A stretch of DNA of 64,000 nucleotides from Natronoarchaeum rubrum. GTDB taxonomy: Archaea; Halobacteriota; Halobacteria; Halobacteriales; Natronoarchaeaceae. The stretch covers positions 1 to 64,000 of the forward strand of contig NZ_JANHDP010000006.1 of the NCBI RefSeq assembly GCF_024494695.1. The letters are read 5' to 3'. Positions 1 to 64,000 of this stretch are shown piece after piece; positions within the stretch are counted from its first letter, which is position 1, and every line of letters begins with the position of its first letter. A program made the translations under genes and the position numbers. The notes below the pieces were generated by a model, which did no database searches, was not told the DNA's origin, and was given only the letters and a program-made list of their open reading frames with translations.

Positions 1-244
1 TTAGTAATAGCTTTAGCCACGCCAAAGCAGAAACTGCTGATCAGTGGCTCAGATCGTTCGCATTTGCATGGAATCAGCTTATCTGAACACGACCACCGAA
101 ACACCGCCGCACTTGAACCGGTGGTGTGTGGGTGTGACGAGCCGCCGGGAAACCGATCGATAGCAACGAGAGACACCCGAAGGCAGCGAGAGAGACGATC
201 CACTTGGACGCCGCCCGACGTCGGGAAACGGCGTCACGACCGCT
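1..244. other. Left-edge non-coding stretch
   Basis: No convincing gene was seen. The open frames here are antisense or out-of-frame continuations of the epimerase gene to the right and are Arg-rich, as expected for shadow translations of GC-rich DNA. The first 80 bases are AT-richer than the rest and could be an intergenic region belonging to a gene outside the window. Confidence 0.5.
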
Positions 245-1162
245 TTACTTGTACTGCTCGCAAACGCGCCGGATACCCTCCTCGAAGTCGATCTGCGGTT
301 CCCAGCCAGTCGCCTCGCGCATCTTCGAGGGGTCGGCACAGGTGTCGTGGACGTACACGTCCTTGGGAATCGGGTTCTCGACGTACTCGGGTTCGACATC
401 GGTACCGAGTTCGTCATTAATGAGGTCGACGACAGTGTTGAAATCGTACGCCTCGCCCGTGCCGAGGTTGTACACGCCGTCGAGTCGGTGCTCGGCCGCC
501 AGCACCAGCCCGCGCACGATGTCCGAGACGTGGGTGAAGTCCCGCGTCTGCGCGCCGTCACCGTACAGTTTGGGCGCCTCGCCGTTCGCGATGTCGTCGG
601 CGAACTGCGCGATCACGTTGGCGTACTCGCCCTTGTGTTCCTCGGCGCCGCCGTAGCCCTGGTACACCGAGAAAAATCGCATCCCCGCCGCGGTCAGATC
701 GTAGTGGTTCGAGAAGTACTCCGCGTAGCTCTCGCGAGCCATCTTCGAGGCCTCGTAGCCCGTGTTCACCGTCACGTCCATGGCCTCGGGCGAGGGGTCG
801 GTCCGACTGCCGTAGATCGACGACGTCGACGCGTACACGACCGTGTCACAGCCGTCGGCTTTGGCCTGCTCGACCACGTTCACGAATCCCTCGACGTTCA
901 CCCGCGCGCCCGTCGTCGGGTCCTCCTCGTGCATCGCGTACGACGACAGCGCCGCCAGGTGGAACACCACGTCCACGTCGGTCGGGAGATCCTCCTCGAG
1001 CACGCTCACCTCGTGGAATTCGACGCCGTCGTCGAGGTTCTCGGGCGTGCCGAGGTAGCCGTCGTCGACCACGATCACGTCGTTCTCGGCGGCCAGCTCG
1101 TTCGCCAAGTTCGATCCGATAAAGCCCGCACCACCGGTCACCAGAATCCGCTTGTCCTGCAT
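245..1162 (-). CDS. NAD-dependent sugar-nucleotide epimerase/dehydratase
   Basis: This is a 305-aa extended short-chain dehydrogenase of the UDP-glucose 4-epimerase type. The Rossmann NAD motif TGGAGFIG is at residues 9-16. The catalytic set is visible as a Ser-rich stretch ASTSSIYG near 111-118 and a YxxxK pair at Tyr136 and Lys140. The length is normal for the family. It probably interconverts or dehydrates a UDP-sugar for glycan or S-layer glycosylation, but the substrate cannot be read from the sequence. The ATG start sits directly before the nucleotide-binding strand, as usual. The next gene on the same strand lies upstream (1286-1972) and shows no pathway link. Confidence 0.9.
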   Translation of the reverse strand: MQDKRILVTGGAGFIGSNLANELAAENDVIVVDDGYLGTPENLDDGVEFHEVSVLEEDLPTDVDVVFHLAALSSYAMHEEDPTTGARVNVEGFVNVVEQAKADGCDTVVYASTSSIYGSRTDPSPEAMDVTVNTGYEASKMARESYAEYFSNHYDLTAAGMRFFSVYQGYGGAEEHKGEYANVIAQFADDIANGEAPKLYGDGAQTRDFTHVSDIVRGLVLAAEHRLDGVYNLGTGEAYDFNTVVDLINDELGTDVEPEYVENPIPKDVYVHDTCADPSKMREATGWEPQIDFEEGIRRVCEQYK

Positions 1163-1285
1163 TGTTCGAGGAACCCCCGCGGAGAGTGAAAAGGTTATCT
1201 ACACGATGTGATCGGAGAGGCCGAAGATCGAGAACGAAGCCGCGACAAGAGGGGGAACGAAGCGGCGATAAAAATGACTGAGCCC

Positions 1286-1972
1286 TCACTCCGTACGGTC
1301 GACGCCCGCAATCTCGAAACGGGCCCCGCCCGCCCGCCCATCGGTGACGGTGATCGTCCAGTCGTGGGCGTCTGCGATCCGACGGACGATCGCGAGTCCG
1401 AGACCGCTCCGATCCTCGGCGGTCGAGTAGCCGGACTCGAACGCGGCGTCGAGATCGTCCATCTCGAAGCCGTCGCCGTCGTCGGCCACGTAGAACCCCG
1501 CCGTTCCATCGCGTTCGAGCGGGCCGACCGTCACCGTCTCCTCGGCCGGTCCGTGTTCGATCGCGTTCTGGAACAGGTTCTCGAGGAGCAACCGGAGGCC
1601 ACCCCGATCGGACTCGATCCGGATCGAGTCCTCGACGCGGAGCGACACTCCCGGTTCATCGATCGACAGCCAGGCGCTCTCGGCGACCGATCCGAGATCG
1701 GTCGGGGACACCTCGTCGAACTGCCGACCGGTGCGGGCCAGCGTCACGACGCCGTCGACCAACTGTTCCGAATTATCCAGAATGGCGGCGGTCCGCTCTA
1801 TGTGCTCGTCGTCGTGCTGCCGACGCGCCAACTCCAGCGAACTCCGAGCGGTCGTGAGCAGGTTCGACAGGTCGTGAGACAGCACCTGTGCGACCTCCTC
1901 GAGCACCTCCTCGTCTTCGAAGTCAGTCTCAGTCAGATCGTTCCCCATCCTCCTGCTCGAACTTTCAGTCAT
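1286..1972 (-). CDS. Short cytoplasmic sensor histidine kinase
   Basis: This 228-aa protein is a bare kinase core without PAS, GAF or membrane segments. The dimerisation/phosphoacceptor helix has His33 in SHDLSN. The ATPase domain has the N box (Asn136 in LFQNAIEHG), the G1 box DDGDGF at 164-169 and the G2 box GLGLAI at 190-195. A longer upstream frame exists but is Arg-rich and opposes the divergent gene at 2089, so the ATG at 1972 is chosen; an ATG at 1948 is also possible. With no input domain, it probably acts through partner proteins. No response regulator is adjacent. Its C-terminal half resembles that of the receiver-kinase at 10354-11604. Confidence 0.85.
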   Translation of the reverse strand: MTESSSRRMGNDLTETDFEDEEVLEEVAQVLSHDLSNLLTTARSSLELARRQHDDEHIERTAAILDNSEQLVDGVVTLARTGRQFDEVSPTDLGSVAESAWLSIDEPGVSLRVEDSIRIESDRGGLRLLLENLFQNAIEHGPAEETVTVGPLERDGTAGFYVADDGDGFEMDDLDAAFESGYSTAEDRSGLGLAIVRRIADAHDWTITVTDGRAGGARFEIAGVDRTE

Positions 1973-2088
1973 ACTAACATAACGGCGATGAATCCCCCGA
2001 TTGTTGCCCCATTTTCCCGACCCAGAGCGCTCTCCGCCGGCACGATGCGAACGACTCTTTGCCGATCCGGGTGACGGCCGACTCGGAC

Positions 2089-2643
2089 ATGTGGCCCTGG
2101 GGACACGCCGCCGTCGGATACCTGCTGTACGCCGCGATCGCCCGCGGACGAACCGACTCACGTCCGGCGAGCGGTGCGGCCGTCTGGCTCGCGCTCGGCA
2201 CGCAGGCCCCCGATCTGGTCGACAAACCGCTCGCGTGGACCGCGGGCGTGCTCCCCACGGGCAGGACGCTCGCCCACGCGCTCCCGATCGTCCTCCCGTT
2301 TCTGGCGGCGACCTACGCGCTCGCCGGACGCCGCGGTCACACGGAGTGGGCGTTCGCGTTCGGGCTGGGCTATCTCGCGCACGTCTTCGCCGACGCAGTA
2401 CCGTCGCTGGCGTGGGGCGACCCGGCGTACGCCCGCTTCCTGCTGTGGCCGCTCCTGTCGGTGCCGCCGTACGACGAGACACAGTCGTTCCTCGCGCACC
2501 TGACGGGGATCGATCTGACGGGATACTTCACGGCTCAACTGGTCCTGACGGCAATCGCGGCCGCAGTCTGGTGGCGCGACGGGCTGCCGGGACTCGATGT
2601 CCTCGTTGCGGCGTGGCAACGCCTCGGCGCGGCCGTCACCTGA
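2089..2643 (+). CDS. Membrane-bound metal-dependent hydrolase family protein (DUF457/YdjM-like)
   Basis: This 184-aa integral membrane protein begins MWPWGHAAVGYLLY, a His-containing opening typical of the DUF457 / YdjM membrane hydrolase-like family. Other conserved polar positions are GTQAPDLVDKP near residues 40-50 and LGYLAHVFADAVPS near 95-108, where His and Asp sit inside hydrophobic helices as if binding a metal. About four to five membrane segments are visible. In-frame TTG (2059) and GTG (2071) codons lie upstream, but the ATG gives the usual family N-terminus. The exact reaction of these archaeal members is unknown. The gene is divergent from the kinase at 1972 and is followed by a block of short repeats. 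Confidence 0.75.
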   Translation: MWPWGHAAVGYLLYAAIARGRTDSRPASGAAVWLALGTQAPDLVDKPLAWTAGVLPTGRTLAHALPIVLPFLAATYALAGRRGHTEWAFAFGLGYLAHVFADAVPSLAWGDPAYARFLLWPLLSVPPYDETQSFLAHLTGIDLTGYFTAQLVLTAIAAAVWWRDGLPGLDVLVAAWQRLGAAVT

Positions 2644-2670
2644 GAGCGGCTGTCTCCGGTCCTGCTGCCT

Positions 2671-2829
2671 CACAGTGGCGTCGTGGTGCCCCCAGCCACA
2701 CAGTGGCGTCGTGAGACTCTCCCAACCTCACAGCGGTGTTGCGAGTCCAACCGACCTCACAGCGGCGTCGCGAGTCCACCCGGCCTCACAGCGGCGTTGC
2801 GAGTCCACCGTCCCCACAGCGGCGTCGTG
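2671..2829. repeat. Six degenerate ~29-bp direct repeats
   Basis: The core CACAGYGGYGTYGYG starts at 2671, 2699, 2729, 2758, 2787 and 2815, giving spacings of 28-30 bases, with the rest of each unit rich in CCAACC/GAGTCC. Copies 3-6 are nearly identical through GCGAGTCCA. The array lies between the DUF457-like gene and the promoter of the TrkA-C gene. Conservation is limited to about 15-20 bases and there are no unique spacers, so it is not a CRISPR. Reverse-complement copies of the same core occur near 29914-30030. Confidence 0.75.
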
Positions 2830-2888
2830 ACGCCGGGGTTCGCCACGGGGTGACAAACTCTTTTATTTTGGGCGCGAAAGCAACTCGC

Positions 2889-4097
2889 ATGGGACCCTAC
2901 GAGGGCGACGTACCGTCGGAGTCGATCGACTACGAGCCGGTTAGCGTCAAGGACGTCCTCGTGGAGATGAAAGACACCTCGGAGCTGCTGATCGATCTGT
3001 CGTACTCCGCGGTGCTCCACGGGAGCGAGGCCGTCGCCCGCGAGGTTCTCACCTTAGAGGAGAAAATGGGCGTGCTCCAGATGCGCGCCCGGATGAGCTT
3101 GATGATGGCCGCGCGCAACCCGACCGACACCGAGCGGCTGGCGCCGGTGCTCGGCGTCGTCGGCGGCGCCCAGAAGATCAGCGACGCCGCCGGCGACGTC
3201 GCCAAGATCGTCATCGAGGAGATGGGGTTACCCGAGGCGATGCGGGCGGCGATCCCCGAGGCCGTCGAGATGCTGGTCCGGGGGTCCGTCGCCCGCGACT
3301 CCGACTTTGCGGGACGGACGCTCGAAGACGTCAACCTCGAATCCCGGACCGGCGTCCGCGTCATCGCGATCCGCCGGGGGCCGGAGTGGATTCTCAACCC
3401 CGGCCCCGAAACCACGGTCGAGCCAGCCGACGTCGTGATCCTTCGCGGTCCCGACCAGTCGATCGCGGAGGTCTACGAAACGTACACCGGGGAGGCCTAC
3501 GAGCCCCCGGAAGTCGACGAGCCCGGCGTCGCCGACCTGGATCGAGCGGTCGACTCGATCGTCCACATGAAAAACCTCAGCGAGCTCGCGGTCGATCTGG
3601 CCTACAGCAGCATCCTCTTCGACAACGTCGAACTCGCCAAGGAAGTCCGGAACTTGGAGGTCGAGGTCGACGCCCTGCAGTCCCGGTTCGAGGCGTGGAC
3701 GCTCCGGGCCGCCGCCGACGCCGACGACCCCGTCGTGCTGCGCGGGCTGATCCGGCTCGGCATCGCGACCGAGGTGATCAGCGACGCCGCCCTGGAGATC
3801 AGCGAGGGCGTGCTGCGAGACATCGAGGTCCATCCCGTCGTCGAGCTCGCGGTCAAGGAGAGCGACGAGATCATCTCTCGGGTCGAGATCGCGCCGGGAA
3901 GCCCGCTGGTCGGCACGGACGTCGTCGAGGGGATTCCCGACACCGAGGTGAGCATGAGCGTCATCGCGATCCGGCGGCCCGACGAGGGGTGGCTGCTGGT
4001 CGCCGATAGCGAGACCGAACTGGTCGCCGGCGACGTGCTGATCGCCAAGGGGACGCGCACGTCGGCCGAAACCTTCGAGAAGCTGGCGAACGCCTGA
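2889..4097 (+). CDS. Potassium-transport regulator with duplicated PhoU and TrkA-C domains
   Basis: This 402-aa soluble protein is an internal duplication. PhoU-like helical domains fill about residues 18-128 and 218-322, each containing a SELxxDLxYSxxL signature (31-43 and 231-243). TrkA-C (RCK-C) ligand-binding domains follow at about 132-197 and 325-398, each with the VxVIAIRR strand (157-163 and 357-363). Such proteins are usually cytoplasmic gating subunits for K+ or other cation channels, binding a nucleotide or anion ligand. No channel or TrkH gene is adjacent, so the partner is probably elsewhere. The open frame runs upstream into the repeats; the ATG at 2889 is chosen because it follows a T-rich box A-like stretch about 25 bases before it, which suggests a leaderless mRNA. 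Confidence 0.88.
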   Translation: MGPYEGDVPSESIDYEPVSVKDVLVEMKDTSELLIDLSYSAVLHGSEAVAREVLTLEEKMGVLQMRARMSLMMAARNPTDTERLAPVLGVVGGAQKISDAAGDVAKIVIEEMGLPEAMRAAIPEAVEMLVRGSVARDSDFAGRTLEDVNLESRTGVRVIAIRRGPEWILNPGPETTVEPADVVILRGPDQSIAEVYETYTGEAYEPPEVDEPGVADLDRAVDSIVHMKNLSELAVDLAYSSILFDNVELAKEVRNLEVEVDALQSRFEAWTLRAAADADDPVVLRGLIRLGIATEVISDAALEISEGVLRDIEVHPVVELAVKESDEIISRVEIAPGSPLVGTDVVEGIPDTEVSMSVIAIRRPDEGWLLVADSETELVAGDVLIAKGTRTSAETFEKLANA

Positions 4098-4417
4098 GTT
4101 CTGCTGCCCTTCCAGCCCTGACAGTAGATAGTAGCGCAGTTTCCTTATTTAGAAATCTGCTTGAGGCGGAGTCAAGTGAGTTCGTTAAGTGCGTGTGCGA
4201 ATCTCTCAAAAGAATTGCATCAAGGTCCATACCATCGCAGTACCCATTATGAGGAACAGGGCTACACCCCGTAGTCCACAGAAGAGCGTACTCGCTTGTT
4301 TCACGAGGTAGTAAAGCCGCGTTGGCCAATCTCGTTATTTTTCACTAAATTGTCGGGGCATTCATAATATATCTCGAACGGAAAATTTATATATGATAAT
4401 TCTACATATATGACACC
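4098..4417. other. AT-richer intergenic region, 320 bases
   Basis: This stretch is clearly lower in GC than its surroundings. The only open frame (reverse strand, 3961-4329) starts inside it, ends inside the TrkA-C gene, and does not resemble any protein I know. The last 35 bases hold the promoter of the lipoprotein gene. I see no RNA gene or inverted repeats strong enough to call. Confidence 0.5.
4386..4394 (+). promoter_or_regulatory. TATA box for the lipoprotein gene at 4418
   Basis: The sequence TTTATATAT, preceded by an A/G-rich BRE-like GAACGGAAAA, lies 24-32 bases before the GTG start. That is the spacing expected for a leaderless or nearly leaderless haloarchaeal transcript. Confidence 0.6.
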
Positions 4418-5257
4418 GTGGTTTCAAGACGTGAGTTGCTGAGTGGGGCTGCAGTTGGGGTTGCTGGAGTCTGCGCTGGATGTTTGGGGAACGACTCCAC
4501 TATTTCGGCGTCGATCTTCAACGACGAACTGGTGAAAGACCGCCTGACCGGAGATGGGGAATTGTCTAACACCCGGGAGCAGTTGTTGGCCGATATCGTC
4601 GCCGGTGGTCTCACAGACGGGCTTACTGAAGAAACAGAACATTTCACTGGCCCTCCCATGTTGTATCAGGATGCACTCTACGACGTGGTTTACTGGCAGA
4701 CCGACCAGCGAGAATGCTACCAGTTCGAAGCCGTTCCTGCCGCTGACACTATCGACGGTGAGCAGACACCGTTCGACGAACTCCCAGAGGCCGACCGTCG
4801 TGTACTGGAACCGCATCGGTGGCGGTTCGGTGACGAGTCTGGGTCGCTCGATGGACTCGTCGCCTACGAGGAGAACAGGGTCTTTGAGTCAGAACTCGTC
4901 GGCAATCAGACGCAGGAGGTGGTTCTCATCGGTGGCGCACCGTACCGATTCGAGTTCACCACGACGAACCCGGACAGCTACATCTTCGTCGGGCAGAGGG
5001 TCGCCTCTTCAGTCAGCGAGTATCGCCATCAACTGGTAGATGAACACCAGTTCGAACTATCGGGCCTCTCGGAGGCCGAGCGAGAAATCTTTGAGGATGC
5101 CATCGACGGAGGAACTAGTGGTAATTCGGACAACGACGCCCTCACGAGCCTCGTCGAACGGTTCAAAGAATACGAAACGGCTATCGGGGACGACTGGATA
5201 ACCCGGTGGAGGGGAACGATATATTACGTCTCGATTATATACGACTCCCACTGGTGA
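4418..5257 (+). CDS. Secreted lipoprotein of unknown function (Tat/lipobox)
   Basis: This 279-aa protein has a twin-arginine N-terminus (VSRRELL) and a lipobox GVCAGC with the lipidated Cys at residue 22, so it should be exported folded and anchored to the outer face of the membrane. The remainder is acidic, has one candidate hydrophobic strand (about 165-175), and matches no family I recognise. The start is GTG, set by the Tat signal and the TATA box upstream. Codon use is more relaxed (more AT-ending codons) than in neighbouring genes and the flanks are AT-rich, which suggests an accessory or recently acquired gene. It is bounded on the right by a 145-base AT-rich spacer. Confidence 0.75.
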   Translation: MVSRRELLSGAAVGVAGVCAGCLGNDSTISASIFNDELVKDRLTGDGELSNTREQLLADIVAGGLTDGLTEETEHFTGPPMLYQDALYDVVYWQTDQRECYQFEAVPAADTIDGEQTPFDELPEADRRVLEPHRWRFGDESGSLDGLVAYEENRVFESELVGNQTQEVVLIGGAPYRFEFTTTNPDSYIFVGQRVASSVSEYRHQLVDEHQFELSGLSEAEREIFEDAIDGGTSGNSDNDALTSLVERFKEYETAIGDDWITRWRGTIYYVSIIYDSHW

Positions 5258-5402
5258 GTGTCCTCACTGTTCGTTCCCTTCCATAGCCTGTTGCAAGGTT
5301 TCGAGATTACAATGACTGGTACTGATACATCCTTCACCTATACTGAACGGGAATTTCGAGGAGAACTCCGAATAATAAACCGATCTCCAACTACTGCTAA
5401 TG

Positions 5403-5975
5403 TCACCGCAACACGGTCAGCGCCACGGCGAACAGGATGACGACGCCCAAGACGTCGGTGACGTTCGTGACGATCGGGATCGTCGTCTCGTCGGGATCGA
5501 CGCCGAACCGATAGGACGCGTACGTCGCGCCGATGCTCAGCCCCGACGCGACGAGCGCGAGCAACATGCCGCTGCCCATCGAGATCACCAGCAGGTCGAC
5601 CAGCCCCATCGGCGCGCCGAGCAGGTGGCCGATCGCGAACGCCGCGACGCCAGTGACGCCGAACACCGTCGCCGCGAGCGCGAGCGTCGCGAGCACGTCA
5701 ACCCACAGCACCGGGTCGCGAGGATCGAACGACAGCGTCCCGAGGTGGAGCCGCGTCGAGAGCCGGGCGCTCAGAATCGCTCCGAGGTTCCCGCCGGTGC
5801 CGATCATCACGGGGACGAGCACTGCCAGCACCCGATACTCCGCCAGGAACGCCTCGTACGTGTCGAGCACGAGGCCCGAGCCGAGCTCGAGCATGCTCAG
5901 CGCGGCCAGCAGCGGCACCATCCGGCGCACGATGCCGGGGATCGTCCAGGCGCCGACGCCGTCCGCCGAGCTCAT
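5403..5975 (-). CDS. MgtE/SLC41-type divalent cation transporter, half-size subunit (second gene)
   Basis: This 190-aa integral membrane protein has about five transmembrane helices. It carries the MgtE membrane-domain signatures MIGTGGNLG near residue 57-65 and a late Asp-rich loop FGVDPDETTIPIVTNVTD (about 155-172), which in MgtE lines the Mg2+ pore. It lacks the cytoplasmic N and CBS domains of bacterial MgtE. Its start lies 37 bases after the stop of a paralogous half-transporter on the same strand, so the two are probably one operon and form a heteromeric channel. The substrate is most likely Mg2+, inferred from the family. Confidence 0.85.
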   Translation of the reverse strand: MSSADGVGAWTIPGIVRRMVPLLAALSMLELGSGLVLDTYEAFLAEYRVLAVLVPVMIGTGGNLGAILSARLSTRLHLGTLSFDPRDPVLWVDVLATLALAATVFGVTGVAAFAIGHLLGAPMGLVDLLVISMGSGMLLALVASGLSIGATYASYRFGVDPDETTIPIVTNVTDVLGVVILFAVALTVLR

Positions 5976-6012
5976 CGGCGAAGCACCTCCAGCCGCGCGG
6001 CACTCGCCGTGA

Positions 6013-6588
6013 TCACAGCACCACCCCCACCGTCACGAGCGCGACGTAGAGGAAGAACACGCCGAAGATGTCGCCGATCGTCGTGACGATCGGGCCGACC
6101 AGGTTGTCGGGGTCCATCCCGCGCTCGTAGCTCGCGAAGATCAGCGTCAGCAGCCCGGCGATCAACACGACCGCCGTCAGCGTCCCCGCGATGAGCAGAA
6201 TGGCGATCAGCTGAACGAGGCTCGCCGAGTCGCGCCCGAGCAGCGCCAGCAGCGCCCACGACGCCGTCGCGATGAACACCGAGATTGCGACGCCGTTCAC
6301 GTACGACGCGACGACGGCGTTGACGAGCCGCTGCTGCCACTCGAACTCCGGTTCGAGCAGTCCCTGGTGGATGCCGCTGGCGACGCGCGCCCCGAGCGAG
6401 CCGTACACGTTCCCCCGGGTCGCCAGAAACGCTGGCAGGAGGAGCCACATCCCGGGGAACTGCTCGAACGCGCGGGTCATCGCGTCCGAACCCAAAACTG
6501 TGCCGGCGATCAATCCGCCGACGAGGCTGGCCAGCAGGACGGGCAGGGACTCCCGGTAGACCTGCCAGACCTCCCGGCGGACGTCCAT
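6013..6588 (-). CDS. MgtE/SLC41-type divalent cation transporter, half-size subunit (first gene)
   Basis: This 191-aa, five-helix membrane protein is a paralogue of the gene that follows. It has the matching pore motifs FLATRGNVYGSLGARV (about 54-69) and ERGMDPDNLVGPIVTTIGD (about 153-171). Where the neighbour reads GTGGNLG, this copy reads ATRGNVYG, as in the two non-identical halves of full SLC41 proteins. CBS regulatory domains are absent. It is likely co-transcribed with and partnered to the downstream gene in Mg2+ or another divalent metal transport. Confidence 0.85.
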   Translation of the reverse strand: MDVRREVWQVYRESLPVLLASLVGGLIAGTVLGSDAMTRAFEQFPGMWLLLPAFLATRGNVYGSLGARVASGIHQGLLEPEFEWQQRLVNAVVASYVNGVAISVFIATASWALLALLGRDSASLVQLIAILLIAGTLTAVVLIAGLLTLIFASYERGMDPDNLVGPIVTTIGDIFGVFFLYVALVTVGVVL

Positions 6589-6618
6589 ACGCGACTGTCA
6601 TCCAGTCGAATGTTAAAC

Positions 6619-7662
6619 CTACCGAGCGTCCGCGGCGGCATCGGCCGCCGTTCGCCGACCGCTCGCCCCCGATCCGTCGTCGCGTCCGACCCACTCGTAC
6701 CCGTCGGCCGCCTCCCGGATCGTCCCGTCGCGTTTCCACGCCTCGACGACCTGCCGGAGCCCCTCGCGGTAGGTCGGATGCACGGGCTCCCAGCCGGTCG
6801 CGGACCGAAATTGCTCTGCGGTCGTCGGCATCGGCTGCGAGAGCAGCGTCGCGTTCTCCGCACCCACGAACGCGCGCGCCAGCCACGCGGGAATCCGCCG
6901 CGGCGCTGACGCGTCGACCCGATCTACGAGTTCGCCGAGGAACTCGGCGGCGGTCGCAGGGCGGTCGTCGACGACGTGGAACAGCCCGGACGCCTCGGCG
7001 TCGACGGCGTCCGCGAACGCCGCGGCCGCATCGTCGGCGTGGAGCCAGGACAGTTCGGCGTCGCGCCGACCCAGCGCCCCGCCGCCGACGACCGGCAGCC
7101 GCCCGGCGAGCAACTGCTCGCCGAACTGCCGGGTGTGGGTCGCGTCGGGCGCGTAGAAGAAGCCACAGCGCAGGATCGCGGCGTCGAAGCCCCGCTCAGC
7201 GCCGGCGTCGCGCAGGTAGTCCTCGGTCTCCGCCGCCGATCGGGTCGCGCGCGTCGGATGCCGCGTCGCGGTCTCGTCGAACGCCGAGCCGTCGGGCTGG
7301 CGGGCGACCCAGACGACGCTGGGAAACAGGATTTGGTCCGCGTCGTCGCCCGCGACGGAGACTATGTTTTTCGCGCCCTCCAGCCTGACGCGGTCGTTTC
7401 GCTCCCACGCGGCCTCGCTCGGCTTCGACTCGGTCGGAATCGCGGTCGCGGCGTGGACGACGGCGTCGGGCGCGTCGATCGCCCGTTCCAGCGAGTCGCG
7501 ATCGAGCACGTCGCCGCGCCGCGGGACGCCGCCGCGCGCCTCGATCAGTTCCGCGGCCGCGTCGTCGCGCGCTAGACCGACCACACTGTGACCGCGAGCC
7601 GCGAGTCGCTCGACGAGCCTGCGACCGAGAACGCCAGTCGCGCCGGTGACGAACACTCTCAT
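6619..7662 (-). CDS. NAD(P)-dependent epimerase/dehydratase family protein
   Basis: This 347-aa extended SDR protein starts MRVFVTGATGVLGRRLVERL, with the Rossmann glycine motif TGATGVLG at residues 6-13. The body has the family's AVVHAATA strand. The canonical YxxxK is replaced by a TRATRSAAETE region, so the catalytic Tyr is not obvious; this is common in atypical SDR members that act as binding proteins or reductases of unknown substrate. The longer upstream frame is rejected because it crosses the divergent gene at 7750 and the start chosen is the standard Rossmann N-terminus. Its stop lies 31 bases from the MgtE gene start on the same strand. Confidence 0.8.
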   Translation of the reverse strand: MRVFVTGATGVLGRRLVERLAARGHSVVGLARDDAAAELIEARGGVPRRGDVLDRDSLERAIDAPDAVVHAATAIPTESKPSEAAWERNDRVRLEGAKNIVSVAGDDADQILFPSVVWVARQPDGSAFDETATRHPTRATRSAAETEDYLRDAGAERGFDAAILRCGFFYAPDATHTRQFGEQLLAGRLPVVGGGALGRRDAELSWLHADDAAAAFADAVDAEASGLFHVVDDRPATAAEFLGELVDRVDASAPRRIPAWLARAFVGAENATLLSQPMPTTAEQFRSATGWEPVHPTYREGLRQVVEAWKRDGTIREAADGYEWVGRDDGSGASGRRTAADAAADAR

Positions 7663-7749
7663 GACGGGATGAGCTACGTCCCCCGACGCCGAGTCTCCGC
7701 TGCGGGACTGGCCCGGGAGCTTTAACAGCGGCGTCCGTAGCCGCCGCCG

Positions 7750-8409
7750 ATGAAGCACGTCCGGCTGACCCTCGACGCGGGCGGCCGCGAGGCCGAGATC
7801 CACCCGATGTACGACGTGATGGCCAACGCGCCGTTCGTCGAGCGCGCGACGGCGATGCACTGGAACTACTCGGGCGAGGAACTCGGCATCATGCACTACG
7901 TCGAAGGCGACGCCGAGCGGTTCCGGGCGGCCGCCGAGTCGTTCCCGGAGGTGATCGACATCGAACTGACGCGCGCCGGCGCCGGCGAGTTCTACGCGTA
8001 CGTGCTTGACGCGACGAACGAACCGGTACGAAAAATGTTCGAGGCGGTCGATCGAAGCCCGGCTGTCGTGATCCCGCCGATCGAGTACGCGGCCGACGGG
8101 ACCGTGTCGTACTCGGTGTTCGGCCCCGGCGACGAGATCCAGGCGGCCATCGAGCGGCTGCCCGACCCGGTCGACGTGACGGTCGAAGAGATCGGCGGCC
8201 TGGCCGCGGTGCCGGGCGTCGAAGCGGGGCTACTGAGCGATCGCCAGCGGACGGCGATGGAAGCCGCACTCTCGCTCGGGTACTACGAGATCCCCCGAGA
8301 AGCGAGCCACGAGGACGTCGCCGAAGCGATCGGTTGCGCGCCGAGTACGGCCGCCGAGCACCTTCGGAAGGCCGAAGCCAAAGTCGTGCGATCGGTACTC
8401 AGGACGTAG
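7750..8409 (+). CDS. Bacterio-opsin-activator-type HTH-10 transcriptional regulator
   Basis: This 219-aa protein has the two-part layout of haloarchaeal Bat-like regulators. An N-terminal ligand-sensing domain (about 1-150) contains the MHWNYSGEELGIMHYVEGD segment typical of the group. A C-terminal HTH-10 domain (about 163-215) starts LSDRQRTAMEAALSLGYYEIPR and ends with the recognition helix around CAPSTAAEHLRKAE. Such proteins act in the cytoplasm as DNA-binding regulators of nearby or distant genes. The gene is divergent from the SDR gene at 7662, with 87 bases between them that could hold its own target site. Confidence 0.85.
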   Translation: MKHVRLTLDAGGREAEIHPMYDVMANAPFVERATAMHWNYSGEELGIMHYVEGDAERFRAAAESFPEVIDIELTRAGAGEFYAYVLDATNEPVRKMFEAVDRSPAVVIPPIEYAADGTVSYSVFGPGDEIQAAIERLPDPVDVTVEEIGGLAAVPGVEAGLLSDRQRTAMEAALSLGYYEIPREASHEDVAEAIGCAPSTAAEHLRKAEAKVVRSVLRT

Positions 8410-8449
8410 CGACGCAAAAAACACGACCGCGGACCGCGAAGGTTCGGCC
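8410..8449 (-). terminator. Candidate T-tract terminator for the GTPase gene
   Basis: This short gap between convergent genes contains an A6 run on the + strand (GCAAAAAACACG), which is a U-tract for transcripts of the minus-strand GTPase gene. Archaeal termination commonly uses such tracts. Confidence 0.4.
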
Positions 8450-10171
8450 CTACTCCGCCGGATGCACGTCCGTCACGGTGCCGACGCCCTTGCTCTGTCC
8501 CTCGCGGAAGACGAACCGCTGGCCCTCCTCGACGAGGTAGGGCCGGAACTTGAACCGGACCGTCGCCCGGCCCTTGTCGCCGGGCAGCAGCGTCCCGCCC
8601 TCGGGGTAGAACGCGGCGGCCTCGCTGACGGTTTCGAGGTGGACGACCGGCTCGTAGCCGTCGTCGATCCGCGTCGGGTGGTTGAGCACCATCACCTCGG
8701 CCTCGAACTCGCGCACGGCGGTCGGCTCGGACTCCCGGGGGATCAGCACCATCCCGCGCTCGACCTCGGATTCGGGGATTCCCTTGAGCGCGATGCCGAC
8801 GATCCGGCCGGCCTCGGCGTGGTCCACACGGTGGTAGTGCATCTCGATCGACCGGGCCTCGACCTCGCGGAACCCGCCATCCGGCATCGGCCCGATCAGG
8901 AGTTCGTCGCCCGCCTCGACCTCACCGGACATGATCGTTCCCGAGGCGACCGCCCCGACGCCGGTGACGTTGTAGGTGCGGTCGACGTACATCCGGAACT
9001 CGCCGTCGGCGCCGGCAGTCTTGGGCAGGCGCTCGAACAGCTCGTCGAGCACGTCGACGCCCTCCATCCGAACGGCGCTGGTGGTGACGATCGGCACGAC
9101 CGTCTCGCCGATCTCCTCGACGGCGGCGTCGACGCCGTGGCGATCGATCCGCAGCGGCGAGCGGTCGGCCTCGCGGAGCATGCGCTCGATCTCTCGCTCG
9201 ACTTCGCGCAGGCGGTCCTCCGAGACGACGTCGGCCTTGGTGATCGCGACGATCGTCGGCAGCTCGGTGGCGAGCAACACGCCGAGATGTTCGCGGGTCG
9301 TCTTGGTCGGTCCGTCGTCGGCCGCCACCGTCAGGAGGCCGTAGTCGAGCTTCTGGCCGACCAGCCCGCGGATCGTCGTCCGGAGCCACGGCTCGTGGCC
9401 GACCGTGTCGACGAACGACACCAGCCGGTCGGATTCCTCGACGATTCGCGCCCGATCGGACTTGCGGTGGGGATTGTCCATCCGGACCGGGCCGTCGTCG
9501 TCGAAGCCGTACACAGCGTACGACAGGTCCGCCGAGAGGCCGCGTTCGACCTCGTGGGGCTGGACGTCGAGATAGCCACGCGTCCCGCCGTCGCCGTCGT
9601 CGGCCTGCCCGGTCACGAGCGAGCCGACGAGCGTGCTCTTGCCGTGGTCGACGTGCCCCGCGGTGCCGACGACGATGTGACTGTCGTCGACGTCGAGAAT
9701 GCCGCCCTCGCGGATCGTCGCGACGCCGACCAGTCCGCTCGTCGCGTCCTGCCCGACGGCGTCGCCGCGAGTGCCGCCGTGCGTGCCGTCGCCGCGCCCG
9801 CCCTCGCCACCGGCGTCGCCCGGCGGCGAGCGGTTCGCCGCGGAGTCGGCGTTCGACGGATCGACGCCCCACGTCTGGACGTCCTCGATGTGGGCGCCGG
9901 CCTCCTCGGCCAGCAGGCTCAGCACGTCCATCGACTCGGAGAACTGCGCGGGCGGAATACCAGCCAGTCCGCCCTCGTCGGTGACGCCGACGACGTACGT
10001 CGCCTCGCCGTCGCCCGAGAGCACGCGGTGACGGAGCTGGGCCGCCAGGCTCTCGCGGCGACCGTCCGACAGGTGCACGTCCCGCTGGAGTCGCTCCTTG
10101 AACTCGACGCTGCCGCCTTCCCGCTCGCCGCGCTCTATCGCCCGCTCGAGCACGGCCCGGTCGGGGCTCAT
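8450..10171 (-). CDS. GTPBP1-like translational GTPase
   Basis: This 573-aa protein has an N-terminal extension of about 165 residues followed by an EF-Tu-like GTPase. The P-loop GHVDHGKST, switch-II DTVGHEPW and specificity motif TKAD are all present, and the C-terminal part has two beta-barrel domains including a GDKGRATVRFKFRP segment. This architecture matches the GTPBP1/GTPBP2 group of EF1A-related GTPases found in eukaryotes and many archaea, whose members have been linked to mRNA decay and ribosome rescue. The archaeal role is not established to my knowledge. The acidic, Gly-rich insertion near 115-145 is typical halophilic linker. The ATG start is supported by the conserved N-terminal helix. 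Confidence 0.85.
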   Translation of the reverse strand: MSPDRAVLERAIERGEREGGSVEFKERLQRDVHLSDGRRESLAAQLRHRVLSGDGEATYVVGVTDEGGLAGIPPAQFSESMDVLSLLAEEAGAHIEDVQTWGVDPSNADSAANRSPPGDAGGEGGRGDGTHGGTRGDAVGQDATSGLVGVATIREGGILDVDDSHIVVGTAGHVDHGKSTLVGSLVTGQADDGDGGTRGYLDVQPHEVERGLSADLSYAVYGFDDDGPVRMDNPHRKSDRARIVEESDRLVSFVDTVGHEPWLRTTIRGLVGQKLDYGLLTVAADDGPTKTTREHLGVLLATELPTIVAITKADVVSEDRLREVEREIERMLREADRSPLRIDRHGVDAAVEEIGETVVPIVTTSAVRMEGVDVLDELFERLPKTAGADGEFRMYVDRTYNVTGVGAVASGTIMSGEVEAGDELLIGPMPDGGFREVEARSIEMHYHRVDHAEAGRIVGIALKGIPESEVERGMVLIPRESEPTAVREFEAEVMVLNHPTRIDDGYEPVVHLETVSEAAAFYPEGGTLLPGDKGRATVRFKFRPYLVEEGQRFVFREGQSKGVGTVTDVHPAE

Positions 10172-10353
10172 ATCGCTCGCTTAGGGAACCGTTACCAAAA
10201 GACTTCCCACCGACAGACAGTGACACGCACGATTCGTCCGGCTGAATCGGCCGATCGTCGAGTGAGAGGGGCCGCTCCGAGGCGGAAGTCAGCGTTTCGA
10301 GAAGCAAATACCCCGTAGCTCGAAGTCACCGCACCGCAGGTCGCCGCCCCGAC

Positions 10354-11604
10354 TCAGCCCTCGGTATCGAACCGAACGCCATCGAGATCGACCCGGAGTC
10401 CGCCGGCGTCGCTCTCGCCGAGCGAGAGCCGCCAGCCGTGGGCCTCCGCGACGGCGCGAGCGATCGACAGCCCCAGTCCGGGCCGGACCTGCTCGGTCGA
10501 GTATCCCGCTTCGAGCGCCTGCTCGCGCTGGTCCTCGGGGATTCCGGGTCCGTCGTCGGCGACGAACAGCCCCGTCTCGGTCGCGCCCACGGTGATCGTC
10601 ACCGGGGCGTCCTCGGTCGAGCCGTACCGGATGGCGTTCTCGAACAGGCACTCGTACAGCTCGAACAGGCGGTTGTACTGCCCGGAGACGGTGGGAATCT
10701 CCTCGACGACGAGTGTCGCTTCGGGCGGCTCGAGTTCGCCCCAGCACGAGCGGACCAGCGACTCGACGTCGATCGGATCGAACCGCTCGACGCGCTTGCC
10801 GAGACGGGCCATCGTGACGACGGCGTCGCCGATTTCGCCGATCTCCGCGAGCGCCTCGTCGACGTGCTCGAAGTACTCCTCGTCGCCGTCCCGGCGAGCG
10901 CGTTCGAGATACCCCCGGGCGATCGTCAGCGGGTTCTGGAGATCGTGGCTGACCACGCTGGCGACTTCCTCGATCCGCTCGTCGGGCGAGCGGACGCCGT
11001 CGGGTCCGGACGCGCCCGCGTCGGCGTCGTGCGGTACATCTGCGGCGGTGGCTTCGGCGACGGCGTCGCCCGCGGAAACCGTGTCGGCGCCGCCGTCGGT
11101 CGCCTGTTTGGCGTCCGTGCGTTCGGCGGTCGGTTGTTCGGCGTCCGTGCGTTCGGCGGTCGGTTGTTCGGCGTCCGTGCGTCCGGCGGTCGGTTGTTCG
11201 GCGTCGACGCCACACTCCGGCGACCCGACCGACACGGCCGTGTGGATTCGATGGGCCAGCAATGTGAACTGTGCGGGACGGCCCTTCTGAAGGTACTCGG
11301 TCGCACCGGCGTCGAGCGCCCGCTCGACGAGCGCCTCGTTGTTCCGTGCGGTAAAGAGGAGACAGGGCACGCCGGGAGCGCGCTCCCGCACGCGCTCGAC
11401 CAACTCGATGCCGTCGCTCGTCCCCATGTCCAGATCCGTGACGACGCAGTCCACGTCGTCGACTGCCAGCAGTTCGAGCGCAGCGTCGGGATCGTGGAGC
11501 GTGGTCACGTCCAGCGAATCGTCCTCCACCGCGAGGTAGTCGGCAGTCAGCGCGGCGAACTCCTCGTCGTCGTCGACGTGCAGGACGGTGACCGATTCTC
11601 GCAT
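10354..11604 (-). CDS. Receiver-histidine kinase hybrid with repeated linker
   Basis: This 416-aa cytoplasmic signalling protein has an intact receiver domain (1-120): acidic pocket DDDE at 11-14, phosphoacceptor Asp57 in TDLDMG, Thr85 and Lys107. A low-complexity linker (134-173) is built of the ten-residue unit DAEQPTAERT. After it come the histidine-kinase dimerisation helix with His220 (SHDLQNP) and an ATPase domain with GLGLSIA near the end. The receiver precedes the kinase, so the protein probably takes phosphate from another kinase and relays the state. The promoter-like AAATATATCG (reverse strand, about 11645-11652) lies upstream. No output gene is adjacent. Confidence 0.88.
   Translation of the reverse strand: MRESVTVLHVDDDEEFAALTADYLAVEDDSLDVTTLHDPDAALELLAVDDVDCVVTDLDMGTSDGIELVERVRERAPGVPCLLFTARNNEALVERALDAGATEYLQKGRPAQFTLLAHRIHTAVSVGSPECGVDAEQPTAGRTDAEQPTAERTDAEQPTAERTDAKQATDGGADTVSAGDAVAEATAADVPHDADAGASGPDGVRSPDERIEEVASVVSHDLQNPLTIARGYLERARRDGDEEYFEHVDEALAEIGEIGDAVVTMARLGKRVERFDPIDVESLVRSCWGELEPPEATLVVEEIPTVSGQYNRLFELYECLFENAIRYGSTEDAPVTITVGATETGLFVADDGPGIPEDQREQALEAGYSTEQVRPGLGLSIARAVAEAHGWRLSLGESDAGGLRVDLDGVRFDTEG
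11111..11200. repeat. Three tandem 30-bp units inside the receiver-kinase gene
   Basis: Three head-to-tail 30-base units begin GCGTCCGTGCG at 11111, 11141 and 11171 and are identical except for one T-to-C change in the third; degenerate partial copies flank them. Because 30 is a multiple of three, unit gain or loss keeps the frame and changes only linker length. Confidence 0.85.
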
Positions 11605-11728
11605 CTACCCGAGAATACTGCCCCGGATACATATCTCTTATTGCGATATATTTCTTGTCAGACACTACATTTACTTACCGCCTACCGGCAGGTATTATGA
11701 GAGTTACCGGCGGAAAACAGCCCGCCAG

Positions 11729-12307
11729 CTATCCGTCGTCGGTCAACGTCTCGTAGGCGCGGTTCACCCGCTTGAACGCCTCCTCACTGCCTTCGTCGGT
11801 GTCCGGATGAACCGACTTGACCTTCTGCCGGTAGGCCTTCTTGATCCGGGCCTGGTCGGCGTCGGGCGTCACGCCGAGCACCCGGGCGGCCTCGGCCGGC
11901 GTCGGGCCTTCGGCGACCGCCTGACTCCCGTTGCGGGCTCGCTGTCCGCGTGGTCCGCCGCGTCTGCGACGCCCGCCTCCCTCGCCGCCACGGCGGGCGC
12001 CGGCGAACGGCCCGCGGGTGTCGCGGAACCGCTGCTCGCGCGGTCCGGCGCCGAAGCCGCCTCGGGACTGCTCCCGTCGCTCGTACTCGCCGGCCGCGGC
12101 GCGCTGGCGGACGCGATCGGCCATCCGTCCGGAGGCGTGGTACCACACCAGATACGACGCCAGCCCGAACGCCGCGGCGATGGTGAGGAAAAACAGACTA
12201 AAGCGAAGCGCGAGAACGAACTGCAGGACGGCCATGACGGCGAAGACGCCGGCCAGGGCCATCAAGAGCGGCGATCGCTGCACGGATGGGCGTACGTGCT
12301 CCAGCAT
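11729..12307 (-). CDS. Membrane-anchored J-domain protein
   Basis: This 192-aa protein has two hydrophobic segments near the N-terminus (about 13-33 and 36-56), then a basic, Gly/Arg-rich linker (about 70-130) and a C-terminal J domain (about 135-190) with the HPD motif in VHPDTDEG and helix II KKAYRQKVK. J domains stimulate DnaK-type chaperones, so this member would recruit DnaK to the cytoplasmic face of the membrane. It lacks the Gly/Phe and zinc-finger regions of DnaJ and is a class C type. The basic linker is unusual for a halophile. The start is ATG at 12307; an internal Met at residue 16 is less likely because it would remove half of the first helix lead-in. Confidence 0.85.
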   Translation of the reverse strand: MLEHVRPSVQRSPLLMALAGVFAVMAVLQFVLALRFSLFFLTIAAAFGLASYLVWYHASGRMADRVRQRAAAGEYERREQSRGGFGAGPREQRFRDTRGPFAGARRGGEGGGRRRRGGPRGQRARNGSQAVAEGPTPAEAARVLGVTPDADQARIKKAYRQKVKSVHPDTDEGSEEAFKRVNRAYETLTDDG

Positions 12308-12398
12308 TCATATACTCTCGTGCGCCCCGGAGATCCGCCGGAAGTCGCGGTTCGCGCGTGCGGGAGGGTCAGGTGGTCGACAGTCGCAGGACCGATCC

Positions 12399-12695
12399 TC
12401 AGCTCTCGATGCGGACGGAGCCCAGCTTCGCTCGTTCCCACTCGTGGCGCTGCCTGAGGCGGTGAAACCCCTTCTCAGTCAGCGAGTAGTAGTTCGTCCG
12501 CCTGTCGAGTCGGCCCTTCTCGACGAACCCCTCCTCGACGAGCGTATCCAGATTCGGATAGACGTTCCCGCGGTTCACGTCGGTCGTCGCCTCAGCCTCG
12601 AAGCGCGCTTTGATGTCCTGTCCCGACGGTCGATCCGTACTCGCGATGATGAACAGGAGGTCCCGCTGGAACGCCGTCCTGTCGAATAACGTCAT
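12399..12695 (-). CDS. PadR-family transcriptional regulator
   Basis: This 98-aa winged-helix protein has PadR family features: a start LFDRTAFQRDLLFIIA, a central NRGNVYPNLDTLVEEGFVEKG wing region (about 41-62) and NYYSLTEKG (about 68-76). It has no C-terminal domain beyond a short helix, as in small haloarchaeal PadR proteins. These bind palindromic operators and often repress themselves or an adjacent transporter. No target is evident on the same strand, but an inverted repeat immediately upstream (12723-12771) could be its own operator. Confidence 0.85.
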   Translation of the reverse strand: MTLFDRTAFQRDLLFIIASTDRPSGQDIKARFEAEATTDVNRGNVYPNLDTLVEEGFVEKGRLDRRTNYYSLTEKGFHRLRQRHEWERAKLGSVRIES

Positions 12696-12722
12696 ACGCT
12701 CACTCCCTCGATTCGCACTATC

Positions 12723-12771
12723 GTTATTTGCTATCTGAAACGACGTATGCTTCTGTTACTCGGTAAATAAC
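12723..12771. promoter_or_regulatory. Inverted repeat upstream of the PadR gene
   Basis: GTTATTT at 12723-12729 is matched by AAATAAC at 12765-12771, perfect arms 35 bases apart, 28-76 bases before the PadR start. The region between also contains AT-rich sequence suitable for a TATA box. It could be an operator or simply two divergent promoter elements. Confidence 0.35.
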
Positions 12772-12838
12772 ATCTTTCGAGTTATAGCAGTCACCGAGAT
12801 TACACCATTTTCCCGTCATCACGGCCAGAAGCTCGCGG

Positions 12839-14092
12839 TCAGACCGGCTCGCCGAACGCGTACACGGTGCTGTGGCCGGTCACCTCGACCTCCAGGAACT
12901 CGCCGACCTCGACGCCGCGCTCGCCGGCGTTCTGGACGATGATCTGGCGGTAGGCGCCGTCGCGGCACTTCACGGAGTCGCCGGTGCCTTCCTCGACGGC
13001 CAGCACTTCGCGCGTCTCGCCGACCATCGAGTCGTAGGCCTCGGCGACGATCTCCTGCTTGAGTTCGGACATCTCCTTCGAGCGGTCCTTCTTGACCTGC
13101 CCGCCCAGGCCCTTGAGGTCGGCGGCGTCGGTGCCCGGCCGCTTCGAGAAGCGCGTGACGTTGACCTTCTCGGGACGAGTCTCTCTGAACAGCGCCATGC
13201 TCTGGGCGTGGTCGCGGTCGGTCTCGCTGGGGAAGCCGACGATGAAGTCCGTCGAGAGCGTCCAGTAATCGAGCCGGTCGTCGAACGTCTCGACGACCTC
13301 GACGAACTCCTCGACTTGGTGCTGCCGGCGCATGTCGCCGAGCACGTCGTTCGAGCCCGACTGGACGGGCGCGTGGATGAAGTTGTACAGTTCGTCGTGC
13401 TCGGCGAACACGTCGGCCAGCTCCTCGCGGATGCCGTGGATCCCCTTCGGATTGGCCATCCCGACTCGAACCCGAAAGTCGCCGTCGATCTCCGAGCAGA
13501 TACGATCGAGCAGGCGGTGGAGCTTGCGCTCGCCCTCGTCCCAGCCGTAGACGCCGGTGTCCTGCCCCGTAATTCGAATCTCCTTGGCGCCCGCGTGAAC
13601 GAGCGCGCGGGCCTTCTCGACGTTCTCCTCGACGGGCGGCGAGTCGATCTTGCCGGTGGCGTGCTTGGTGATGCAGTACGAGCAGTCGCTCATGCAGCCG
13701 CGGGCGATCGGCAGGATGCCGACGACGCCGTCGAGGATCGGCTCGGTGCCCGCCGTCGTGGTCGGACACTCGCCGTTGCCGACGGCGTTGGGAACTTCGT
13801 CCCAGTGGAGCACGCGAGCGTCGATGCCCGCGTCGGCGAACTCCTCGCCCTGCGCGATCGCCATGCAACCCGTGACGATCAGGTCGGCGGTCTCGGACTG
13901 GAGTTCCTCGGCCCGACGGAGCATGTTGCGCTCGGTCTTTTCGACGACCGTACAGGAGTTCATGATGGCGACGTCCGCCTCGGACGGCCCCTCGACGGGT
14001 CGGTGGCCCGCGTCGCGCAGTTTGCGCTCGATCTGCCGGCTTTCACCCCGGTTCGACGTGCAGCCGTAGGTCTCGATGTGGTAGCGGGCCAT
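12839..14092 (-). CDS. mtaB: tRNA threonylcarbamoyladenosine methylthiotransferase (MtaB type)
   Basis: This 417-aa radical-SAM enzyme adds a methylthio group to t6A37 in tRNA. It has the UPF0004 N-terminal domain starting MARYHIETYGCTSNRGE, with the auxiliary-cluster Cys residues in YGCTSN, MNSCTVV and VTGCMA. The radical-SAM cluster CMSDCSYC and the C-terminal TRAM domain are also present. The start at 14092 is chosen because it gives the standard YGC N-terminus; the in-frame extension of 26 residues is basic and unlike the family. It is one of three tRNA-modification enzymes in the window, with RaSEA and TiaS, though they are not adjacent. Confidence 0.92.
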   Translation of the reverse strand: MARYHIETYGCTSNRGESRQIERKLRDAGHRPVEGPSEADVAIMNSCTVVEKTERNMLRRAEELQSETADLIVTGCMAIAQGEEFADAGIDARVLHWDEVPNAVGNGECPTTTAGTEPILDGVVGILPIARGCMSDCSYCITKHATGKIDSPPVEENVEKARALVHAGAKEIRITGQDTGVYGWDEGERKLHRLLDRICSEIDGDFRVRVGMANPKGIHGIREELADVFAEHDELYNFIHAPVQSGSNDVLGDMRRQHQVEEFVEVVETFDDRLDYWTLSTDFIVGFPSETDRDHAQSMALFRETRPEKVNVTRFSKRPGTDAADLKGLGGQVKKDRSKEMSELKQEIVAEAYDSMVGETREVLAVEEGTGDSVKCRDGAYRQIIVQNAGERGVEVGEFLEVEVTGHSTVYAFGEPV

Positions 14093-14302
14093 CGCGTCGT
14101 CACCGAATGGGGGCTGCGCGGCAAAAAGCACGACGAAACCACCCGCGTCTCGACGGCGCGCGAGGCTCACGGACGCCCCGTGTTGTTAGTGACCGTTTGG
14201 CAAACGAAAGAAGCGGTCCATATGGACCCTGGCCGGTGGAAACGTCGACGAATACACATATGACGAAATTATTCATCCAAGAAGTGTCGAAAGATGGATG
14301 AA

Positions 14303-14310
14303 GATATAAG
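14303..14310 (+). promoter_or_regulatory. TATA box for the PGF-CTERM protein gene
   Basis: GATATAAG lies 26-33 bases before the ATG at 14336, consistent with a leaderless or very short 5' leader. Confidence 0.55.
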
Positions 14311-14335
14311 TAGCAGCTAGCTAAATACTGGTAGC

Positions 14336-16276
14336 ATGGTTGAAAGGAAATTCACAGTAACCGCCGGCGCGGCGACGTCCGCCCTCCTCGTCGCCGTGCT
14401 CGTGGTGAGCATCATCGGCGCGGCCGGCACGAACGGGGCCGCGCAAACGAACATCGACGGCGCAGCGATACAGTCGGCAGAGAACGTCGACGCCGCCGAC
14501 GAGATCTACGTCGAGGAGAACGGCGACGCCGTCCTCGTCTACCAGACCGAGGAGGACAGCGACGCCAGCAGCGACCTTCGGACGATGGACATCGGGATGT
14601 CCGCCAGCGAAGGGCTGGCCCACGTCCTCGTCGAAAGCGATTCCGAAGAGCTCGAGGAGAACGCCAGCGGCGGGCTGACGCTGCTGCTCGAGCAGGATCG
14701 CTTCGTCGGGAACGGTACGTTCGGCATGGATCAGCCCGAAGAGCTCGAATCGCTCGCGCTCGACGTGACCGGCGAGCGAACCAGCGAGACCAACACGTTC
14801 GACGCCGACTTCTCGGCGTCCGTTCCCAACGAGGGCGGAGCGGCTCAGCTGGAGTCGTTCCAGACCAGCGGCCGGATGAGCACGTCGGCCGACACGTTCT
14901 CGACGAGCGGCCAGTTCGAGGCCACCGCGGCGATCCCGACCGACGTGGCGTACGATCTGAGCGTCGAGGACACCGGGTCGGGCTACAGCATGACGATCGA
15001 CCGAACCGAACCGGTCAGCTCCTTCCAGGCCGGTAGCTGGGAGGACCGTGCCGCGGCCAAGCAGACTCTCGAAAGCCAGTTCGGCGGCATCGCCGAGAGC
15101 TTCGGCGGCACCAGCACCGTGACGATCGACGACTACTCCTTCGAGGAGGCAAGCACCGGCTACACGCTGGACATCTCCTACACGGTCGAGTACGAGAACG
15201 TCAAGGACGGCGTCGCGAGCGCGCTGGAGACCCAGCTCGCGCAGGACTCCGAGCTCGGTCTGAGCCAGGAGGAGGCCAGCACGGTCGCACAGAGCATCGT
15301 CGACGTCGAGCTCCGGACGCTCGAAGCCAGCGTCGAGACGACCGACACCGGCGCCACGGGTAGCTGGGAGGTCGAGGTCGCTAACTACGGCGATGCGGTC
15401 AGTTCGACGCTCGACATCGCCGAGAGCCAGTCGACCGACGAGAACGTCACCGAGAGCATCCAGCAGATGCAGACGATGCTCGACGCCCAGCAGGCTGCGG
15501 ACCTGCGTCAGACCGTCGAGTGGTCCGCGAACATGAGCGCGACCGAGGAGACGATCGACGTCGGCGCCGAGGCCTCCAGCGACACGGAGAACTGGGCCGC
15601 GTACGTCGACGAACTTCAGGACAACGGCATCGACGCCGCGCAGAACGACGTCACGATGGATCTGCACGCCGAGACCGATGGCGAGCGTCTCAGCGCGGAT
15701 ATGTCGATGAGCGTCGAGCAGGAGGATCTCGTCGGCACGATGGTCGACTCGATCATCCAGTCGGCGTCCCAGGATCCGTCGACCGGCGAGGAGACCGAGC
15801 GCATCCTCCAGCAGCTCAAGAACTCCGAGTTCCAGACCGGCAAGATCGACGTCGGCGTCGACTCCGAGAGCGTGACGATCGAGGCCGGCGCCAAGTTCGA
15901 CAACATGTCGGCGCTGGGCGATCAGGTCAGCGAGGCGTTCGGCGGCCACACCGTCACGCAGATCGCCGGTAACCTCGGCGACGAGGACTCCGGCGAGATG
16001 CACGTCCACGTCGATGGGCTCGTCGAGTCCGGCGCCGACGAGGACGCCGTCAGCGACCTCGCAGTGGCCAGTTCCTCGACCGAGATCAACACCGGCGGGG
16101 ACTGGGACCGCTCGTTCAACACGATGGACACCGAGCGCGCCGAGCAGTTCCTCGGGTTGAACGACGATAGCAGCGAGAACGACGAGGCGTCCGACTCCAG
16201 CCTGCCCGGCTTCGGCCCGGCCGTCGCGACGATCGCGCTGGTCGGCGCCGCGCTGCTCGCCCGTCGCCGAGACTGA
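14336..16276 (+). CDS. PGF-CTERM surface-anchored protein
   Basis: This 646-aa protein has an N-terminal hydrophobic signal (about 10-32) and a C-terminal sorting signal: a Ser/Asp-rich stalk, the SLPGFGPA motif at about 621-628, a hydrophobic helix and RRRD. That tripartite tail is the PGF-CTERM signal processed by archaeosortase A and attached to membrane lipid. The mature part is very acidic, rich in Ser, Thr and Glu, and alternates short beta-like and helical segments; I recognise no enzymatic domain. It may be a cell-surface or S-layer accessory protein. A clear TATA box precedes it and a T6 tract follows it at 16307. The tail resembles that of the repeat protein at 40226-42052. Confidence 0.8.
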   Translation: MVERKFTVTAGAATSALLVAVLVVSIIGAAGTNGAAQTNIDGAAIQSAENVDAADEIYVEENGDAVLVYQTEEDSDASSDLRTMDIGMSASEGLAHVLVESDSEELEENASGGLTLLLEQDRFVGNGTFGMDQPEELESLALDVTGERTSETNTFDADFSASVPNEGGAAQLESFQTSGRMSTSADTFSTSGQFEATAAIPTDVAYDLSVEDTGSGYSMTIDRTEPVSSFQAGSWEDRAAAKQTLESQFGGIAESFGGTSTVTIDDYSFEEASTGYTLDISYTVEYENVKDGVASALETQLAQDSELGLSQEEASTVAQSIVDVELRTLEASVETTDTGATGSWEVEVANYGDAVSSTLDIAESQSTDENVTESIQQMQTMLDAQQAADLRQTVEWSANMSATEETIDVGAEASSDTENWAAYVDELQDNGIDAAQNDVTMDLHAETDGERLSADMSMSVEQEDLVGTMVDSIIQSASQDPSTGEETERILQQLKNSEFQTGKIDVGVDSESVTIEAGAKFDNMSALGDQVSEAFGGHTVTQIAGNLGDEDSGEMHVHVDGLVESGADEDAVSDLAVASSSTEINTGGDWDRSFNTMDTERAEQFLGLNDDSSENDEASDSSLPGFGPAVATIALVGAALLARRRD

Positions 16277-16306
16277 GAACGACACCGAACCCCGCAGCCG
16301 ACGATC

Positions 16307-16312
16307 TTTTTT
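16307..16312 (+). terminator. T6 tract after the PGF-CTERM gene
   Basis: A run of six T follows 30 bases after the stop codon and before the convergent deoC gene. It fits an archaeal intrinsic terminator for the + strand transcript. Confidence 0.45.
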
Positions 16313-16319
16313 CGCGCGC

Positions 16320-16982
16320 TTACCGACCGTCGAGATACTCCGCCGCGATGGTCGCGCCGCCGCTGGCGCCGATCCGCTCGGCGCCGGCGTCTATCAGTTC
16401 GCGAGCGCGCTCGTAGCTGCCGATCCCGCCGCTTGCCTTCACGGGACGGTACTCCGCGAGCAGTTCGACGTCGTGAACCGTGGCGCCGCTCGAAACGTTC
16501 GGGTCCGCGGGATCGGCGAACCCGGTCGCGGTCTTGAGATAGTCGGCGTCGGCGTCGACCGCCAGCTCGGCGATCCGCCGGAGTTCGGCGTCGTCGAGCA
16601 GCGGCGCCTCGACGATCACTTTCACCGGCGCGGCGACCGCGGCGACGACCTCCGCGAGCTCCTCGCCCACGGCGTCGTCCTCGCCGGCGCGCAGCCGCCC
16701 GACGTTCGCCACCACGTCGACCTCGTCGGCGCCGGCGCGGACGGCGTCGACCGCGGTCTGCACTTTGATCGCGGTCGGCTCCTGACCGTGAGGGAACCCG
16801 GCAACGGTGACGAGTCGGACTTCGGGCGCGTGGGCGACGGCCTCCGGCACGTAGCACGGCGGAACGCAGGCGTTCGTGCCGTACTCGTCGGCTTCGTCGA
16901 GCACCCGGCGGACGTCCGCCGGCGTCGTCTCGGGGCCGAGGACGGTGTGGTCGATCCGCTCGGGGAAGTCGGCGTACTCCAT
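16320..16982 (-). CDS. deoC: Deoxyribose-phosphate aldolase
   Basis: This 220-aa TIM-barrel class I aldolase cleaves 2-deoxyribose 5-phosphate to glyceraldehyde 3-phosphate and acetaldehyde. The Schiff-base Lys is visible in [10 protein letters not shown] (about residues 147-156) and the second conserved Lys in [10 protein letters not shown] (about 178-187). The N-terminus [11 protein letters not shown] carries the conserved Asp-His. The start at 16982 is supported by the family N-terminus and a box A-like AGAAAAAGCC (reverse strand T-run) about 25 bases upstream. It is divergent from the ribose-1,5-bisphosphate isomerase gene and with it belongs to a nucleoside catabolism cluster. Confidence 0.92.
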
Positions 16983-17075
16983 GCGCCCGTCGAGAGCGGC
17001 CAGCGAGAAAAAGCCGCAGGTCGACGCCGAACGTCGCCCCGACGGCTTTTGTCGTGCCAGTCCGTACCACATCGC
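16983..17075. promoter_or_regulatory. Divergent promoter region deoC / ribose-1,5-bisphosphate isomerase
   Basis: This 93-base spacer has T-rich box A candidates for both directions at the distance expected for leaderless transcripts: reverse-strand GGCTTTTTCT near 17004-17013 for deoC and CGGCTTTTGTCG near 17042-17053 for the isomerase. A common regulator could control both. Confidence 0.45.
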
Positions 17076-18113
17076 ATGGCAGACGACGAGCCCGCCGGCC
17101 ATCCCGACGCCGATCTATCCCTCCACCCCGACGTCGAGGCGACCGCGGCAGCGATCGCCGCGATGGAGATCCGCGGCGCGGCCGCCATCGCGGACGCCGC
17201 GGCGGCGGCGCTGGCAACCCAGGCCGAGACGAGCGACGCCGAGACGCCGGGAGCGCTTCGCGCGGAGCTTCGCGCCGCGGCCCGGCGGCTCCACGACACC
17301 CGACCGACCGCGGTGAGCCTGCCGAACGCGCTCCGATACGTGCTCAAGGAACTGGACGAGGTGGCCGCGGCGGCCGACGGACGGGACGTCTCGACGCTCC
17401 GAGCCACGGTCGTCGAGCGCGCCGCGGAGTTCCGGGAGACGGTCGCGGCCGCCCAGTCGCGGCTCGGTCGCATCGGCGCCAACCGGCTCCGGGACGGCGA
17501 CACGGTGCTGACCCACTGTCACTCGACGGACGCGCTGGCCTGCGTCGAGGCCGCGGTCGAGGACGGCAAGGAGATCGAGGCGATCGTCAAGGAGACCCGC
17601 CCGCGCAAGCAGGGCCACATCACCGCCCGCCAACTCCGCGAGTGGGGCGTGCCGGTGACCCTGATCGTCGACGGCGCGGCGCGACGTCACCTCCGATCGG
17701 TCGACCACGTGCTCGTCGGCGCCGACAGCATCGCGGCCGACGGCTCGGTGATCAACAAGGTCGGCACCAGCGGGCTGGCGGTGGTCGCCCGCGAGCAGGG
17801 CGTTCCGGTGATGGTTGCGGCGGCGACGATCAAGCTGCACCCCGAGACGCTGACCGGCCACACCGTCGAGATCGAGCGCCGCGCCGAGAGCGAGGTGCTC
17901 ACCGACGAGGAGCGGACGGCAATCGTCGGCAGCAACGAGGGCGAACGTTCCGACGACGGGAGCTTCGCCGTCGACAACCCAGCGTTCGACGTGACGCCGC
18001 CGCGGTTCGTCGATGCGATCGTCACCGAGCGAGGCCAGTTCCCGCCCGAGAGCATCGTCACGCTGATGCGCGAGCTGTTCGGCGAGGACGTCGCGGCGCC
18101 GTGGACGCGATAG
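17076..18113 (+). CDS. Ribose-1,5-bisphosphate isomerase
   Basis: This 345-aa protein belongs to the eIF2B-alpha/MtnA-like family and converts ribose 1,5-bisphosphate to ribulose 1,5-bisphosphate. The catalytic Cys lies in LTHCHSTDA (about residue 147) and the catalytic Asp in [10 protein letters not shown] (about 212), followed by the family's INKVGT motif. The 5' ATG at 17076 is favoured over the much longer frame through deoC because it follows a box A at the right spacing. With the PfkB kinase and uridine phosphorylase that follow, it suggests a route from nucleosides to ribulose 1,5-bisphosphate. A 2B-type translation factor is the alternative annotation but lacks this catalytic pair. 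Confidence 0.88.
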
Positions 18114-18137
18114 CAGGACCGAGAGACGCGATAGCGT

Positions 18138-18185
18138 GGTCGAGTGACTCGGTAACGCGGTCGAGTGACTCGGTAACGCGGTCGA
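18138..18185. repeat. 21-bp tandem repeat after the isomerase gene
   Basis: The unit GGTCGAGTGACTCGGTAACG(C) starts at 18138 and 18159, with a partial third copy at 18180. The core CGAGTGACTCG is itself nearly palindromic, so the array could form small hairpins between the isomerase and DUF63 genes. Confidence 0.7.
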
Positions 18186-18312
18186 TGAACAGCAGCGGAG
18201 CCGATGGACGCTTCTCCCACGGGGGCCCGAATGTTTTCTATCGGATGTTAGTAAGTAATTAAAGCGCATCCAACCGGAAGGTTTTCACGGTTGCCGTTCG
18301 CCTTCGTCAGAT

Positions 18313-19143
18313 ATGGTATTACCGGAAGGGTTGGCGATGCCACCGCTGCCGTACGCGATCGGGCTCGTCGTGGGGGTGATCGGAGTCGTCGGACTCGTCT
18401 ACCTTCTCCGGCCGCCGGTGACGAACTGGACGGTCGTCGCGCTGTCCCCGTGGCTGGCGGTGGGCGGCGTCCTCCACGGGCTCGAACGGCTGGGGACGTT
18501 CCCCGGCGGCGTCGAGCCGCTGTTCGGCGCGCCGGCGGTGTACGCGACGATGGCGATCGTCACCGGGCTGGCGTGGGCGTTCGCGGGCGTCTCCGCGGAG
18601 GTCCGAACCCACGGATCGACCGACCGGACGCTCGGAACGATCGGCGCCGCGATCCTGATCACCTTCTCGGTGTTCGCGGTGTACCAGGGGATCAACAACG
18701 GGACGCTCGCGCCGTTCTGGCCGGTGATCGCGCTCGTCGTCTCCGGTGTCGTCACCGCGATAGCGTGGGTGCTCCTGAGCCTCGCGTTCACGGAGTCGGC
18801 GTCGGTCACCGGCGCGACGGGCGTCGTCGTGATCGCCGCCCACGCGATCGACGGCGTCTCGACGGCGATCGGCTACGACGTGATCCCGAACGTCAGCGAG
18901 CGGACGCCGCTCTCGCGGCTCGTCCTGGAGATCGGGGACGCGCTGCCGACCGCGGAGCTGATCGGCGCAGGCTGGCTGTTCGTGTTCGTCAAACTGTTCA
19001 TCGCGAGCGCCGTCGTCGTGCTGTTCCGCGAGTACGTCAAAGAAGAGCCCACGCAGGCGCGCCTGCTGCTGGCGCTGGTCGCCGCGGTCGGGCTCGGTCC
19101 GGGGATCCAGAACCTGCTGGTGTTCGCGATCGGCGGGCTGTAG
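18313..19143 (+). CDS. DUF63 family membrane protein
   Basis: This 276-aa polytopic membrane protein has about eight hydrophobic segments. It matches my memory of the archaeal DUF63 family through the motif AAHAIDGVSTAIGYD (about residues 176-190), in which a membrane-buried His-x-x-Asp sits between helices, and a late ELIGAGWLFVFVKL segment. Its function is unknown. It sits between the isomerase and PfkB genes in the same orientation, 48 bases before the kinase, so it may be co-transcribed with the nucleoside genes. A transport role is possible but not shown. Confidence 0.8.
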   Translation: MVLPEGLAMPPLPYAIGLVVGVIGVVGLVYLLRPPVTNWTVVALSPWLAVGGVLHGLERLGTFPGGVEPLFGAPAVYATMAIVTGLAWAFAGVSAEVRTHGSTDRTLGTIGAAILITFSVFAVYQGINNGTLAPFWPVIALVVSGVVTAIAWVLLSLAFTESASVTGATGVVVIAAHAIDGVSTAIGYDVIPNVSERTPLSRLVLEIGDALPTAELIGAGWLFVFVKLFIASAVVVLFREYVKEEPTQARLLLALVAAVGLGPGIQNLLVFAIGGL

Positions 19144-19190
19144 GGCCCGACAGCGTTTTCTCCCGCGGCGCTCAGTTTCGAACAGACCGT

Positions 19191-20060
19191 ATGGCGCGCG
19201 TTCTCACCGCCGGGCACGTCAACTGGGACGTGACGCTGGCACTCGATCGGCTCCCTCGCCCCGACGGCGAATCGCTGGTCAAGAACCAGTACCGCTCGGG
19301 CGGCGGGAGCGCGGCCAACGTCGCCGTCGCGCTGGCCGGTCTCGACGTCGACGCCGGGCTGATCGGCAGCGTCGGCGACGACGAGAACGGCCGGCTCGTC
19401 CGGCGCGAACTCGACGCCGCCGGCATCGACGTCGGCGGGCTCGCGACGGTCGCCGACGCCGCCACCTCCGTGAAGTACCTGCTGATCGCCGACGACGGCG
19501 AGGTCGCCGTGCTGGGCAACGACGGCGTCAACGAGGCGATCGGTCCGGACGACGTCGACCCCGAATGCGTCCGGCGGGCGGATCATCTCCACCTGACGAG
19601 CCAGCGCCCCGAAACCGCCGCCAGACTCGCCGAGATCGCGGTCGACGCCGACGTGCCGGTGAGCTTCGACCCCGGCCGGCGGCTGCCCGATCGCGACTTC
19701 TCGCGCACGTTCGAGCTCGCGGACCTGGTGTTTTGCAACGACCGTGAGGCCAGCGCCGTCGCCGAACTCGAGGATTCGCTGGCGGCCGACTGCACGGTGG
19801 TCGTCAAGCGGGGCGCCGACGGCGCCGCGGCGCTGGACGCCGAGAAAACCTGGCGTCACGCGGGCTTCGGCGTCGATCCGGTCGACACCAGCGGCGCCGG
19901 TGACGCCTTCGCTGCGGGTTTTCTGGCGGTCTGGCTCGATGATGCCGATCACGAGCGCGCGCTCGCGGTCGGCAACGCCTGCGGGGCGCTCGCCGCCGAG
20001 CGAACCGGCGCGCGGACCGCGCTTTCGTGGGCCGAAATCGAGACCGTGCTGGGCGAGTAG
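19191..20060 (+). CDS. PfkB-family sugar kinase, candidate ribose-1-phosphate kinase
   Basis: This 289-aa ribokinase-fold enzyme has the N-terminal glycine motif RSGGGSAANVAVALA (about 36-50) and the C-terminal PfkB signature DTSGAGDAFAAGF (about 239-251), with the catalytic Asp in GAGD. Members phosphorylate sugars or sugar phosphates. Its position between ribose-1,5-bisphosphate isomerase and uridine phosphorylase points to ADP/ATP-dependent ribose 1-phosphate kinase activity, making ribose 1,5-bisphosphate. That assignment rests on context and on what is known of haloarchaeal nucleoside degradation. Ribokinase or 2-keto-3-deoxygluconate kinase are alternatives. The Met at 19191 gives the standard N-terminal strand. 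Confidence 0.8.
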   Translation: MARVLTAGHVNWDVTLALDRLPRPDGESLVKNQYRSGGGSAANVAVALAGLDVDAGLIGSVGDDENGRLVRRELDAAGIDVGGLATVADAATSVKYLLIADDGEVAVLGNDGVNEAIGPDDVDPECVRRADHLHLTSQRPETAARLAEIAVDADVPVSFDPGRRLPDRDFSRTFELADLVFCNDREASAVAELEDSLAADCTVVVKRGADGAAALDAEKTWRHAGFGVDPVDTSGAGDAFAAGFLAVWLDDADHERALAVGNACGALAAERTGARTALSWAEIETVLGE

Positions 20061-20113
20061 CGTCACCGACGACAAGCGCGCGTTTTTTCTCGCGTTCGGG
20101 TGAAGGAGTTCCC

Positions 20114-20839
20114 ATGGCGAAACAGCCCCACCTGCTGGTCGAATCGGGAGACCTCGAAGACGTCGCGCTGCTACCGGGAGATCCCGGGCGCGTCGACCGC
20201 ATCGCCGGCCACTGCGACAGCTCCGAGGTCGTCGCCGAGAACCGCGAATACAAGATCGTCAACGCCGAGTACGAGGGGACGCCGCTGACGATCTGCTCGA
20301 CCGGGATCGGCTCGCCGTCGGCCGCCATCGCGATCGAGGAACTGGCCGCGGTCGGCGTCGACGCCGTGCTCCGGGTCGGCACCACGGGAGCGCTCCAGTC
20401 CGGCATCGAGATCGGCGACATGGTCGTCGCGACCGGCGCCGCCAAGGACGAGGGCACGACGGGCCGCTACGAGTCCGACACCTACCCCGCGGTCCCCGAT
20501 TACGAAGTGCTGTCCGGGCTCGTCGACGCCGCCGAAGCCAACGACGAGGATGTCCACGTCGGGCCGGTCGCCACCGACGACGCGTTCTACGCCGAGACCG
20601 ACGAGTACGTCGAAGCCTGGGACGAGGCCGGCGTGCTGGCCGTCGAGATGGAGGCCGCGGCGATCTTCACGCTCGCCCGCCGGAAGGGTCTCCGCTCGGG
20701 CGCGATCTGCACGGTCGACGGCAACCTCGTCGAGGGGACACAGAAGGGCGAGACCGACGCTGACGAACTGCCCGAGAAGGCAAAGAACAACGTCGAGCGG
20801 GCGATCGACATCGCGCTCGACGCCGCGGCGTCGCTCTGA
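20114..20839 (+). CDS. udp: Uridine/purine nucleoside phosphorylase
   Basis: This 241-aa NP-I family phosphorylase splits a nucleoside with phosphate to a free base and ribose 1-phosphate. Visible motifs are the phosphate-binding LPGDPGRVDRIA (about 19-30), STGIGSPSAAI (about 60-70), RVGTTGALQ (about 89-97) and the ribose-binding VEMEAAAIF (about 177-185). The overall pattern is closest to uridine phosphorylase, but archaeal members often accept purine nucleosides. A GGAG Shine-Dalgarno lies just before the ATG. It would supply the ribose 1-phosphate for the adjacent PfkB kinase. Confidence 0.88.
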   Translation: MAKQPHLLVESGDLEDVALLPGDPGRVDRIAGHCDSSEVVAENREYKIVNAEYEGTPLTICSTGIGSPSAAIAIEELAAVGVDAVLRVGTTGALQSGIEIGDMVVATGAAKDEGTTGRYESDTYPAVPDYEVLSGLVDAAEANDEDVHVGPVATDDAFYAETDEYVEAWDEAGVLAVEMEAAAIFTLARRKGLRSGAICTVDGNLVEGTQKGETDADELPEKAKNNVERAIDIALDAAASL

Positions 20840-20934
20840 GGCGGCGCTCCGAGTCGTTCTGACGCCACTCTCCGAGTCCGCCCGCGACGACCGTTCGAAC
20901 TCCGGCGTCTCGACGCCGCAGCCGAACGACGGCG

Positions 20935-21147
20935 CTAAAACACGTACTCGTCGTCGTGGCCCATCATCCCGTCGTCCTCGAACCCGGCCTCGTCGTCGTC
21001 CATCGGGCCGCTGGTCTTGTACGCCTTCAGCCCCGTCGAGAGCAGTTCCTCGACGGCTTCCTCTCGGGTGACGAACTCGTCCTGTTCGACCATCTGCGCG
21101 ATCTGCATCTCGAGCTGCTCGGGGACCGTGATCTCGACGTTCGCCAT
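20935..21147 (-). CDS. Small CopG-like ribbon-helix-helix protein
   Basis: This 70-aa protein begins [19 protein letters not shown], a beta-strand then helix, followed by [15 protein letters not shown], the second helix of a ribbon-helix-helix fold. The C-terminal 20 residues are acidic with Met and Gly. Such proteins are dimeric DNA-binding regulators. It is a stand-alone gene converging on the uridine phosphorylase gene and divergent from L10e, with no toxin partner beside it. I class it as a conserved haloarchaeal small regulator of unknown target. Confidence 0.7.
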
Positions 21148-21341
21148 CTGACAGCTATGGCTTCGGCAAAGGGGGATTTAACTGTTGGTGGGAGTGCGAA
21201 GTGCGGCGACGCGAGTCGCTCGATCGAGGTTCCGCGGCGACGACGAGCGTCCACCGCGACGCGGATGTGAGAGTCACGCACGGCGCCGGGGTGCCATCGA
21301 AGCCCTTATTGGCGCACTCGCCGTTCTCCACCGTAGTAACC

Positions 21342-21872
21342 ATGGCAGAGAAACCGGCCTCGATGTACCGGAATATCGATAAGCCGCCCTACACCCGCAA
21401 GGAGTTCATGGGCGGCATCCCCGGCTCGAAGATCGCACAGCACCAGATGGGCGACCTCCAATCGGACCCCGAGGACTACCCCGTCCAGATCAGCCTCGTC
21501 ACCGAGGAAGAAGTCCAGCTCCGCCACGGCTCTCTGGAGGCGTCCCGCCTCTCGGCGAACCGCCACCTCATCAAGGAACTCGGCGAGGGCAACTACAAGA
21601 TGATCCTCCGGAAGTTCCCCCACCACGTCATCCGGGAGAACAAGCAGGCAACCGGCGCGGGTGCGGACCGTGTGTCCGACGGGATGCGTCAGGCGTTCGG
21701 GAAGATCGTCGGCACCGCCGCCCGCATTCCCGAGGGCGACCGCATCTTCACCGCCTACTGCACCGTCGAGCAGGCCACCGTCGTCAAGGAGGCCTTCCGC
21801 CGGTCGTACAACAAGCTCTCGCCGCCCTGTCGCATCGTCGTCGAGCGCGGCGAGGACAAACTCGTCTCCTGA
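21342..21872 (+). CDS. rpl10e: 50S ribosomal protein L10e (L16 family)
   Basis: This 176-aa protein is the archaeal/eukaryotic form of bacterial L16. It has the family N-terminus [21 protein letters not shown], the central [25 protein letters not shown] segment and the REIFTAY-like RIFTAY strand. L10e sits near the peptidyl-transferase centre and P-site tRNA. The ATG is preceded by an AT-rich box about 30 bases upstream; the longer open frame begins in non-coding sequence. It is a single gene rather than part of a ribosomal protein operon, as usual in haloarchaea. Confidence 0.95.
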
Positions 21873-22155
21873 CAGAGACCACTCTCCCCGATTCCTGCCC
21901 ACCGCTTGCTTCGTTCGATCAGTCTGCCGAAATTGGTGAGAGCAGCCACGACGAGGCCGGCCGACGCGGTTCGTTTTTCCAGCGGGAATTCGCGGCCGTA
22001 GCCGCGGTCGATCGACGACTCGACGCAAGTTTACGGCACGTATTAGTCAGTATCCGGAAACTCCCGGACGGCATCAGCGTAAAATGGCTTCTTACCCTCG
22101 CGAACCCCGCGTAATGGTTCGCATTACTATAGTGATCACCCACAATGCAACCAGT
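21873..22155. promoter_or_regulatory. Intergenic region with TATA box for the zinc-ribbon gene
   Basis: This 283-base gap has no supported gene. TTACTATAG at 22124-22132 lies 24-32 bases before the small zinc-ribbon ATG at 22156 and fits a leaderless promoter. The rest shows no clear RNA fold or repeat. Confidence 0.45.
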
Positions 22156-22302
22156 ATGTCAGTGCTCGACCGGTTGCTCGGAGCCGACGAGAGCGCGAAT
22201 TCAGTGGTCTGCGAGTGTCGACGGTGCGGAACGTCCGTCGAGCCGACCATCGTCGTCTGCCCCGAGTGCGGCGCCCGGGACGTCGTTCGCTACGAGATTT
22301 AG
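22156..22302 (+). CDS. Small zinc-ribbon protein, 48 aa
   Basis: This 48-aa protein has a four-Cys zinc ribbon: CRRCG (about 21-25) and CPECG (about 35-39), after an acidic N-terminal helix MSVLDRLLGADES. The second half matches the rubredoxin-like zinc ribbons common in very small haloarchaeal proteins. It is preceded by a TATA box at the leaderless distance. Its partner and function are unknown; many such microproteins act in protein-protein or nucleic-acid contacts. The 24-residue in-frame upstream extension is not supported by composition. Confidence 0.7.
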   Translation: MSVLDRLLGADESANSVVCECRRCGTSVEPTIVVCPECGARDVVRYEI

Positions 22303-22325
22303 CCGCAGTTCGTCTCGCCGCCCGC

Positions 22326-23018
22326 TCAGTCTGACTGAACTCCGAGCGCACGCTGTAGCTCCGTCGCGCCGGCGTGAGACGATCCCGGTCCCCGGGCCGT
22401 GAGCAGGTCGCCGTCGACGCGGACGCTCTCCTCGGCGTCGAGTTCGGCGTCCCATTCGGCGCCGACCGCCGTCACCTCGTCCTCGACGTAGTAGGGAAGC
22501 TTCCGGCCGTCGGGCATGCGATCGTTCTCGTCGACGATGTTCTCCTCCCAGTCGTTCGGGAACCCGGTGATCTCCCGCCCGTCGACGAGGATCTCGCCGT
22601 CGCTGTCGCGCGTAAAGGCGAGGATGCCGACCGCGTGGCAGACCACCATCGCTTTGCCGTCCTCACCCTCGACGGCCTCGCGCAGCAGCGTGCGAGCGTG
22701 ACGGTCCTGGTTGACGTCCCACTCGGTGCCGTGCCCGCCGGGGAACACGACGGCGTCGTACTCGTCCGCCGACGCCTGGGCCAGCGGCATCGGGTCGGCC
22801 ATGCGCTCGTCGTTCTCGTGGACGTCTTTGACGCGCTCGGCGGTCTCCTCCCCGACCTCGTCGGGATCGATCGATCGGTCGTCGACGACCGGCTTGCCGC
22901 CGCTCGGCGTCGCGACGTCGATGTCGACCCCGGCGTCGGAGAGCAGTTCCAGCGGCGTCACGCATTCTTCTCCCCAGTAACCCTCTTCACTGACGACGAA
23001 CAGAGCAGATGTCATCAT
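22326..23018 (-). CDS. DJ-1/PfpI superfamily protein (type 1 glutamine amidotransferase-like)
   Basis: This 230-aa protein has the DJ-1/Hsp31 fold. The nucleophile elbow AMVVCHAVGILA holds the catalytic Cys (about residue 132) followed by His. PGGHGTEWD is the conserved Gly-rich acid loop. The long insert after the first strand (about 12-70) and the total length match Hsp31-like glyoxalase III and chaperone members rather than short PfpI proteases. The likely role is detoxification of methylglyoxal or protein repair, inferred from the family. Two adjacent Met codons start it. Confidence 0.82.
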   Translation of the reverse strand: MMTSALFVVSEEGYWGEECVTPLELLSDAGVDIDVATPSGGKPVVDDRSIDPDEVGEETAERVKDVHENDERMADPMPLAQASADEYDAVVFPGGHGTEWDVNQDRHARTLLREAVEGEDGKAMVVCHAVGILAFTRDSDGEILVDGREITGFPNDWEENIVDENDRMPDGRKLPYYVEDEVTAVGAEWDAELDAEESVRVDGDLLTARGPGSSHAGATELQRALGVQSD

Positions 23019-23132
23019 CGGATGTAGGGCGAGCGACTCAATAAAGGACCGCCACCGCCCAGTCGCTGGCCGCGGCCGACGCACCCAAAAGAATCGGATC
23101 GCTGGCCGCCCCACAACCGTCGGCCGACGCGC

Positions 23133-25718
23133 TCACCGGGCCCGCCAAGCGACCGCCAGACAGACGACGCCGACGGCGACCAGCGCGACGCCGACCAGCA
23201 GGAACTCCAGGATCGCCGCGGTGGCGCCCGCCGCGAGGCCGGCGACGCCCGCCGCTCCGGCGACGGGCGCGAGAACCTGTCGCCGCGCCTCCTGTGCGGC
23301 GAGGCGCCGCAGTTCGGCTTCGTCGCGTGGCTCCTCTCGGTCGTCGGCCGCGGCGGCGAGGTCGCGCACGGTCTCGACCTGGGCTTCGAGCGACGACGCC
23401 GACTCCCGCGCGTCCGCTGCTACGTCCCGGGCGTCCGACGCCGTCTCGCGCGCCGATTCGGCGTCCGCGCGAACTTCGTGAACACCCTCGTCGACAGCAT
23501 CGACGTCCTCCCTGACCGCGTCGAGGCCCTCCCTGATCGCGTCGACGTCCTCCCGAACGCTGGCCAGCGCCTCGGCGTCTGCGGCGTCGTCGAGCGATGA
23601 CTCCGCGGCGTCGACTCGTTCTTCGAGATCATCGACGGTGGATTCCAGCTCCGCAACCGTCCCGTCGAGATCGTCGAATCGCTCGTCGTGGGCTTCGAGC
23701 CGTTCGTCGTGGTCGTCGAGTCGCTCGTCGTGGGCTTCGAGCCGTTCGTCGTGGTCGTCGAATCGCTCGTCGTGGGCTTCGAGCCGTTCGTCGTGGTCGT
23801 CGAGTCGCTCGTCGTAGTCGTCGATCCGACCCGACAGCTCGTCGATATCGGCTTCGGCGTCGTCGATCCGCGACGCGGCGTCCTCGACCGATTCGCGGAG
23901 CGCAGCGGCGTCTTCGGCGTCGGCGAGTTCGCCCTCGATGTCGTCGATTCGCTCGCGAGCTGTCGCCAACTCGGTCCGCAGTTCTGCCACCGTTTCCGCC
24001 TCGGCGAGGCCGTCGACCTCGTCTTCGAACGATTCGACGGCCTTGACGATCGTCCGGACGTCTTCGTCGATCGTGCCGACCTCGTCCTCGACGGCGGCGA
24101 CCTCGCTCTCGACCGCACCGACGTCGTCGGCGACCGCGTCGACCTTCGAGTCGACGCTCTCGACGGCCGCCTCCTGCTCCTCGACGCGGTCGGCCAGCGC
24201 GTCGAGGCGATCGGTAGCGGCGGCGAGATCCTCGACCAGATCGTCGGTCGCCTGCCCCTCGGCGTCTTCGAGCCGGTCGGCCACCGCCTCTATCTCGGCC
24301 GACAGCTCGTCGACGTCGTCACGGAGCGCCGCCGCGTCGACCGCGGCTAGTTCGTCGACGCGGGCAGAGAGGTCGTCGATATCGGACTCGACGCCGTCGA
24401 CGGCGTCCGCACGGGCAGCGACATCCGCGAGATCGTCCACGCGCTCGGTCAACGCCGCGACTTCCGATTCGAGGTCGTCGACCGCCGCGCGGAGTTCGGC
24501 GTCGTCGCCCGCCGCGTCGGCGACGGCCGCACTCGCCCCAGCAGTCGCGTCGGCGCCGTCACCGCCGGGGAGCCCGCTCGAACCGCCCGCGGCTCCGGAC
24601 GCTCCATCGGCGTCGTCCGTGAGCGTCGACTGTGCCCCCTCGACTGGCGCCGCGGCGTTGTCGGACGCCGCTGGCTCCTCAGCAGGGCTCGACGCCACGG
24701 CCAGCGCGGGCACGAAGTCGGCGTCGTCGAGCGCACGTTCCGGCACCGCGGCGTCGGCGTCGCGCTCGGTCGCAGCGACGAGCGCGCCGCGAGCCGCCGC
24801 CGTGCGGGGATCGTCTGCGACGCGAACATCGCCTATCTCGAACGGGAGTTCGACGCCGGCGAGCGCGTCGGCCAGCGCCGGTGCGACGCCGTCGGGGATC
24901 GATGCGTCGCCCGCCACCGCGACCGGTACCGGCCCATCGTGATCGAGCGCGTCCGAAGGGAGATTCCGGGCGAGCTGTTCGGCGACGTACGATAGCAGGT
25001 TCTCGTAGTACACCGAAAGCACGCCGTCGACGCCGTCGTCGCCGGGGCGTTCGAGGTCGAACGCGTCGCGCTCGGCGGCGACGGCTTCGATCGGTCGGTC
25101 GGTCGCCTCGGCGACCTGCTCGTCGATCCAGCGCCCGCCGCGCGCGAGGCCGACGCGGGCGACCGGCGCGCCCCGATCGAGCAGGACGGCGTCGGTGGTG
25201 CCGGCGCCGAGCGCGATCGCCAGTCCGGTGAGATCCTCGTCGGCGAGTTCGGCGTAGCCAACCGCGGTCGCCCGGTCGATCGGGACGGGATCGTATCCGA
25301 GGGTGGTCAGTCGGTCGCCGAGCGTCCGCCGGTGGTAGAGCGCGTCTCCGCCGGCGTCGACGGGGGCGGGCGGCACGGCGTAGCCGATCGGCTCGCCCTC
25401 GGCCTTGGCCTCGCCCGCGACGCGGGCGACGAGCAGTTCGAGCAGGTCGGCGCCCGCGTCGCGGTCGCCCGCCAGAATCCCCGAAGGCAGGAGCTCCTCG
25501 GTCGTCGCGTTGAACATGTCCGCGAAGTCCGCGGCGGCGTCGCCGACCGCGAACGCGCTGTCGCCGCGCTCAACGTACTCGGCGTCGGCGCTCGAGAGCA
25601 TGTCCAGCACCATCTCGTCGGTCGGGAGTTCCACGTACGCGGCGCGCTCGGTCCGCGCGTCGCCGCCCTCTGGTGCGACGACCGCGTGGCGCGCGTCAAC
25701 GTCGAGTCCGGATGCCAT
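23133..25718 (-). CDS. Actin/Hsp70-fold ATPase domain fused to long coiled coil and C-terminal membrane helices
   Basis: This 861-aa protein has three parts. Residues 1-325 look like an actin/MreB/FtsA-type domain: phosphate-2 loop LGAGTTDAVLLDRG (170-183), an opening GLDVDARHAVVA strand pair, and an adenosine-loop-like VAVAGDASIPDGV (266-278). Residues about 405-810 are predicted coiled coil, including a tandem stretch of 14-residue double heptads of the type DDHDERLEAHDERF. The last 35 residues hold two hydrophobic segments. It would be a cytoplasmic filament or scaffold tethered to the membrane. Its substrate and partners are unknown. It resembles haloarchaeal actin-like shape proteins only in the first domain. 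The downstream DJ-1 gene appears unrelated. Confidence 0.7.
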   Translation of the reverse strand: MASGLDVDARHAVVAPEGGDARTERAAYVELPTDEMVLDMLSSADAEYVERGDSAFAVGDAAADFADMFNATTEELLPSGILAGDRDAGADLLELLVARVAGEAKAEGEPIGYAVPPAPVDAGGDALYHRRTLGDRLTTLGYDPVPIDRATAVGYAELADEDLTGLAIALGAGTTDAVLLDRGAPVARVGLARGGRWIDEQVAEATDRPIEAVAAERDAFDLERPGDDGVDGVLSVYYENLLSYVAEQLARNLPSDALDHDGPVPVAVAGDASIPDGVAPALADALAGVELPFEIGDVRVADDPRTAAARGALVAATERDADAAVPERALDDADFVPALAVASSPAEEPAASDNAAAPVEGAQSTLTDDADGASGAAGGSSGLPGGDGADATAGASAAVADAAGDDAELRAAVDDLESEVAALTERVDDLADVAARADAVDGVESDIDDLSARVDELAAVDAAALRDDVDELSAEIEAVADRLEDAEGQATDDLVEDLAAATDRLDALADRVEEQEAAVESVDSKVDAVADDVGAVESEVAAVEDEVGTIDEDVRTIVKAVESFEDEVDGLAEAETVAELRTELATARERIDDIEGELADAEDAAALRESVEDAASRIDDAEADIDELSGRIDDYDERLDDHDERLEAHDERFDDHDERLEAHDERLDDHDERLEAHDERFDDLDGTVAELESTVDDLEERVDAAESSLDDAADAEALASVREDVDAIREGLDAVREDVDAVDEGVHEVRADAESARETASDARDVAADARESASSLEAQVETVRDLAAAADDREEPRDEAELRRLAAQEARRQVLAPVAGAAGVAGLAAGATAAILEFLLVGVALVAVGVVCLAVAWRAR
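23680..23826. repeat. 42-bp coding repeat in the coiled-coil gene
   Basis: About three and a half copies of a 42-base unit, containing TCGTCGTGGGCTTCGAGCC and TCGTCGTGGTCGTCGA, encode the double-heptad DDHDERLEAHDERF. The copies are nearly identical at the DNA level, implying recent tandem duplication in phase with the coiled-coil repeat. Confidence 0.8.
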
Positions 25719-25817
25719 CTGTTATCGCAGGCTATACTCGCCGCGTGTAATGGTTGTTGCGCCGACGAACCTCGATTGATCGCGCCCGCCGGCCGCGCTC
25801 CCGACCCCGAATCGCCG

Positions 25818-26594
25818 TCAGCCGTCCAGTTCGATCCGGCGCCGCGCGGTGTCGAACGCCCCTTGCGTGTCGGTGACGCGCAGTTCGACCGCCAGCTCCG
25901 ACGCGTCCCCGTCGTCGAGCCGGTACTCGATCTCGCGGCCGACTTCGTAGGCGTCGCCGATCGACCAGTCGTAGGCCGCGATGGTGCCGTCGACGACGCG
26001 CGAGCTGCTCGCGTCGACCCGGAGCACGTCGCCGACCCCCGGCTCCTCGGGATCGTGGTCGAACCGCGCGAGCGGCCGGTCCGTCCGGGACGCCGCGACG
26101 CGGTACTCGTAGTCGCTCTCCCGATCGGGGTAGCGACGCACCGGAACGTCGACCCACCGCCGCTCGCCGGCGTCGAGGCCGACGACGTCCGAGTACGTCT
26201 CGAACACCTCGCCTTCGGCGTCCTGCCGAGACGGAGTCGAGGGGGTTCGAGAGAGCTTCGTACTCTCGTCACTGAGCGGAGCGAAGCTCCCGAGAGGTCC
26301 GACAGAGCGCTTCGCGCTCTTCTGACGGTGCAAGAAATCTCGATTTTCGAGCGCAGGGCTGGACGAGTTGCGCTCGTCGGCGCCATCGGCGGTCCACGCG
26401 AGATCGACCGCGACCTCGACGTGACCCCCCTCGCCGCCGTTCTCGACCTGCACGCGCATCGTCGTCTCCCCGTCCGCGGCGTCGGCCAGCTCCCGATCGA
26501 GCACCTCGACGCCGGTCGTCTCCGAGCCCGTGCAGCCGACGATCCCGGCGGTCGCGGCGATCGAGGCGGTCACGAGCAGGGAGCGGCGGCGCAT
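25818..26594 (-). CDS. Lipoprotein with PKD-like domain, carrying an inserted repeat element
   Basis: This 258-aa protein has a twin-Arg/lipoprotein signal MRRRSLLVTASIAATAGIVGC with the lipidated Cys at residue 21. The C-terminal half (about 130-255) has the beta-sandwich layout of a PKD domain, including PEEPGVGDVLRVDASSSRV and AAYDWSIGD. Residues about 75-123 are a foreign-looking block, Ser/Pro-rich and without homology to the rest, encoded by a hairpin-rich DNA element at 26231-26372. The function is unknown, probably a surface binding protein. The insertion keeps the frame open, so the protein may still be made. Confidence 0.72.
   Translation of the reverse strand: MRRRSLLVTASIAATAGIVGCTGSETTGVEVLDRELADAADGETTMRVQVENGGEGGHVEVAVDLAWTADGADERNSSSPALENRDFLHRQKSAKRSVGPLGSFAPLSDESTKLSRTPSTPSRQDAEGEVFETYSDVVGLDAGERRWVDVPVRRYPDRESDYEYRVAASRTDRPLARFDHDPEEPGVGDVLRVDASSSRVVDGTIAAYDWSIGDAYEVGREIEYRLDDGDASELAVELRVTDTQGAFDTARRRIELDG
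26231..26372. mobile_element. Hairpin-rich dispersed element inserted in a lipoprotein gene
   Basis: About 140 bases contain three close stem-loops: GAGAG...CTCTC at 26251-26267, GGAGC-GAA-GCTCC at 26278-26290 and AGAGCGC-TTC-GCGCTCT at 26304-26320. The block reads open in more than one frame and its peptide (SVGPLGSFAPLSDES) resembles strings I recall from many unrelated haloarchaeal proteins, which suggests a non-autonomous repetitive (MITE- or REP-like) element. No target duplication was identified, so the borders are approximate. Confidence 0.55.
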
Positions 26595-26654
26595 GACGGC
26601 GATACCTCTCGTGCAAGTATCATAAGTGTTCTGTCGAATCCGGAGAGGAGACCG

Positions 26655-27365
26655 TCACTCGCCGGCAGGTTCGGCCGCTTCGTCGGCGAGGTCGGGTTCT
26701 TCGTCGGCGGGGTCGGCTTCGATCAGCGTCAGGATCCCCAGCACGGCAGTTCGGGCGTCCCGCACGTTCAGTCCGGCCGCCGCGACGTGCTCCATGGGCT
26801 CCTGGGTCAGCCGACAGCCCATCGATTCGTAATGCGAGTCGGCCCGCCAGTCCTGAAGTTTGGCGATCGCTCCCACGTCGCTGCGGCCGTGTTCCAGCAG
26901 AAGGATCTTTCCGCCGGGCCGACAGACCCGCTCCATCTCCCGCAGTGCGGCGACCGGGTCTGGGAAGGTGCAGGTCGACAACGAGGAGATCACGGTGTCG
27001 AAGCTGTCGTCCTCGAACGCCAGCTCCTGAGCATCCATCTCGCGGAGTTCGCCGTCGAGTTCGAGCCCGTCGAGTTGCTGGCGGGCGCCCGCGAGCATCT
27101 CCGGGCTGAGGTCGACGCCGACGAGGTCGACCGATTCGGGGAGGTACGGGAAGTTCACGCCCGTCCCGCAGGCGACGTCTAACACGCGGCCCGACGCCTG
27201 CGAGAACAGCGGCCTCCGGTACCGGCCGGTGAACAGGCGATCGAGCCAGTCGAACCGGGCGAACCAGCTCGCGCGATCGGCGTAGGTGTCGCGGATCTCG
27301 TCGGTCGACATCGGGCGGCTGTCGGCTCCGTCGGAGGTGCTCTCAGATGACGCGGCGTCGGTCAT
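26655..27365 (-). CDS. Class I SAM-dependent methyltransferase (UbiE-like)
   Basis: This 236-aa methyltransferase has motif I VLDVACGTGVNFPYL (about 55-69), motif II-like VGVDLSPEMLAGARQQL (about 78-94), and the post-motif DTVISSLSTCTFPDPV and GGKILLLEHG strands. The LLLEHGRS ending is typical of the UbiE/menaquinone-phospholipid N-methyltransferase-like group. The substrate is unknown; quinone or lipid methylation is possible. The start at 27365 is chosen at the second Met because the first lies in AT-rich spacer sequence. The C-terminal 20 residues are acidic tail. Confidence 0.82.
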   Translation of the reverse strand: MTDAASSESTSDGADSRPMSTDEIRDTYADRASWFARFDWLDRLFTGRYRRPLFSQASGRVLDVACGTGVNFPYLPESVDLVGVDLSPEMLAGARQQLDGLELDGELREMDAQELAFEDDSFDTVISSLSTCTFPDPVAALREMERVCRPGGKILLLEHGRSDVGAIAKLQDWRADSHYESMGCRLTQEPMEHVAAAGLNVRDARTAVLGILTLIEADPADEEPDLADEAAEPAGE

Positions 27366-27458
27366 GTGGCTCCGTAGCACGTCGAGGGACTTGAATATCA
27401 AAGCGAGGCTTCAGACCGTCAAGTCGCGTCGCCAGCGGAGGCCGTCGACAACGAATTA

Positions 27459-27467
27459 TTTATACTA
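27459..27467 (+). promoter_or_regulatory. TATA box for the GIDE-domain gene
   Basis: TTTATACTA in an AT-rich stretch lies 25-33 bases before the ATG at 27492, the expected box A spacing for a leaderless mRNA. Confidence 0.6.
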
Positions 27468-27491
27468 TATCAATTGGAAAAATACCGATAG

Positions 27492-28388
27492 ATGTCGGAG
27501 CTCGTACTGCTCGCCGTGATCATCGTCGCCGTTCACGGGGTGCTGTTCGCCGCCGCCTTCGCGTACAACACCCGGACGAAGGTCCGGTTCGAGCAGCGGT
27601 TCACGTCGTCGTACACCGCGGCGGTGCTGGCGGGAGTCGGCGGGTTCGCAGTCAGCCTGTTGCTCGTTAGCGTCTTCTGGTACCGCGACATCGGACGCTG
27701 GGCGTTCAGACGGCTCGGCGTCCCCGCGGTGCTGTTCCCGGTGGGGCTGATAGTCGTCAGCATCGGCGTCGGGAACGCCCGAACCTGGGTCCGGAGCGTC
27801 CGCCGGGATAACGTTCCGACCGGGGCCGTGACGCCCGGTCCCGTCGCCGTGACGGGCGTCGTCCCGGACGACGAGTCGACGGGGTCGACGCCGGTGTTCG
27901 GCACGCAGGCGGTCTGCTGGGAGTGGTGGTTCCGGCAGAAACGAGACACTCACGCCTTCGAATCGGGCGCGGGCGGCGAACCGTTCCGGATCGACGACGG
28001 GTCGGGGCCGGTCCGCGTCGATCCGGATGGCGCCCGACTCGATCTGCAGGGGACGGGTGCCGACCGGGGCCCCGACGAGCGGTTCGACGCCGGCAGCGCC
28101 GTCGTGACCGATCTCGAAGCGGAGTACGGCGACACGGAACGCCAGTATCGAGAGACCGCGCTGACGCCGGGGACGGAGGTGACGGTGCTCGGCCAGGCCG
28201 TCGAGCGGGACGGGACGACGAACATCACCGGCGACGAGGGGCCGTTCGTCGTCACAGACGGCAACCGCGGGGCCGCACTGCGACGATACCGCAACAGAGC
28301 GTTCGGCTACGGCGCGGGCGGTCTCGTCCTGGCGTACCTCGCGTTGCGGTTCATCGCGATCGAACTTGGCGCGTCACTCCCGCCCTGA
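27492..28388 (+). CDS. GIDE-domain membrane protein
   Basis: This 298-aa protein has two N-terminal membrane helices (about 4-26 and 37-58), a third near 73-90, a soluble domain (about 100-260) and a C-terminal helix (about 270-290). The soluble domain has the GIDE/MULAN-type pattern: GPVAVTGVV, TQAVCWEWWFRQK and VTVLGQAV. In eukaryotes the domain belongs to mitochondrial E3 ligases; this protein has no RING, as in other prokaryotic members whose role is unknown. A strong TATA box precedes it. Confidence 0.75.
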   Translation: MSELVLLAVIIVAVHGVLFAAAFAYNTRTKVRFEQRFTSSYTAAVLAGVGGFAVSLLLVSVFWYRDIGRWAFRRLGVPAVLFPVGLIVVSIGVGNARTWVRSVRRDNVPTGAVTPGPVAVTGVVPDDESTGSTPVFGTQAVCWEWWFRQKRDTHAFESGAGGEPFRIDDGSGPVRVDPDGARLDLQGTGADRGPDERFDAGSAVVTDLEAEYGDTERQYRETALTPGTEVTVLGQAVERDGTTNITGDEGPFVVTDGNRGAALRRYRNRAFGYGAGGLVLAYLALRFIAIELGASLPP

Positions 28389-28490
28389 CGCCGGTGCGAT
28401 CGCCACACTGGTTGGGTCCGCCCCGCACCGATCCCCACGCTCGGTGCCCGACCGCTGCCGTTTTACGGACTCGTCGGCTACGGATCGCCA

Positions 28491-29561
28491 ATGAGCAAGC
28501 CGAGTCCGGAAGTCTACGAGGCGGGGAAGGGGATGGACGCCCACAACAAGGTGATGCGGGAGATCCGCTCGGAGAAAGATGCCACCTACGACCCCCACGA
28601 GCCGACGCGCGTGTGGATCGACGAGGACAACACGCCCGACGGCGTCTACCAGAGCCTGACGATCATCCTCAACACCGGCGGCTGCCGGTGGGCCCGCGCG
28701 GGGGGCTGTACGATGTGTGGCTACGTCGCCGAATCCGTCGAAGGCGGCAGCGTCGCCCACGACGCGATGATGGACCAGATCGACGTCTGCCTCGACCACG
28801 AGGCCGAGAACGCCGAGGAGAAATCGGGCCTGATCAAGATCTACACCAGCGGCTCGTTCCTCGACGAGCGCGAGGTCGCCGCCGAGACGCGGCAAGCCAT
28901 CGCCGAGACGTTCGGCGACCGCGACCGGATCGTCGTCGAGAGCCTGCCCGACTTCGTCGAGCGCGAGAAGATCGAGGACTTCACCGAGCAGGGACTGGAG
29001 ACCGACGTCGCGGTCGGGTTAGAGACCGCGACCGACCGCGTGCGCCACGATTGTGTCAACAAGTACTTCGACTACGAGCAGTTCGTCGAGGCCAGCGCGG
29101 AAGCCGACGCCGCCGGCGCGGGGATCAAGGCGTATCTTCTCATGAAGCCGCCGTTCCTCTCCGAGCAGGAGGCGATCGACGACATGATCAGCTCGATCGA
29201 GCGCTGCGCCGAGCACGCCCACACCGTCTCGATGAACCCCTGCAACGTCCAGCGCTACACGATGGTCGACGAGTTGCACTTCCGGGACGGCTACCGCCCG
29301 CCGTGGCTCTGGAGCGTCGCCCACGTCTTAGAGGAGACCGCCGACGTCGACGCCATCGTCGTCTCGGACCCCGTCGGCCACGGCAGCGACCGCGGCCCGC
29401 ACAACTGCGGCGAGTGCGACGACCGCGTCCAGCGTGCGATCAAGGACTTCGACCTCCGGCAGGACCCCTCGGTGTTCGAGCAGGTCACCTGTGACTGCGA
29501 ACACACGTGGGAGGCCGTGCGCGAACGAGAGACGACGTTCAATCTTCCGCTGGCGCGCTGA
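28491..29561 (+). CDS. Archaeosine biosynthesis radical-SAM protein RaSEA
   Basis: This 356-aa radical-SAM enzyme has the Elp3-like cluster motif NTGGCRWARAGGCTMCGY (about residues 63-80), the distinctive CxxxxxxxCxxC spacing of this family, plus the conserved SGSFLDEREV and LKPPFLSEQEA segments. RaSEA works with ArcS (lysine addition) to convert the lysine adduct of preQ0-modified tRNA into archaeosine at G15. A C-terminal Cys-rich region (HNCGECDDR, TCDCEHTW) probably binds zinc. The arcS partner gene is not in the window. Confidence 0.9.
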   Translation: MSKPSPEVYEAGKGMDAHNKVMREIRSEKDATYDPHEPTRVWIDEDNTPDGVYQSLTIILNTGGCRWARAGGCTMCGYVAESVEGGSVAHDAMMDQIDVCLDHEAENAEEKSGLIKIYTSGSFLDEREVAAETRQAIAETFGDRDRIVVESLPDFVEREKIEDFTEQGLETDVAVGLETATDRVRHDCVNKYFDYEQFVEASAEADAAGAGIKAYLLMKPPFLSEQEAIDDMISSIERCAEHAHTVSMNPCNVQRYTMVDELHFRDGYRPPWLWSVAHVLEETADVDAIVVSDPVGHGSDRGPHNCGECDDRVQRAIKDFDLRQDPSVFEQVTCDCEHTWEAVRERETTFNLPLAR

Positions 29562-29725
29562 ATCGGCGTCGCCACCGCGGCGTCTCGCGCTCGACAGTTC
29601 CCCGGTCCGCTATTGCCACTGACGGCACCGTAGCGGCTCTCTTCTCCCGAGTATGCGGCACGTACTAATGGGAACGTGCGCTCCAGCGTCGAGTACAGCG
29701 CGGCGCGACGCCGCCGCGGGATGCC

Positions 29726-29875
29726 ATGGACGGAACTGACGGGAACCAGCCCTCGACGGCCGAACCGGGGGAGACCGAACTGGTGTATCGCTCCGACGGG
29801 CGAATCGAACTGCGAACGCAGGACGCCACGGGCGAGTGGATCGCGTCGGACTCGCCCGTCGAGGTGCGTCGCTGA
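29726..29875 (+). CDS. Small conserved-type haloarchaeal protein, 49 aa
   Basis: A short ORF encodes a 49-residue acidic protein beginning MDGTDGNQ and containing LVYRSDGRIELRTQ and WIASDSPVEVRR. Its composition and beta-hairpin pattern (YRSDGRIELRTQ followed by WIASD) look like a real small halophilic protein, and I associate it with a DUF73xx-type haloarchaeal family, though not firmly. The ATG is preceded by GGATGCC without a strong Shine-Dalgarno. The larger Arg-rich frames over it are shadows. Confidence 0.6.
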   Translation: MDGTDGNQPSTAEPGETELVYRSDGRIELRTQDATGEWIASDSPVEVRR

Positions 29876-29913
29876 GCGGGGCGTGATCGCAACATCGTCG
29901 TGCGGGGCGTCGA

Positions 29914-30030
29914 GACGCCGCTGTGGGGGAACAGGGAGGGCGTCCGGGCGCCGTCGCTCGCCAGGGAGACCGCCGTTCAGTGGGAACGCCGCCGCTCAAA
30001 CTGGACGCTTGGGGACGCCGCCGCTCAAGC
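29914..30030. repeat. Reverse-complement copies of the 2.7-kb direct repeats
   Basis: GACGCCGCTGTGGGG at 29914-29928 is the exact reverse complement of the repeat core at 2812-2826. Three further degenerate units follow (GCCGTTCAGTGGG, then two copies of GACGCCGCCGCTCAA). It is a second locus of the same short-repeat family, in the spacer before the minus-strand kinase gene end. Confidence 0.55.
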
Positions 30031-33000
30031 GGGGCGCTGTTCGACGCGGGCCCGCGGGATCTCCAGCACGACCCGAGTACCGCCCGAGGGCGACTCGTCG
30101 AAGGAAAGTTCGCCGCCGGACTGGGTGACCACCCAGTTGACTAGCCACAGCCCCAGCCCGCTTGCGTGGCGGAGTTGGGTGATCTCGCGGTCCTCTGCGA
30201 GCAGCTCCCGTTCTTCGTCCGGAATTCCGGGACCGTCGTCAGCGACGACGATCCGGATGCGCTCGTCGCTATCGTCGACGGTGACGTCGATGTTGACCGA
30301 GGGGCGGTCGCCGTCGTTGTGGACGATCGCGTTCTCGACGACGTGATAGATCGCCGTCCGGAGCATACTGTCCGCGAGCGCGTAGGCGCTGTCGGGCAGT
30401 GACGTCGTCACGTCGACGTCGAACTCCCCGTCGACGCGGTCGGTGATCGAATCGATCGCCGCGACGACATCGACCGAGCCCGGCTCGGCGTCATCGCGAT
30501 CGAGCGTCCGCTCGACCGCGCGGGTCTTCTCCGCGAGCGCGATCAGTTCGTCGGCCCGCTCCTGGATCGCTGCGGCGTACTCCGAGCCCTCGCCGACCAT
30601 GGCGTCGAGCATCTCCGCGCAGCCTTTCACGATGTTCATTCCGTTGCGGAGATCGTGGCGCAGCACCCGGTTGAGCACCTCGACGCGCTGTTGCTGGCGG
30701 TTGTGCTCGGTCACGTCGGTGTAGACGCCGTAGCTCAGAGAGCTGTCAGCCTCGATATCGACCGGAACGACCGTCAACACGAAGTCCCGGTACCCCGTCG
30801 CCGTCCGGCGACGCACTTCGGTCTCGACGAGTTCGCCGCGGGTGCCCCGCTCGGCCAGTTCGTCCGCGTGCTCGCGTTCGTCGGGCGGAACGATGAGCTC
30901 GTCGAGCGGTTCACCCTGCATCCGCGCGCCGTCGTAGCCGAACACGCGTTCGAACGCGGCGTTGACGTCGAGGACGATCTGCCGGCCGCTCTCGCGGCGC
31001 GTGCTGACGACCGGATCGGGGACGTTTTCGAACAGCGCGGCGAAGCGATCGCGTTCCTCGCGAAGTTCGGTCTCGAACCGGACCCGTTCGACGGCGTTCG
31101 CGACGTGAGAGAGCAACAGCTCGGCGATCTCGGCGTCCTCGGCGTCGAACGAGCCGACGAGGTCCGTCGCGGCCTGGAAGACCCCGACGTCGCCGACCGG
31201 CACCGACAGCAGCGATCGAACCGCGCCGGCGCCGTCGCCACTCCGCCGGAGGTCGTCGACCAGCACGGTCTCGCCTCGGCGGCGCGCACGGTCGTACGCG
31301 TGCCGGTCGATCCGTCCGTCGGCGCCGACCGCAGGATCGATCCGGGAGTCCTCGGCGACGTAGCGACTCGCCGCCGCCCCGTCGAACGTTTCGATCGTAC
31401 AGGCGTCGACGTCGAACACGTCGCGGGCGGCCTCGACCGCCAACTCGAAGATCGCAGACGCGGAGCGACAGCCCTCCAGCCGCGTCGCGACGCGGTGGAC
31501 GCTCTCGATCTTGCGCTTTCGATCGCGGAGCGTCCGCTCCATGCGCTTGCGCTCGCTGATGTCTCTGACGGTGCCCACGCTGCCCGAGAACCCCTCGCCG
31601 GGGAGCAGCGACATGTTGACCTCGCAGGGGATCCGCTCGCCGTCCTTGCTGACGACGGTCACCTCGTAGGACGCCACGTCGACGTCCTCGACCGCGAGCA
31701 GCCGTTGCACCAGCTCCTCGCCGCGCTCGATGTCCGCTTCGAGCATGATTTTCGAGACGTGTTCGCCCAGCAACTCCTCGCGGTCGTAGCCCGTCATCTC
31801 CGCGACCGCGTCGTTGATCTCGGTGTAGTACCCCTCGGTGTCGAGCGCGTACAGCCCGTCGCCGACGGCGTCGAGCAGCCGCTCGCGGCGTTCGAGTTCG
31901 TGCTTTCGCTCCGTGCGGTCGAGCGCCGTCTCCGCGGCGGCGCCGACGACCGTCGCGAGGTACCTGTCGGTCTCGTCGAAGGCGCCGGGCTCGTCCGCGG
32001 CGAACGAGAGCACGCCGTGCTCGCCCAGCGGCTGGACGAGCAGGCTCGCGGCGTCGACGTCCGCGAACTCGTCGGTGTCCTCGTAGACGACCTGCTGGCC
32101 GGCACCGAACGCGCGCCAGAGCGGCCCCTCGTCGCGGGCCAGCGACTCGACCGTGCCGGCGTCCCAGCCCTCGTCCGCGCTGGCGACCGGGACGAGCGCG
32201 TCGGCCTCGGCGTCGTGAAGCCGAAACGCCGCGAGCGGATGGAGCAACACGTCGGCGGCGGCGGCCGTGACGATCGCGGCGACCTCGCGCCGTGAGCCGG
32301 CCCCGATCAGATCCCGGGACATCTCCTGGAGCGTCTCCAGGGCGGCGACGCGCTGGGTGCGGTCGGTGACGTCGCGAACGAACGACAGCGCGCCGACGAC
32401 CTCGCCGTCCTCGTCGGTCAGCGGCGTGTTGTGCCACTCGCAGGTGATCCGATCGCCGTCTTTCGTCACGTTCTCGTTGACGACGTGCGAGACGCCGCCG
32501 CCCTCCAGCAGTTCTCGCCGGGCCTCGTCGACGGTCTCGCGTTCGGTCTCCGGGACGAGCAAGTCCCGCCCGTGGCGACCCATCACTTCCTCGGTTGAGA
32601 ACCCGAACAACGCCTCTGCGGCGGGGTTCCAGCCGTCGACCGTGAACTCCGTCGTCCACTCGACGATCGCGAGCGGCGACTGCTCGATCAACAGCGAAAG
32701 GCGATTGTGCTCGTCGGCGGCGTCGTGCCGGCCGGCGTCGTCACCGTCCGACCTCGGTGGTCCCGTCGCGTCGCCGAGCACGCCTCGAATGCGGTCGACC
32801 AGTTCGGCGTCGGCGTCGCACCGCGGGACGTAGCCGGCCGCGCCGGCCGCCAGCGCGCGCCCGGCGAGTCGTTCGTCGCCGGACGCCGGGCAGAGGAACA
32901 CCGGGACGTTGGCCCTGTCGAGTCGTTCGAGTAATGCGAGGCCGTCGGGCCCTGGCTGGTCGTGAGCCGCGACGACGGCGCCGATTCCGCCCGCCTCGAC

Positions 33001-33129
33001 TGCAGCGACGGCAGCGTCGGCGTCCGACGCCGTCGCTACCCCGAAGCCCGCTCGCCGGAGCGGGACCATCAGCTGCGATAACGCGTCCTGATCCTCCGCC
33101 GCGCAGAGGATCGTGATAGCCTCTGACAT
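30025..33129 (-). CDS. Multi-domain PAS/GAF sensor histidine kinase with degenerate receiver
   Basis: This 1034-aa soluble protein has, in order: a receiver-like domain (1-120), PAS (about 143-262), GAF (about 275-405), PAS (about 410-530), GAF (about 545-690), PAS (about 700-815), a dimerisation helix with phosphoacceptor His in LRHDLRNG (about 830) and an ATPase domain ending near 1025. The receiver lacks the acidic pocket (Ala10-Ala11-Glu12), has Ala55 at the phosphoacceptor position, Pro81 for the Thr and Arg103 for the Lys, so it is probably not phosphorylated. It likely senses redox, light or small molecules through its PAS/GAF array. A TATA box lies near 33185-33199. Confidence 0.85.
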   Translation of the reverse strand: MSEAITILCAAEDQDALSQLMVPLRRAGFGVATASDADAAVAAVEAGGIGAVVAAHDQPGPDGLALLERLDRANVPVFLCPASGDERLAGRALAAGAAGYVPRCDADAELVDRIRGVLGDATGPPRSDGDDAGRHDAADEHNRLSLLIEQSPLAIVEWTTEFTVDGWNPAAEALFGFSTEEVMGRHGRDLLVPETERETVDEARRELLEGGGVSHVVNENVTKDGDRITCEWHNTPLTDEDGEVVGALSFVRDVTDRTQRVAALETLQEMSRDLIGAGSRREVAAIVTAAAADVLLHPLAAFRLHDAEADALVPVASADEGWDAGTVESLARDEGPLWRAFGAGQQVVYEDTDEFADVDAASLLVQPLGEHGVLSFAADEPGAFDETDRYLATVVGAAAETALDRTERKHELERRERLLDAVGDGLYALDTEGYYTEINDAVAEMTGYDREELLGEHVSKIMLEADIERGEELVQRLLAVEDVDVASYEVTVVSKDGERIPCEVNMSLLPGEGFSGSVGTVRDISERKRMERTLRDRKRKIESVHRVATRLEGCRSASAIFELAVEAARDVFDVDACTIETFDGAAASRYVAEDSRIDPAVGADGRIDRHAYDRARRRGETVLVDDLRRSGDGAGAVRSLLSVPVGDVGVFQAATDLVGSFDAEDAEIAELLLSHVANAVERVRFETELREERDRFAALFENVPDPVVSTRRESGRQIVLDVNAAFERVFGYDGARMQGEPLDELIVPPDEREHADELAERGTRGELVETEVRRRTATGYRDFVLTVVPVDIEADSSLSYGVYTDVTEHNRQQQRVEVLNRVLRHDLRNGMNIVKGCAEMLDAMVGEGSEYAAAIQERADELIALAEKTRAVERTLDRDDAEPGSVDVVAAIDSITDRVDGEFDVDVTTSLPDSAYALADSMLRTAIYHVVENAIVHNDGDRPSVNIDVTVDDSDERIRIVVADDGPGIPDEERELLAEDREITQLRHASGLGLWLVNWVVTQSGGELSFDESPSGGTRVVLEIPRARVEQRPA

Positions 33130-33184
33130 GAGACAAACCGACTAGTTCGTCACCACCGACGAACCAGCCCGACTTTAATCTTGG

Positions 33185-33212
33185 CAGGATATATAAACGA
33201 TACTACAAAAAA
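33185..33212 (-). promoter_or_regulatory. Promoter of the PAS/GAF kinase and terminator tract of purQ
   Basis: On the reverse strand GTTTATATATCC (about 33187-33198) is a good TATA box for the kinase gene starting at 33129, leaving a leader of about 30 bases. The adjacent A6 on the + strand (33207-33212) is a U-tract that could terminate purS-purQ transcription from upstream. Confidence 0.5.
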
Positions 33213-33258
33213 GATTCCGGCCGTTCCGCCGACACGATTCGGGTGTGCTCCGTCGGCG

Positions 33259-33939
33259 CTACTCCGCCGCGAAGCCCCGAAGAACGCCCTGCCCGTCGGT
33301 CCGACCGACGTCCGGAAGCGTCGCGCGCTCGGGGTGGGGCATCAGCACGGCGACGTGTTCGTCCTCGCCGAGAATGCCGGCGACGTTGTCCTTCGAGCCG
33401 TTGGGGTTGGCCGCCTCGGTCGCTTCGCCGTCGGCGTCGCAGTACCGGAACAGGACCCGGTCCTCCTCGCGGAGGGTGTCGAGTCGGTCGTCGGTGATCT
33501 CGAAGCGCCCCTCGCCGTGGGCGATGGGGATCTCGATCACGTCGCCCTCGTCGTACGCCGCCGTCCAGGGGGTGTCGGCGTTCTCGACGCGCAGGTGGAC
33601 GTGCTCGCACTGGAACCGTGCGCTCCGGTTGGTCGTGAAGGCGCCGCCGGTCAGCCCCGACTCCGAGCCGATCTGGGCGCCGTTGCAGACACCCAGCACC
33701 GGCACGCCGTCCTCTGCGGCCGCTCGCACCTCGTCCATGATCGGCGAGCGGGCCGCCATCGCACCGGCGCGCAGGTAGTCGCCGTACGAAAAGCCGCCCG
33801 GCAGCATCACGCCCGTCGCGTCCTCGGGAAGGCCGTCCTCGTGCCAGACGATCTCGGCGTCGACGCCGAGATGGTCGAGGGCGCGCTCGGCGTCCCGGTC
33901 GCAGTTCGAGCCGCCGAAGCGGACGATCGAGACCGTCAT
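33259..33939 (-). CDS. purQ: Phosphoribosylformylglycinamidine synthase subunit PurQ
   Basis: This 226-aa class I glutamine amidotransferase is the glutaminase subunit for step four of purine synthesis. The nucleophile Cys is in LGVCNGAQIG (about 86-95), the catalytic His-Glu pair in LMPHPERA near the C-terminus, and the oxyanion strand in PGGFSYGDYLRAG (about 48-60). It follows purS with a 3-base gap and must work with PurL, which is not in the window. The start matches the PurQ N-terminus VSIVRFGGSNCD. Confidence 0.95.
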   Translation of the reverse strand: MTVSIVRFGGSNCDRDAERALDHLGVDAEIVWHEDGLPEDATGVMLPGGFSYGDYLRAGAMAARSPIMDEVRAAAEDGVPVLGVCNGAQIGSESGLTGGAFTTNRSARFQCEHVHLRVENADTPWTAAYDEGDVIEIPIAHGEGRFEITDDRLDTLREEDRVLFRYCDADGEATEAANPNGSKDNVAGILGEDEHVAVLMPHPERATLPDVGRTDGQGVLRGFAAE

Positions 33940-33942
33940 CCG

Positions 33943-34194
33943 TTATCGCTCCTCGACCTCGACGTCGTAGTCGTGGATCGTCGGGTTCGCGAGCAGCCGC
34001 TCGGCCATCTCCGCGACGCGCTCGGCGGCGTCGTCGGCCGAGTCGGCCTCCAGGTCGATCTCGAACCGGTCGGCCGAGCGCAGCGACTCCAGCTCGAAGC
34101 CGAGTCGCTCGAGCGCGCGCTGGGTCGTCTCGGCTTCCGGGTCGAGCACGCCCGTCTTCAGGCGCACGGTGACCGTGGCGGTGTAGGCAGTCAT
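33943..34194 (-). CDS. purS: Phosphoribosylformylglycinamidine synthase subunit PurS
   Basis: This 83-aa protein is the small PurS subunit that bridges PurL and PurQ. It shows the family pattern: TVTVRLKTGVLDPEAETTQRAL (about 7-28) and a C-terminal LLANPTIHDYDVEVEE strand. It lies immediately upstream of purQ with 3 bases between, so the two are one operon. The ATG at 34194 is chosen because the in-frame extension of 28 residues does not resemble PurS. Confidence 0.95.
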   Translation of the reverse strand: MTAYTATVTVRLKTGVLDPEAETTQRALERLGFELESLRSADRFEIDLEADSADDAAERVAEMAERLLANPTIHDYDVEVEER

Positions 34195-34400
34195 CGCCCG
34201 TAGTTGGGTGACCGTGCGCAAAAACGTTTGTGACTTCGTCTCCGTATGCACGAACGTGGGTATCGATGCGGACGCCACGGCGCCGCGCCCGGACGCGCTT
34301 CCGGGGGGCGACAGCAGGCATAGAGGCGTGGTACCGTACGACGCGGCCGGGAGACGGCCGAAAACAAGCCTTTTACCCGCCGCCGCTCAGATATAGCCTG

Positions 34401-34439
34401 ATGACGGACACCGATCCCGCGCGGAGGTGGTCGCGATGA
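34401..34439 (+). CDS. Candidate 12-aa leader peptide before the PurU-like gene
   Basis: A short ORF encodes MTDTDPARRWSR and its TGA overlaps the ATG of the PurU-like gene in the arrangement ATGA. A T-rich box A candidate (CTTTTAC, about 34371-34377) lies about 25 bases upstream, so the transcript could begin leaderless at this ATG. The Shine-Dalgarno of the main gene, GGAGGTGG, lies inside the short ORF. It may couple translation to the main gene, or be chance. Confidence 0.4.
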   Translation: MTDTDPARRWSR

Positions 34440-35422
34440 CGAACGAGCTGACCGAGATCACGGTTATCGGAGACGACTCCACGGGAATCGTCGCGCAGTT
34501 CACCACCCTGATGTTCGAGCGCGGGATCAACATCGAGGACATCGACCAGGCGGTCCGGGACGATCTGTTCCGGATGACGACGACCGTCGACACCAGCGAG
34601 ATGGTCTGCACGGAGGAGAAGCTCCGGGAGGACCTCGAGGAGTTGGGCGACGAACTCGAGGTCGACGTGCAGGTTCGCTTCCCCGCCGACCGCGAGACTC
34701 AGCAGATCGCGGTGCTCGTGACCAAGGAGTCCCACTGCCTCGAAGCGCTGTTCGAGGCCTGGACCAACGACGAGCTGGGCGCGGACATCTCGGTCGTGAT
34801 CGGCAACCACGACGACCTGCAACCCCTTGCCGAGCAGTACGGCGTCCCGTTCCACGACGTCGGCGACGAGAAAGGCACCCCCGACGAGGAGGAGCTGCTC
34901 GACCTGCTCGCGGAGTACGACGCCGACCTGATCGTGCTCGCCCGCTACATGCGGATTCTCAGCCCGAACGTCGTGTTCCGCTACGAGGACCGGATCATCA
35001 ACATCCACCCGAGCCTGCTCCCGGCGTTCCCCGGCGCGCGCGCCTACGAGCAGGCGATCCAGGAGGGCGTCCGCATCGCGGGCGTCACGGCTCACTACGT
35101 GACCACGGACCTGGACCAGGGTCCGATCATCACCCAGCGGGCCTGCGACGTCCGGGACGACGACACCCGCGCGGACCTCAAGCAGCGCGGCCAGCCCCTC
35201 GAAGCTGACGCGCTGCTCGAAGCCGTGCGCCTGCACCTGAACAACGACGTCTCGGTCCACCGCGGCCGCACCAGTCTCCGCGACGATGCCGGCGGCTACC
35301 AGCTCGGTCTCACTCGGGACGCCCAGCGGGCCAACCCCGACCGGCCGGTCGACGGCCTCGGCGACGCGCTGAGCGAGCAGGCCGACGGCGCCGAAGTCAC
35401 GACCGAATCGGACGACGACTGA
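34436..35422 (+). CDS. purU: Formyltetrahydrofolate deformylase-like protein (PurU family)
   Basis: This 328-aa protein has an N-terminal ACT domain (about 5-80; EITVIGDDSTGIVAQF), a linker, and a formyltransferase-fold domain with SVVIGNHDDLQPLAEQ, INIHPSLLPAFPGARAYEQA and the catalytic region YVTTDLDQGPIITQ. That combination is PurU, which hydrolyses 10-formyl-THF to formate and THF. Haloarchaea may use it to supply formate for purine synthesis or folate balance. It lies between purS-purQ and purC, but on the opposite strand to both. A clear GGAGGTGG ribosome-binding site selects the ATG at 34436 over the GTG at 34427. An acidic 40-residue tail extends beyond bacterial PurU. Confidence 0.9.
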   Translation: MTNELTEITVIGDDSTGIVAQFTTLMFERGINIEDIDQAVRDDLFRMTTTVDTSEMVCTEEKLREDLEELGDELEVDVQVRFPADRETQQIAVLVTKESHCLEALFEAWTNDELGADISVVIGNHDDLQPLAEQYGVPFHDVGDEKGTPDEEELLDLLAEYDADLIVLARYMRILSPNVVFRYEDRIINIHPSLLPAFPGARAYEQAIQEGVRIAGVTAHYVTTDLDQGPIITQRACDVRDDDTRADLKQRGQPLEADALLEAVRLHLNNDVSVHRGRTSLRDDAGGYQLGLTRDAQRANPDRPVDGLGDALSEQADGAEVTTESDDD

Positions 35423-35533
35423 TCGACGCCGCACCGTCTTTTCACGCGTTCTGTTCGTCCGAGTAGCGACTCCGGCGACTCGCCGACCCGAACGTAGCGG
35501 AGACGAGACTTCGGTCGAGAGAAATAGCCGCAG

Positions 35534-35722
35534 TCAGTTCGCGTCGTCGAACTCCGCGACGCACGCCTCGCTGCAGAAGTGCCGGTGATAGGCCTTGCCG
35601 TCCTCGACCCGCGTTCGGACGACGTGGGCGGGGTCCTCTACGATCGGCTCGCCGCAAACCTCGCAGTTCGGGGCCTCGTCCTCGTCGATGTCCTCCTCGA
35701 GCTCCGATGTCGGGTCAACCAT
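35534..35722 (-). CDS. Small zinc-binding TRASH/MYM-like protein
   Basis: This 62-aa acidic protein has an N-terminal acidic tail (ELEEDIDEDEAP) and a treble-clef-type zinc site: CEVCGEPI (about 21-28) and HRHFCSEACVAEF (about 47-59), where the CxxC plus CxxxC pattern resembles TRASH/MYM zinc fingers. These usually bind metals or mediate protein interactions. The ATG at 35722 is chosen because the 9-residue extension lacks family character. It lies beside purC but has no pathway link I can see. Confidence 0.72.
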   Translation of the reverse strand: MVDPTSELEEDIDEDEAPNCEVCGEPIVEDPAHVVRTRVEDGKAYHRHFCSEACVAEFDDAN

Positions 35723-35818
35723 TTGTTCACACGGAGGGGGCTGGCCCACTATAAGGATTGCATTTCCGTCGGGGCGGCAAAATTCGCTGCGGGCGGGGAG
35801 AGCCGGGCGGACGGCCGT

Positions 35819-36844
35819 TCAGAGGTCCCGCGCCGCGGCGACGGCGTCGTCGATCGGCGGCGCGTCGAACAGTTCGCGGCCGACGTACGCGTTCGCGCCG
35901 GCGGCGTAGATGTCCCGCGCAACCTGAATCACGTCGTCGTCGAGCGATTCGGGCTGGACTTCACAGAGCGGGCGCCAGTCGGCGACGTCCTCGTCTTTCG
36001 CCCGTTCCTTCGCGGCGTCGACGGCGTCGACCCACTCGGGCTGCGTGCGCTTGTGGTACTGCCGGATGACCTCCTTCGAGAGCTGCTGGCCGTCGTAGGA
36101 AAAGCGGTTCTCGTCGAGCGTCCCGACGACGTCGGCGACGCGGATCTCGCCCTCGAAATACAGGCACTCGATCTTCCCGTCCTCGTGAGTCATACCCGCC
36201 TCGGCGGCGCGCTCGGTGACGATCTGGTTCACCTCGCGGGCGGTGGCGTCGAGCTCCTCGATCGACGCCACGCCGGCGATCGCGTCGGCCTCCTCGCGCG
36301 AGAGGTAGCGATCCGACTCCTCGTACTTCGTGGAGAACTCGACGACCGGCTCGTCGAGGTCGACGGCTTCGTCGGGCCACGAATCGAACTCGAGGCCGTG
36401 GTCGGCGGGGTCGGTGCGCCCGCGCAGGCTGGAGCCCACCGGCACCCGGTTCCGAAACACGATCTCCAGGGGGACGAGGTAGTTCTCGCCGGCCTCGTCG
36501 TGGTAGGCGTCGTAGTCGTAGTCGCGGCCGTCGTGGGGGAGATCGGGCACCTGCGTCAGGTCGATGGCCATCTCGCGGGGCGCGTCGTCGGCGTCGGCGA
36601 GCGGGACGGCCTCGTCAGCGTCCTCCGGAACGACGCCGCGGTAGTGCGTCGGGACGCCTTCGGCTTCGAGAAGTTCGAAGTTGAACGCCCCCATCGCACA
36701 GAGGCTCTTGCCTTTCTCGGGGATCTCGTCGGGCATCTTCCCCCAGTCGAACACCGAGTAGTCGTCGGTAAAGCGGAACGCGCCGCGACCCAGCTCTCCG
36801 GCCGAGGGCTCGACCTCGACCCGGAACTCCTTGACGCTCGTCAT
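35819..36844 (-). CDS. purC: Phosphoribosylaminoimidazole-succinocarboxamide synthase
   Basis: This 341-aa SAICAR synthetase joins CAIR and aspartate with ATP in purine synthesis. It starts [45 protein letters not shown], with the [10 protein letters not shown] active-site segment (about 29-38), and contains [14 protein letters not shown] and GKIECLY... (the E and D of the ATP/Mg site). It is longer than bacterial PurC (about 240 aa), as in other haloarchaea, with an extra C-terminal region. An AT-rich spacer separates it from cofH. Confidence 0.92.
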
Positions 36845-37103
36845 ACTTGGACTCCCGAATCGGCGGCCTATGTACCTGCCGAAATTTCGAGCGAGAAAGG
36901 CAGCGGTTTCGGTCGAGGCTACCGTTCGCTCCTCCGCCAGCAACGACGCGAACACTACGCCCGAAGGGCGAGCGGTCGTCCGGTCGCGAGGGCTTCGAGC
37001 GTAGTAGTCGCCGCACGAGCAACAGCGAACGCCGGTCCAACAACACTCCATCCTAGCCGGTATCACCGGAGGTTTTTACGGGCGGACCGTCGTGCAAGAG
37101 GTG

Positions 37104-38495
37104 ATGGAGAAGGGCGAGGGGGACGCGCCCGACGAGTTCGAGTTCGAGCGCGTCCCCGAGACCGATCAGTCGTTCGAGAACGCGCTGGACAAGGCCCGCG
37201 ACGGCGAGCGGCTGTCGGTCGACGACGCGATCGAACTGCTGACCACCGGCACGGACGACGAGGGGATCGACCAGCAGCGCAAAGAGCGGGTGTTAGAGGC
37301 CGCGGATCGGCGCCGCGCCGAGGTCGTCGGGGAGGAGGTGACGTTCGTCGCGAACCTCAACAACAACGTCACGACGGCCTGTAACGTCGGCTGCAAGTTC
37401 TGCAACTTCAAGGACGCAGCCCAGCGCTTCGAGACAGAGTATGACGGGGAGAATCCGGGCTTCACCAAGACGCCGGACGAGTCCCGCCAGATCGTCGAGG
37501 ACGCCGCCGAGATGGGCATCTACGAGGTCTGCTCGGTCTCGGGGCTCCACCCCGCGTTCGCGCTCGACGACGAGCACCGCGAGATCCTCGAAGCGGCCGA
37601 CAATCCCAAAGAGGTCAACTACCGCCCGCCCGCGGACTACGAGACGAGTCCGGGGACGTACGTCGACCAGATCGCGGCGATGAGCGTCGGCGGCGTCCAC
37701 GTCCACTCGATGACCCCCGAGGAGGCGTACCACGCCAAGCGAGGGACCGACTGGAGCTACGAGGAGGTATTCGAGCGGCTGAAAGACGCCGGCCTCGACA
37801 GCGTTCCGGGCACCGCCGCCGAGATCCTCGTCGAGGAGGTCCGCGACGTGATCTGCCCCGGCAAGATCGGCACCGAGGAGTGGATGGACGCGATGGAGGC
37901 CGCCGCGAACGTCGGGCTGGACCTCACGTCGACGATCATGTACGGTCACGTCGAGAACGAGGCCCACCGTGCGCTCCACCTGCAGCGGATCCGCGAACTG
38001 CAGGACCGGACGGGCGCGATCACGGAGTTCGTCCCCCTCTCGTTTATCCACCAGAACACGCCGCTGTACGAGCAGGGACTGGTGGAGGGCGGCGCGTCGC
38101 GCGACGAGGACGAACTGATGGTGGCAGTCGGCCGGCTCTTCTTAGACAACGTCGAGCACGTCCAGTCGTCGTGGGTGAAGTACGGCGACGAACACGGGCT
38201 GAAGCTGCTCTCGTGTGGCGCCGACGACTTCATGGGGACGATCCTCTCCGAGGAGATCACCAAGCGCGCCGGCGGCGACTACGGCGAGGTCCGGACGTTC
38301 GAGCAGTACGTCGACATGATCACGTCGATCGGTCGGGTGCCCGTCGAACGCTCGACCGACTACCGGCAGCGGCGCCGGATTGATCCAGAGGACCCGCCGT
38401 TCGGGCCAACACTCGGTCCGCGCGCGGACGGGACGCCGCTGTTCGAGCGGACGCAGCGGAACAGCGACGGCGATCCGATCAACGCCGACGACTGA
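37104..38495 (+). CDS. cofH: F420 deazaflavin synthase subunit CofH
   Basis: This 463-aa radical-SAM protein couples tyrosine to the amino-ribityl-uracil precursor in F420 synthesis. Its cluster motif is CNVGCKFCNF (about 93-102), and SGLHPAFALDDEH and PLSFIHQNTPLYE are further CofH marks. The ATG at 37104 follows a T-rich box A (TTTTTA at 37072-37077) by about 26 bases, suggesting leaderless transcription; a GTG at 37092 would also stay in frame. The N-terminal 65 residues are helical and partly halophile-specific. Its partner cofG lies 4.5 kb away on the other strand. Confidence 0.93.
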   Translation: MEKGEGDAPDEFEFERVPETDQSFENALDKARDGERLSVDDAIELLTTGTDDEGIDQQRKERVLEAADRRRAEVVGEEVTFVANLNNNVTTACNVGCKFCNFKDAAQRFETEYDGENPGFTKTPDESRQIVEDAAEMGIYEVCSVSGLHPAFALDDEHREILEAADNPKEVNYRPPADYETSPGTYVDQIAAMSVGGVHVHSMTPEEAYHAKRGTDWSYEEVFERLKDAGLDSVPGTAAEILVEEVRDVICPGKIGTEEWMDAMEAAANVGLDLTSTIMYGHVENEAHRALHLQRIRELQDRTGAITEFVPLSFIHQNTPLYEQGLVEGGASRDEDELMVAVGRLFLDNVEHVQSSWVKYGDEHGLKLLSCGADDFMGTILSEEITKRAGGDYGEVRTFEQYVDMITSIGRVPVERSTDYRQRRRIDPEDPPFGPTLGPRADGTPLFERTQRNSDGDPINADD

Positions 38496-38563
38496 TTGGC
38501 GCGACGGTCTCGAATCGTCGGCAACACGCGACGCAAAAAAGAACTAACCGCGAGTCGTTCAGC

Positions 38564-38869
38564 TTAGAAACCGAAGTCGAACTCCCACTCGTTCTCGGCT
38601 TCGGCCTCGCCGTACTGCACGTTCGTGTTACTCTGTTCGCTCTCCTGTTCGGCCTCAGTCTCACCGCTGACGATACCTACCGCGATGGCGTCGTCCTGAT
38701 CGTTGTCGTTCACCTGAACGGCGTCCTGGTCCTGATCAACGTCGGCATCGGCGTCCTGGTCCCACCAGTCGTCGTCGGAGTCGGAGGCGGCCACGGGCGA
38801 TGCCGTTGCCCCGAGCACGAGCGTTCCCAGCAGTGATACCGCGATCAATATCCGGAGTGCCTTTTTCAT
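38564..38869 (-). CDS. Small secreted Gln/Asn-rich protein with one QxNxNxQ repeat
   Basis: This 101-aa protein has a signal peptide (MKKALRILIAVSLLGTLVLGATASPVAAS, cleavage likely near residue 28) and a mature part containing one copy of the repeat also found five times in the protein at 40226-42052: DAVQVNDNDQDDAIAVGIV...QSNTNVQYGEAEAEN. It lacks an anchor or PGF tail, so it should be free outside the cell. An A6 tract on the + strand between it and cofH suits termination of its transcript. It may be a soluble subunit or minor component of the surface structure formed by the larger protein. Function inferred only from repeat similarity. Confidence 0.72.
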   Translation of the reverse strand: MKKALRILIAVSLLGTLVLGATASPVAASDSDDDWWDQDADADVDQDQDAVQVNDNDQDDAIAVGIVSGETEAEQESEQSNTNVQYGEAEAENEWEFDFGF

Positions 38870-39533
38870 CGGTTGTCACGGGTGCCACGTCGCACCCGGC
38901 ATCCGCTACCACGAAACTGTTGATAAACCACTTCGATCGTTTTACTGCCGTATCAGGCCCTATACGTGGAGGAGAGCTGATGATTGCCGTCCACCGCAGA
39001 GAAGATCGATGATATACGTGAACGTGACAGTGCTAATTTCGCAGTTCACTATATAATACGCTAATACTCCAGTGAGCACCGGCCTCTGCAGTCCCGCAAA
39101 ATCAGGGGTCGTGAATCGGGTCCCGGTCGATCGTTCCCGGTAACGTCTGCTGAGTGGCCGATACTTGCGTTTTCAAAAGTCGCCTTCCCGAATTTGAGCG
39201 GATCATTCTGGTAGTTCTCGCTCGGCGATTCGTGTCGGAACTTCGCCCGTGTAGCGAAGTGCAGAATGTCGTGGTTAGCACTACGCAACCCAAATATCCT
39301 TGAAATGCCGCTTGAAATAACTCTCGATCGAGAGTCCGCCTCGTCGCGTGCGACGGTGAGCGGACGACACGCGAATCAGCTGCGCACCCGCGGGTGAAGT
39401 CTCGAATCTTCGTTTGCCGTCACCACCGTTCGTCGATCATCGATAGACGGTGTAGTTTCGGTCAGACCGAAAGAAGATCGAGGGGGCGGCTGTGAGTGGT
39501 ACAACGGGGCGGTCGCACGCCGCTGGTTGCCGA
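38870..39533. other. Large intergenic region, 664 bases, AT-richer
   Basis: No supported gene is seen. The 75-residue reverse ORF at 39061-39288 and its opposite-strand shadow show no family resemblance. A perfect 14-base palindrome CTCTCGATCGAGAG lies at 39321-39334, and small near-palindromes follow (GTCGCGTGCGAC, ACCCGCGGGT). The right part of the gap may be the promoter region of the genes at 38869 (left) and 39534 (right). Such a long, AT-richer gap in this gene-dense window suggests insertion or decayed sequence. Confidence 0.5.
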
Positions 39534-39977
39534 TTACGAGTCGGTGGAGGTGCTGACGTTCACCTCGGACGTCGACTCGGCAGTGTTGGTCTGGACGACA
39601 GTCTCGGAATCCCCGCTGACGGAACTCGACGTTGATTGGGTCGTCTGGCTGGTACTCGTCTCGCTTTCGACGGTGGTCTCCTGATCGACGATCGTGCCGT
39701 CGTCGACGGTGACGGTCTGGTTGACGCTGGTTCCGTCATCCAGCGAGAACGTTTGACTGACGGTGGAGTCGTCCTCAACGGCGATTTGCCGATCGACGAC
39801 CGTCTCGCCGTCGACGGTGACCGTGTAGTTGACAGTGGTTTCGCTCTCGGAGCTGGAGCCTCGGTCGTCGTCGGTATCGTCGAAGAACGCTCCCCCAACG
39901 ACGGTCGTCGTAACGACCGCGAGACCAGCGAGCAGTACCGCCGTGATCAGGAGGAGTGGTCCGTCTCGTACGTTCAT
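39534..39977 (-). CDS. Ser/Thr-rich membrane-tethered protein with short beta repeats
   Basis: This 147-aa protein has an N-terminal membrane segment (about 7-28) and no cleavage site or lipobox, so it is likely an exported protein held by its signal anchor. Residues about 47-105 are four to five degenerate units of about 14 residues with a TVTVDGETVVDRQ / TVTVDDGTIVDQE pattern, each a likely beta-strand pair. The last 50 residues are almost only Ser, Thr, Val, Glu and Asp, a likely glycosylated stalk. It lies between the two QN-repeat genes on the same strand. No enzymatic domain was recognised. Confidence 0.6.
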   Translation of the reverse strand: MNVRDGPLLLITAVLLAGLAVVTTTVVGGAFFDDTDDDRGSSSESETTVNYTVTVDGETVVDRQIAVEDDSTVSQTFSLDDGTSVNQTVTVDDGTIVDQETTVESETSTSQTTQSTSSSVSGDSETVVQTNTAESTSEVNVSTSTDS

Positions 39978-40194
39978 GTTCGGGTCGGACGATCACTGAG
40001 CCGCGTAAAAATCGGTGCGATCGTTTCAGTGTCATCGGAGACACCTGAACGAAACCCGGCTACGGCAGTCGACTACAAGCCAGTCTGAAGGCCGAAGATA
40101 CCAGACGGTATACGAACTGTTCACTGATGTAGTCGTATTGGATTGCAAGAACGGTGCCGATCGGCACAGCGCCGCCGCTCCCGGGACGATCAGT

Positions 40195-40200
40195 AAAAAA
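40195..40200 (-). terminator. U-tract terminator candidate for the QN-repeat gene
   Basis: An A6 run on the + strand lies 25 bases past the stop of the QN-repeat gene and gives a U6 tract in its transcript. Confidence 0.4.
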
Positions 40201-40225
40201 TCGTGGAAGTGGCTAGTTCGAGCGT

Positions 40226-42052
40226 CTATTCGCGTCGCAGTGCGAGCAGCGCTGCACCGAGCAGCGAGACAGCCGTCACCCCGACACCGAAGCCAGGGAG
40301 CGAGCTATCGCCCGAGTTCTCGTCGGAGTCGTCGGTATCCTGCTCGTTAGTGGAACTACCGTCGGCGTCCTGTTCGTCGCTGGAACTATCGTCGTCGCCC
40401 GTATCGCTGCTCCCGGTGGAGTCTTCCTCGTTCTCCGAGGAATCCTCCTTGTCGTCGCCCGCGTCGCTGTTCTCCGTGGAGTCCTCCGTCTCGCTGTCCG
40501 AGGAACTCTCCTCGTCGCTCTGTTGTTCGGACTGATCGTCGCCGCCCGAACTTGCTTCGTTGGTGGCCTCGGCGATCCCTTCTTGGATGTTTTCGTTGTA
40601 CTGCTGGCTCGTCTGGAACGCGTTGGACTCGCCGTCGTTCGTGGCGTACGCGACCGCCGCGCTCTGGTGGTTGAAGTTCAGCTGGTCGATCAGCTGGGTC
40701 TGCTCGATCTCCGCCCAGGCGCTCTGGTCGACGGTCTCGTCGCCGGCGTCGAGCTGGATCGCCCAGCCGGGACGCTCGGACGTCTCGGCGCCCGAGATGA
40801 TCAGCGAGGTGGTCCGTGAGTGGAGGTTCGCGGCCTCGACCTCGGCGGCCTGCACGTTCACGTTCTGCTGGAAGCTACTCTGGAAGGCCTGCGCGCTGCT
40901 GTTCTCGATCGCGATCGCGAGCGCGAGGTTCTGGTTGTTGATGTTGCGCTGCGTGACGTCCTGGTGCTGCTTGATCTTCGCGACCGACTCCTGGGTCGTC
41001 AGAGTCGTCCCGCCGCTGTTCTGCTCGACGCTCTCCGTAGACGTGCCGGACGCGTTGGCCGCCTCGCCCTCCGAGCCGTTCTCGGTAGCGTTCGCGCTTC
41101 CGTCGTCAGAGACGTTCGGCGCGGCCGCGGCCATCGACATGCCGGAGATGCCGAGGATGCCGGTCTGCACGTTGGTTGCCGAGCTGAAGGCGACCTGGCT
41201 GTTGGAGTTGTACTGGTAACTCTTCTGGACCGCCAGCGCCTCGCTGTTTTCGCCCACGGCGATGGCGACCGCCAGACCTTGGATGTTGACGTTCACCTGC
41301 GTGACGTCCTGTTCCTGTTCGACGTCGGAATCGGCTTCCTGCTCACCGTCGCCGCCGCCCGCGTCGACATTAGTCGCGTCTGCCTCCGCGTACTGCGTGT
41401 TGGAGTTTCGCTGCTCGGCTTCCTGGTAGGCCGTCGCGGTGCTGTTGTCGACCGCGAGCGCGATCGCGGCACTCTGGTTGTTGAAGTTCAGCTGGTCGAC
41501 CTCCTGCGACTGGATGACCTCGGCTTCGGAGTACTGCGAGCTCTGGTCCTCGTCGTCGTCGGAGCCGTCCTCGACGACCATCCCGGAGAAGCCGCCGGAC
41601 GCGTTCTCTCCGCCCGCGAAGATGACGTTGACCTGCTCGACGTTACTGAGCGAGGTCGTCTCGACGACCTCGTTGCTCGCTTCGGCGACGGCGATCTGCC
41701 GATTGTCGTTCGCCTGTTCGTTCTGCTGGATGGCGTTGGCCTGGCCGCCGTTGATCGAGATCGCGACGGCCTGCCCCTGCTGGTTGACGTTCAACTGATC
41801 GACGTCCTGATACTGAACGACGGTCGAGTCTGCCACCTGCGCACCGTCGCCGTTTTTGAACTCGTCGACCCACTGGTCGAGGTCCTCCGAGGCAGTGTCG
41901 GCGCCGAACACCAGATAGACCGACTGTTCGGCGTCCGTTTGTTCGTCTTCGCCACCGATCGACGCGTCGCCGAGTGCGACCCCGCTCGTTGCGGTCGCGA
42001 GCAGGACGAGCCCGACGAGCAACACGTTCATTGCGTTCGATTTCCGTATCAT
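40226..42052 (-). CDS. PGF-CTERM surface protein with five QxNxNxQ (curli-like) repeats
   Basis: This 608-aa protein has a signal peptide (about 1-28) and a PGF-CTERM tail (SLPGFGVG at 584-591, hydrophobic helix, RRE), so it is probably processed by archaeosortase A and lipid-anchored. Five repeats of about 50 residues lie at roughly 78-127, 178-228, 246-294, 359-409 and 448-499. Each has two motifs: a first Q-x-N-x-N-x-Q then alternating small/hydrophobic residues (AxAxA), and a second Q-x-N-x-N-x-Q, then AxAxxN. This alternation of Gln, Asn and Ala is the pattern of beta-solenoid or amyloid repeats such as CsgA. A Ser/Asp-rich stalk (500-580) precedes the anchor. Several NxS/T sequons occur. 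Confidence 0.78.
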   Translation of the reverse strand: MIRKSNAMNVLLVGLVLLATATSGVALGDASIGGEDEQTDAEQSVYLVFGADTASEDLDQWVDEFKNGDGAQVADSTVVQYQDVDQLNVNQQGQAVAISINGGQANAIQQNEQANDNRQIAVAEASNEVVETTSLSNVEQVNVIFAGGENASGGFSGMVVEDGSDDDEDQSSQYSEAEVIQSQEVDQLNFNNQSAAIALAVDNSTATAYQEAEQRNSNTQYAEADATNVDAGGGDGEQEADSDVEQEQDVTQVNVNIQGLAVAIAVGENSEALAVQKSYQYNSNSQVAFSSATNVQTGILGISGMSMAAAAPNVSDDGSANATENGSEGEAANASGTSTESVEQNSGGTTLTTQESVAKIKQHQDVTQRNINNQNLALAIAIENSSAQAFQSSFQQNVNVQAAEVEAANLHSRTTSLIISGAETSERPGWAIQLDAGDETVDQSAWAEIEQTQLIDQLNFNHQSAAVAYATNDGESNAFQTSQQYNENIQEGIAEATNEASSGGDDQSEQQSDEESSSDSETEDSTENSDAGDDKEDSSENEEDSTGSSDTGDDDSSSDEQDADGSSTNEQDTDDSDENSGDSSLPGFGVGVTAVSLLGAALLALRRE

Positions 42053-42333
42053 GTTAGTCTCGTCGCCCCAGGAAGCCCTGGCGGACGACTTGAGCGGAGA
42101 GATAGCGAATTAACCCTTTGTTATTGAGCGTTTGCTACGTGATGGACGACAGTAGATGAAGACATACGAAACGGATAGTAACGTTTTGTTACGACAATAG
42201 TATCGCAGGCAGCATTTACCGGCCGTTCAAAGCGTCGACGGGAACACGAAACAGCGCGTAAGCACCGGCTACGAGAGGCTTCCGCGAGAATCAGGAAAAC
42301 GTACTTCGGGGCCGGCATGGATCGTGGGCACGT
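42053..42333. promoter_or_regulatory. Divergent regulatory region between the QN-repeat gene and the DJ-1 gene
   Basis: This 281-base AT-richer spacer separates divergent starts. GTAAC-GTTTT-GTTAC, a perfect 5-base-arm inverted repeat at 42178-42192, lies in its middle. TATA-like boxes are present on both strands, but none is clear enough to assign. Confidence 0.35.
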
Positions 42334-42927
42334 ATGTCTCACGACCTGCTCATGATCGTCGGCGACTACGTGGAAGACTGGGAAGTGATCGTTCCGTATC
42401 AGGCGCTGCAGGCGGTCGGCCACGAGGTCGATGCGGTCTGCCCGGACAAGGAAGCGGGCGACACCGTCGCCACGGCAGTCCACGACTTCACGGGTGAACA
42501 AACCTACAGCGAGAAGCCGGGCCACACGTTCGAGCTGTCGGCGACGTTCGACGACGTCGACGCCGAATCGTACGACGGCCTGGTGATTCCCGGCGGGCGC
42601 GCGCCGGAGTACCTGCGCACGTACGACGAGGTGATCGAGTGCGTGCAGCACTTCTTCGAGGAGGACAAGCCCGTCGCGGCGCTCTGTCACGCGCCCCAGT
42701 TGCTCAACGCGGCCGGGGTGCTGGAGGGCCGGGCGCTGACGTCGTATCCCGCAGTGAGAGCCGAAGTCGAGTCCGGCGGCGGCGAGTGGCACGACGGCGT
42801 CACGGTCGACGGGAACCTCGTCACCGGCCGGGTGTTCACCGACCACGTCGAGTGGATCTCGGAGTTCCTCGACGTGCTCGGAACGGACGTCCAGCACGGC
42901 GAGCCGATGCCAGCCAGCGACGACTGA
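42334..42927 (+). CDS. DJ-1/PfpI family protein
   Basis: This 197-aa protein has the PfpI/DJ-1 fold. The nucleophile Cys is in [10 protein letters not shown] (about residue 117), the acid loop is [13 protein letters not shown] (about 84-96), and the N-terminal strand [13 protein letters not shown] is canonical. The length matches bacterial PfpI-like proteases and glyoxalases. Function is probably protein or metabolite repair. It is divergent from the QN-repeat gene and convergent with cofG; no operon partner. Confidence 0.88.
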
Positions 42928-42990
42928 GCGGCACAGCCGATCGATCCGCGGCGTCGCCGCGACTGGCGGCGCTGACGCCGCCGCGGCGCC

Positions 42991-44145
42991 TCAGTCGTCC
43001 GCCGGAACCGGCTCGCCGGCCAGCACGCCGCGGTACCGCTCACCGGCGTCGTCGCGTGCCGCGATGGCGTCCCGAATCGTCGGCGAGAGCCAGTCGTCGC
43101 CGGGCGCCGGTTCGCCCGCGAAGGCGTCGGTCCGTAGATTTTCGGGAAGGAATCGCTCGTACACCGGCAGGCGCTCGCGGAGCGGGACGTCGCCGTGGTC
43201 GGCGACGGCTTCCAGTTCGCGCAGCGCGGGCCACTCGTAGTCGGGGTTGATGTAGTCGTCGGTGATCGGCGAGACGCCGCCCAGATCGTCGATCCCGCAG
43301 TCGACCAGTTCGCGTGCCGGCGCGAGGTTCGGCGGCACCTGCACCGAGACCTCCTCGGGGAGCGCCGCTCGGGCCATCGCGACGACCCGGCGCATCGCGT
43401 CGAGCCCCGGAGATCCGCCGCTCCAGCGCTCGTTCTCGACGACGGGCTGGACGATCACCTCCTGAATATGCCCGTAGCGCTCGTGCATGTCGCGAATCGC
43501 CAGCAGGCTCTCGGCCCGATCTCGCCAGTCCTCGCCGAGGCCGACGAGAATCCCCGTCGTAAAGGGGACCGACAGTTCGCCGGCGTTCCGGATCGTGTTG
43601 AGCCGCTGGCCAGGGTTCTTCCGGCGCCGCCCGGCGTGGGCGTCGACGTCCGCGGTGGTCTCCAGCATCACGCCCATGCTGGCGTTGGCGTCCGCCACGG
43701 TTTCCATCTGCTCGTAGGTCTGGTCGCCGGGATTGCTGTGTGGCAGCAGCCCCTCGTCGAGGGCGATCTCGCAAACCTCGCGGAGATACTCGTGGATCGA
43801 GTCGTGGCCCCACTCGTCCAACTGGGCGTGGATCCGTTCGTAGCGGTCGTCCGGGTCGTCACCGAAGGTAAACAGCGCTTCCGTACAGCCCGCGTCGGCG
43901 CCCATCCTGAGCGTCTCGCGGACTTCGTCGGTGCTCATCAGCGTGGCCTCGCCCGGCGGGTCGAAGTAGGTGCAGTAGGTGCAGGTGTACCGGCACGCGG
44001 TCGTCAGCGGGACGAACACGTTGCGCGCGAAGGACAGTTCTGGGGCCGGATCGACGTCGGCGGGCCCGACGTCGAGCAGCGACGCCACGTCAGACTCGTC
44101 GATCGTCACGTCGACGCCGTACTCGTCGGCCCCCGGAATCATCAT
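42991..44145 (-). CDS. cofG: F420 deazaflavin synthase subunit CofG
   Basis: This 384-aa radical-SAM protein is the second subunit of 7,8-didemethyl-8-hydroxy-5-deazariboflavin synthase. The cluster is CRYTCTYCTY (about 52-61). TGILVGLGEDW, VSPITDDYINPDYEWP and PPNLAPARELVDCGIDDLGGV match the family's substrate region. Two adjacent Met codons start it. It lies 87 bases after cofC on the same strand, with cofH on the other strand 4.5 kb away. Confidence 0.93.
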   Translation of the reverse strand: MMIPGADEYGVDVTIDESDVASLLDVGPADVDPAPELSFARNVFVPLTTACRYTCTYCTYFDPPGEATLMSTDEVRETLRMGADAGCTEALFTFGDDPDDRYERIHAQLDEWGHDSIHEYLREVCEIALDEGLLPHSNPGDQTYEQMETVADANASMGVMLETTADVDAHAGRRRKNPGQRLNTIRNAGELSVPFTTGILVGLGEDWRDRAESLLAIRDMHERYGHIQEVIVQPVVENERWSGGSPGLDAMRRVVAMARAALPEEVSVQVPPNLAPARELVDCGIDDLGGVSPITDDYINPDYEWPALRELEAVADHGDVPLRERLPVYERFLPENLRTDAFAGEPAPGDDWLSPTIRDAIAARDDAGERYRGVLAGEPVPADD

Positions 44146-44232
44146 CGGAAGGAGTGCGCGCTCCCCGATAAAGGTTCGAGTTCGGCATCGGGACGCCGCT
44201 GACGCATCGGCGTCGGAACGTCTCCGGGCGGG

Positions 44233-44853
44233 TCAGGGCGAGCGCGTCACGTCCGCCCGACCGCCCTCGACGACCAGTTCGAATCCGGCGTCGCGAAGCC
44301 ACGCCGTCGCGCGGCCGTCGCCGTGCAACAGCAACTCGACCAGATCCGCGCGCTCGTCGACGTCGGTCGACAGCCGGTGGGAGTCGGCGACCGCGACGTC
44401 GGCGTCGATTTCCTCGGCGATCCGTCGGTGGTCGCGGTAGGAGAGTCCGTGGTAGTCGACGCGAAACTCGGGGTGGCGGACGACGAGCGCGTTCGTCCCG
44501 CCGCCTCGCCCCGGTACGATCGCCACGTCGCCCTCACTCGCGAACAGACCGGCGAGCGCGTCGTCCGTCGCGAGCGCGAGATCGGCCATCACGACGGCGA
44601 CGGGCGACTCGGGAACAGCGTCCGCGAGAACGTCGTTGACCGCGGGCGTCAGCGCCCGATCGTCGACCCGGACCGGCGCGTCGACGTCGATCGGCGCCGT
44701 CGAGAGCACCGTCGGCTCGCCGCCGGCCGCGCGGACAGCCGCCAGCACGTCGGCGAGCATCGCGCGGGCCAGCGCCGAGCGCTCGCGCTCGTCGAGCAGG
44801 TCGGCGAGGCGAGTCTTCGGGCGCTCGGCGTCGAACGGGACGAGGACGCGCAT
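44233..44853 (-). CDS. cofC: 2-phospho-L-lactate (or PEP) guanylyltransferase CofC
   Basis: This 206-aa nucleotidyltransferase activates phospholactate or phosphoenolpyruvate with GTP in F420 assembly. It starts MRVLVPFDAERPKTRLADLL, the glycine-poor P-loop-like N-terminus of the family, and contains VVMADLALATDDAL and IVPGRGGGTNALVVRHP (about 128-144), the GTP and metal site. It is cytoplasmic and forms a probable operon with cofG. Substrate choice cannot be told from motifs alone. Confidence 0.9.
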   Translation of the reverse strand: MRVLVPFDAERPKTRLADLLDERERSALARAMLADVLAAVRAAGGEPTVLSTAPIDVDAPVRVDDRALTPAVNDVLADAVPESPVAVVMADLALATDDALAGLFASEGDVAIVPGRGGGTNALVVRHPEFRVDYHGLSYRDHRRIAEEIDADVAVADSHRLSTDVDERADLVELLLHGDGRATAWLRDAGFELVVEGGRADVTRSP

Positions 44854-44892
44854 GCCCTCGCTTCGGCGGGTGGGAAAAAGGGAGTTCCGGAG

Positions 44893-45705
44893 TTACCCGA
44901 GCTTGTCGTAGTCGTCGCCCTGGCGCTGATAGAGCAGGTAGCCGATCCCGCCGAGCACGAGCAGCGCGACGAGCCCGGCGCCGCCGTACAGCAGCATGCT
45001 GCGCGTCTGGGCGCTGGACTCGGAGCTTTCGGCCTCGGACGCCGCGTCCTCGGCGTTCTGGACGGCGCGATCGAAGTCGCCGTTCTCGTAGAAGCCGACG
45101 GCGTTGTCCAGGGCGTCCTGGGCGCTGGAGACGTCCGCGCCGTTGCTTTCGGCGGTCTCGATCGCGGACTCGGCGTCCTCGATTGCGTTGCGAGCCTCCT
45201 TGCTGTTCGCGGTGTAGTGGTGGGCGTCGTAGCTGTCGATCGTGGTGGTGCCGCCGCCCGATCGGACCTCGGTGAACTCGGTCACGGTGAACCGTTCCTC
45301 GGGGTCGTAGCTCCACTCGCCGACCTCGGGGGCGGTGCCGGTGACGGTCACTTCGATCTCGTCCATGTCCTCGCTGGAGCTGACCGCATACTCGAAGGAC
45401 TCGCCGCCGTAGTTCTGCGAGTCTGCGACCTGATCACCGTCGACGCCGTAGGCCGTCACCGTCCAGCTGGCGTTGGTCAGATTCGTCTCGCCCTGAAGGC
45501 CCCACTCGGAGGGAGTGTTGCCGGCGTACAGATCCGACAGCGTGTAGGTGACGCTCACTTCCTCTCCGACTTCCGCTTCCTGGGGAACGCCGTCGGCGTC
45601 GACGGACGCAACGGCTGCCGCCGGGGAGACCGCGGCGACCGCGACCGCCAGAACGAGCAGCAGCGTCCCGAGCTTAGAATAGTGGTTCGAGTTCATCGTC
45701 GTCAT
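44893..45705 (-). CDS. Exported type I membrane protein overlapping cetZ
   Basis: This 270-aa protein has a signal peptide (about 1-34), a beta-rich extracellular domain (about 35-140), a coiled helical stretch rich in Ala, Glu and Asp (about 165-232) and one C-terminal membrane helix (about 240-262) with a short basic-acidic tail. I do not recognise the family. Its start (45705, or 45696 at the second Met) lies inside the last codons of cetZ, a 32-base overlap in a different frame, so translation is probably coupled to the tubulin gene. That makes it a candidate membrane partner or regulator of CetZ. Confidence 0.78.
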   Translation of the reverse strand: MTTMNSNHYSKLGTLLLVLAVAVAAVSPAAAVASVDADGVPQEAEVGEEVSVTYTLSDLYAGNTPSEWGLQGETNLTNASWTVTAYGVDGDQVADSQNYGGESFEYAVSSSEDMDEIEVTVTGTAPEVGEWSYDPEERFTVTEFTEVRSGGGTTTIDSYDAHHYTANSKEARNAIEDAESAIETAESNGADVSSAQDALDNAVGFYENGDFDRAVQNAEDAASEAESSESSAQTRSMLLYGGAGLVALLVLGGIGYLLYQRQGDDYDKLG

Positions 45706-46849
45706 CTTCGACTAACGTCTCTAAATTATCGTCGCTTTCCTGGCGGATCTCCTCGATGTTGTCCTGGGCCTCGATGGCGACCTGCTGGAGCTCTTTGATG
45801 CGGGGGACGTTGGTGACGCCCGACAGCAGGATCACGCTGGCGACGAAGTTCGAGTCCGGCACCGGGTAGTCGCCGCCGCGGACTTCCATGCTGCCGGTCT
45901 GCTCCTCGAGCCACTTCCGCCCGCGCTCTATTCCCTTGCGGTTGAGGTGCTGGGGCGGACCGCTCAGAACCAGCAGGGCGCGTTCGGCGCCGTCGATCTC
46001 GCAGGGTAGCGTGAGCCGTCCGAGCGCGGCCTTCCGCACGAGGCTGGTGATCCGGTTGGTCGTGTGGGCGGTGTCGACCTGGTCGTCCTCGCCGCCGGTG
46101 AACCGGGAGAGCAGCCCGTTGTCGTCGTCCGTCTCGACTTCTTCGCGGGCGTAACCGACCGTCGAGACGCCGCCGCCCGACAGCGTGTTGATGATCTCCG
46201 AGGAGTCGACGACGCTCTCGGCGACCTCGTCGCCCTGACCGACCTCGCCGGCGCCAAAGAGGATGCCAAAGCGCCTGACGATCTCGTCGTTGATCTCCTC
46301 GTAGCCGCTCTCGACGGACTCGCCGGACTGTCGCCAGGAGTCGTTGTCGAACACGAGCAGGTTGTCGACCTCCCGAACGAACGTCTGGAACGACCGGGCG
46401 GCGTTGAGCGTGTAGATCCCGCCCTCGTCGCTGCCGGGCAGCACGCCCAGCCCGTAGACGGGTTCGGTGTAGATCCGCTTGAGATGTTTCGCGATGACGG
46501 GGGCGCCGCCGCTGCCGGTGCCGCCGCCCATCCCCGCGACGATCAGGAAGGCGTCGACCTCGTGGACCGGGATCCCGTCGATGGCACCCTGGACCTCGTC
46601 GATGTCTTCCTCGGCGATCTCGGCGCCGAGCTCGTTGTCGGCGCCGACGCCGTGTCCCTTCACGCGGGACTGTCCGATGAGGACGCGATTCTCCTGGGGC
46701 ACTTTCTCCAGCCCCATCAGGTCCGCTTTGGCGGTGTTAACCGCTACCGCGGACCGGACGATCCCGCTGTGGGTGCGCTCGTCGTACTCCAAGAATTTGT
46801 CGACGATTTTCCCACCCGCCTGTCCGAAGCCGATCATCGCCAGTTTCAT
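45674..46849 (-). CDS. cetZ: CetZ-family tubulin-like GTPase
   Basis: This 391-aa protein is an archaeal CetZ, a tubulin/FtsZ superfamily GTPase involved in cell shape and motility in haloarchaea. The GTP-binding motifs are GFGQAGGK (7-14) and the tubulin signature GMGGGTGSG (106-114). The C-terminal domain ends in an acidic tail DDDDELEPLF. CetZ is distinguished from FtsZ by MKLAMIGFGQAGGK and the absence of an FtsZ-type C-terminal conserved peptide. A TATA box lies at 46895-46902. The start ATG at 46849 is chosen over an upstream one because it begins the canonical strand. Confidence 0.93.
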   Translation of the reverse strand: MKLAMIGFGQAGGKIVDKFLEYDERTHSGIVRSAVAVNTAKADLMGLEKVPQENRVLIGQSRVKGHGVGADNELGAEIAEEDIDEVQGAIDGIPVHEVDAFLIVAGMGGGTGSGGAPVIAKHLKRIYTEPVYGLGVLPGSDEGGIYTLNAARSFQTFVREVDNLLVFDNDSWRQSGESVESGYEEINDEIVRRFGILFGAGEVGQGDEVAESVVDSSEIINTLSGGGVSTVGYAREEVETDDDNGLLSRFTGGEDDQVDTAHTTNRITSLVRKAALGRLTLPCEIDGAERALLVLSGPPQHLNRKGIERGRKWLEEQTGSMEVRGGDYPVPDSNFVASVILLSGVTNVPRIKELQQVAIEAQDNIEEIRQESDDNLETLVEDDDDELEPLF

Positions 46850-46894
46850 TGTTGGTATCCGGGTCTCCGTTGGCATGAGAACAGAGTCATTAAG

Positions 46895-46902
46895 GATATA
46901 AG
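46895..46902 (-). promoter_or_regulatory. TATA box for cetZ
   Basis: The reverse-strand sequence CTTATATC lies about 46-53 bases before the cetZ ATG, leaving a leader of roughly 20 bases. Confidence 0.5.
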
Positions 46903-47140
46903 CCTTGTGATGGGGGTGGTGAATGGCAACCGATACGCAACTACGAATCGCACGACTGCGTCGAGGTGTTTGGGTTATCCCGGTTCGTCGGACAGGTTAC
47001 TTTAGTGGAGACAGATGTGCCATATAAAACAGGAACTCGCCCCCGTCTTAAGTGGGAACCGACGAACCACCCCGCAACGGCGTGATCGGCGCCTCGAAAC
47101 GCGCGTCCCAGAGGAGGTACGCGCTACGGGGAGCGGCCGA

Positions 47141-48025
47141 TCACGACAGACCGAGATACTTCGCGAGCGTGGTGAGTTCGTCCGCATCGACGCCGAAGGC
47201 TGCGACATCGTTCTCGACGACCGTGTTGTCGATCCGTAGCGAACGTGCCTGGTCGGGACCCATCGGAACGAACGGCAGCGGGCCGGCGGCGGTCAGCCCG
47301 ATTTTCGCGAGCGCCATCGGCACCGGAAGCACGCGAACCGATTTCCCCTCGGCGCGGTAGGCGAGATGGGTCACGTCGGCCAACGTCAGCACCTCGGGAC
47401 CGCCGATCTCGTAGACTTCGCCGGCGCGGTCCTCGTCGATCGCGCAGTCGGCCAGCATCGGCGCGAGATCACCGACCCAGATCGGCTGGAAGCGGGTCTT
47501 CCCGCCGCCCGGCAGTCCGGTGACGTACGGCGTCGTCAGCGCCTTCGTGAACCCGACGAACTCGCCGCCCTCGCCGAACACGACGGATGGACGGACGATC
47601 ACCCAGTCCATCGGCGCGTCCCGGACGACCTGCTCGGCCTGCCCCTTGGTCCGGAGGTAGGCGGTCGAGCCGTCGGGATCGGCGCCGAGCGCGCTCATCT
47701 GGACGAGCCGGTCGACGTCGTGTTCCTCCGCGGCGTCGACGACGTTCTGGGTTCCGCCGAGGTGGACCGCTTCGTGGCTCGCGCCGCCGGAGGGCTTGAA
47801 CAGCGGCGACAACGCGACCAGATTGACGACGACGTCCTGGCCCTCGAAGGCGCCCTCGATCGAGTCGTACGCCGTCACGTCGCCGGCAACCGAGTCGACG
47901 CCGTCGGGTAACTCCGCGTCGCCGGGGTCCCGCGAGAGCGCCGTGACGTCGTGCCCGCGGTCGTGCAGTTCGACGCAGAGATTCTGGCCGATGAAGCCCG
48001 TACCGCCGACGACGAGAACGTTCAT
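47141..48025 (-). CDS. NDUFA9-type NAD(P)-binding atypical SDR protein
   Basis: This 294-aa protein starts MNVLVVGGTGFIGQNLC with the atypical SDR motif GGTGFIG at 7-13. It has VVNLVALSPLF and WVIVRPSVVFGEG, and the usual Tyr/Lys pair is in a weak position (YLRTKGQAE). This combination matches complex I NDUFA9-like and TMR-type members, which bind NADP(H) but often do not catalyse. The role in haloarchaea is not known; electron-transport chain assembly or carotenoid/lipid metabolism have been proposed for relatives. Confidence 0.82.
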   Translation of the reverse strand: MNVLVVGGTGFIGQNLCVELHDRGHDVTALSRDPGDAELPDGVDSVAGDVTAYDSIEGAFEGQDVVVNLVALSPLFKPSGGASHEAVHLGGTQNVVDAAEEHDVDRLVQMSALGADPDGSTAYLRTKGQAEQVVRDAPMDWVIVRPSVVFGEGGEFVGFTKALTTPYVTGLPGGGKTRFQPIWVGDLAPMLADCAIDEDRAGEVYEIGGPEVLTLADVTHLAYRAEGKSVRVLPVPMALAKIGLTAAGPLPFVPMGPDQARSLRIDNTVVENDVAAFGVDADELTTLAKYLGLS

Positions 48026-48113
48026 AGTTCAAAGATATGCTCGAACGAGTATAAAGGTGAGCCAGCCGGCCGAACCGTGGGCGAACGGCAGCTGACGGGA
48101 CAGCAGCGCCACG

Positions 48114-48262
48114 GCAGGATGGCGTCGGGTGGGGGTGATGGTGGCCGTCGTCGTATCGGCAACGGTGGCGTCAACGGCGTCGGCAACAGTGACGTCGACG
48201 CACCGGCGATGACGGCATCGACGCACCGGCAACGACGGCGTCGACGCGTCCGAAACGGCATC
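48114..48262. repeat. 23-bp degenerate tandem repeats before tmk
   Basis: Three copies of TCGACGCACCGGCAACGACG-like units start at 48195, 48218 and 48241, with more degenerate GGCAAC units between 48150 and 48190. They occupy most of the 305-base spacer between the NDUFA9-like and tmk genes. No gene is supported there. Confidence 0.6.
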
Positions 48263-48330
48263 AGCCGGCACAGCAAGGGAGATCGGTCGCCTCCGACAGA
48301 CAGTTGATCCGGGGGCCGAAAGTCGGTGGT

Positions 48331-48933
48331 ATGCTGCTCACGCTCGAAGGGATCGACGGCAGCGGGAAGACGACCGTCTGGGAGGCCCTGCACGACGTCT
48401 ATCCCGACGCCGTGTTCACTCGCGAGCCAACGAACACGTGGTACGGGGAAGCGGTCCAGCGGTCGATCGACGACGACGACGCCGACCCGCTGGCGGAACT
48501 CTTCTTGTACACCGCCGACCACGCCGCCCACCTCGCCGAGACGGTCCGGCCCGCGCTCGACCGGGGCGAGCTGGTGATCTCGGACCGCTACTCCGACTCC
48601 CGGTACGCCTACCAGGGCGCGACGCTCGACGGGACGGTACCGAACGCGATGGACTACGTGCGAGGCATCCACGAGCCGTTCACCAGGCCGCCCGACTACA
48701 CGATCTATCTCGACGTCGACGCCGAGACGGCCGCCCGCCGCAGCGGAAAGACCAACAAGTTCGAACAGGACTCGTATCTCGCACGCGTCCGCGAGAACTA
48801 CGACCGACTGATCGACGCCGACCCCGACCGGTTCGTACGAGTCGACGCCACCGAATCGCCGGAAGCGGTGCTCGAACGCGTCGAGAACGCTGTCGCCGAG
48901 ATCCTGTCCGACGAGGCCAGCGACGCCTCGTAA
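48331..48933 (+). CDS. tmk: Thymidylate kinase
   Basis: This 200-aa nucleoside monophosphate kinase phosphorylates dTMP to dTDP. Its P-loop is GIDGSGKTT (about 6-14), DR(Y/H) motif [13 protein letters not shown] (about 91-103) and LID region [20 protein letters not shown]. The ATG at 48331 gives the standard [11 protein letters not shown] start; upstream frame is basic. It is monocistronic with an AT-rich downstream spacer. Confidence 0.93.
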
Positions 48934-49170
48934 GACGCCCGAAATCTAACGTTCCCCAATTACTACGATATACATTCGTGCGAACGGTGCGTTCTATGAA
49001 TAATTTATCCGAAACTTTTACTTTCCGTTTGAGAGGAATATAGCGTAACGAACTGTCTGGAGGGACCATCGCAGCCGGTCGACGCGGAGCGAGGGAGGAC
49101 GGCAATCGAACGTCCGATCGCGACCGGCGTTCGACGCGCGAACGAACCCGACAGTCACTCACCCACACCA

Positions 49171-50505
49171 ATGGATTCGACAGACGACACCACCGAGAAC
49201 GGATCGAGCACGACGGACAGCGAAGAAGACCTTCCCACCGAGGTACCGGAGGATTCGGTGCTGTACAACGACGAGGAAGGCGACGAGGCGAGCGAAGCAC
49301 GGGACGACGGCGGCTCGTCGATCAGCCGCCGCGCGGCGCTGGGCGGACTGGGCGTCGGCGCTCTCGCCGTCGGCGGCGGGCTGGTGTTCAGCGGCGCCCT
49401 CGGCGGGTCCTCGGACGACGGGTCCGGTGACGACCCCGAGAGTTCGACGCCCGCGTCCGACGAGCAGTCCACCGACGAGGGGAACGGCGACGAAGGAAGC
49501 AGCGAAGAGGGTGCGGAGAGCCGCGACCCGGCGATGACGTTCGACAATCAGGCGTTCAAGGGCAACGGCGTAAATATCTCTGCGACGACGCCCGGCGAGT
49601 ACGCGGTGCTCGTGACCTACGGCGAGGACGGCGACAGCGTCGTCGCCGGGACCGCCGAGGCGAACGACCTCGACGACGAGGCCGTCGCCGTCCGTTTCGA
49701 AGAGACCAGCGGCATCCCCGGCACCCACACGGCCCACCTCGTCGAAGGCGACACCAGCGGATACGAGGCGGGCGACGCGCTCACCGCCGAGACGATCGGC
49801 AACGCGGTCGTCTCCGACGCCGCGTTCGTCTCCGGTGAGGGCGACGACGCCGAGACCGGCGTCACGTTCGCCGATCAGGCGCTCGAAAACGGCGGCGTCA
49901 GCATGGAACTCACCACGCCCGACGACCACTTCGTCATCCTGACCTACGACCACGACGGGCAACCCATCGTCGCCGGCGGCGACGACACGAGTAACCTCGA
50001 CGCCGAGACGCGCGCGGTCGACATCGTGGACCGCGACGGCGTCCCCGGCGAGCACACGGCCCACCTCCTCGCGAACGCCGACGGCAGCCAGTTCTACGTT
50101 CCGGGCGACGAGCTGTCGGAGGCCACCGCCGACGTGGTGACGGCCTCTGCCACGGCAACCGTCTCCGAGCCCGCCGTCGACCCCGCGGTGGCGATCTCGT
50201 TCGAGGACCAGTCGCTCGACGACGGATCGGTGACGCTGACGGCGACCGCGCCAGACGCGCACTTCGTCCTCGTCACCTACCGGAGCGGCGACGACCGAAT
50301 CGTCGCGGGCGCCGACACCGTGAGCGGCCTCGACGGCGAGTCGGTCACCGTCGACCTCGACGACGACGGCGGCGTGGGCGGACTCCACACCGCCTACGTG
50401 GTCGCGAACGACGACGGCAGCCAGGTCTATCAGGCCGGCGACGTCGCCTCCCAATCGACGGTCGGCGCCGCCAAAGTGGCCTCGACCGCGGACGTCAGCG
50501 AGTGA
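49171..50505 (+). CDS. Tat-exported surface protein with three DUF7282-like repeats
   Basis: This 444-aa protein has an unusual layout. About 50 acidic residues precede a twin-arginine signal SSISRRAALGGLGVGALAVGGG (about 49-70). After a Ser/Asp/Glu linker come three repeats of about 110 residues (roughly 116-225, 227-335 and 338-440). Each has a pattern FDNQAF / FADQAL / FEDQSL, then a beta-strand VLVTY / VILTY / VLVTY and a GTHTAHLV / GEHTAHLL / GLHTAYVV element, matching what I recall of haloarchaeal DUF7282. It may be a surface beta-domain protein; function unknown. The next gene is convergent, 33 bases away. Confidence 0.78.
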   Translation: MDSTDDTTENGSSTTDSEEDLPTEVPEDSVLYNDEEGDEASEARDDGGSSISRRAALGGLGVGALAVGGGLVFSGALGGSSDDGSGDDPESSTPASDEQSTDEGNGDEGSSEEGAESRDPAMTFDNQAFKGNGVNISATTPGEYAVLVTYGEDGDSVVAGTAEANDLDDEAVAVRFEETSGIPGTHTAHLVEGDTSGYEAGDALTAETIGNAVVSDAAFVSGEGDDAETGVTFADQALENGGVSMELTTPDDHFVILTYDHDGQPIVAGGDDTSNLDAETRAVDIVDRDGVPGEHTAHLLANADGSQFYVPGDELSEATADVVTASATATVSEPAVDPAVAISFEDQSLDDGSVTLTATAPDAHFVLVTYRSGDDRIVAGADTVSGLDGESVTVDLDDDGGVGGLHTAYVVANDDGSQVYQAGDVASQSTVGAAKVASTADVSE

Positions 50506-50538
50506 GGACGCCGGCCGGAGCACACCCGACGAGCGGGC

Positions 50539-50700
50539 TCACGAAGGGTGCTGGTGACTGATCCGCTCGGCGATCACGCCGGGCACCGGCGTCCCGCAGT
50601 CCGTGCACTTCCAGGTCGAGGACACGGTTCCCCGCTCCCTGTCGAGATCCTGCTTGTAGCGCAGCGTCGCGCCGCAGATACAGCGGTGGGTCGCTCCCAT
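50539..50700 (-). CDS. Small zinc-ribbon protein, 53 aa
   Basis: This 53-aa protein has two Cys pairs, CICG (about 7-10) and CTDCG (about 32-36), forming a rubredoxin-like zinc ribbon, and a tail ending HQHPS. The start at 50700 removes an Arg/Leu-rich 9-residue extension. It is one of at least three small zinc-site proteins in the window. No partner was identified. Confidence 0.65.
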   Translation of the reverse strand: MGATHRCICGATLRYKQDLDRERGTVSSTWKCTDCGTPVPGVIAERISHQHPS

Positions 50701-50846
50701 ACTCGACGGGAGGCGTCGCAGCAGCAAAAGCGGCGCCCCACGGTACCGACCGGCTGCGATCGCCGCAGTGCTGTGACCAGCCGCGATCGACGTCGACGAC
50801 GCCGATGCGCAACACTGGTTATCCGGAGCCGTCTACGACGACGCGA

Positions 50847-52148
50847 ATGACCGTCATCGGGATCGACGACACCGACTCCCGCGAGCGCGGGATGTGCACG
50901 ACCTACGCCGCCAGTCGCCTCGCTCGCCGGATCGAGGCCGCGGACGGCGGCGTCGAGCGCGTCCTGCTCGTGCGCCTGAACCCCGCCGTCGAGCACAAGA
51001 CGCGGGGCAACGCCGCGCTGGCGGTCCACACCGATATCGATCCCGCGTGCGGCTTCGAGCTCGCCAGAGATCTGATCGCCGACAGCGCGGAGGTCGACGA
51101 CCCGCGGACGAACCCCGGGCTGGTCGTCGCCGACCAGGATCCGGAGAACGCGCCCGACGCCGTCGCCGAGTTCGCCCGCGAGGCCGTGCGGGATCACCAC
51201 GAGATCGCCGACGCCGAGGCGCTGATCGAGCGAGCGGGCTACGAGAGCGCGGGCTGGAAGAACGCGCGCGGGAAGATCGGCGCCCTCGCCGCGATCGGCG
51301 CCTGGGCGGCCCTCGACGAGTGGACCTACGAGTACGTCAGCTACCGCGAGGCCGAGCGCCGCGGGACGCCGCGCGACGTCGACCTCGACTCGGCGTTCGC
51401 TGCCGCCGACGAACAGTACCCCGTGGCGTGGGACACCGTCGACCGCGTCGAGGGCCAGGCCGTCTGCGTTCCCCGCGCCCCGGGGCCGATTCTCCACGGG
51501 ATCCGCGGCGACGACGCCGATGCCGTGCGAGCGGTCGCGGCCGGCATCGAGAGCGAATCGGTCGAGTCGTCCCAACTGTTCGTCACCAACCAGGGCACCG
51601 ACGCGCACCTGCGCGACGCCGCTCTCGGGGCGGTCGAGGACGGCCGATCCTACCGCGTCGACGGGACGGTCGTCGAGCCGCCCGAAACGCGAGAGGGCGG
51701 ACACGTCTTCCTGAGAATTGCCGGCGACGACGCAGTCGCCGACTGCGCCGAAAGCGACGCCGACGCCCGTCTCGACTGCGCGGCGTTCGAGCCGACCAAG
51801 CGCTTCCGCGATCGGGTGCGCGCGCTCCGGGTCGGCGACCGGATCACCGCCTGCGGCGAGATCGGCGACGAGACGCTCAAGTTAGAGAAGTTCGCGGTTC
51901 GAGAGCTGAACGACGTCGAACTCGCGACGCCGGACTGCCCCGACTGCGGCCGGTCGATGGAGAGCGCCGGCGCCGATCAGGGGTACCGCTGTCGGGACTG
52001 CGGGACGAGTCACGGAGGAAAGGTCGAGCGTCGGATCGACCGCGATCTCGAAGACGGGTGGTACGAGGTGCCGCCCTGTGCGCGGCGTCACGTCGCGAAA
52101 CCGCTGGTTCGGGGCGGCTTCGATGCGCCGATCCACCCCGAGCGGTGA
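50847..52148 (+). CDS. tiaS: tRNA(Ile2) 2-agmatinylcytidine synthetase TiaS
   Basis: This 433-aa enzyme uses ATP and agmatine to make agmatidine at the wobble C34 of archaeal tRNA-Ile (CAU), so AUA is read correctly. The N-terminal motif GIDDTDSRERGMCTTY (about 4-19) is the TiaS signature. VTNQGTDAHL and a C-terminal zinc ribbon CPDCGRSM ... CRDCG are also present. Start at 50847 gives the conserved MTVIGIDDTD N-terminus. The enzyme is essential in archaea where tested. Confidence 0.93.
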   Translation: MTVIGIDDTDSRERGMCTTYAASRLARRIEAADGGVERVLLVRLNPAVEHKTRGNAALAVHTDIDPACGFELARDLIADSAEVDDPRTNPGLVVADQDPENAPDAVAEFAREAVRDHHEIADAEALIERAGYESAGWKNARGKIGALAAIGAWAALDEWTYEYVSYREAERRGTPRDVDLDSAFAAADEQYPVAWDTVDRVEGQAVCVPRAPGPILHGIRGDDADAVRAVAAGIESESVESSQLFVTNQGTDAHLRDAALGAVEDGRSYRVDGTVVEPPETREGGHVFLRIAGDDAVADCAESDADARLDCAAFEPTKRFRDRVRALRVGDRITACGEIGDETLKLEKFAVRELNDVELATPDCPDCGRSMESAGADQGYRCRDCGTSHGGKVERRIDRDLEDGWYEVPPCARRHVAKPLVRGGFDAPIHPER

Positions 52149-52199
52149 TTGTCGGCGGCGATCAGCCGTTCGGCGGCCAGCCGCTCGGCGGTCGACAGT

Positions 52200-52928
52200 T
52201 CACGACGACGCCGACGCCGACGCGGCGTCGCGGCGCCGGATCCCGAGACGCCAGGCGAGGCCGACGAACGCGGTTCCGAGCAGCGCGACGCTGTCTGGCG
52301 TGACGCCGATCACCGCGAGCGCGACCGCGCCGATCCCGGTTGCGATTCCGAACGCGGCGGTCGCGGCGTCGTCGACCAGCGCGAGCGCGTAGTAGGTACC
52401 CGCGACGTAGGCGGCTCCCAGCGCCGCACCGGCGACGACGTCGACGAGGTAGTGGACGCCGAGCACGACCCGAGTCGCACAGACCAGCGTCACGATCGCG
52501 GCGGCGACGCCGTAGCGCCATCGGCGCGTCCGGATCGAGAGGCGCTGGGCGAGCAGTCCGTAGACGACCGTCGAGGTGACGGCGTGGCCGCTCGGGAACC
52601 CGTAGCTGCTGGCGGTGCCGGTCGCGACGTACAGCGGCTGGAGGACGCCGGGGAACTGGTCCGGCCGGGCCAGCCGAGTCGGCGGACGGGGGAGCGTAAA
52701 GGCGTACTTCAGCGCGAAGGCGAGTCCCAGCGCGCCGATCGTCAGGCCCGCGATCGTCGCGACGGCGTCCCGATCGACGACCTCGTCGTCCGCGTACCAG
52801 TGGAGCCCGACCAGCAGGGCGCCGACGAACCACACGTCGCCCAGCTGCGTCGCCAGCGCCGCGAGGAGGGCGACGGCGTCGGGGAGCACGGATTCGATCG
52901 CGTCGAACGCGCCGATGCCTCTGCTCAT
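52200..52928 (-). CDS. PAP2-family membrane phosphatase
   Basis: This 242-aa protein has about six membrane helices and the three phosphatase motifs: KYAFTLPRP (KxxxxxxRP), GFPSGHAVT (PSGH) and RVVLGVHYLVD (SRxxxxxHxxxD with Thr/Arg variation). It probably dephosphorylates an isoprenoid or lipid phosphate, such as undecaprenyl/dolichyl-type carriers in haloarchaeal glycosylation. The Met at 52928 is preferred to the earlier one because it begins a typical N-terminal acidic turn. Confidence 0.85.
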   Translation of the reverse strand: MSRGIGAFDAIESVLPDAVALLAALATQLGDVWFVGALLVGLHWYADDEVVDRDAVATIAGLTIGALGLAFALKYAFTLPRPPTRLARPDQFPGVLQPLYVATGTASSYGFPSGHAVTSTVVYGLLAQRLSIRTRRWRYGVAAAIVTLVCATRVVLGVHYLVDVVAGAALGAAYVAGTYYALALVDDAATAAFGIATGIGAVALAVIGVTPDSVALLGTAFVGLAWRLGIRRRDAASASASS

Positions 52929-52997
52929 CGAACGGCCGTACACGGCGATCACACAAAGGTCCCGCGGCTACGGATGGGAAGACGGGCAGCCAGCGAA

Positions 52998-54143
52998 TCA
53001 GAGCGTCTTCATCCCGCTGCCGGTCAGCGGGACGACGACGTCGTCGCCGGGCGCGACGACACCGCGGCTGCGATACTCGCGCAGCGCCGCGGTTGCGACG
53101 GCGCTGGTCGGCTCGACGTAGAAGCCCGCGCGGTGAAGCCGATCGAGTTCGCCCTCGACCGCGTCGCCGTCGATCGCGATCGCGTCGCCGCCGGAGTCGG
53201 CGATCGCGTCGAACAGCTGCTGTTCGCGGGCGGGCTCGGTGATCTGAATCCCGTCGGCGATCTCGTTGGACGGGACGTCTTCCGACGACTCCAAGGCAGT
53301 CGTCAGCCGGTTGTCGGGCTCGTCCTCGTCGTCGGCGTGGAGTTCGGCCGCGATCGGTGCGTAGCCGGCGGCCTGGCCGGCCAGAAGGCGGGGGATCCGA
53401 TCGGTGTAGCCGGCCTCGCGCAGCGCGCGAAAGCCGCGGTAGGCACCCAGGAACAGCGTGCCGTGACCCAGCGGGAGCACGACGGCGTCCGGCACCGACC
53501 AGTCCCGCTGGGCGGCGATCTCGTAGGCCAGCGTCGCCGTCCCGGCGTAGAATGCGGGATTCCAGGCGTGGCTGGCGTACCAGACGTCCTCGTCGTCGGC
53601 CGCGTCGAGGCAAGCCGCCGTGACTGCCTCGCGGTCGCCCTCGATCCGGATCGGGCGGGCGCCCGTGCGCTGGATGGCGACCAGCTTGGACTGCTTGACG
53701 TCGTCGGGGACGTACACGTCGGCGTCAATGCCGGCGCGGGCGGCGTAGGTCGCGATCGCGGCTCCGGCGTTGCCCGAGGAGTCCTCGACGACCGTGTCGA
53801 CGCCGAGTGCAGCCGCCCGCGAGAGCGTCGTCGTCGCGCCGCGATCCTTGAAGCTACCCGATGGGAACAGATACTCCAGTTTGAACTGCGCGTCCCAGTC
53901 GTCGGCCTCGACCAGCGGCGTGAAGCCCTCGCCCAGCGTCACCAGCGGCGCTTCGGGGAGAAACGACTGGAACGCCCACAGGCCCAGATCGCGGTCGAGC
54001 GCCTTCGGCGCCGGGGCGGAGCCGCGATCGGGGAGCGAGGGCTCGGCGTAGTCGAGCGGGTGACCGCAGTCACAGCGCCACGGCTCGTCGGGGCTCGCCG
54101 CGTAGGTGCGCCCGCAGTCGCGACAGTACAGATCGGCGACCAT
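52998..54143 (-). CDS. thrC: Threonine synthase
   Basis: This 381-aa PLP enzyme converts O-phosphohomoserine to threonine. It begins with a zinc ribbon CRDCGRTYAAS...CDCGHPL (about 7-29), followed by the PLP-Lys motif PSGSFKDRGATTTLS (about 95-109) and SSGNAGAAIATYAARAG (about 121-137). The overall length and zinc ribbon fit archaeal ThrC. It starts in a TGATG overlap with the stop of the aspartoacylase-like gene upstream, so the two are translationally coupled. A general PLP-lyase with zinc ribbon is the alternative. Confidence 0.88.
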   Translation of the reverse strand: MVADLYCRDCGRTYAASPDEPWRCDCGHPLDYAEPSLPDRGSAPAPKALDRDLGLWAFQSFLPEAPLVTLGEGFTPLVEADDWDAQFKLEYLFPSGSFKDRGATTTLSRAAALGVDTVVEDSSGNAGAAIATYAARAGIDADVYVPDDVKQSKLVAIQRTGARPIRIEGDREAVTAACLDAADDEDVWYASHAWNPAFYAGTATLAYEIAAQRDWSVPDAVVLPLGHGTLFLGAYRGFRALREAGYTDRIPRLLAGQAAGYAPIAAELHADDEDEPDNRLTTALESSEDVPSNEIADGIQITEPAREQQLFDAIADSGGDAIAIDGDAVEGELDRLHRAGFYVEPTSAVATAALREYRSRGVVAPGDDVVVPLTGSGMKTL

Positions 54144-55099
54144 CAGTAGGTATCGACGTTCGTTCCGACCGAGCAGACGTACTCGCCGGTCGCCACCTGC
54201 GGGAGCCGTCGAGTGCGCCAGAACACGCCGTCGCTGTCGGCGGTCACCGCTTCCTTCTCGGTGCCGAACACGTCCGTCACGGTAAACAGCGTATCGCCCC
54301 CCGAGACGCGCTCGCCGAGGTCGACCTGAAAGTCGACGAGGCCGCCGGCGGGCGCGCCGTACTGCTCGAAGCCGGAGGCGCGGACCTGCGCCTCGATCTC
54401 GGATTGGCCGTCGAGGAAGCCGTACTCCCGCAGCACGTTGAACACGCCCTGCACGCCGAGTTCGATGCTGTGCTCGTCCCAGCCGACCGCGCCGCCCAGC
54501 TCGGGATCGATCGTCGGGACGCCCTCGTCGGGCGCCGCGCGGGCGAGCTGGCCGTCCGGACCCTTCTGGTCGAGGATGTAGCCGCAGCCGAACGTCTTGG
54601 CGAGTTCGAGACACTCGCGGTGGAGCCGGTGGCGCGAGCCACAGCGCACCCGCGTCTCGTCGATCATCCGGCTGGTCGACCCCTGGTGGAGGTCGATCAC
54701 CAGGTCGGCCGAGACCGCGGCGTCGAACGTCGCCTTCGCGATGCGCTCGCTCGACGTCCCGTTCTCGTCGCCCGGGTACGCGCGGTTCATCTTCGTGTCG
54801 TCGATCGGGTTGCGGTGCTCCGCGACCTGGAAGGCGTGATAGTTGACGATGCCGACGATCAGGATCTCGCCCGCCAGCTCCGCGGGGTCGAGCTGTGGCA
54901 CCACCCGGCGGACGACGCCGACGCCGTTGAGCTCGTCGCCGTCGCTGGCCGCCTGCACGTAGAGGCGTTTGCCCTCGCGAGCGCCGTTGATCACGGCGAC
55001 CGGAAGCCCGACCGAGCTGCCATCTCGGCTCTCGCCGACCTGCAGCCGCCCGGTGTCCATCTCACCGGGGGCCGCAGTGGCCGTTCCCAGCGTTGTCAT
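54143..55099 (-). CDS. Succinylglutamate desuccinylase/aspartoacylase family protein
   Basis: This 318-aa zinc carboxypeptidase-like protein has GLPVAVINGAREGKRLYV (about 29-46), the metal/substrate His in VINYHAF, PIDDTKMNRAYPG and IDLHQGSTSR (about 134-143). The C-terminal beta domain (about 220-318) follows. It probably removes an acyl group from an amino acid or modified metabolite. It overlaps thrC by the TGATG arrangement, suggesting a function in amino acid or osmolyte metabolism, but the substrate cannot be told. Confidence 0.85.
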   Translation of the reverse strand: MTTLGTATAAPGEMDTGRLQVGESRDGSSVGLPVAVINGAREGKRLYVQAASDGDELNGVGVVRRVVPQLDPAELAGEILIVGIVNYHAFQVAEHRNPIDDTKMNRAYPGDENGTSSERIAKATFDAAVSADLVIDLHQGSTSRMIDETRVRCGSRHRLHRECLELAKTFGCGYILDQKGPDGQLARAAPDEGVPTIDPELGGAVGWDEHSIELGVQGVFNVLREYGFLDGQSEIEAQVRASGFEQYGAPAGGLVDFQVDLGERVSGGDTLFTVTDVFGTEKEAVTADSDGVFWRTRRLPQVATGEYVCSVGTNVDTY

Positions 55100-55226
55100 A
55101 CCCCTACTGGACGGGCCCACGCTCTTTAGCGGTTCGGTCTCCGGGGCCGATTGTGCACGACCGGAGCCGCGGGAGGATCGCTGGGTGCCGAACGTATTTG
55201 ATCCTCGCATCCGCACGTCCGAGCAA

Positions 55227-56615
55227 ATGGCGACCGAACCGGCCGACGGCGAGGAGCCCGACGCGTTCGACCCGTTCCGGCAGTTCCTCGCGCTCGAACG
55301 GGACGTGCTCGTGCTCTCGGTGGCGATGTTCGCGTTCTCGCTCGGGTTCCAGATGACCAGCCGGTTCCTCCCCGAGTACCTCGTCGCGCTGGGCGGGGGC
55401 GGCCTCGTCGTCGGCGCCTACACCACCGTCGGCAACGCCATCTCGGCGGTCTACCCCTATCCCGGCGGGGCGGTCTCCGACCGGATCGGCTCGCGGTACG
55501 CGCTCACCGTTTTCGGACTGCTCTCGACGGTCGGCTTCGCGCTGTGGCTCGTCGCGCCCCAACTCGGCGCGATCTCGCTGTTCGGCGCGACGATCCCGGC
55601 GTGGATCTGGATCTTCGTCGGGCTCTTTCTCGCGCAGGCCTGGAAGTCGTTCGGGCTGGGCGCGACCTTTGCGGTCGTCAAGCAGGCGACCGCCCCCTCG
55701 AAGCTCGCGGCGGGCTTCGCCAGCACCGAGACGTTCCGGCGGACGGCGTTTCTGATCGGTCCGGTGCTGGCCGCGGCGCTGCTCGGCCTCCACCCCGATT
55801 TTACCGTGAGCTTCCAGTACGTACTCGGCGTCGCCGTCCTCTTCGGCGTCCTCGGGACGCTCGCACAGCACTTCCTCTACGACGCCGGCGAAGACTCGAT
55901 CGGCGGGACCTTCGAGGGCGTCGACCGGATCCGCGCGGATCTCCGGGAGATGCCCGACGAGCTGCGGCCGCTGCTGGTCGGGGACACGCTCGTTCGGTTC
56001 GCCAACGGAATGGTGTACGCCTTCTTCATCCTCGTGGTGACGCGGTTTCTCGACGTCGGTCTCGCGACGACGCTGTCGACGCCGCTGGGAACGTGGGCGA
56101 TCGATCTCTCGCCGGCCGCCTTCTTCGGCTACCTGCTGGGCGTCGAGATGGCCGTCGCGCTGCTGGTGATGGTGCCGGCCGCGAAAGTCGCCGAGCGCGT
56201 CGGGCTCAAGCCCGTCGTCGCGACCGGCTTTCTGGTGTACGCCGTCTTCCCCGCGATGCTGATCGCCGCACCGGCCAGTCCCGCCGCGCTGATCGCCCTG
56301 TTCGCGTTCTCGGGGCTGCGCTTCGCCGGCCTGCCCTCGCACAAGGCGCTGATCGTCGGGCCCGCCGAGCGGGGCGCCGGCGGCCGTGTCACCGGCTCGT
56401 ACTACCTCCTCCGGAACGTCGTCGTCATTCCGAGCGGGCTGCTCGGCGGCGTTCTCTGGGAGGGACTCCCGAACCCGCTGACCGGAGCGACGCTGTTCGA
56501 GGGGAGTCCGACGGTCGCGTTCGGCGTCGCGACCGCGATCGGGCTGGCCGGGACGGCGTACTTCGTGGCGTTCGGCGAGGAGTTCGGCCCATACGCCGAC
56601 GGGAACGGGACCTGA
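55227..56615 (+). CDS. Major facilitator superfamily transporter
   Basis: This 462-aa membrane protein has about twelve helices, with a cytoplasmic loop (about 215-245) rich in charged residues after helix six. The N-terminal half has GAVSDRIGSRYALTV, the typical MFS motif A (GxxxDRxGxR) at about 80-95. Substrate is not evident; the sequence resembles drug or sugar efflux-type members. The ATG at 55227 gives an acidic cytoplasmic N-terminus before helix one. It is divergent from the aspartoacylase-like gene with 127 bases between. Confidence 0.87.
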   Translation: MATEPADGEEPDAFDPFRQFLALERDVLVLSVAMFAFSLGFQMTSRFLPEYLVALGGGGLVVGAYTTVGNAISAVYPYPGGAVSDRIGSRYALTVFGLLSTVGFALWLVAPQLGAISLFGATIPAWIWIFVGLFLAQAWKSFGLGATFAVVKQATAPSKLAAGFASTETFRRTAFLIGPVLAAALLGLHPDFTVSFQYVLGVAVLFGVLGTLAQHFLYDAGEDSIGGTFEGVDRIRADLREMPDELRPLLVGDTLVRFANGMVYAFFILVVTRFLDVGLATTLSTPLGTWAIDLSPAAFFGYLLGVEMAVALLVMVPAAKVAERVGLKPVVATGFLVYAVFPAMLIAAPASPAALIALFAFSGLRFAGLPSHKALIVGPAERGAGGRVTGSYYLLRNVVVIPSGLLGGVLWEGLPNPLTGATLFEGSPTVAFGVATAIGLAGTAYFVAFGEEFGPYADGNGT

Positions 56616-56714
56616 GAGACGGAACCCCATCCTGTCGCGACGCCGCGGCGACGTCATCCCCTCCGGGAACCCGGTTTCGACGCCACTTTGTGCCGGTGGA
56701 CCCTACTCGCAGTC

Positions 56715-57110
56715 GTGCCACGGGACCAGCGCGATGCCGACCGGGAATCAGCGTCGAGCGACGACGCCGCGTTCGGAGCGCCCGCCGAGGAGAGCGCCGA
56801 CGAATCGGCCGGCTTCGGCGCGACGTCGAGCGAGCGCGTCGAGTACGACGACCCGTCCGGCGGTGACAAGGACCAGCTCGTCGCGTTCGCCCGCGAACTC
56901 GGCGTCGAACGCAACGTCAAGTGGGCGGTCGGGCTCGGCGCGGCGTTCGCGGCGCTGCTGTACGTCGTGTTCGTGGTGATCCCGGCCGAGACGACCCAGT
57001 CGCCGGTGCTGTACCTGGGACTCGCGTTCGTCGTGTTCTTCGCCACGTCGCTGTCGCTGGCGATGCTCTTCACCGCAGTCTCGGCGTGGCGACGCGCTCG
57101 CGAACTGTGA
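56715..57110 (+). CDS. Small two-helix membrane protein of unknown function
   Basis: This 131-aa protein has an acidic, Ser-rich N-terminal half (about 1-60) and two membrane helices (about 71-92 and 98-120), ending in a basic WRRAREL. It looks like one of the small haloarchaeal DUF75xx membrane proteins but I cannot place it. The GTG at 56715 is preferred; an earlier in-frame ATG at 56688 would add nine non-halophilic residues. Confidence 0.65.
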   Translation: MPRDQRDADRESASSDDAAFGAPAEESADESAGFGATSSERVEYDDPSGGDKDQLVAFARELGVERNVKWAVGLGAAFAALLYVVFVVIPAETTQSPVLYLGLAFVVFFATSLSLAMLFTAVSAWRRAREL

Positions 57111-57285
57111 GGGCCGGTCCCGCCCCGGCCAACAGGCCGCAAGCGGACCGGTCACGTATCCGTTCGACCTAGGCATATCGACAGAAATCCCAAGCGTTCG
57201 CGCCGTATTCTGGACGCTCGTCCGGGAGTCCGCCGGAAAGCACCGCCCCGAACGGCAATGTTTTTCCCCTACGGTATGAAAGCGT

Positions 57286-58431
57286 ATGCGTATGTCCGAC
57301 GAGGTCAAGAAAGGGCTCGAGGGCGTCCTCGTCGCGGAGTCAGGACTCAGTCACATCGACGGCGACGTCGGTCGGCTGATCTACCGCGGCTACGCCATCG
57401 AAGATCTGGCCCGCGACGCGAGCTACGAAGAGGTGCTGTATCTGCTCTGGCACGGGGAGCTCCCCGACGCCGACGAACTCGACGAGTTCCGCGCGGCGAT
57501 GGTGAGCGAGCGCTCCGTCGACGACGCCGTACTCCAGACGGTCCGTGACCTCGCCGCCGCCGACGAAGATCCGATGGCGGCGATCCGCACAGCGGTGTCA
57601 CAGCTCTCGGCGTACGATCCCGAGGGCAGCGGCCACGACGACGAGGATCACGAGGCGATCCTCCGGAAGGGCCGACGCATCACGGCCAAGCTCCCGACAG
57701 TCCTGGCCGCGTTCGCCCGCGTCCGGGACGGCGAGGAGCCGATCGAGCCCCGCGACGACCTCGATCACGCGGAGAACTTCCTCTACATGCTCAACGGCGA
57801 GGAGCCCGACGACGTCCTCGCCGAGACGTTCGACATGGCGCTCGTGCTCCACGCGGACCACGGGCTCAACGCGTCGACGTTCTCCGCGATGGTCACCGCG
57901 AGCACGCTCGCAGACGTCCACAGCGCGGTCACGAGCGCGATCGGCACGCTCAGCGGCGGGCTCCACGGCGGCGCCAACCAGAACGTCATGCGGCTGCTCG
58001 AAGAGGTCGACGACGCCGACCAAGATCCCGTCGACTGGGTGAAGCAGGCCCTCGACGAGGGGCGGCGCGTCCCCGGGTTCGGCCACCGCGTCTACGACGT
58101 CAAGGACCCCCGCGCGAAGATCCTCGGCTCGAAGTCAGAGGAACTCGGCGAGGCCGCCGGCAACAAGAAGTGGTACGAGATGAGCGTCAAGATCGAGGAG
58201 TACATCTCCGAGGAGAAGGGCCTCGCGCCCAACGTCGACTTCTACTCGGCGTCGACGTACTACCAGATGGGCATCCCGATCGACCTCTATACGCCCATCT
58301 TCGCGATGAGCCGCGTCGGCGGCTGGGTCGCCCACGTCAGCGAGTACCTCGAGGATAATCGCCTGATCCGCCCGCGGGCCCGCTACGTCGGCCCCGAGGA
58401 CCAGGAGTTCGTCCCGATCGACGAGCGGTAA
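57286..58431 (+). CDS. gltA: Citrate synthase
   Basis: This 381-aa enzyme condenses oxaloacetate and acetyl-CoA. It has the archaeal/type I citrate synthase signatures GLEGVLVAESGLSHIDGDVGRLIYRGYAIEDL (about 9-40), the catalytic His regions LHADHGLNAST (about 190-200) and GFGHRVYDVKDPRA (about 261-274), and Asp in NVDFYSAS. The box A TTTTTC at 57260-57265 lies about 25 bases before the first ATG, implying leaderless transcription; an ATG at 57292 is also possible. It is a single gene. Confidence 0.96.
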   Translation: MRMSDEVKKGLEGVLVAESGLSHIDGDVGRLIYRGYAIEDLARDASYEEVLYLLWHGELPDADELDEFRAAMVSERSVDDAVLQTVRDLAAADEDPMAAIRTAVSQLSAYDPEGSGHDDEDHEAILRKGRRITAKLPTVLAAFARVRDGEEPIEPRDDLDHAENFLYMLNGEEPDDVLAETFDMALVLHADHGLNASTFSAMVTASTLADVHSAVTSAIGTLSGGLHGGANQNVMRLLEEVDDADQDPVDWVKQALDEGRRVPGFGHRVYDVKDPRAKILGSKSEELGEAAGNKKWYEMSVKIEEYISEEKGLAPNVDFYSASTYYQMGIPIDLYTPIFAMSRVGGWVAHVSEYLEDNRLIRPRARYVGPEDQEFVPIDER

Positions 58432-58707
58432 CCGAATCGCAGCGTCGCTTTTCTTCACTCTCGAGTGGAACGTCCGCACAGTAGGTGTGTGAACTGAATG
58501 CTGGCGATCCTGTCAGTTCGAGTAGGAGTCTGGGGTGCCGTACAAGATAGGGTGCGAGTCTTGCACGACGAGGCTGTGTGGAGGGATCCGAAGCAATTGC
58601 ATACCGTTCGTTCACCCGCGACGTTTCGAATCGGTGGGAGTACGCCCCCGCTGCGGCGGTCACATCGTAGCTAGTGACAGTCCTGCCAGTACCCACGATC
58701 GACACCT
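58432..58707. other. Intergenic region after citrate synthase
   Basis: The 276-base spacer between convergent genes contains GCTTTTCTTC shortly after the citrate synthase stop, a plausible U-tract terminator. No other gene or repeat was seen. Confidence 0.4.
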
Positions 58708-59322
58708 TTACGCCGACGAGTTGGGCATGTCATCGGGTGGTTCCTCGGCTTCGGTTTTGGTGGTAACCTCGAACTCGAGTCGTCCGTCGAGGACGTGTGT
58801 TTGATCGGTTAGCCCCGGTTCGACAAGTTCGAGGGTGCTCTCGACGACGAGTCGGCGGGCGGACTCCGGCCATCGGGTAACCAGGAGTTTGATGTGCACG
58901 GTTTCGTCGGCTAGTCCGCCGAACCGGTGGACTTTGACGACCGCGGCCTTGCTGTCCCAGAACACCGACACGGACGGGTGGGATCCGTGGTCGTCCATAA
59001 ACGGGCCCTGGAGTGCGATCCGAGGCGGGGGCCGCTCACTATCCGGCACCGCAAACCGCTGTGTAAGCGACTGTAGTTCGGTGTCCCAGCCGTGCGAAAT
59101 CGTCGTGCCGAACTCGCTCGGCGCCGGGGATTCCGGAGGGGCGACGCCCAGTGTGGCGAGGTCGCCCCTGTCCTCACGAAAGACGAGATACTTCATATTC
59201 TGGTCGTCGTCGATCTCGACCGTCGGGTCCGTGTGCTCGGTTCGCGATTCGATAAAACTACACCCCGCAGTGATGCTGGAGGCGGCAGTCATGGCGGACG
59301 CGAGGAACGCGCGACGGCGCAT
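58708..59322 (-). CDS. Secreted lipoprotein of unknown function
   Basis: This 204-aa protein has an Arg-rich signal and lipobox MRRRAFLASAMTAASSITAGC, with Cys at residue 21. The rest is acidic to neutral, with a central beta-rich segment (about 108-160) and no family I recognise. Composition is slightly less acidic than other genes here and the flanks are AT-richer, as with the lipoprotein at 4418. It is likely an accessory surface protein. Confidence 0.7.
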   Translation of the reverse strand: MRRRAFLASAMTAASSITAGCSFIESRTEHTDPTVEIDDDQNMKYLVFREDRGDLATLGVAPPESPAPSEFGTTISHGWDTELQSLTQRFAVPDSERPPPRIALQGPFMDDHGSHPSVSVFWDSKAAVVKVHRFGGLADETVHIKLLVTRWPESARRLVVESTLELVEPGLTDQTHVLDGRLEFEVTTKTEAEEPPDDMPNSSA

Positions 59323-59572
59323 AGGAATCGATTCTCCTTCAGGGATGTAGATTTTTATGAATTGTGTCTGTATGTTAGATTCGGACGCTCCCCTTCGCGA
59401 CGTCAGCGCCCGACAGTGTTCTGACTTCGCGCTCTGTCTGTTGCCCGGGTCCCCTCCCAGTTAGTGGATAGATGACAATCCTCTACGGTATATCGTTCGC
59501 CTGTGCGTAGCGATGGGGCCTGAACTGCCCTCCTGACGAGCAGGCAACGGCGTCGGTACCTCTGAGCCCCGA

Positions 59573-61078
59573 TCAGATCCCCAGCAGACTCCCGTAGTAG
59601 GGGCTGACGAACGCCTCGATCGCCCCGGCGACCAGGAAGACCAGCGCCAGCCCGAGCAGGATCCGGTAGGCGCGAGCGACGGCCGCGGCGAGGTCGGCCC
59701 GACCGTTCCGTCCGATCGCCGCGCGGACGCCGACGCCGCCGAGGTGCAGGCCGAGCGCGCCGGCGACGATTAGCCCCGGAATCTCGATGATTCCGTGCGG
59801 GGCGACGAACGTCAGCAGCTCGATCGGGTCGACTTCGATCCGGGCGAGCGCACCGAGATAGAGGCCGTTGAACAGCAGCGACGCAAGCGTCGGGACGCCG
59901 CCGAGCAAGCCGCCGTACGCCTGTGCGACGCCGACCTGCCAGTTGTTGGCGGCGAGGTTGAGAAACGCGGCCGGCGGGAACCAGCCCCCAAGCCGCGCGG
60001 TGATCGACGCGGAGAGGTAGCCGTCCAGTCCGGCAGCGAACCGCCAGCCGGCCAGCCCGCCGAGCGCGAACGTCGCCCCGCTCGCGGCCTGGAGCAGCGG
60101 TCGAGCGACGACGAACCGCCGGAGTGCGGCGGCGCCGCGGCGAAACTCGTCGCCCACTCGACCGGGGAGTGTCCCGGTCGCTTTCGGCGACGACGGCATT
60201 CGACCGGTCGCGTGCTCGGCGTACAGCGCCGTCTTGACGAACGCGAGCAGCGGGAACACGATCAGCAAGCCGACCAGCGAGCCGACCGACGCGACCCCGG
60301 CCGCCGACAGCGCCGTCGAGAGCACGCCGAGAACGATCAGGACGCCGATCGACAGCAGCAGGTAGAGAACGGCATCGACGAGGTTCGCGCGGACGTAGCC
60401 GGCGCTGTGCCGGATGCCCGCGAGAGCGCCGACGCCGTCGACGACGACCGCCTGGCGGGCGAACAGAAAGACGAGGCGGACGGCGAGCAGGGCGACCGGA
60501 AGTATCGGGACCAGCACCACGGCGAGGAGCACTCCTGCGGAGCCAGCCGTGAGCCCCGCGCCGATCCCGGCGAGCACGACCGCGGCGACCGCGACGATCG
60601 AGACGATCTGGAGCACCAGCAGCGCGACGAAGGAGGCTGCGTCGCGAGCGATCCCGTCGACGCCGGCGCGGACCGGATCCCGGCCGCGCAGGACGCCGTA
60701 CACCGCGTGGACCTGTCCGGCGGCGATCGCGGCGTTGACCAGCAACGTCGCGACGACGATGACCAGCCCTGTGACGGCGAGCACGGCGATCAGCTCCGGC
60801 GTCGCGGCTGCTTCGGCGGCGGTCGCGAGCCCCTCCGTCGATTCCGGGTACGACGACGGATCGTCGATCTGTATCGGCCCGACGGCCCGGAGCTCCGCGC
60901 GGATCGGCGCGAGATTACCCTGCGAGGAGAGGGTGACGTAGGCCGCCGCGGCGCCGACGAGCCAGACGGTCTGGACGAGTGCGGCCGTCGAGGCGCCGAG
61001 CAGGTAGTAGGGGAGAAATCCGGATGGTCGGGAGCGATACCCCTGCGACGCGGCGCTGACGGCGTCGCCGAGTTTCAT
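59573..61078 (-). CDS. SpoIIM-domain membrane protein
   Basis: This 501-aa integral membrane protein has about twelve hydrophobic segments. The N-terminal half (about 1-280) resembles a DUF4013/DUF7847-type membrane domain; the C-terminal part (about 345-495) has the SpoIIM signature: NLAANNWQVGVAQAYGGLLGG (about 392-412) and FVAPHGIIEIPGLIVAGALGLHLG (about 439-462). Archaeal SpoIIM proteins are of unknown function, possibly membrane-remodelling. The ATG at 61078 is chosen since upstream residues lack a membrane-protein character. Confidence 0.8.
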   Translation of the reverse strand: MKLGDAVSAASQGYRSRPSGFLPYYLLGASTAALVQTVWLVGAAAAYVTLSSQGNLAPIRAELRAVGPIQIDDPSSYPESTEGLATAAEAAATPELIAVLAVTGLVIVVATLLVNAAIAAGQVHAVYGVLRGRDPVRAGVDGIARDAASFVALLVLQIVSIVAVAAVVLAGIGAGLTAGSAGVLLAVVLVPILPVALLAVRLVFLFARQAVVVDGVGALAGIRHSAGYVRANLVDAVLYLLLSIGVLIVLGVLSTALSAAGVASVGSLVGLLIVFPLLAFVKTALYAEHATGRMPSSPKATGTLPGRVGDEFRRGAAALRRFVVARPLLQAASGATFALGGLAGWRFAAGLDGYLSASITARLGGWFPPAAFLNLAANNWQVGVAQAYGGLLGGVPTLASLLFNGLYLGALARIEVDPIELLTFVAPHGIIEIPGLIVAGALGLHLGGVGVRAAIGRNGRADLAAAVARAYRILLGLALVFLVAGAIEAFVSPYYGSLLGI

Positions 61079-61431
61079 ACGTACAACTTTGCTGGCCGAC
61101 ACTTTAGCGTTGATGTGCACCGGCGTCCGGCGCCGACCGAGGGAATTCACGAGCGCGTCAACTGTCATCATACATCGAACGACGTCCGTCGTTCGGGCGT
61201 CTGACGCCGAGTTCACCCCGACGCAGTACTGCGGTTTCACTTCCACTCCGCGTGGACGGGATTTATTACCCTCCGGTCGACTGTTTCAGGTGCACGTCAC
61301 ACGCACCGTGCATCCCCATCCTCCATCCCCCTTCCGTCCGCGAGTTGCGACGCCGACGTGACGACGGGAGCTACCGCCGAAGTCGTGCCCTCGGCAGTAG
61401 ATAGTTAACGCCCCCGTTCCTACGCGGTCGC
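61079..61431. other. Divergent promoter region before ilvA
   Basis: This 353-base gap holds no supported gene. AGATAGTTAAC near 61399-61409 is a reasonable box A for ilvA about 25-32 bases upstream of the ATG. The open frames in it are low-complexity and short. No repeat was noted. Confidence 0.45.
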
Positions 61432-62643
61432 ATGCTCGAGGCCGACGACGTCGTCGAGGCCCACGACCGGGTCCGCGAGACCTCCCGATGGACGCCGCTG
61501 GAGTACTCGCACACGTTTTCGGACATGACCGGCGCAAACGTCCATCTGAAACAGGAGACGTTCCAGCGCACCGGCGCGTTCAAGATCCGGGGCGCGACCA
61601 ACCGCATCGCGACGCTGCCGCCCGAGGACCGCGACGCGGGGGTCGTGACCGCCAGCGCCGGCAACCACGCGCAGGGCGTCGCGCTGGCGGCGACCCGCGC
61701 GGGCGTCGACAGCGTGGTCGTGATGCCGGAAGGCGCACCGATCTCGAAAGTGAAGGCGACGCGGAACTACGGCGCCGAGGTCGAACTCCACGGCGTCGAC
61801 TACAGCGAGGCCGCCGAGCGCGCCCACGAGATCGAGCGCGAGGACGGTCGGACCTACGTCCACGCGTTCGACGACGAGGCGGTGATGGCGGGCCAGGGGA
61901 CGATCGGACTGGAGATCGTCGAAGATCTACCCGAGGTCGACACCGTCGTCGTCCCGATCGGCGGCGGCGGCCTCATCTCGGGCATCGCCACGGCGGTCAA
62001 GGACTTCGACGACGACGTGCGCGTGATCGGCGTCCAGGCCGAGGGCGCCGCCAGCGCCGCCCAGTCGCTGGAGAAAGGTCAGATCTACGAGCGCGAGTCG
62101 GTCGACACGATCGCCGACGGCATCGCGACGCGCCGGGTCGGCGACCGCACGTTCGACGTGATCGAGGAGCGCGTCGACGAGATCGTCACGGTCTCGGACT
62201 CGGATATCGCCGTCGCCGTGATCTACCTGCTGGAGCGCTCGAAGACGCTCGTCGAGGGCGCCGGCGCGGTCCCGCTGGCGGCTCTGCTCTCCGAGCGGTT
62301 CGACTACGCCGACGACGAGGTGATCGTCCCGGTGCTCTCGGGAGGCAACATCGACCTGAACACGCTCAGCACGGTGATCATGCGCGGCCTCGTCGAGACG
62401 GGCCGATACGTCAAGCTGCGAACCGTGCTGAAGGATCGTCCCGGCGCGCTGGAGGATCTGATCGACGTGATCGCGGCCCACAAGGTCAACATCTACGCGA
62501 TCCAGCACGACCGGACCTCGCGGGACATCGGGATGAACGCCGCCGAGGTCGAACTCGACCTGGAGACGCGAAGCCACGAGCACGTCGCCGAACTCGTCGC
62601 GGGCATGCGCGATCGCGGGTACGAGGTCGAACTGCTGGCCTAA
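61432..62643 (+). CDS. ilvA: Threonine ammonia-lyase (threonine dehydratase)
   Basis: This 403-aa PLP enzyme deaminates threonine to 2-oxobutyrate, the first step to isoleucine. The PLP Lys is in GAFKIRGATN (about 48-57), and SAGNHAQGVA (about 75-84) and PIGGGGLISGI (about 179-189) bind cofactor. A C-terminal ACT-like domain (about 325-403; LRTVLKDRPGALEDL) allows feedback control. Together with thrC it covers threonine synthesis and breakdown in this window. Confidence 0.93.
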   Translation: MLEADDVVEAHDRVRETSRWTPLEYSHTFSDMTGANVHLKQETFQRTGAFKIRGATNRIATLPPEDRDAGVVTASAGNHAQGVALAATRAGVDSVVVMPEGAPISKVKATRNYGAEVELHGVDYSEAAERAHEIEREDGRTYVHAFDDEAVMAGQGTIGLEIVEDLPEVDTVVVPIGGGGLISGIATAVKDFDDDVRVIGVQAEGAASAAQSLEKGQIYERESVDTIADGIATRRVGDRTFDVIEERVDEIVTVSDSDIAVAVIYLLERSKTLVEGAGAVPLAALLSERFDYADDEVIVPVLSGGNIDLNTLSTVIMRGLVETGRYVKLRTVLKDRPGALEDLIDVIAAHKVNIYAIQHDRTSRDIGMNAAEVELDLETRSHEHVAELVAGMRDRGYEVELLA

Positions 62644-62660
62644 ACGCTACGACCGCCCGA

Positions 62661-62882
62661 TCATCGACCGAGCGCCGACCGCCGCGCGAGCGGCCCGAAC
62701 ACGTAGGCCAGAAACAGCACTGCAAAGACGGCGAACGCAGCGGCGCCGAGCCAGAATATCGCGCCGCCGAACCGGTCGAGGACGAAGAGGACGTACGGGA
62801 GAGTCAGGAGCACAAGGATCGCGTTTAACCGTCGTATGACTCTTGGGTCGCTGCGATAACCGCGGGGATCGGCGTCGCTCAT
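62661..62882 (-). CDS. Small two-helix membrane protein
   Basis: This 73-aa protein has an Asp/Arg-rich N-terminus (MSDADPRGYRSDPR), two membrane helices (about 18-36 and 41-63) and a basic tail GPLARRSALGR. I do not recognise its family. The start at 62882 drops a 15-residue basic extension. It is convergent with ilvA and follows the MazG-like gene on the same strand by 46 bases. Confidence 0.65.
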   Translation of the reverse strand: MSDADPRGYRSDPRVIRRLNAILVLLTLPYVLFVLDRFGGAIFWLGAAAFAVFAVLFLAYVFGPLARRSALGR

Positions 62883-62927
62883 GTGGATGTCCACAACGCG
62901 GGGCGACAAATGTTTTTGGCACGACAA

Positions 62928-63269
62928 CTATTTCTCGACGGCGTCGAGAACGATCCGCTCCGCGAAACGTCCGCGCTCGGCCGCCTTCTCGGCCTGCAAC
63001 TCTCGCAGTTCGTCCTCGACGACGTTTCGGCGCTCGCGGACGGCGTCGACGACCGCCAGCACGTCGGCGAGTTCCTCAAGATCGCCGCTCTCGCGGAACT
63101 CGCAGGCCTCCTCGACGAGCTTCTCGCCCAACAACTCGGCGTACTCCTCGTCGTCCGCGACGTGCGTGATCGGCGTCTCGTCGTTCTCGTGGACGATCTC
63201 GGGGATGTCGTCGCGGACGAGCTTGTGATACTCTCGGCGGGTCGTCTCACCGTCGTCTGATGGCGCCAT
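62928..63269 (-). CDS. MazG-like nucleotide pyrophosphohydrolase
   Basis: This 113-aa all-alpha protein has the MazG/HisE-type metal site EKLVEEACEF (about 52-61) and LEELADVLAVVDAV (about 66-79), the EExxE and ExxD pairs. It begins REYHKLVRDDIPEI, a motif of small phosphoribosyl-ATP pyrophosphohydrolase-like MazG proteins in archaea. It probably hydrolyses a nucleoside triphosphate for house-cleaning. The Met at 63269 is chosen over the longer Arg-rich start. RidA is divergent from it. Confidence 0.83.
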   Translation of the reverse strand: MAPSDDGETTRREYHKLVRDDIPEIVHENDETPITHVADDEEYAELLGEKLVEEACEFRESGDLEELADVLAVVDAVRERRNVVEDELRELQAEKAAERGRFAERIVLDAVEK

Positions 63270-63366
63270 TCCGCGCGAACGTCTCGTCGTCGCCAGTAAG
63301 CGGTTTCGGTGGGACGCCGCGCCCGCACGTCGAGGTTTTAAGCCCCGCCGCGACCACCTACCGGCC

Positions 63367-63747
63367 ATGAAACGCGTCATCAACACGACCGACGCTCCCC
63401 GAGCGGTCGGCGCGTACAGTCAGGCAACGACCAACGGCGACCTCCTGTTCACGGCCGGCCAGATCCCCCTGACACCGGAGGGCGAACTGCTCGACGACGA
63501 GCCGATCGCCGTCCAGACGCGCCAGGCACTGGACAACGTGGTCGCCATCTTAGAGGAAGAGGACCTGAGCACCGACGACGTGCTGAAGGTCACCGTCTAC
63601 CTCGACGACATCGACGACTTCGAGGAGATGAACGAGACGTACAGCAACTACTTCCGGACCGACCCGCCGGCCCGCAGCGCCGTCGAGGTCGGCGCGCTCC
63701 CCAAGGGCGTCGGGGTCGAGATCGAAGCCGTCGCCGCCCAGCCGTGA
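63367..63747 (+). CDS. RidA family enamine/imine deaminase
   Basis: This 126-aa protein has the YjgF/RidA fold. It contains APRAVGAYSQAT (about 10-21), FTAGQIPLTPEGEL (about 28-41), the conserved Arg in PPARSAVEVGALPKG (about 100-114) and the late Glu in VEIEAVAAQ. RidA hydrolyses reactive enamines formed by PLP enzymes such as the threonine dehydratase encoded 0.7 kb away. It overlaps the next gene by 4 bases. Confidence 0.93.
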   Translation: MKRVINTTDAPRAVGAYSQATTNGDLLFTAGQIPLTPEGELLDDEPIAVQTRQALDNVVAILEEEDLSTDDVLKVTVYLDDIDDFEEMNETYSNYFRTDPPARSAVEVGALPKGVGVEIEAVAAQP

Positions 63748-63947
63748 GACCCAGGGTCAAGTCCAGCCTGCTGTGGGGTGCGGTCGGCGCGATGACGTTT
63801 CTGGCGCTCCACCAGGCGTACCTGCTTCTCGACGGGGAGTTCACCTCGATCGGCGCCGTCGCCGGCGTGACGTTGCTGGTCGGGATCGTCGCCGGCGTCG
63901 CCTCGTATCTGGCCGAGGGCTGGCTGGCGCGGAAAGAAAGGGTTTAA
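63744..63947 (+). CDS. Small two-helix membrane protein coupled to RidA
   Basis: This 67-aa protein has two membrane helices (about 8-28 and 36-58) and a basic end WLARKERV. The GTG start overlaps the TGA stop of ridA (GTGA), so the two genes are co-translated. I do not recognise a family. A second similar small membrane protein lies at 62661-62882. Confidence 0.72.
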   Translation: MRPRVKSSLLWGAVGAMTFLALHQAYLLLDGEFTSIGAVAGVTLLVGIVAGVASYLAEGWLARKERV

Positions 63948-63974
63948 ACGATCGACCCTGCTACTGCCGTACGA

Positions 63975-64000
63975 GCCAGGATGGCCGAACGGCAAGGCGC
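63975..64000 (+). tRNA. tRNA gene, 5' end only (probably Ser or Leu type)
   Basis: The last 26 bases read as the 5' part of a tRNA: acceptor strand GCCAGGA, then TG, then D-arm GCCGAACGGCAAGGC. Box A-like TTTAAAC at 63944-63950 lies about 25-31 bases upstream. The GCCGAACGGCAAGGC D-arm resembles class II (Ser/Leu) haloarchaeal tRNAs. The anticodon is beyond the edge, so identity is uncertain. Confidence 0.7.

Follow-up and report, generated by a model that had tools for sequence, protein, structure and literature searches.

Functional amyloids are well known from bacteria; those of archaea are, to our knowledge, known chiefly from methanogen sheaths. The repeats of curli are described as imperfect, each folding strand-arc-strand with Gln/Asn turned inward and variable residues facing out (PMC10192328), and enterobacterial CsgA as a protein of five repeats (PMC12822426). 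In the latter account FapC and FapB are beta-solenoids whose repeats are few, constant in number and marked by conserved Asn/Gln; the Fap system has three repeats and a fapABCDEF or fapBCDEF operon (PMC12822426). For archaea, amyloid is reported from methanogen sheaths, where MspA of Methanospirillum is a secreted sheath protein with two imperfect repeats of about 80 aa, its gene lying outside any operon (PMC6242892). Biofilms of Haloferax volcanii are reported to stain with amyloid dyes, and HVO_1403 was proposed there as a possible determinant of the staining, the fibre protein being unproven (PMC4180959).

We analysed a 64,000-nucleotide stretch of Natronoarchaeum rubrum (the window), in which an earlier note had described three exported proteins within 3.5 kb of one strand as a curli-like cluster. 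All three open reading frames do lie on the minus strand (Table 1), and the translations of the large, middle and small proteins each begin with a hydrophobic segment, from which export is presumed. The PGF-CTERM end claimed for the large protein was recognised above cut-off by both Pfam (PF18204, 23.4 bits, cut-off 18.8, E 5.6e-5) and NCBIfam (TIGR04126, 26.3 bits, cut-off 24.5, E 4.2e-6); surface proteins with this signal are substrates of archaeosortase A. A PGF-CTERM-like tail occurs in 16 of the 107 members of the large-protein family, the window protein among them, and is missing from the other 91, so the anchor is not a general trait of the family.

Table 1. Features of the repeat-protein locus (positions in the window)
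Feature	Positions	Strand	Basis or remark
Large five-repeat exported protein, 608 aa	40226..42052	-	ORF, translation, repeat profile
Presumed signal (N-terminal hydrophobic segment), large protein residues 1-27	41972..42052	-	signal function inferred
Conserved YLVFGA...L segment ahead of repeat 1, large protein residues 45-66	41855..41920	-	
Repeat 1, large protein residues 78-127	41672..41821	-	repeat profile
Repeat 2, large protein residues 179-228	41369..41518	-	repeat profile
Repeat 3, large protein residues 244-294	41171..41323	-	repeat profile
Repeat 4, large protein residues 360-409	40826..40975	-	repeat profile
Repeat 5, large protein residues 449-498	40559..40708	-	repeat profile
PGF-CTERM anchor, large protein residues 582-607, preceded by an acidic low-complexity tail	40232..40309	-	Pfam, NCBIfam
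Ser/Thr-rich middle protein, 147 aa, N-terminal hydrophobic segment	39534..39977	-	system membership unsupported
Small exported one-repeat protein, 101 aa	38564..38869	-	ORF, repeat profile
Single repeat, small protein residues 44-93	38591..38740	-	repeat profile

The window protein and its three closest relatives (P0001-P0004) were left out of the repeat profile, which was built from other homologs, their repeats being located with a seed taken from the window. With this profile the large protein shows five full-length repeats scoring 54.3-62.7 bits, and the small protein a single one that covers all 50 profile positions at 49.0 bits; shuffled sequences reached at most 12.2 bits for the small protein (2,000 shuffles) and 9.5 bits for the large (500 shuffles). 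There are ten QxNxNxQ motifs in the large protein and two in the small one, which bears out the proposal of five repeats of about 50 aa with two such motifs each, and of one repeat of the same type in the small protein. Across 534 repeats from the 107 family members (a count that includes the window protein, drawn from the 7,997 scored candidates sharing most words), 23 alternating inward positions are strongly conserved and most others are free, giving the inward pattern V.Q.Q.V.Q.N.N.Q..A.A.A / A.A.Q.S.Q.N.N.Q.A.A.A.N. These 23 columns hold 2.4-4.3 bits of information and the other 27 hold 0.75-3.0, mostly below 2, with several Q/N columns conserved at 99-100%. Repeats within one protein are identical at 83% of inward and 17% of outward positions (mean over 105 proteins), as a stacked beta ladder would require. 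Outward columns 19 and 21, conserved, hydrophobic and almost never charged in the same 534 repeats, are left unexplained by a simple hydrophilic fibre surface and count against a stack. Exactly five repeats are found in 105 of the 107 large proteins, and same-numbered repeats of different species are 0.54-0.62 identical compared with 0.46 for different repeats. The small protein of the window agrees with the consensus at 20 of 23 inward and 6 of 27 outward residues. A full-length repeat is present in 20 of 42 small proteins, and over these 20 the share of residues agreeing with the consensus is 0.77 inward and 0.22 outward; the 22 without a full-length repeat count against a two-part stack.

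AlphaFold2 predicted each repeat of the large protein as two long strands, with pLDDT 94-98 in the repeat interiors and low confidence in the linkers, N-terminus and tail. The repeats are thus all-beta in the model, in line with the beta fold that the earlier note had asked structure prediction to look for. Foldseek against the PDB returned seven matches, the best three being the functional amyloids CsgA (8c50) and FapC (9u4u and 9nqd) with E-values of 0.28, 0.83 and 1.1, none significant; ice-binding protein 9lhn was also among the seven (E 8.7). VIA-align gave CsgA a Z of 3.5 and an unrelated SufB chain 3.7. The small protein modelled alone reached pLDDT 56, too weak a model for a fold search; like the lack of significance in the fold matches, this counts against a stack. 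No solved structure matching by sequence was found.

Membership of the curlin family was rejected, since PF07012, paired-motif and profile comparisons were all without match. The Pfam curlin search proposed for the repeat gave no PF07012 match at E<=1 in the window proteins or in 17 large-family members, and PF07012 is not one of the 25 families, out of 45, listed for 36 small members. Among 19 genomes carrying the large gene, four had a PF07012 match at E<=1, of which the one above cut-off is a different protein. Neither the large nor the small window protein has a paired N-$-psi-$-psi-$-Q motif, against nine pairs in E. coli CsgA, four in CsgB and 17-21 in haloarchaeal curlins; single half-motifs number seven in the large protein and 3.7 in shuffles. 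Alignment with curlins by hhalign gave probability 2 for the large protein and 60 (E 8.6e-5) for the small, the aligned region being the signal peptide only in both. On five curlins the repeat profile scored -0.0 to -9.4 bits. With the small-protein profile the three haloarchaeal curlins reached 4.9-10.8 bits (E 1.2e-4 to 7e-3 in a set of five sequences), their bias being 43-54 bits and the scores of their best domains negative. No CsgG-like secretion gene had been seen at the locus, and none of 19 relatives exceeded the PF03783 cut-off, four having weak matches (best E per genome 0.067-0.46), while 6 of 14 control genomes, E. coli included, matched and four of them were above cut-off. The curli-like reading of the pair is partly supported: the all-beta prediction and the co-occurrence of the two genes stood, and kinship to curlin in sequence did not.

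That co-occurrence was followed across haloarchaea. The large gene is present in 59 of 292 haloarchaeal genomes and, in a search of 391 genomes, in 80. Queried singly, the window small protein found no homologs; these were reached with an alignment of the small proteins encoded at related loci (7,991 candidates sharing most words were scored), and the seed of the small-protein profile came from genes close to large ones. The surveys for the large and for the small gene used the same request, covered 292 genomes each and were taken as covering the same genomes. Among the matches listed, at least 53 of the 59 large-gene genomes carry a separate small gene (the exceptions are G039, G047, G159, G210, G230 and G262), a lower bound because the listed matches end near E 2e-10; only two of the 233 genomes lacking the large gene have a small-type match at E<=1e-6, both marginal (5e-7 and 8e-7). 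The two genes do co-occur in related genomes and often lie together there. The pairing analysis of 53 genomes gave a Fisher p of 9e-49, a value that ignores shared ancestry. In 46 of the 53 the small gene lies 0.57-2.27 kb upstream of the large, divergent in all 46 (hand-copied coordinates, one large copy per genome, the nearest small match, two for G003; where there were several large copies, the one near a small gene was used). The window pair is on one strand, in contrast to the divergent pair elsewhere, which counts against the two-part stack. At 44 named loci, the small gene is upstream in 25, downstream only in one and missing from the fetched stretch in 18, a further point against the two-part stack, although four of these 18 stretches end within about 2 kb upstream; the 44 small matches at these loci comprise 39 upstream and divergent, two upstream on the same strand and three downstream. 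One Haladaptatus locus has five consecutive small open reading frames, each with a repeat match, and Haladaptatus salinisoli (G003) carries three complete copies of the large gene along with eight small-type matches that begin at the first profile positions. No Natronoarchaeum genome was found among the 391 searched, where matches covering most of the large protein go up to 46% identity and the best partial one to 51%.

We consider it somewhat probable that the pair forms a two-part haloarchaeal extracellular beta-stack, an amyloid-like fibre system working like curli. Each 50-residue repeat would fold strand-turn-strand into two arms of about 24 residues, with every second residue facing the core; the strands are predicted, and the geometry, an arch or possibly a hairpin, is conjectural. 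Repeats stacking in register would align identical Gln/Asn side chains into ladders. Export of both proteins would follow the general routes, and assembly would take place beyond the single membrane with no CsgG-like pore involved. The large protein would be a preformed stack of five arches, tethered to the surface by PGF-CTERM in some lineages, including that of the window, and the small protein a single arch, its inward residues almost unchanged, that could join the open ends of the stack. If small arches add at these ends, the large protein would be the seed or anchor and the small one the elongating subunit, although this split into nucleator and subunit is unproven because 91 of the 107 family members lack the anchor.

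The roles could also be reversed, with the large protein as fibre subunit, like five-repeat CsgA, and the small as nucleator, cap or length regulator. The constant five repeats, the many large proteins without a PGF-CTERM-like tail and the near-constant partnership of small genes would fit; we nevertheless regard this as unlikely, as small genes can outnumber large ones, in the manner of a bulk subunit (Haladaptatus salinisoli), and the anchor of the window sits on the large protein. Equally improbable in our judgement is a non-polymerising surface adhesin or stalk, in which the large protein would sit on the cell surface or S-layer as a monomeric beta-solenoid, its end capped by the soluble small protein. 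High-confidence prediction of the repeats within one chain, PGF-CTERM in 16 of the 107 members and the ice-binding protein among the weak fold matches speak for it, but Pfam and NCBIfam searches recognised no cap domain, and all the repeats, that of the small protein included, differ little in their inward pattern, so that the stack seems to have open ends, not capped ones. A chance likeness of Q/N/A-rich secreted proteins (Gln+Asn 18% in the large and 13% in the small) is hardly credible, being already contradicted by the shuffle controls, the inward/outward split over 534 repeats and the conserved gene pairing.

The middle protein is Ser/Thr-rich as described (35% Ser+Thr in translation), and its proposed place in the cluster found no backing: the repeat profile found no repeat in it (best -0.5 bits), and the fetched related loci held no relative of its gene (best tblastn E 0.074). 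Its best family match was to acyltransferase models (E 0.0016, 17.6 bits against cut-offs above 200). Among the 22 largest BLAST clusters of neighbouring genes, the large gene came from 47 of 47 sources, a 742-aa protein from 19, a 464-aa protein from 15, small repeat genes from 13 and a second small cluster from four; the large gene is the only one of these clusters in which the window appears. We take the remaining neighbours to be ordinary chromosomal genes. A viral origin was rejected, viral contigs and phage records holding no relative of the large protein (best PHROGs E 0.0033 large, 0.05 middle, 0.06 small). Nine of 72,556 plasmid records, all haloarchaeal, matched a Haladaptatus homolog query, and the plasmid searches found no near-identical DNA of the window region. 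An unrelated enzymatic family, also raised at the outset, was discarded, with no Pfam or NCBIfam match above cut-off to one for the large or small protein. In 17 large members only PGF-CTERM recurs (6 of 17), 16 other families being hit in one member each (E >=0.019); 36 small members have weak Pfam matches (best E 3.6e-4), 12 of them to a transmembrane-domain model that presumably picks up the signal segment.

If the two-part stack is real, it would provide a testable archaeal fibre in roughly one in five of the haloarchaeal genomes sampled (59/292; 80/391), show how cells with one membrane handle fibre assembly, and supply a wide scaffold of Gln/Asn ladders suited to high salt. A one-pattern scan returned 51 stretches, 46 of them relatives, all with haloarchaeal titles; Haloferax is not among these 46 loci, so the family gives no answer for that genus. 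More tentatively, and with slightly less than an even chance in our view, this would be a self-contained two-gene archaeal amyloid system without dedicated pore or chaperone, independent of curli and Fap, its arch about three times wider than that of curlin and its five-arch seed and one-arch subunits sharing an almost identical inward ladder.

Separately from this pair, a few haloarchaea encode true curlin-repeat proteins (L047 of Haloterrigena salina G007, L055 and L056), whose hosts carry the large gene too. Like the window pair, these are haloarchaeal Q/N repeat proteins with a similar signal-peptide-like start; unlike it, they have 19-residue repeats with the true curlin motif, above the PF07012 cut-off, and L047 and L055 contain no QxNxNxQ. 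MspA, compared by description only, shares archaeal origin, secretion and imperfect repeats with the window pair and differs in having two repeats of about 80 aa, not five of 50 residues. As in Fap, the window repeats are few, fixed in number and have conserved Asn/Gln, FapC being the second and third Foldseek matches, not significant; there are five repeats and two genes here, compared with Fap in sequence by Pfam and NCBIfam scans alone. With CsgA/CsgB, the window pair has in common predicted secretion, two repeat proteins, imperfect repeats and inward Gln/Asn, and with enterobacterial CsgA the five repeats of its large protein. It departs from curli in a repeat of 50 residues instead of about 23, with arms that the motifs suggest are roughly three times longer, in QxNxNxQ instead of N-$-psi-$-psi-$-Q, and in a small partner of one repeat only. 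Given the predicted amyloid-like stacking and the lack of sequence kinship to bacterial amyloids, the pair may represent a distinct, archaeal fibre system.

We built a repeat profile from homologs, with the window protein and the three closest to it left out. In the large protein it detected five complete repeats, scoring 54.3–62.7 bits; the maximum over 500 shuffled versions was 9.5 bits. The 107 family members together supplied 534 repeats, in which conservation was strong at the 23 inward positions that alternate along the 50-column repeat. Q rounded to 100% at columns 32, 36 and 42, as did N at column 50; N rounded to 99% at columns 38 and 40, and columns 34 (S/T/A) and 44 (G/A) were the least conserved of the 23. 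The 27 outward positions were mostly free, with less freedom at columns 12, 19 and 21, which are hydrophobic, and at the turn (column 26, S/G). Repeats inside one protein agreed at 83% of inward versus 17% of outward positions, as would be needed if side chains formed ladders in a parallel, in-register beta stack. Repeat number was exactly five in 105 of 107 members (six in one, three in one). Since the same-numbered repeat was more alike between species (0.54–0.62) than different repeats were (0.46), the order of the five is old. The conserved segments VYLVFGA (window 41855–41920) and VNVIFAG (large-protein residues 137–160), which bracket repeat 1 at low model confidence, may form a small paired domain.

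The small protein carries one repeat (49.0 bits on the same profile; maximum 12.2 bits over 2,000 shuffles), and a profile of 11 such proteins retrieved a family of 41 from the protein database. With the window's own included, 20 of 42 small proteins had a full-length repeat, and in these the inward consensus was matched at 0.77 versus 0.22 outward; the remaining 22 matched only part of it. Thirteen of the 42 matched the later part only, from position 19 onward (e.g. database entries P0135–P0137 and P0140–P0144), and several of these showed by eye a trailing QxQ.VxQxN stretch, perhaps marking a permuted arch. Two small repeat proteins are named acetylglutamate kinase (P0112) and toxin transporter (P0130), names at odds with the sequences and apparently misassigned.

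We found the large gene in 59 of 292 genomes of the class Halobacteria; all full-length matches had E of 4e-133 or better, and the next, at 1e-25, spanned tandem small genes. The small-protein profile (E<=1e-6) matched 61 genomes, namely these 59 and two marginal ones. Because repeats of the large gene can themselves match this profile, separate short frames were counted, giving a separate small gene in at least 53 of the 59 among the matches listed. In 46 of the 53 it lay divergently, 0.57–2.27 kb upstream of the large gene; the 44 named loci followed the same trend more weakly (25 with an upstream small gene). In Haladaptatus salinisoli, a tandem row of five small ORFs (L045:7896–9852, chromosome) shows a single repeat match per ORF, and the stretch fetched there contains no five-repeat gene.

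Translating the ORFs confirmed the three genes of the earlier note and placed them on the minus strand (table). The large protein's closest homolog besides itself, at 99% identity, is labelled Natronoarchaeum rubrum, so the window's source is a Natronoarchaeum-like haloarchaeon. Large and small genes are co-directional here, with the middle gene between them, which differs from the divergent arrangement in the 46 genomes. The earlier note counted that middle gene as part of the cluster; its membership is unsupported, and none of its relatives occurs in the fetched loci. Coenzyme F420 synthesis genes flank the cluster on both sides, together with a DJ-1/PfpI gene.

Repeat-cluster genes, their neighbours and haloarchaeal curlin-repeat genes
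Feature	Location	Strand	Remark
Small repeat protein	window 38564-38869	-	
Middle protein	window 39534-39977	-	
Large repeat protein	window 40226-42052	-	
cofH (coenzyme F420 synthesis)	window 37092-38495	+	one flank of the repeat cluster
DJ-1/PfpI gene	window 42334-42927	+	other flank of the repeat cluster
cofG (coenzyme F420 synthesis)	window 42991-44145		beyond the DJ-1/PfpI gene
cofC (coenzyme F420 synthesis)	window 44233-44853		beyond the DJ-1/PfpI gene
Curlin-repeat protein	L047:1078-1701		Haloterrigena salina genome G007; over PF07012 cut-off
Curlin-repeat protein	L055:1300-2037		genome G197; over PF07012 cut-off
Curlin-repeat protein	L056:994-1617		genome G207; over PF07012 cut-off

The repeat pattern, gene pairing and PGF-CTERM match are direct observations, and the units are predicted to be strand-turn-strand. 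Both proteins would be exported via their N-terminal segments and stack between molecules, the large one as seed or anchor and the small one as elongating subunit, to form an amyloid-like extracellular fibre. A twin-arginine motif lies close to the annotated start in 17 of 107 members; the others presumably use Sec. Haloarchaea have a single membrane, so no second pore would be needed. Among 19 relatives searched, none had a CsgG match that reached the cut-off.

Among the matches listed in open-licence literature on archaeal amyloid, curli and extracellular fibres, titles and abstract openings do not describe this repeat family. We rejected curlin identity: the PF07012 model and the paired-motif and profile comparisons link nothing beyond the signal-peptide region, the exception being bias-laden scores of the small-protein profile on haloarchaeal curlins. 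The UniRef name of two members, beginning 'Curlin associated repea...', is likewise unsupported by the model, motif and profile tests. Hits of the curli model in a 2012 survey included "a single archaeal protein" noted for its curli-like repeats and left unnamed in the passage concerned (PMC3521004). Some haloarchaea do have genuine curlin-repeat proteins: Haloterrigena salina is one, and 2 of 292 genomes have matches over cut-off. The three tabulated are 207–245 aa long with tandem true curlin motifs of 19 residues. In each host genome the large five-repeat protein also has two matches, and these curlins are a family apart from the large and small repeat proteins.
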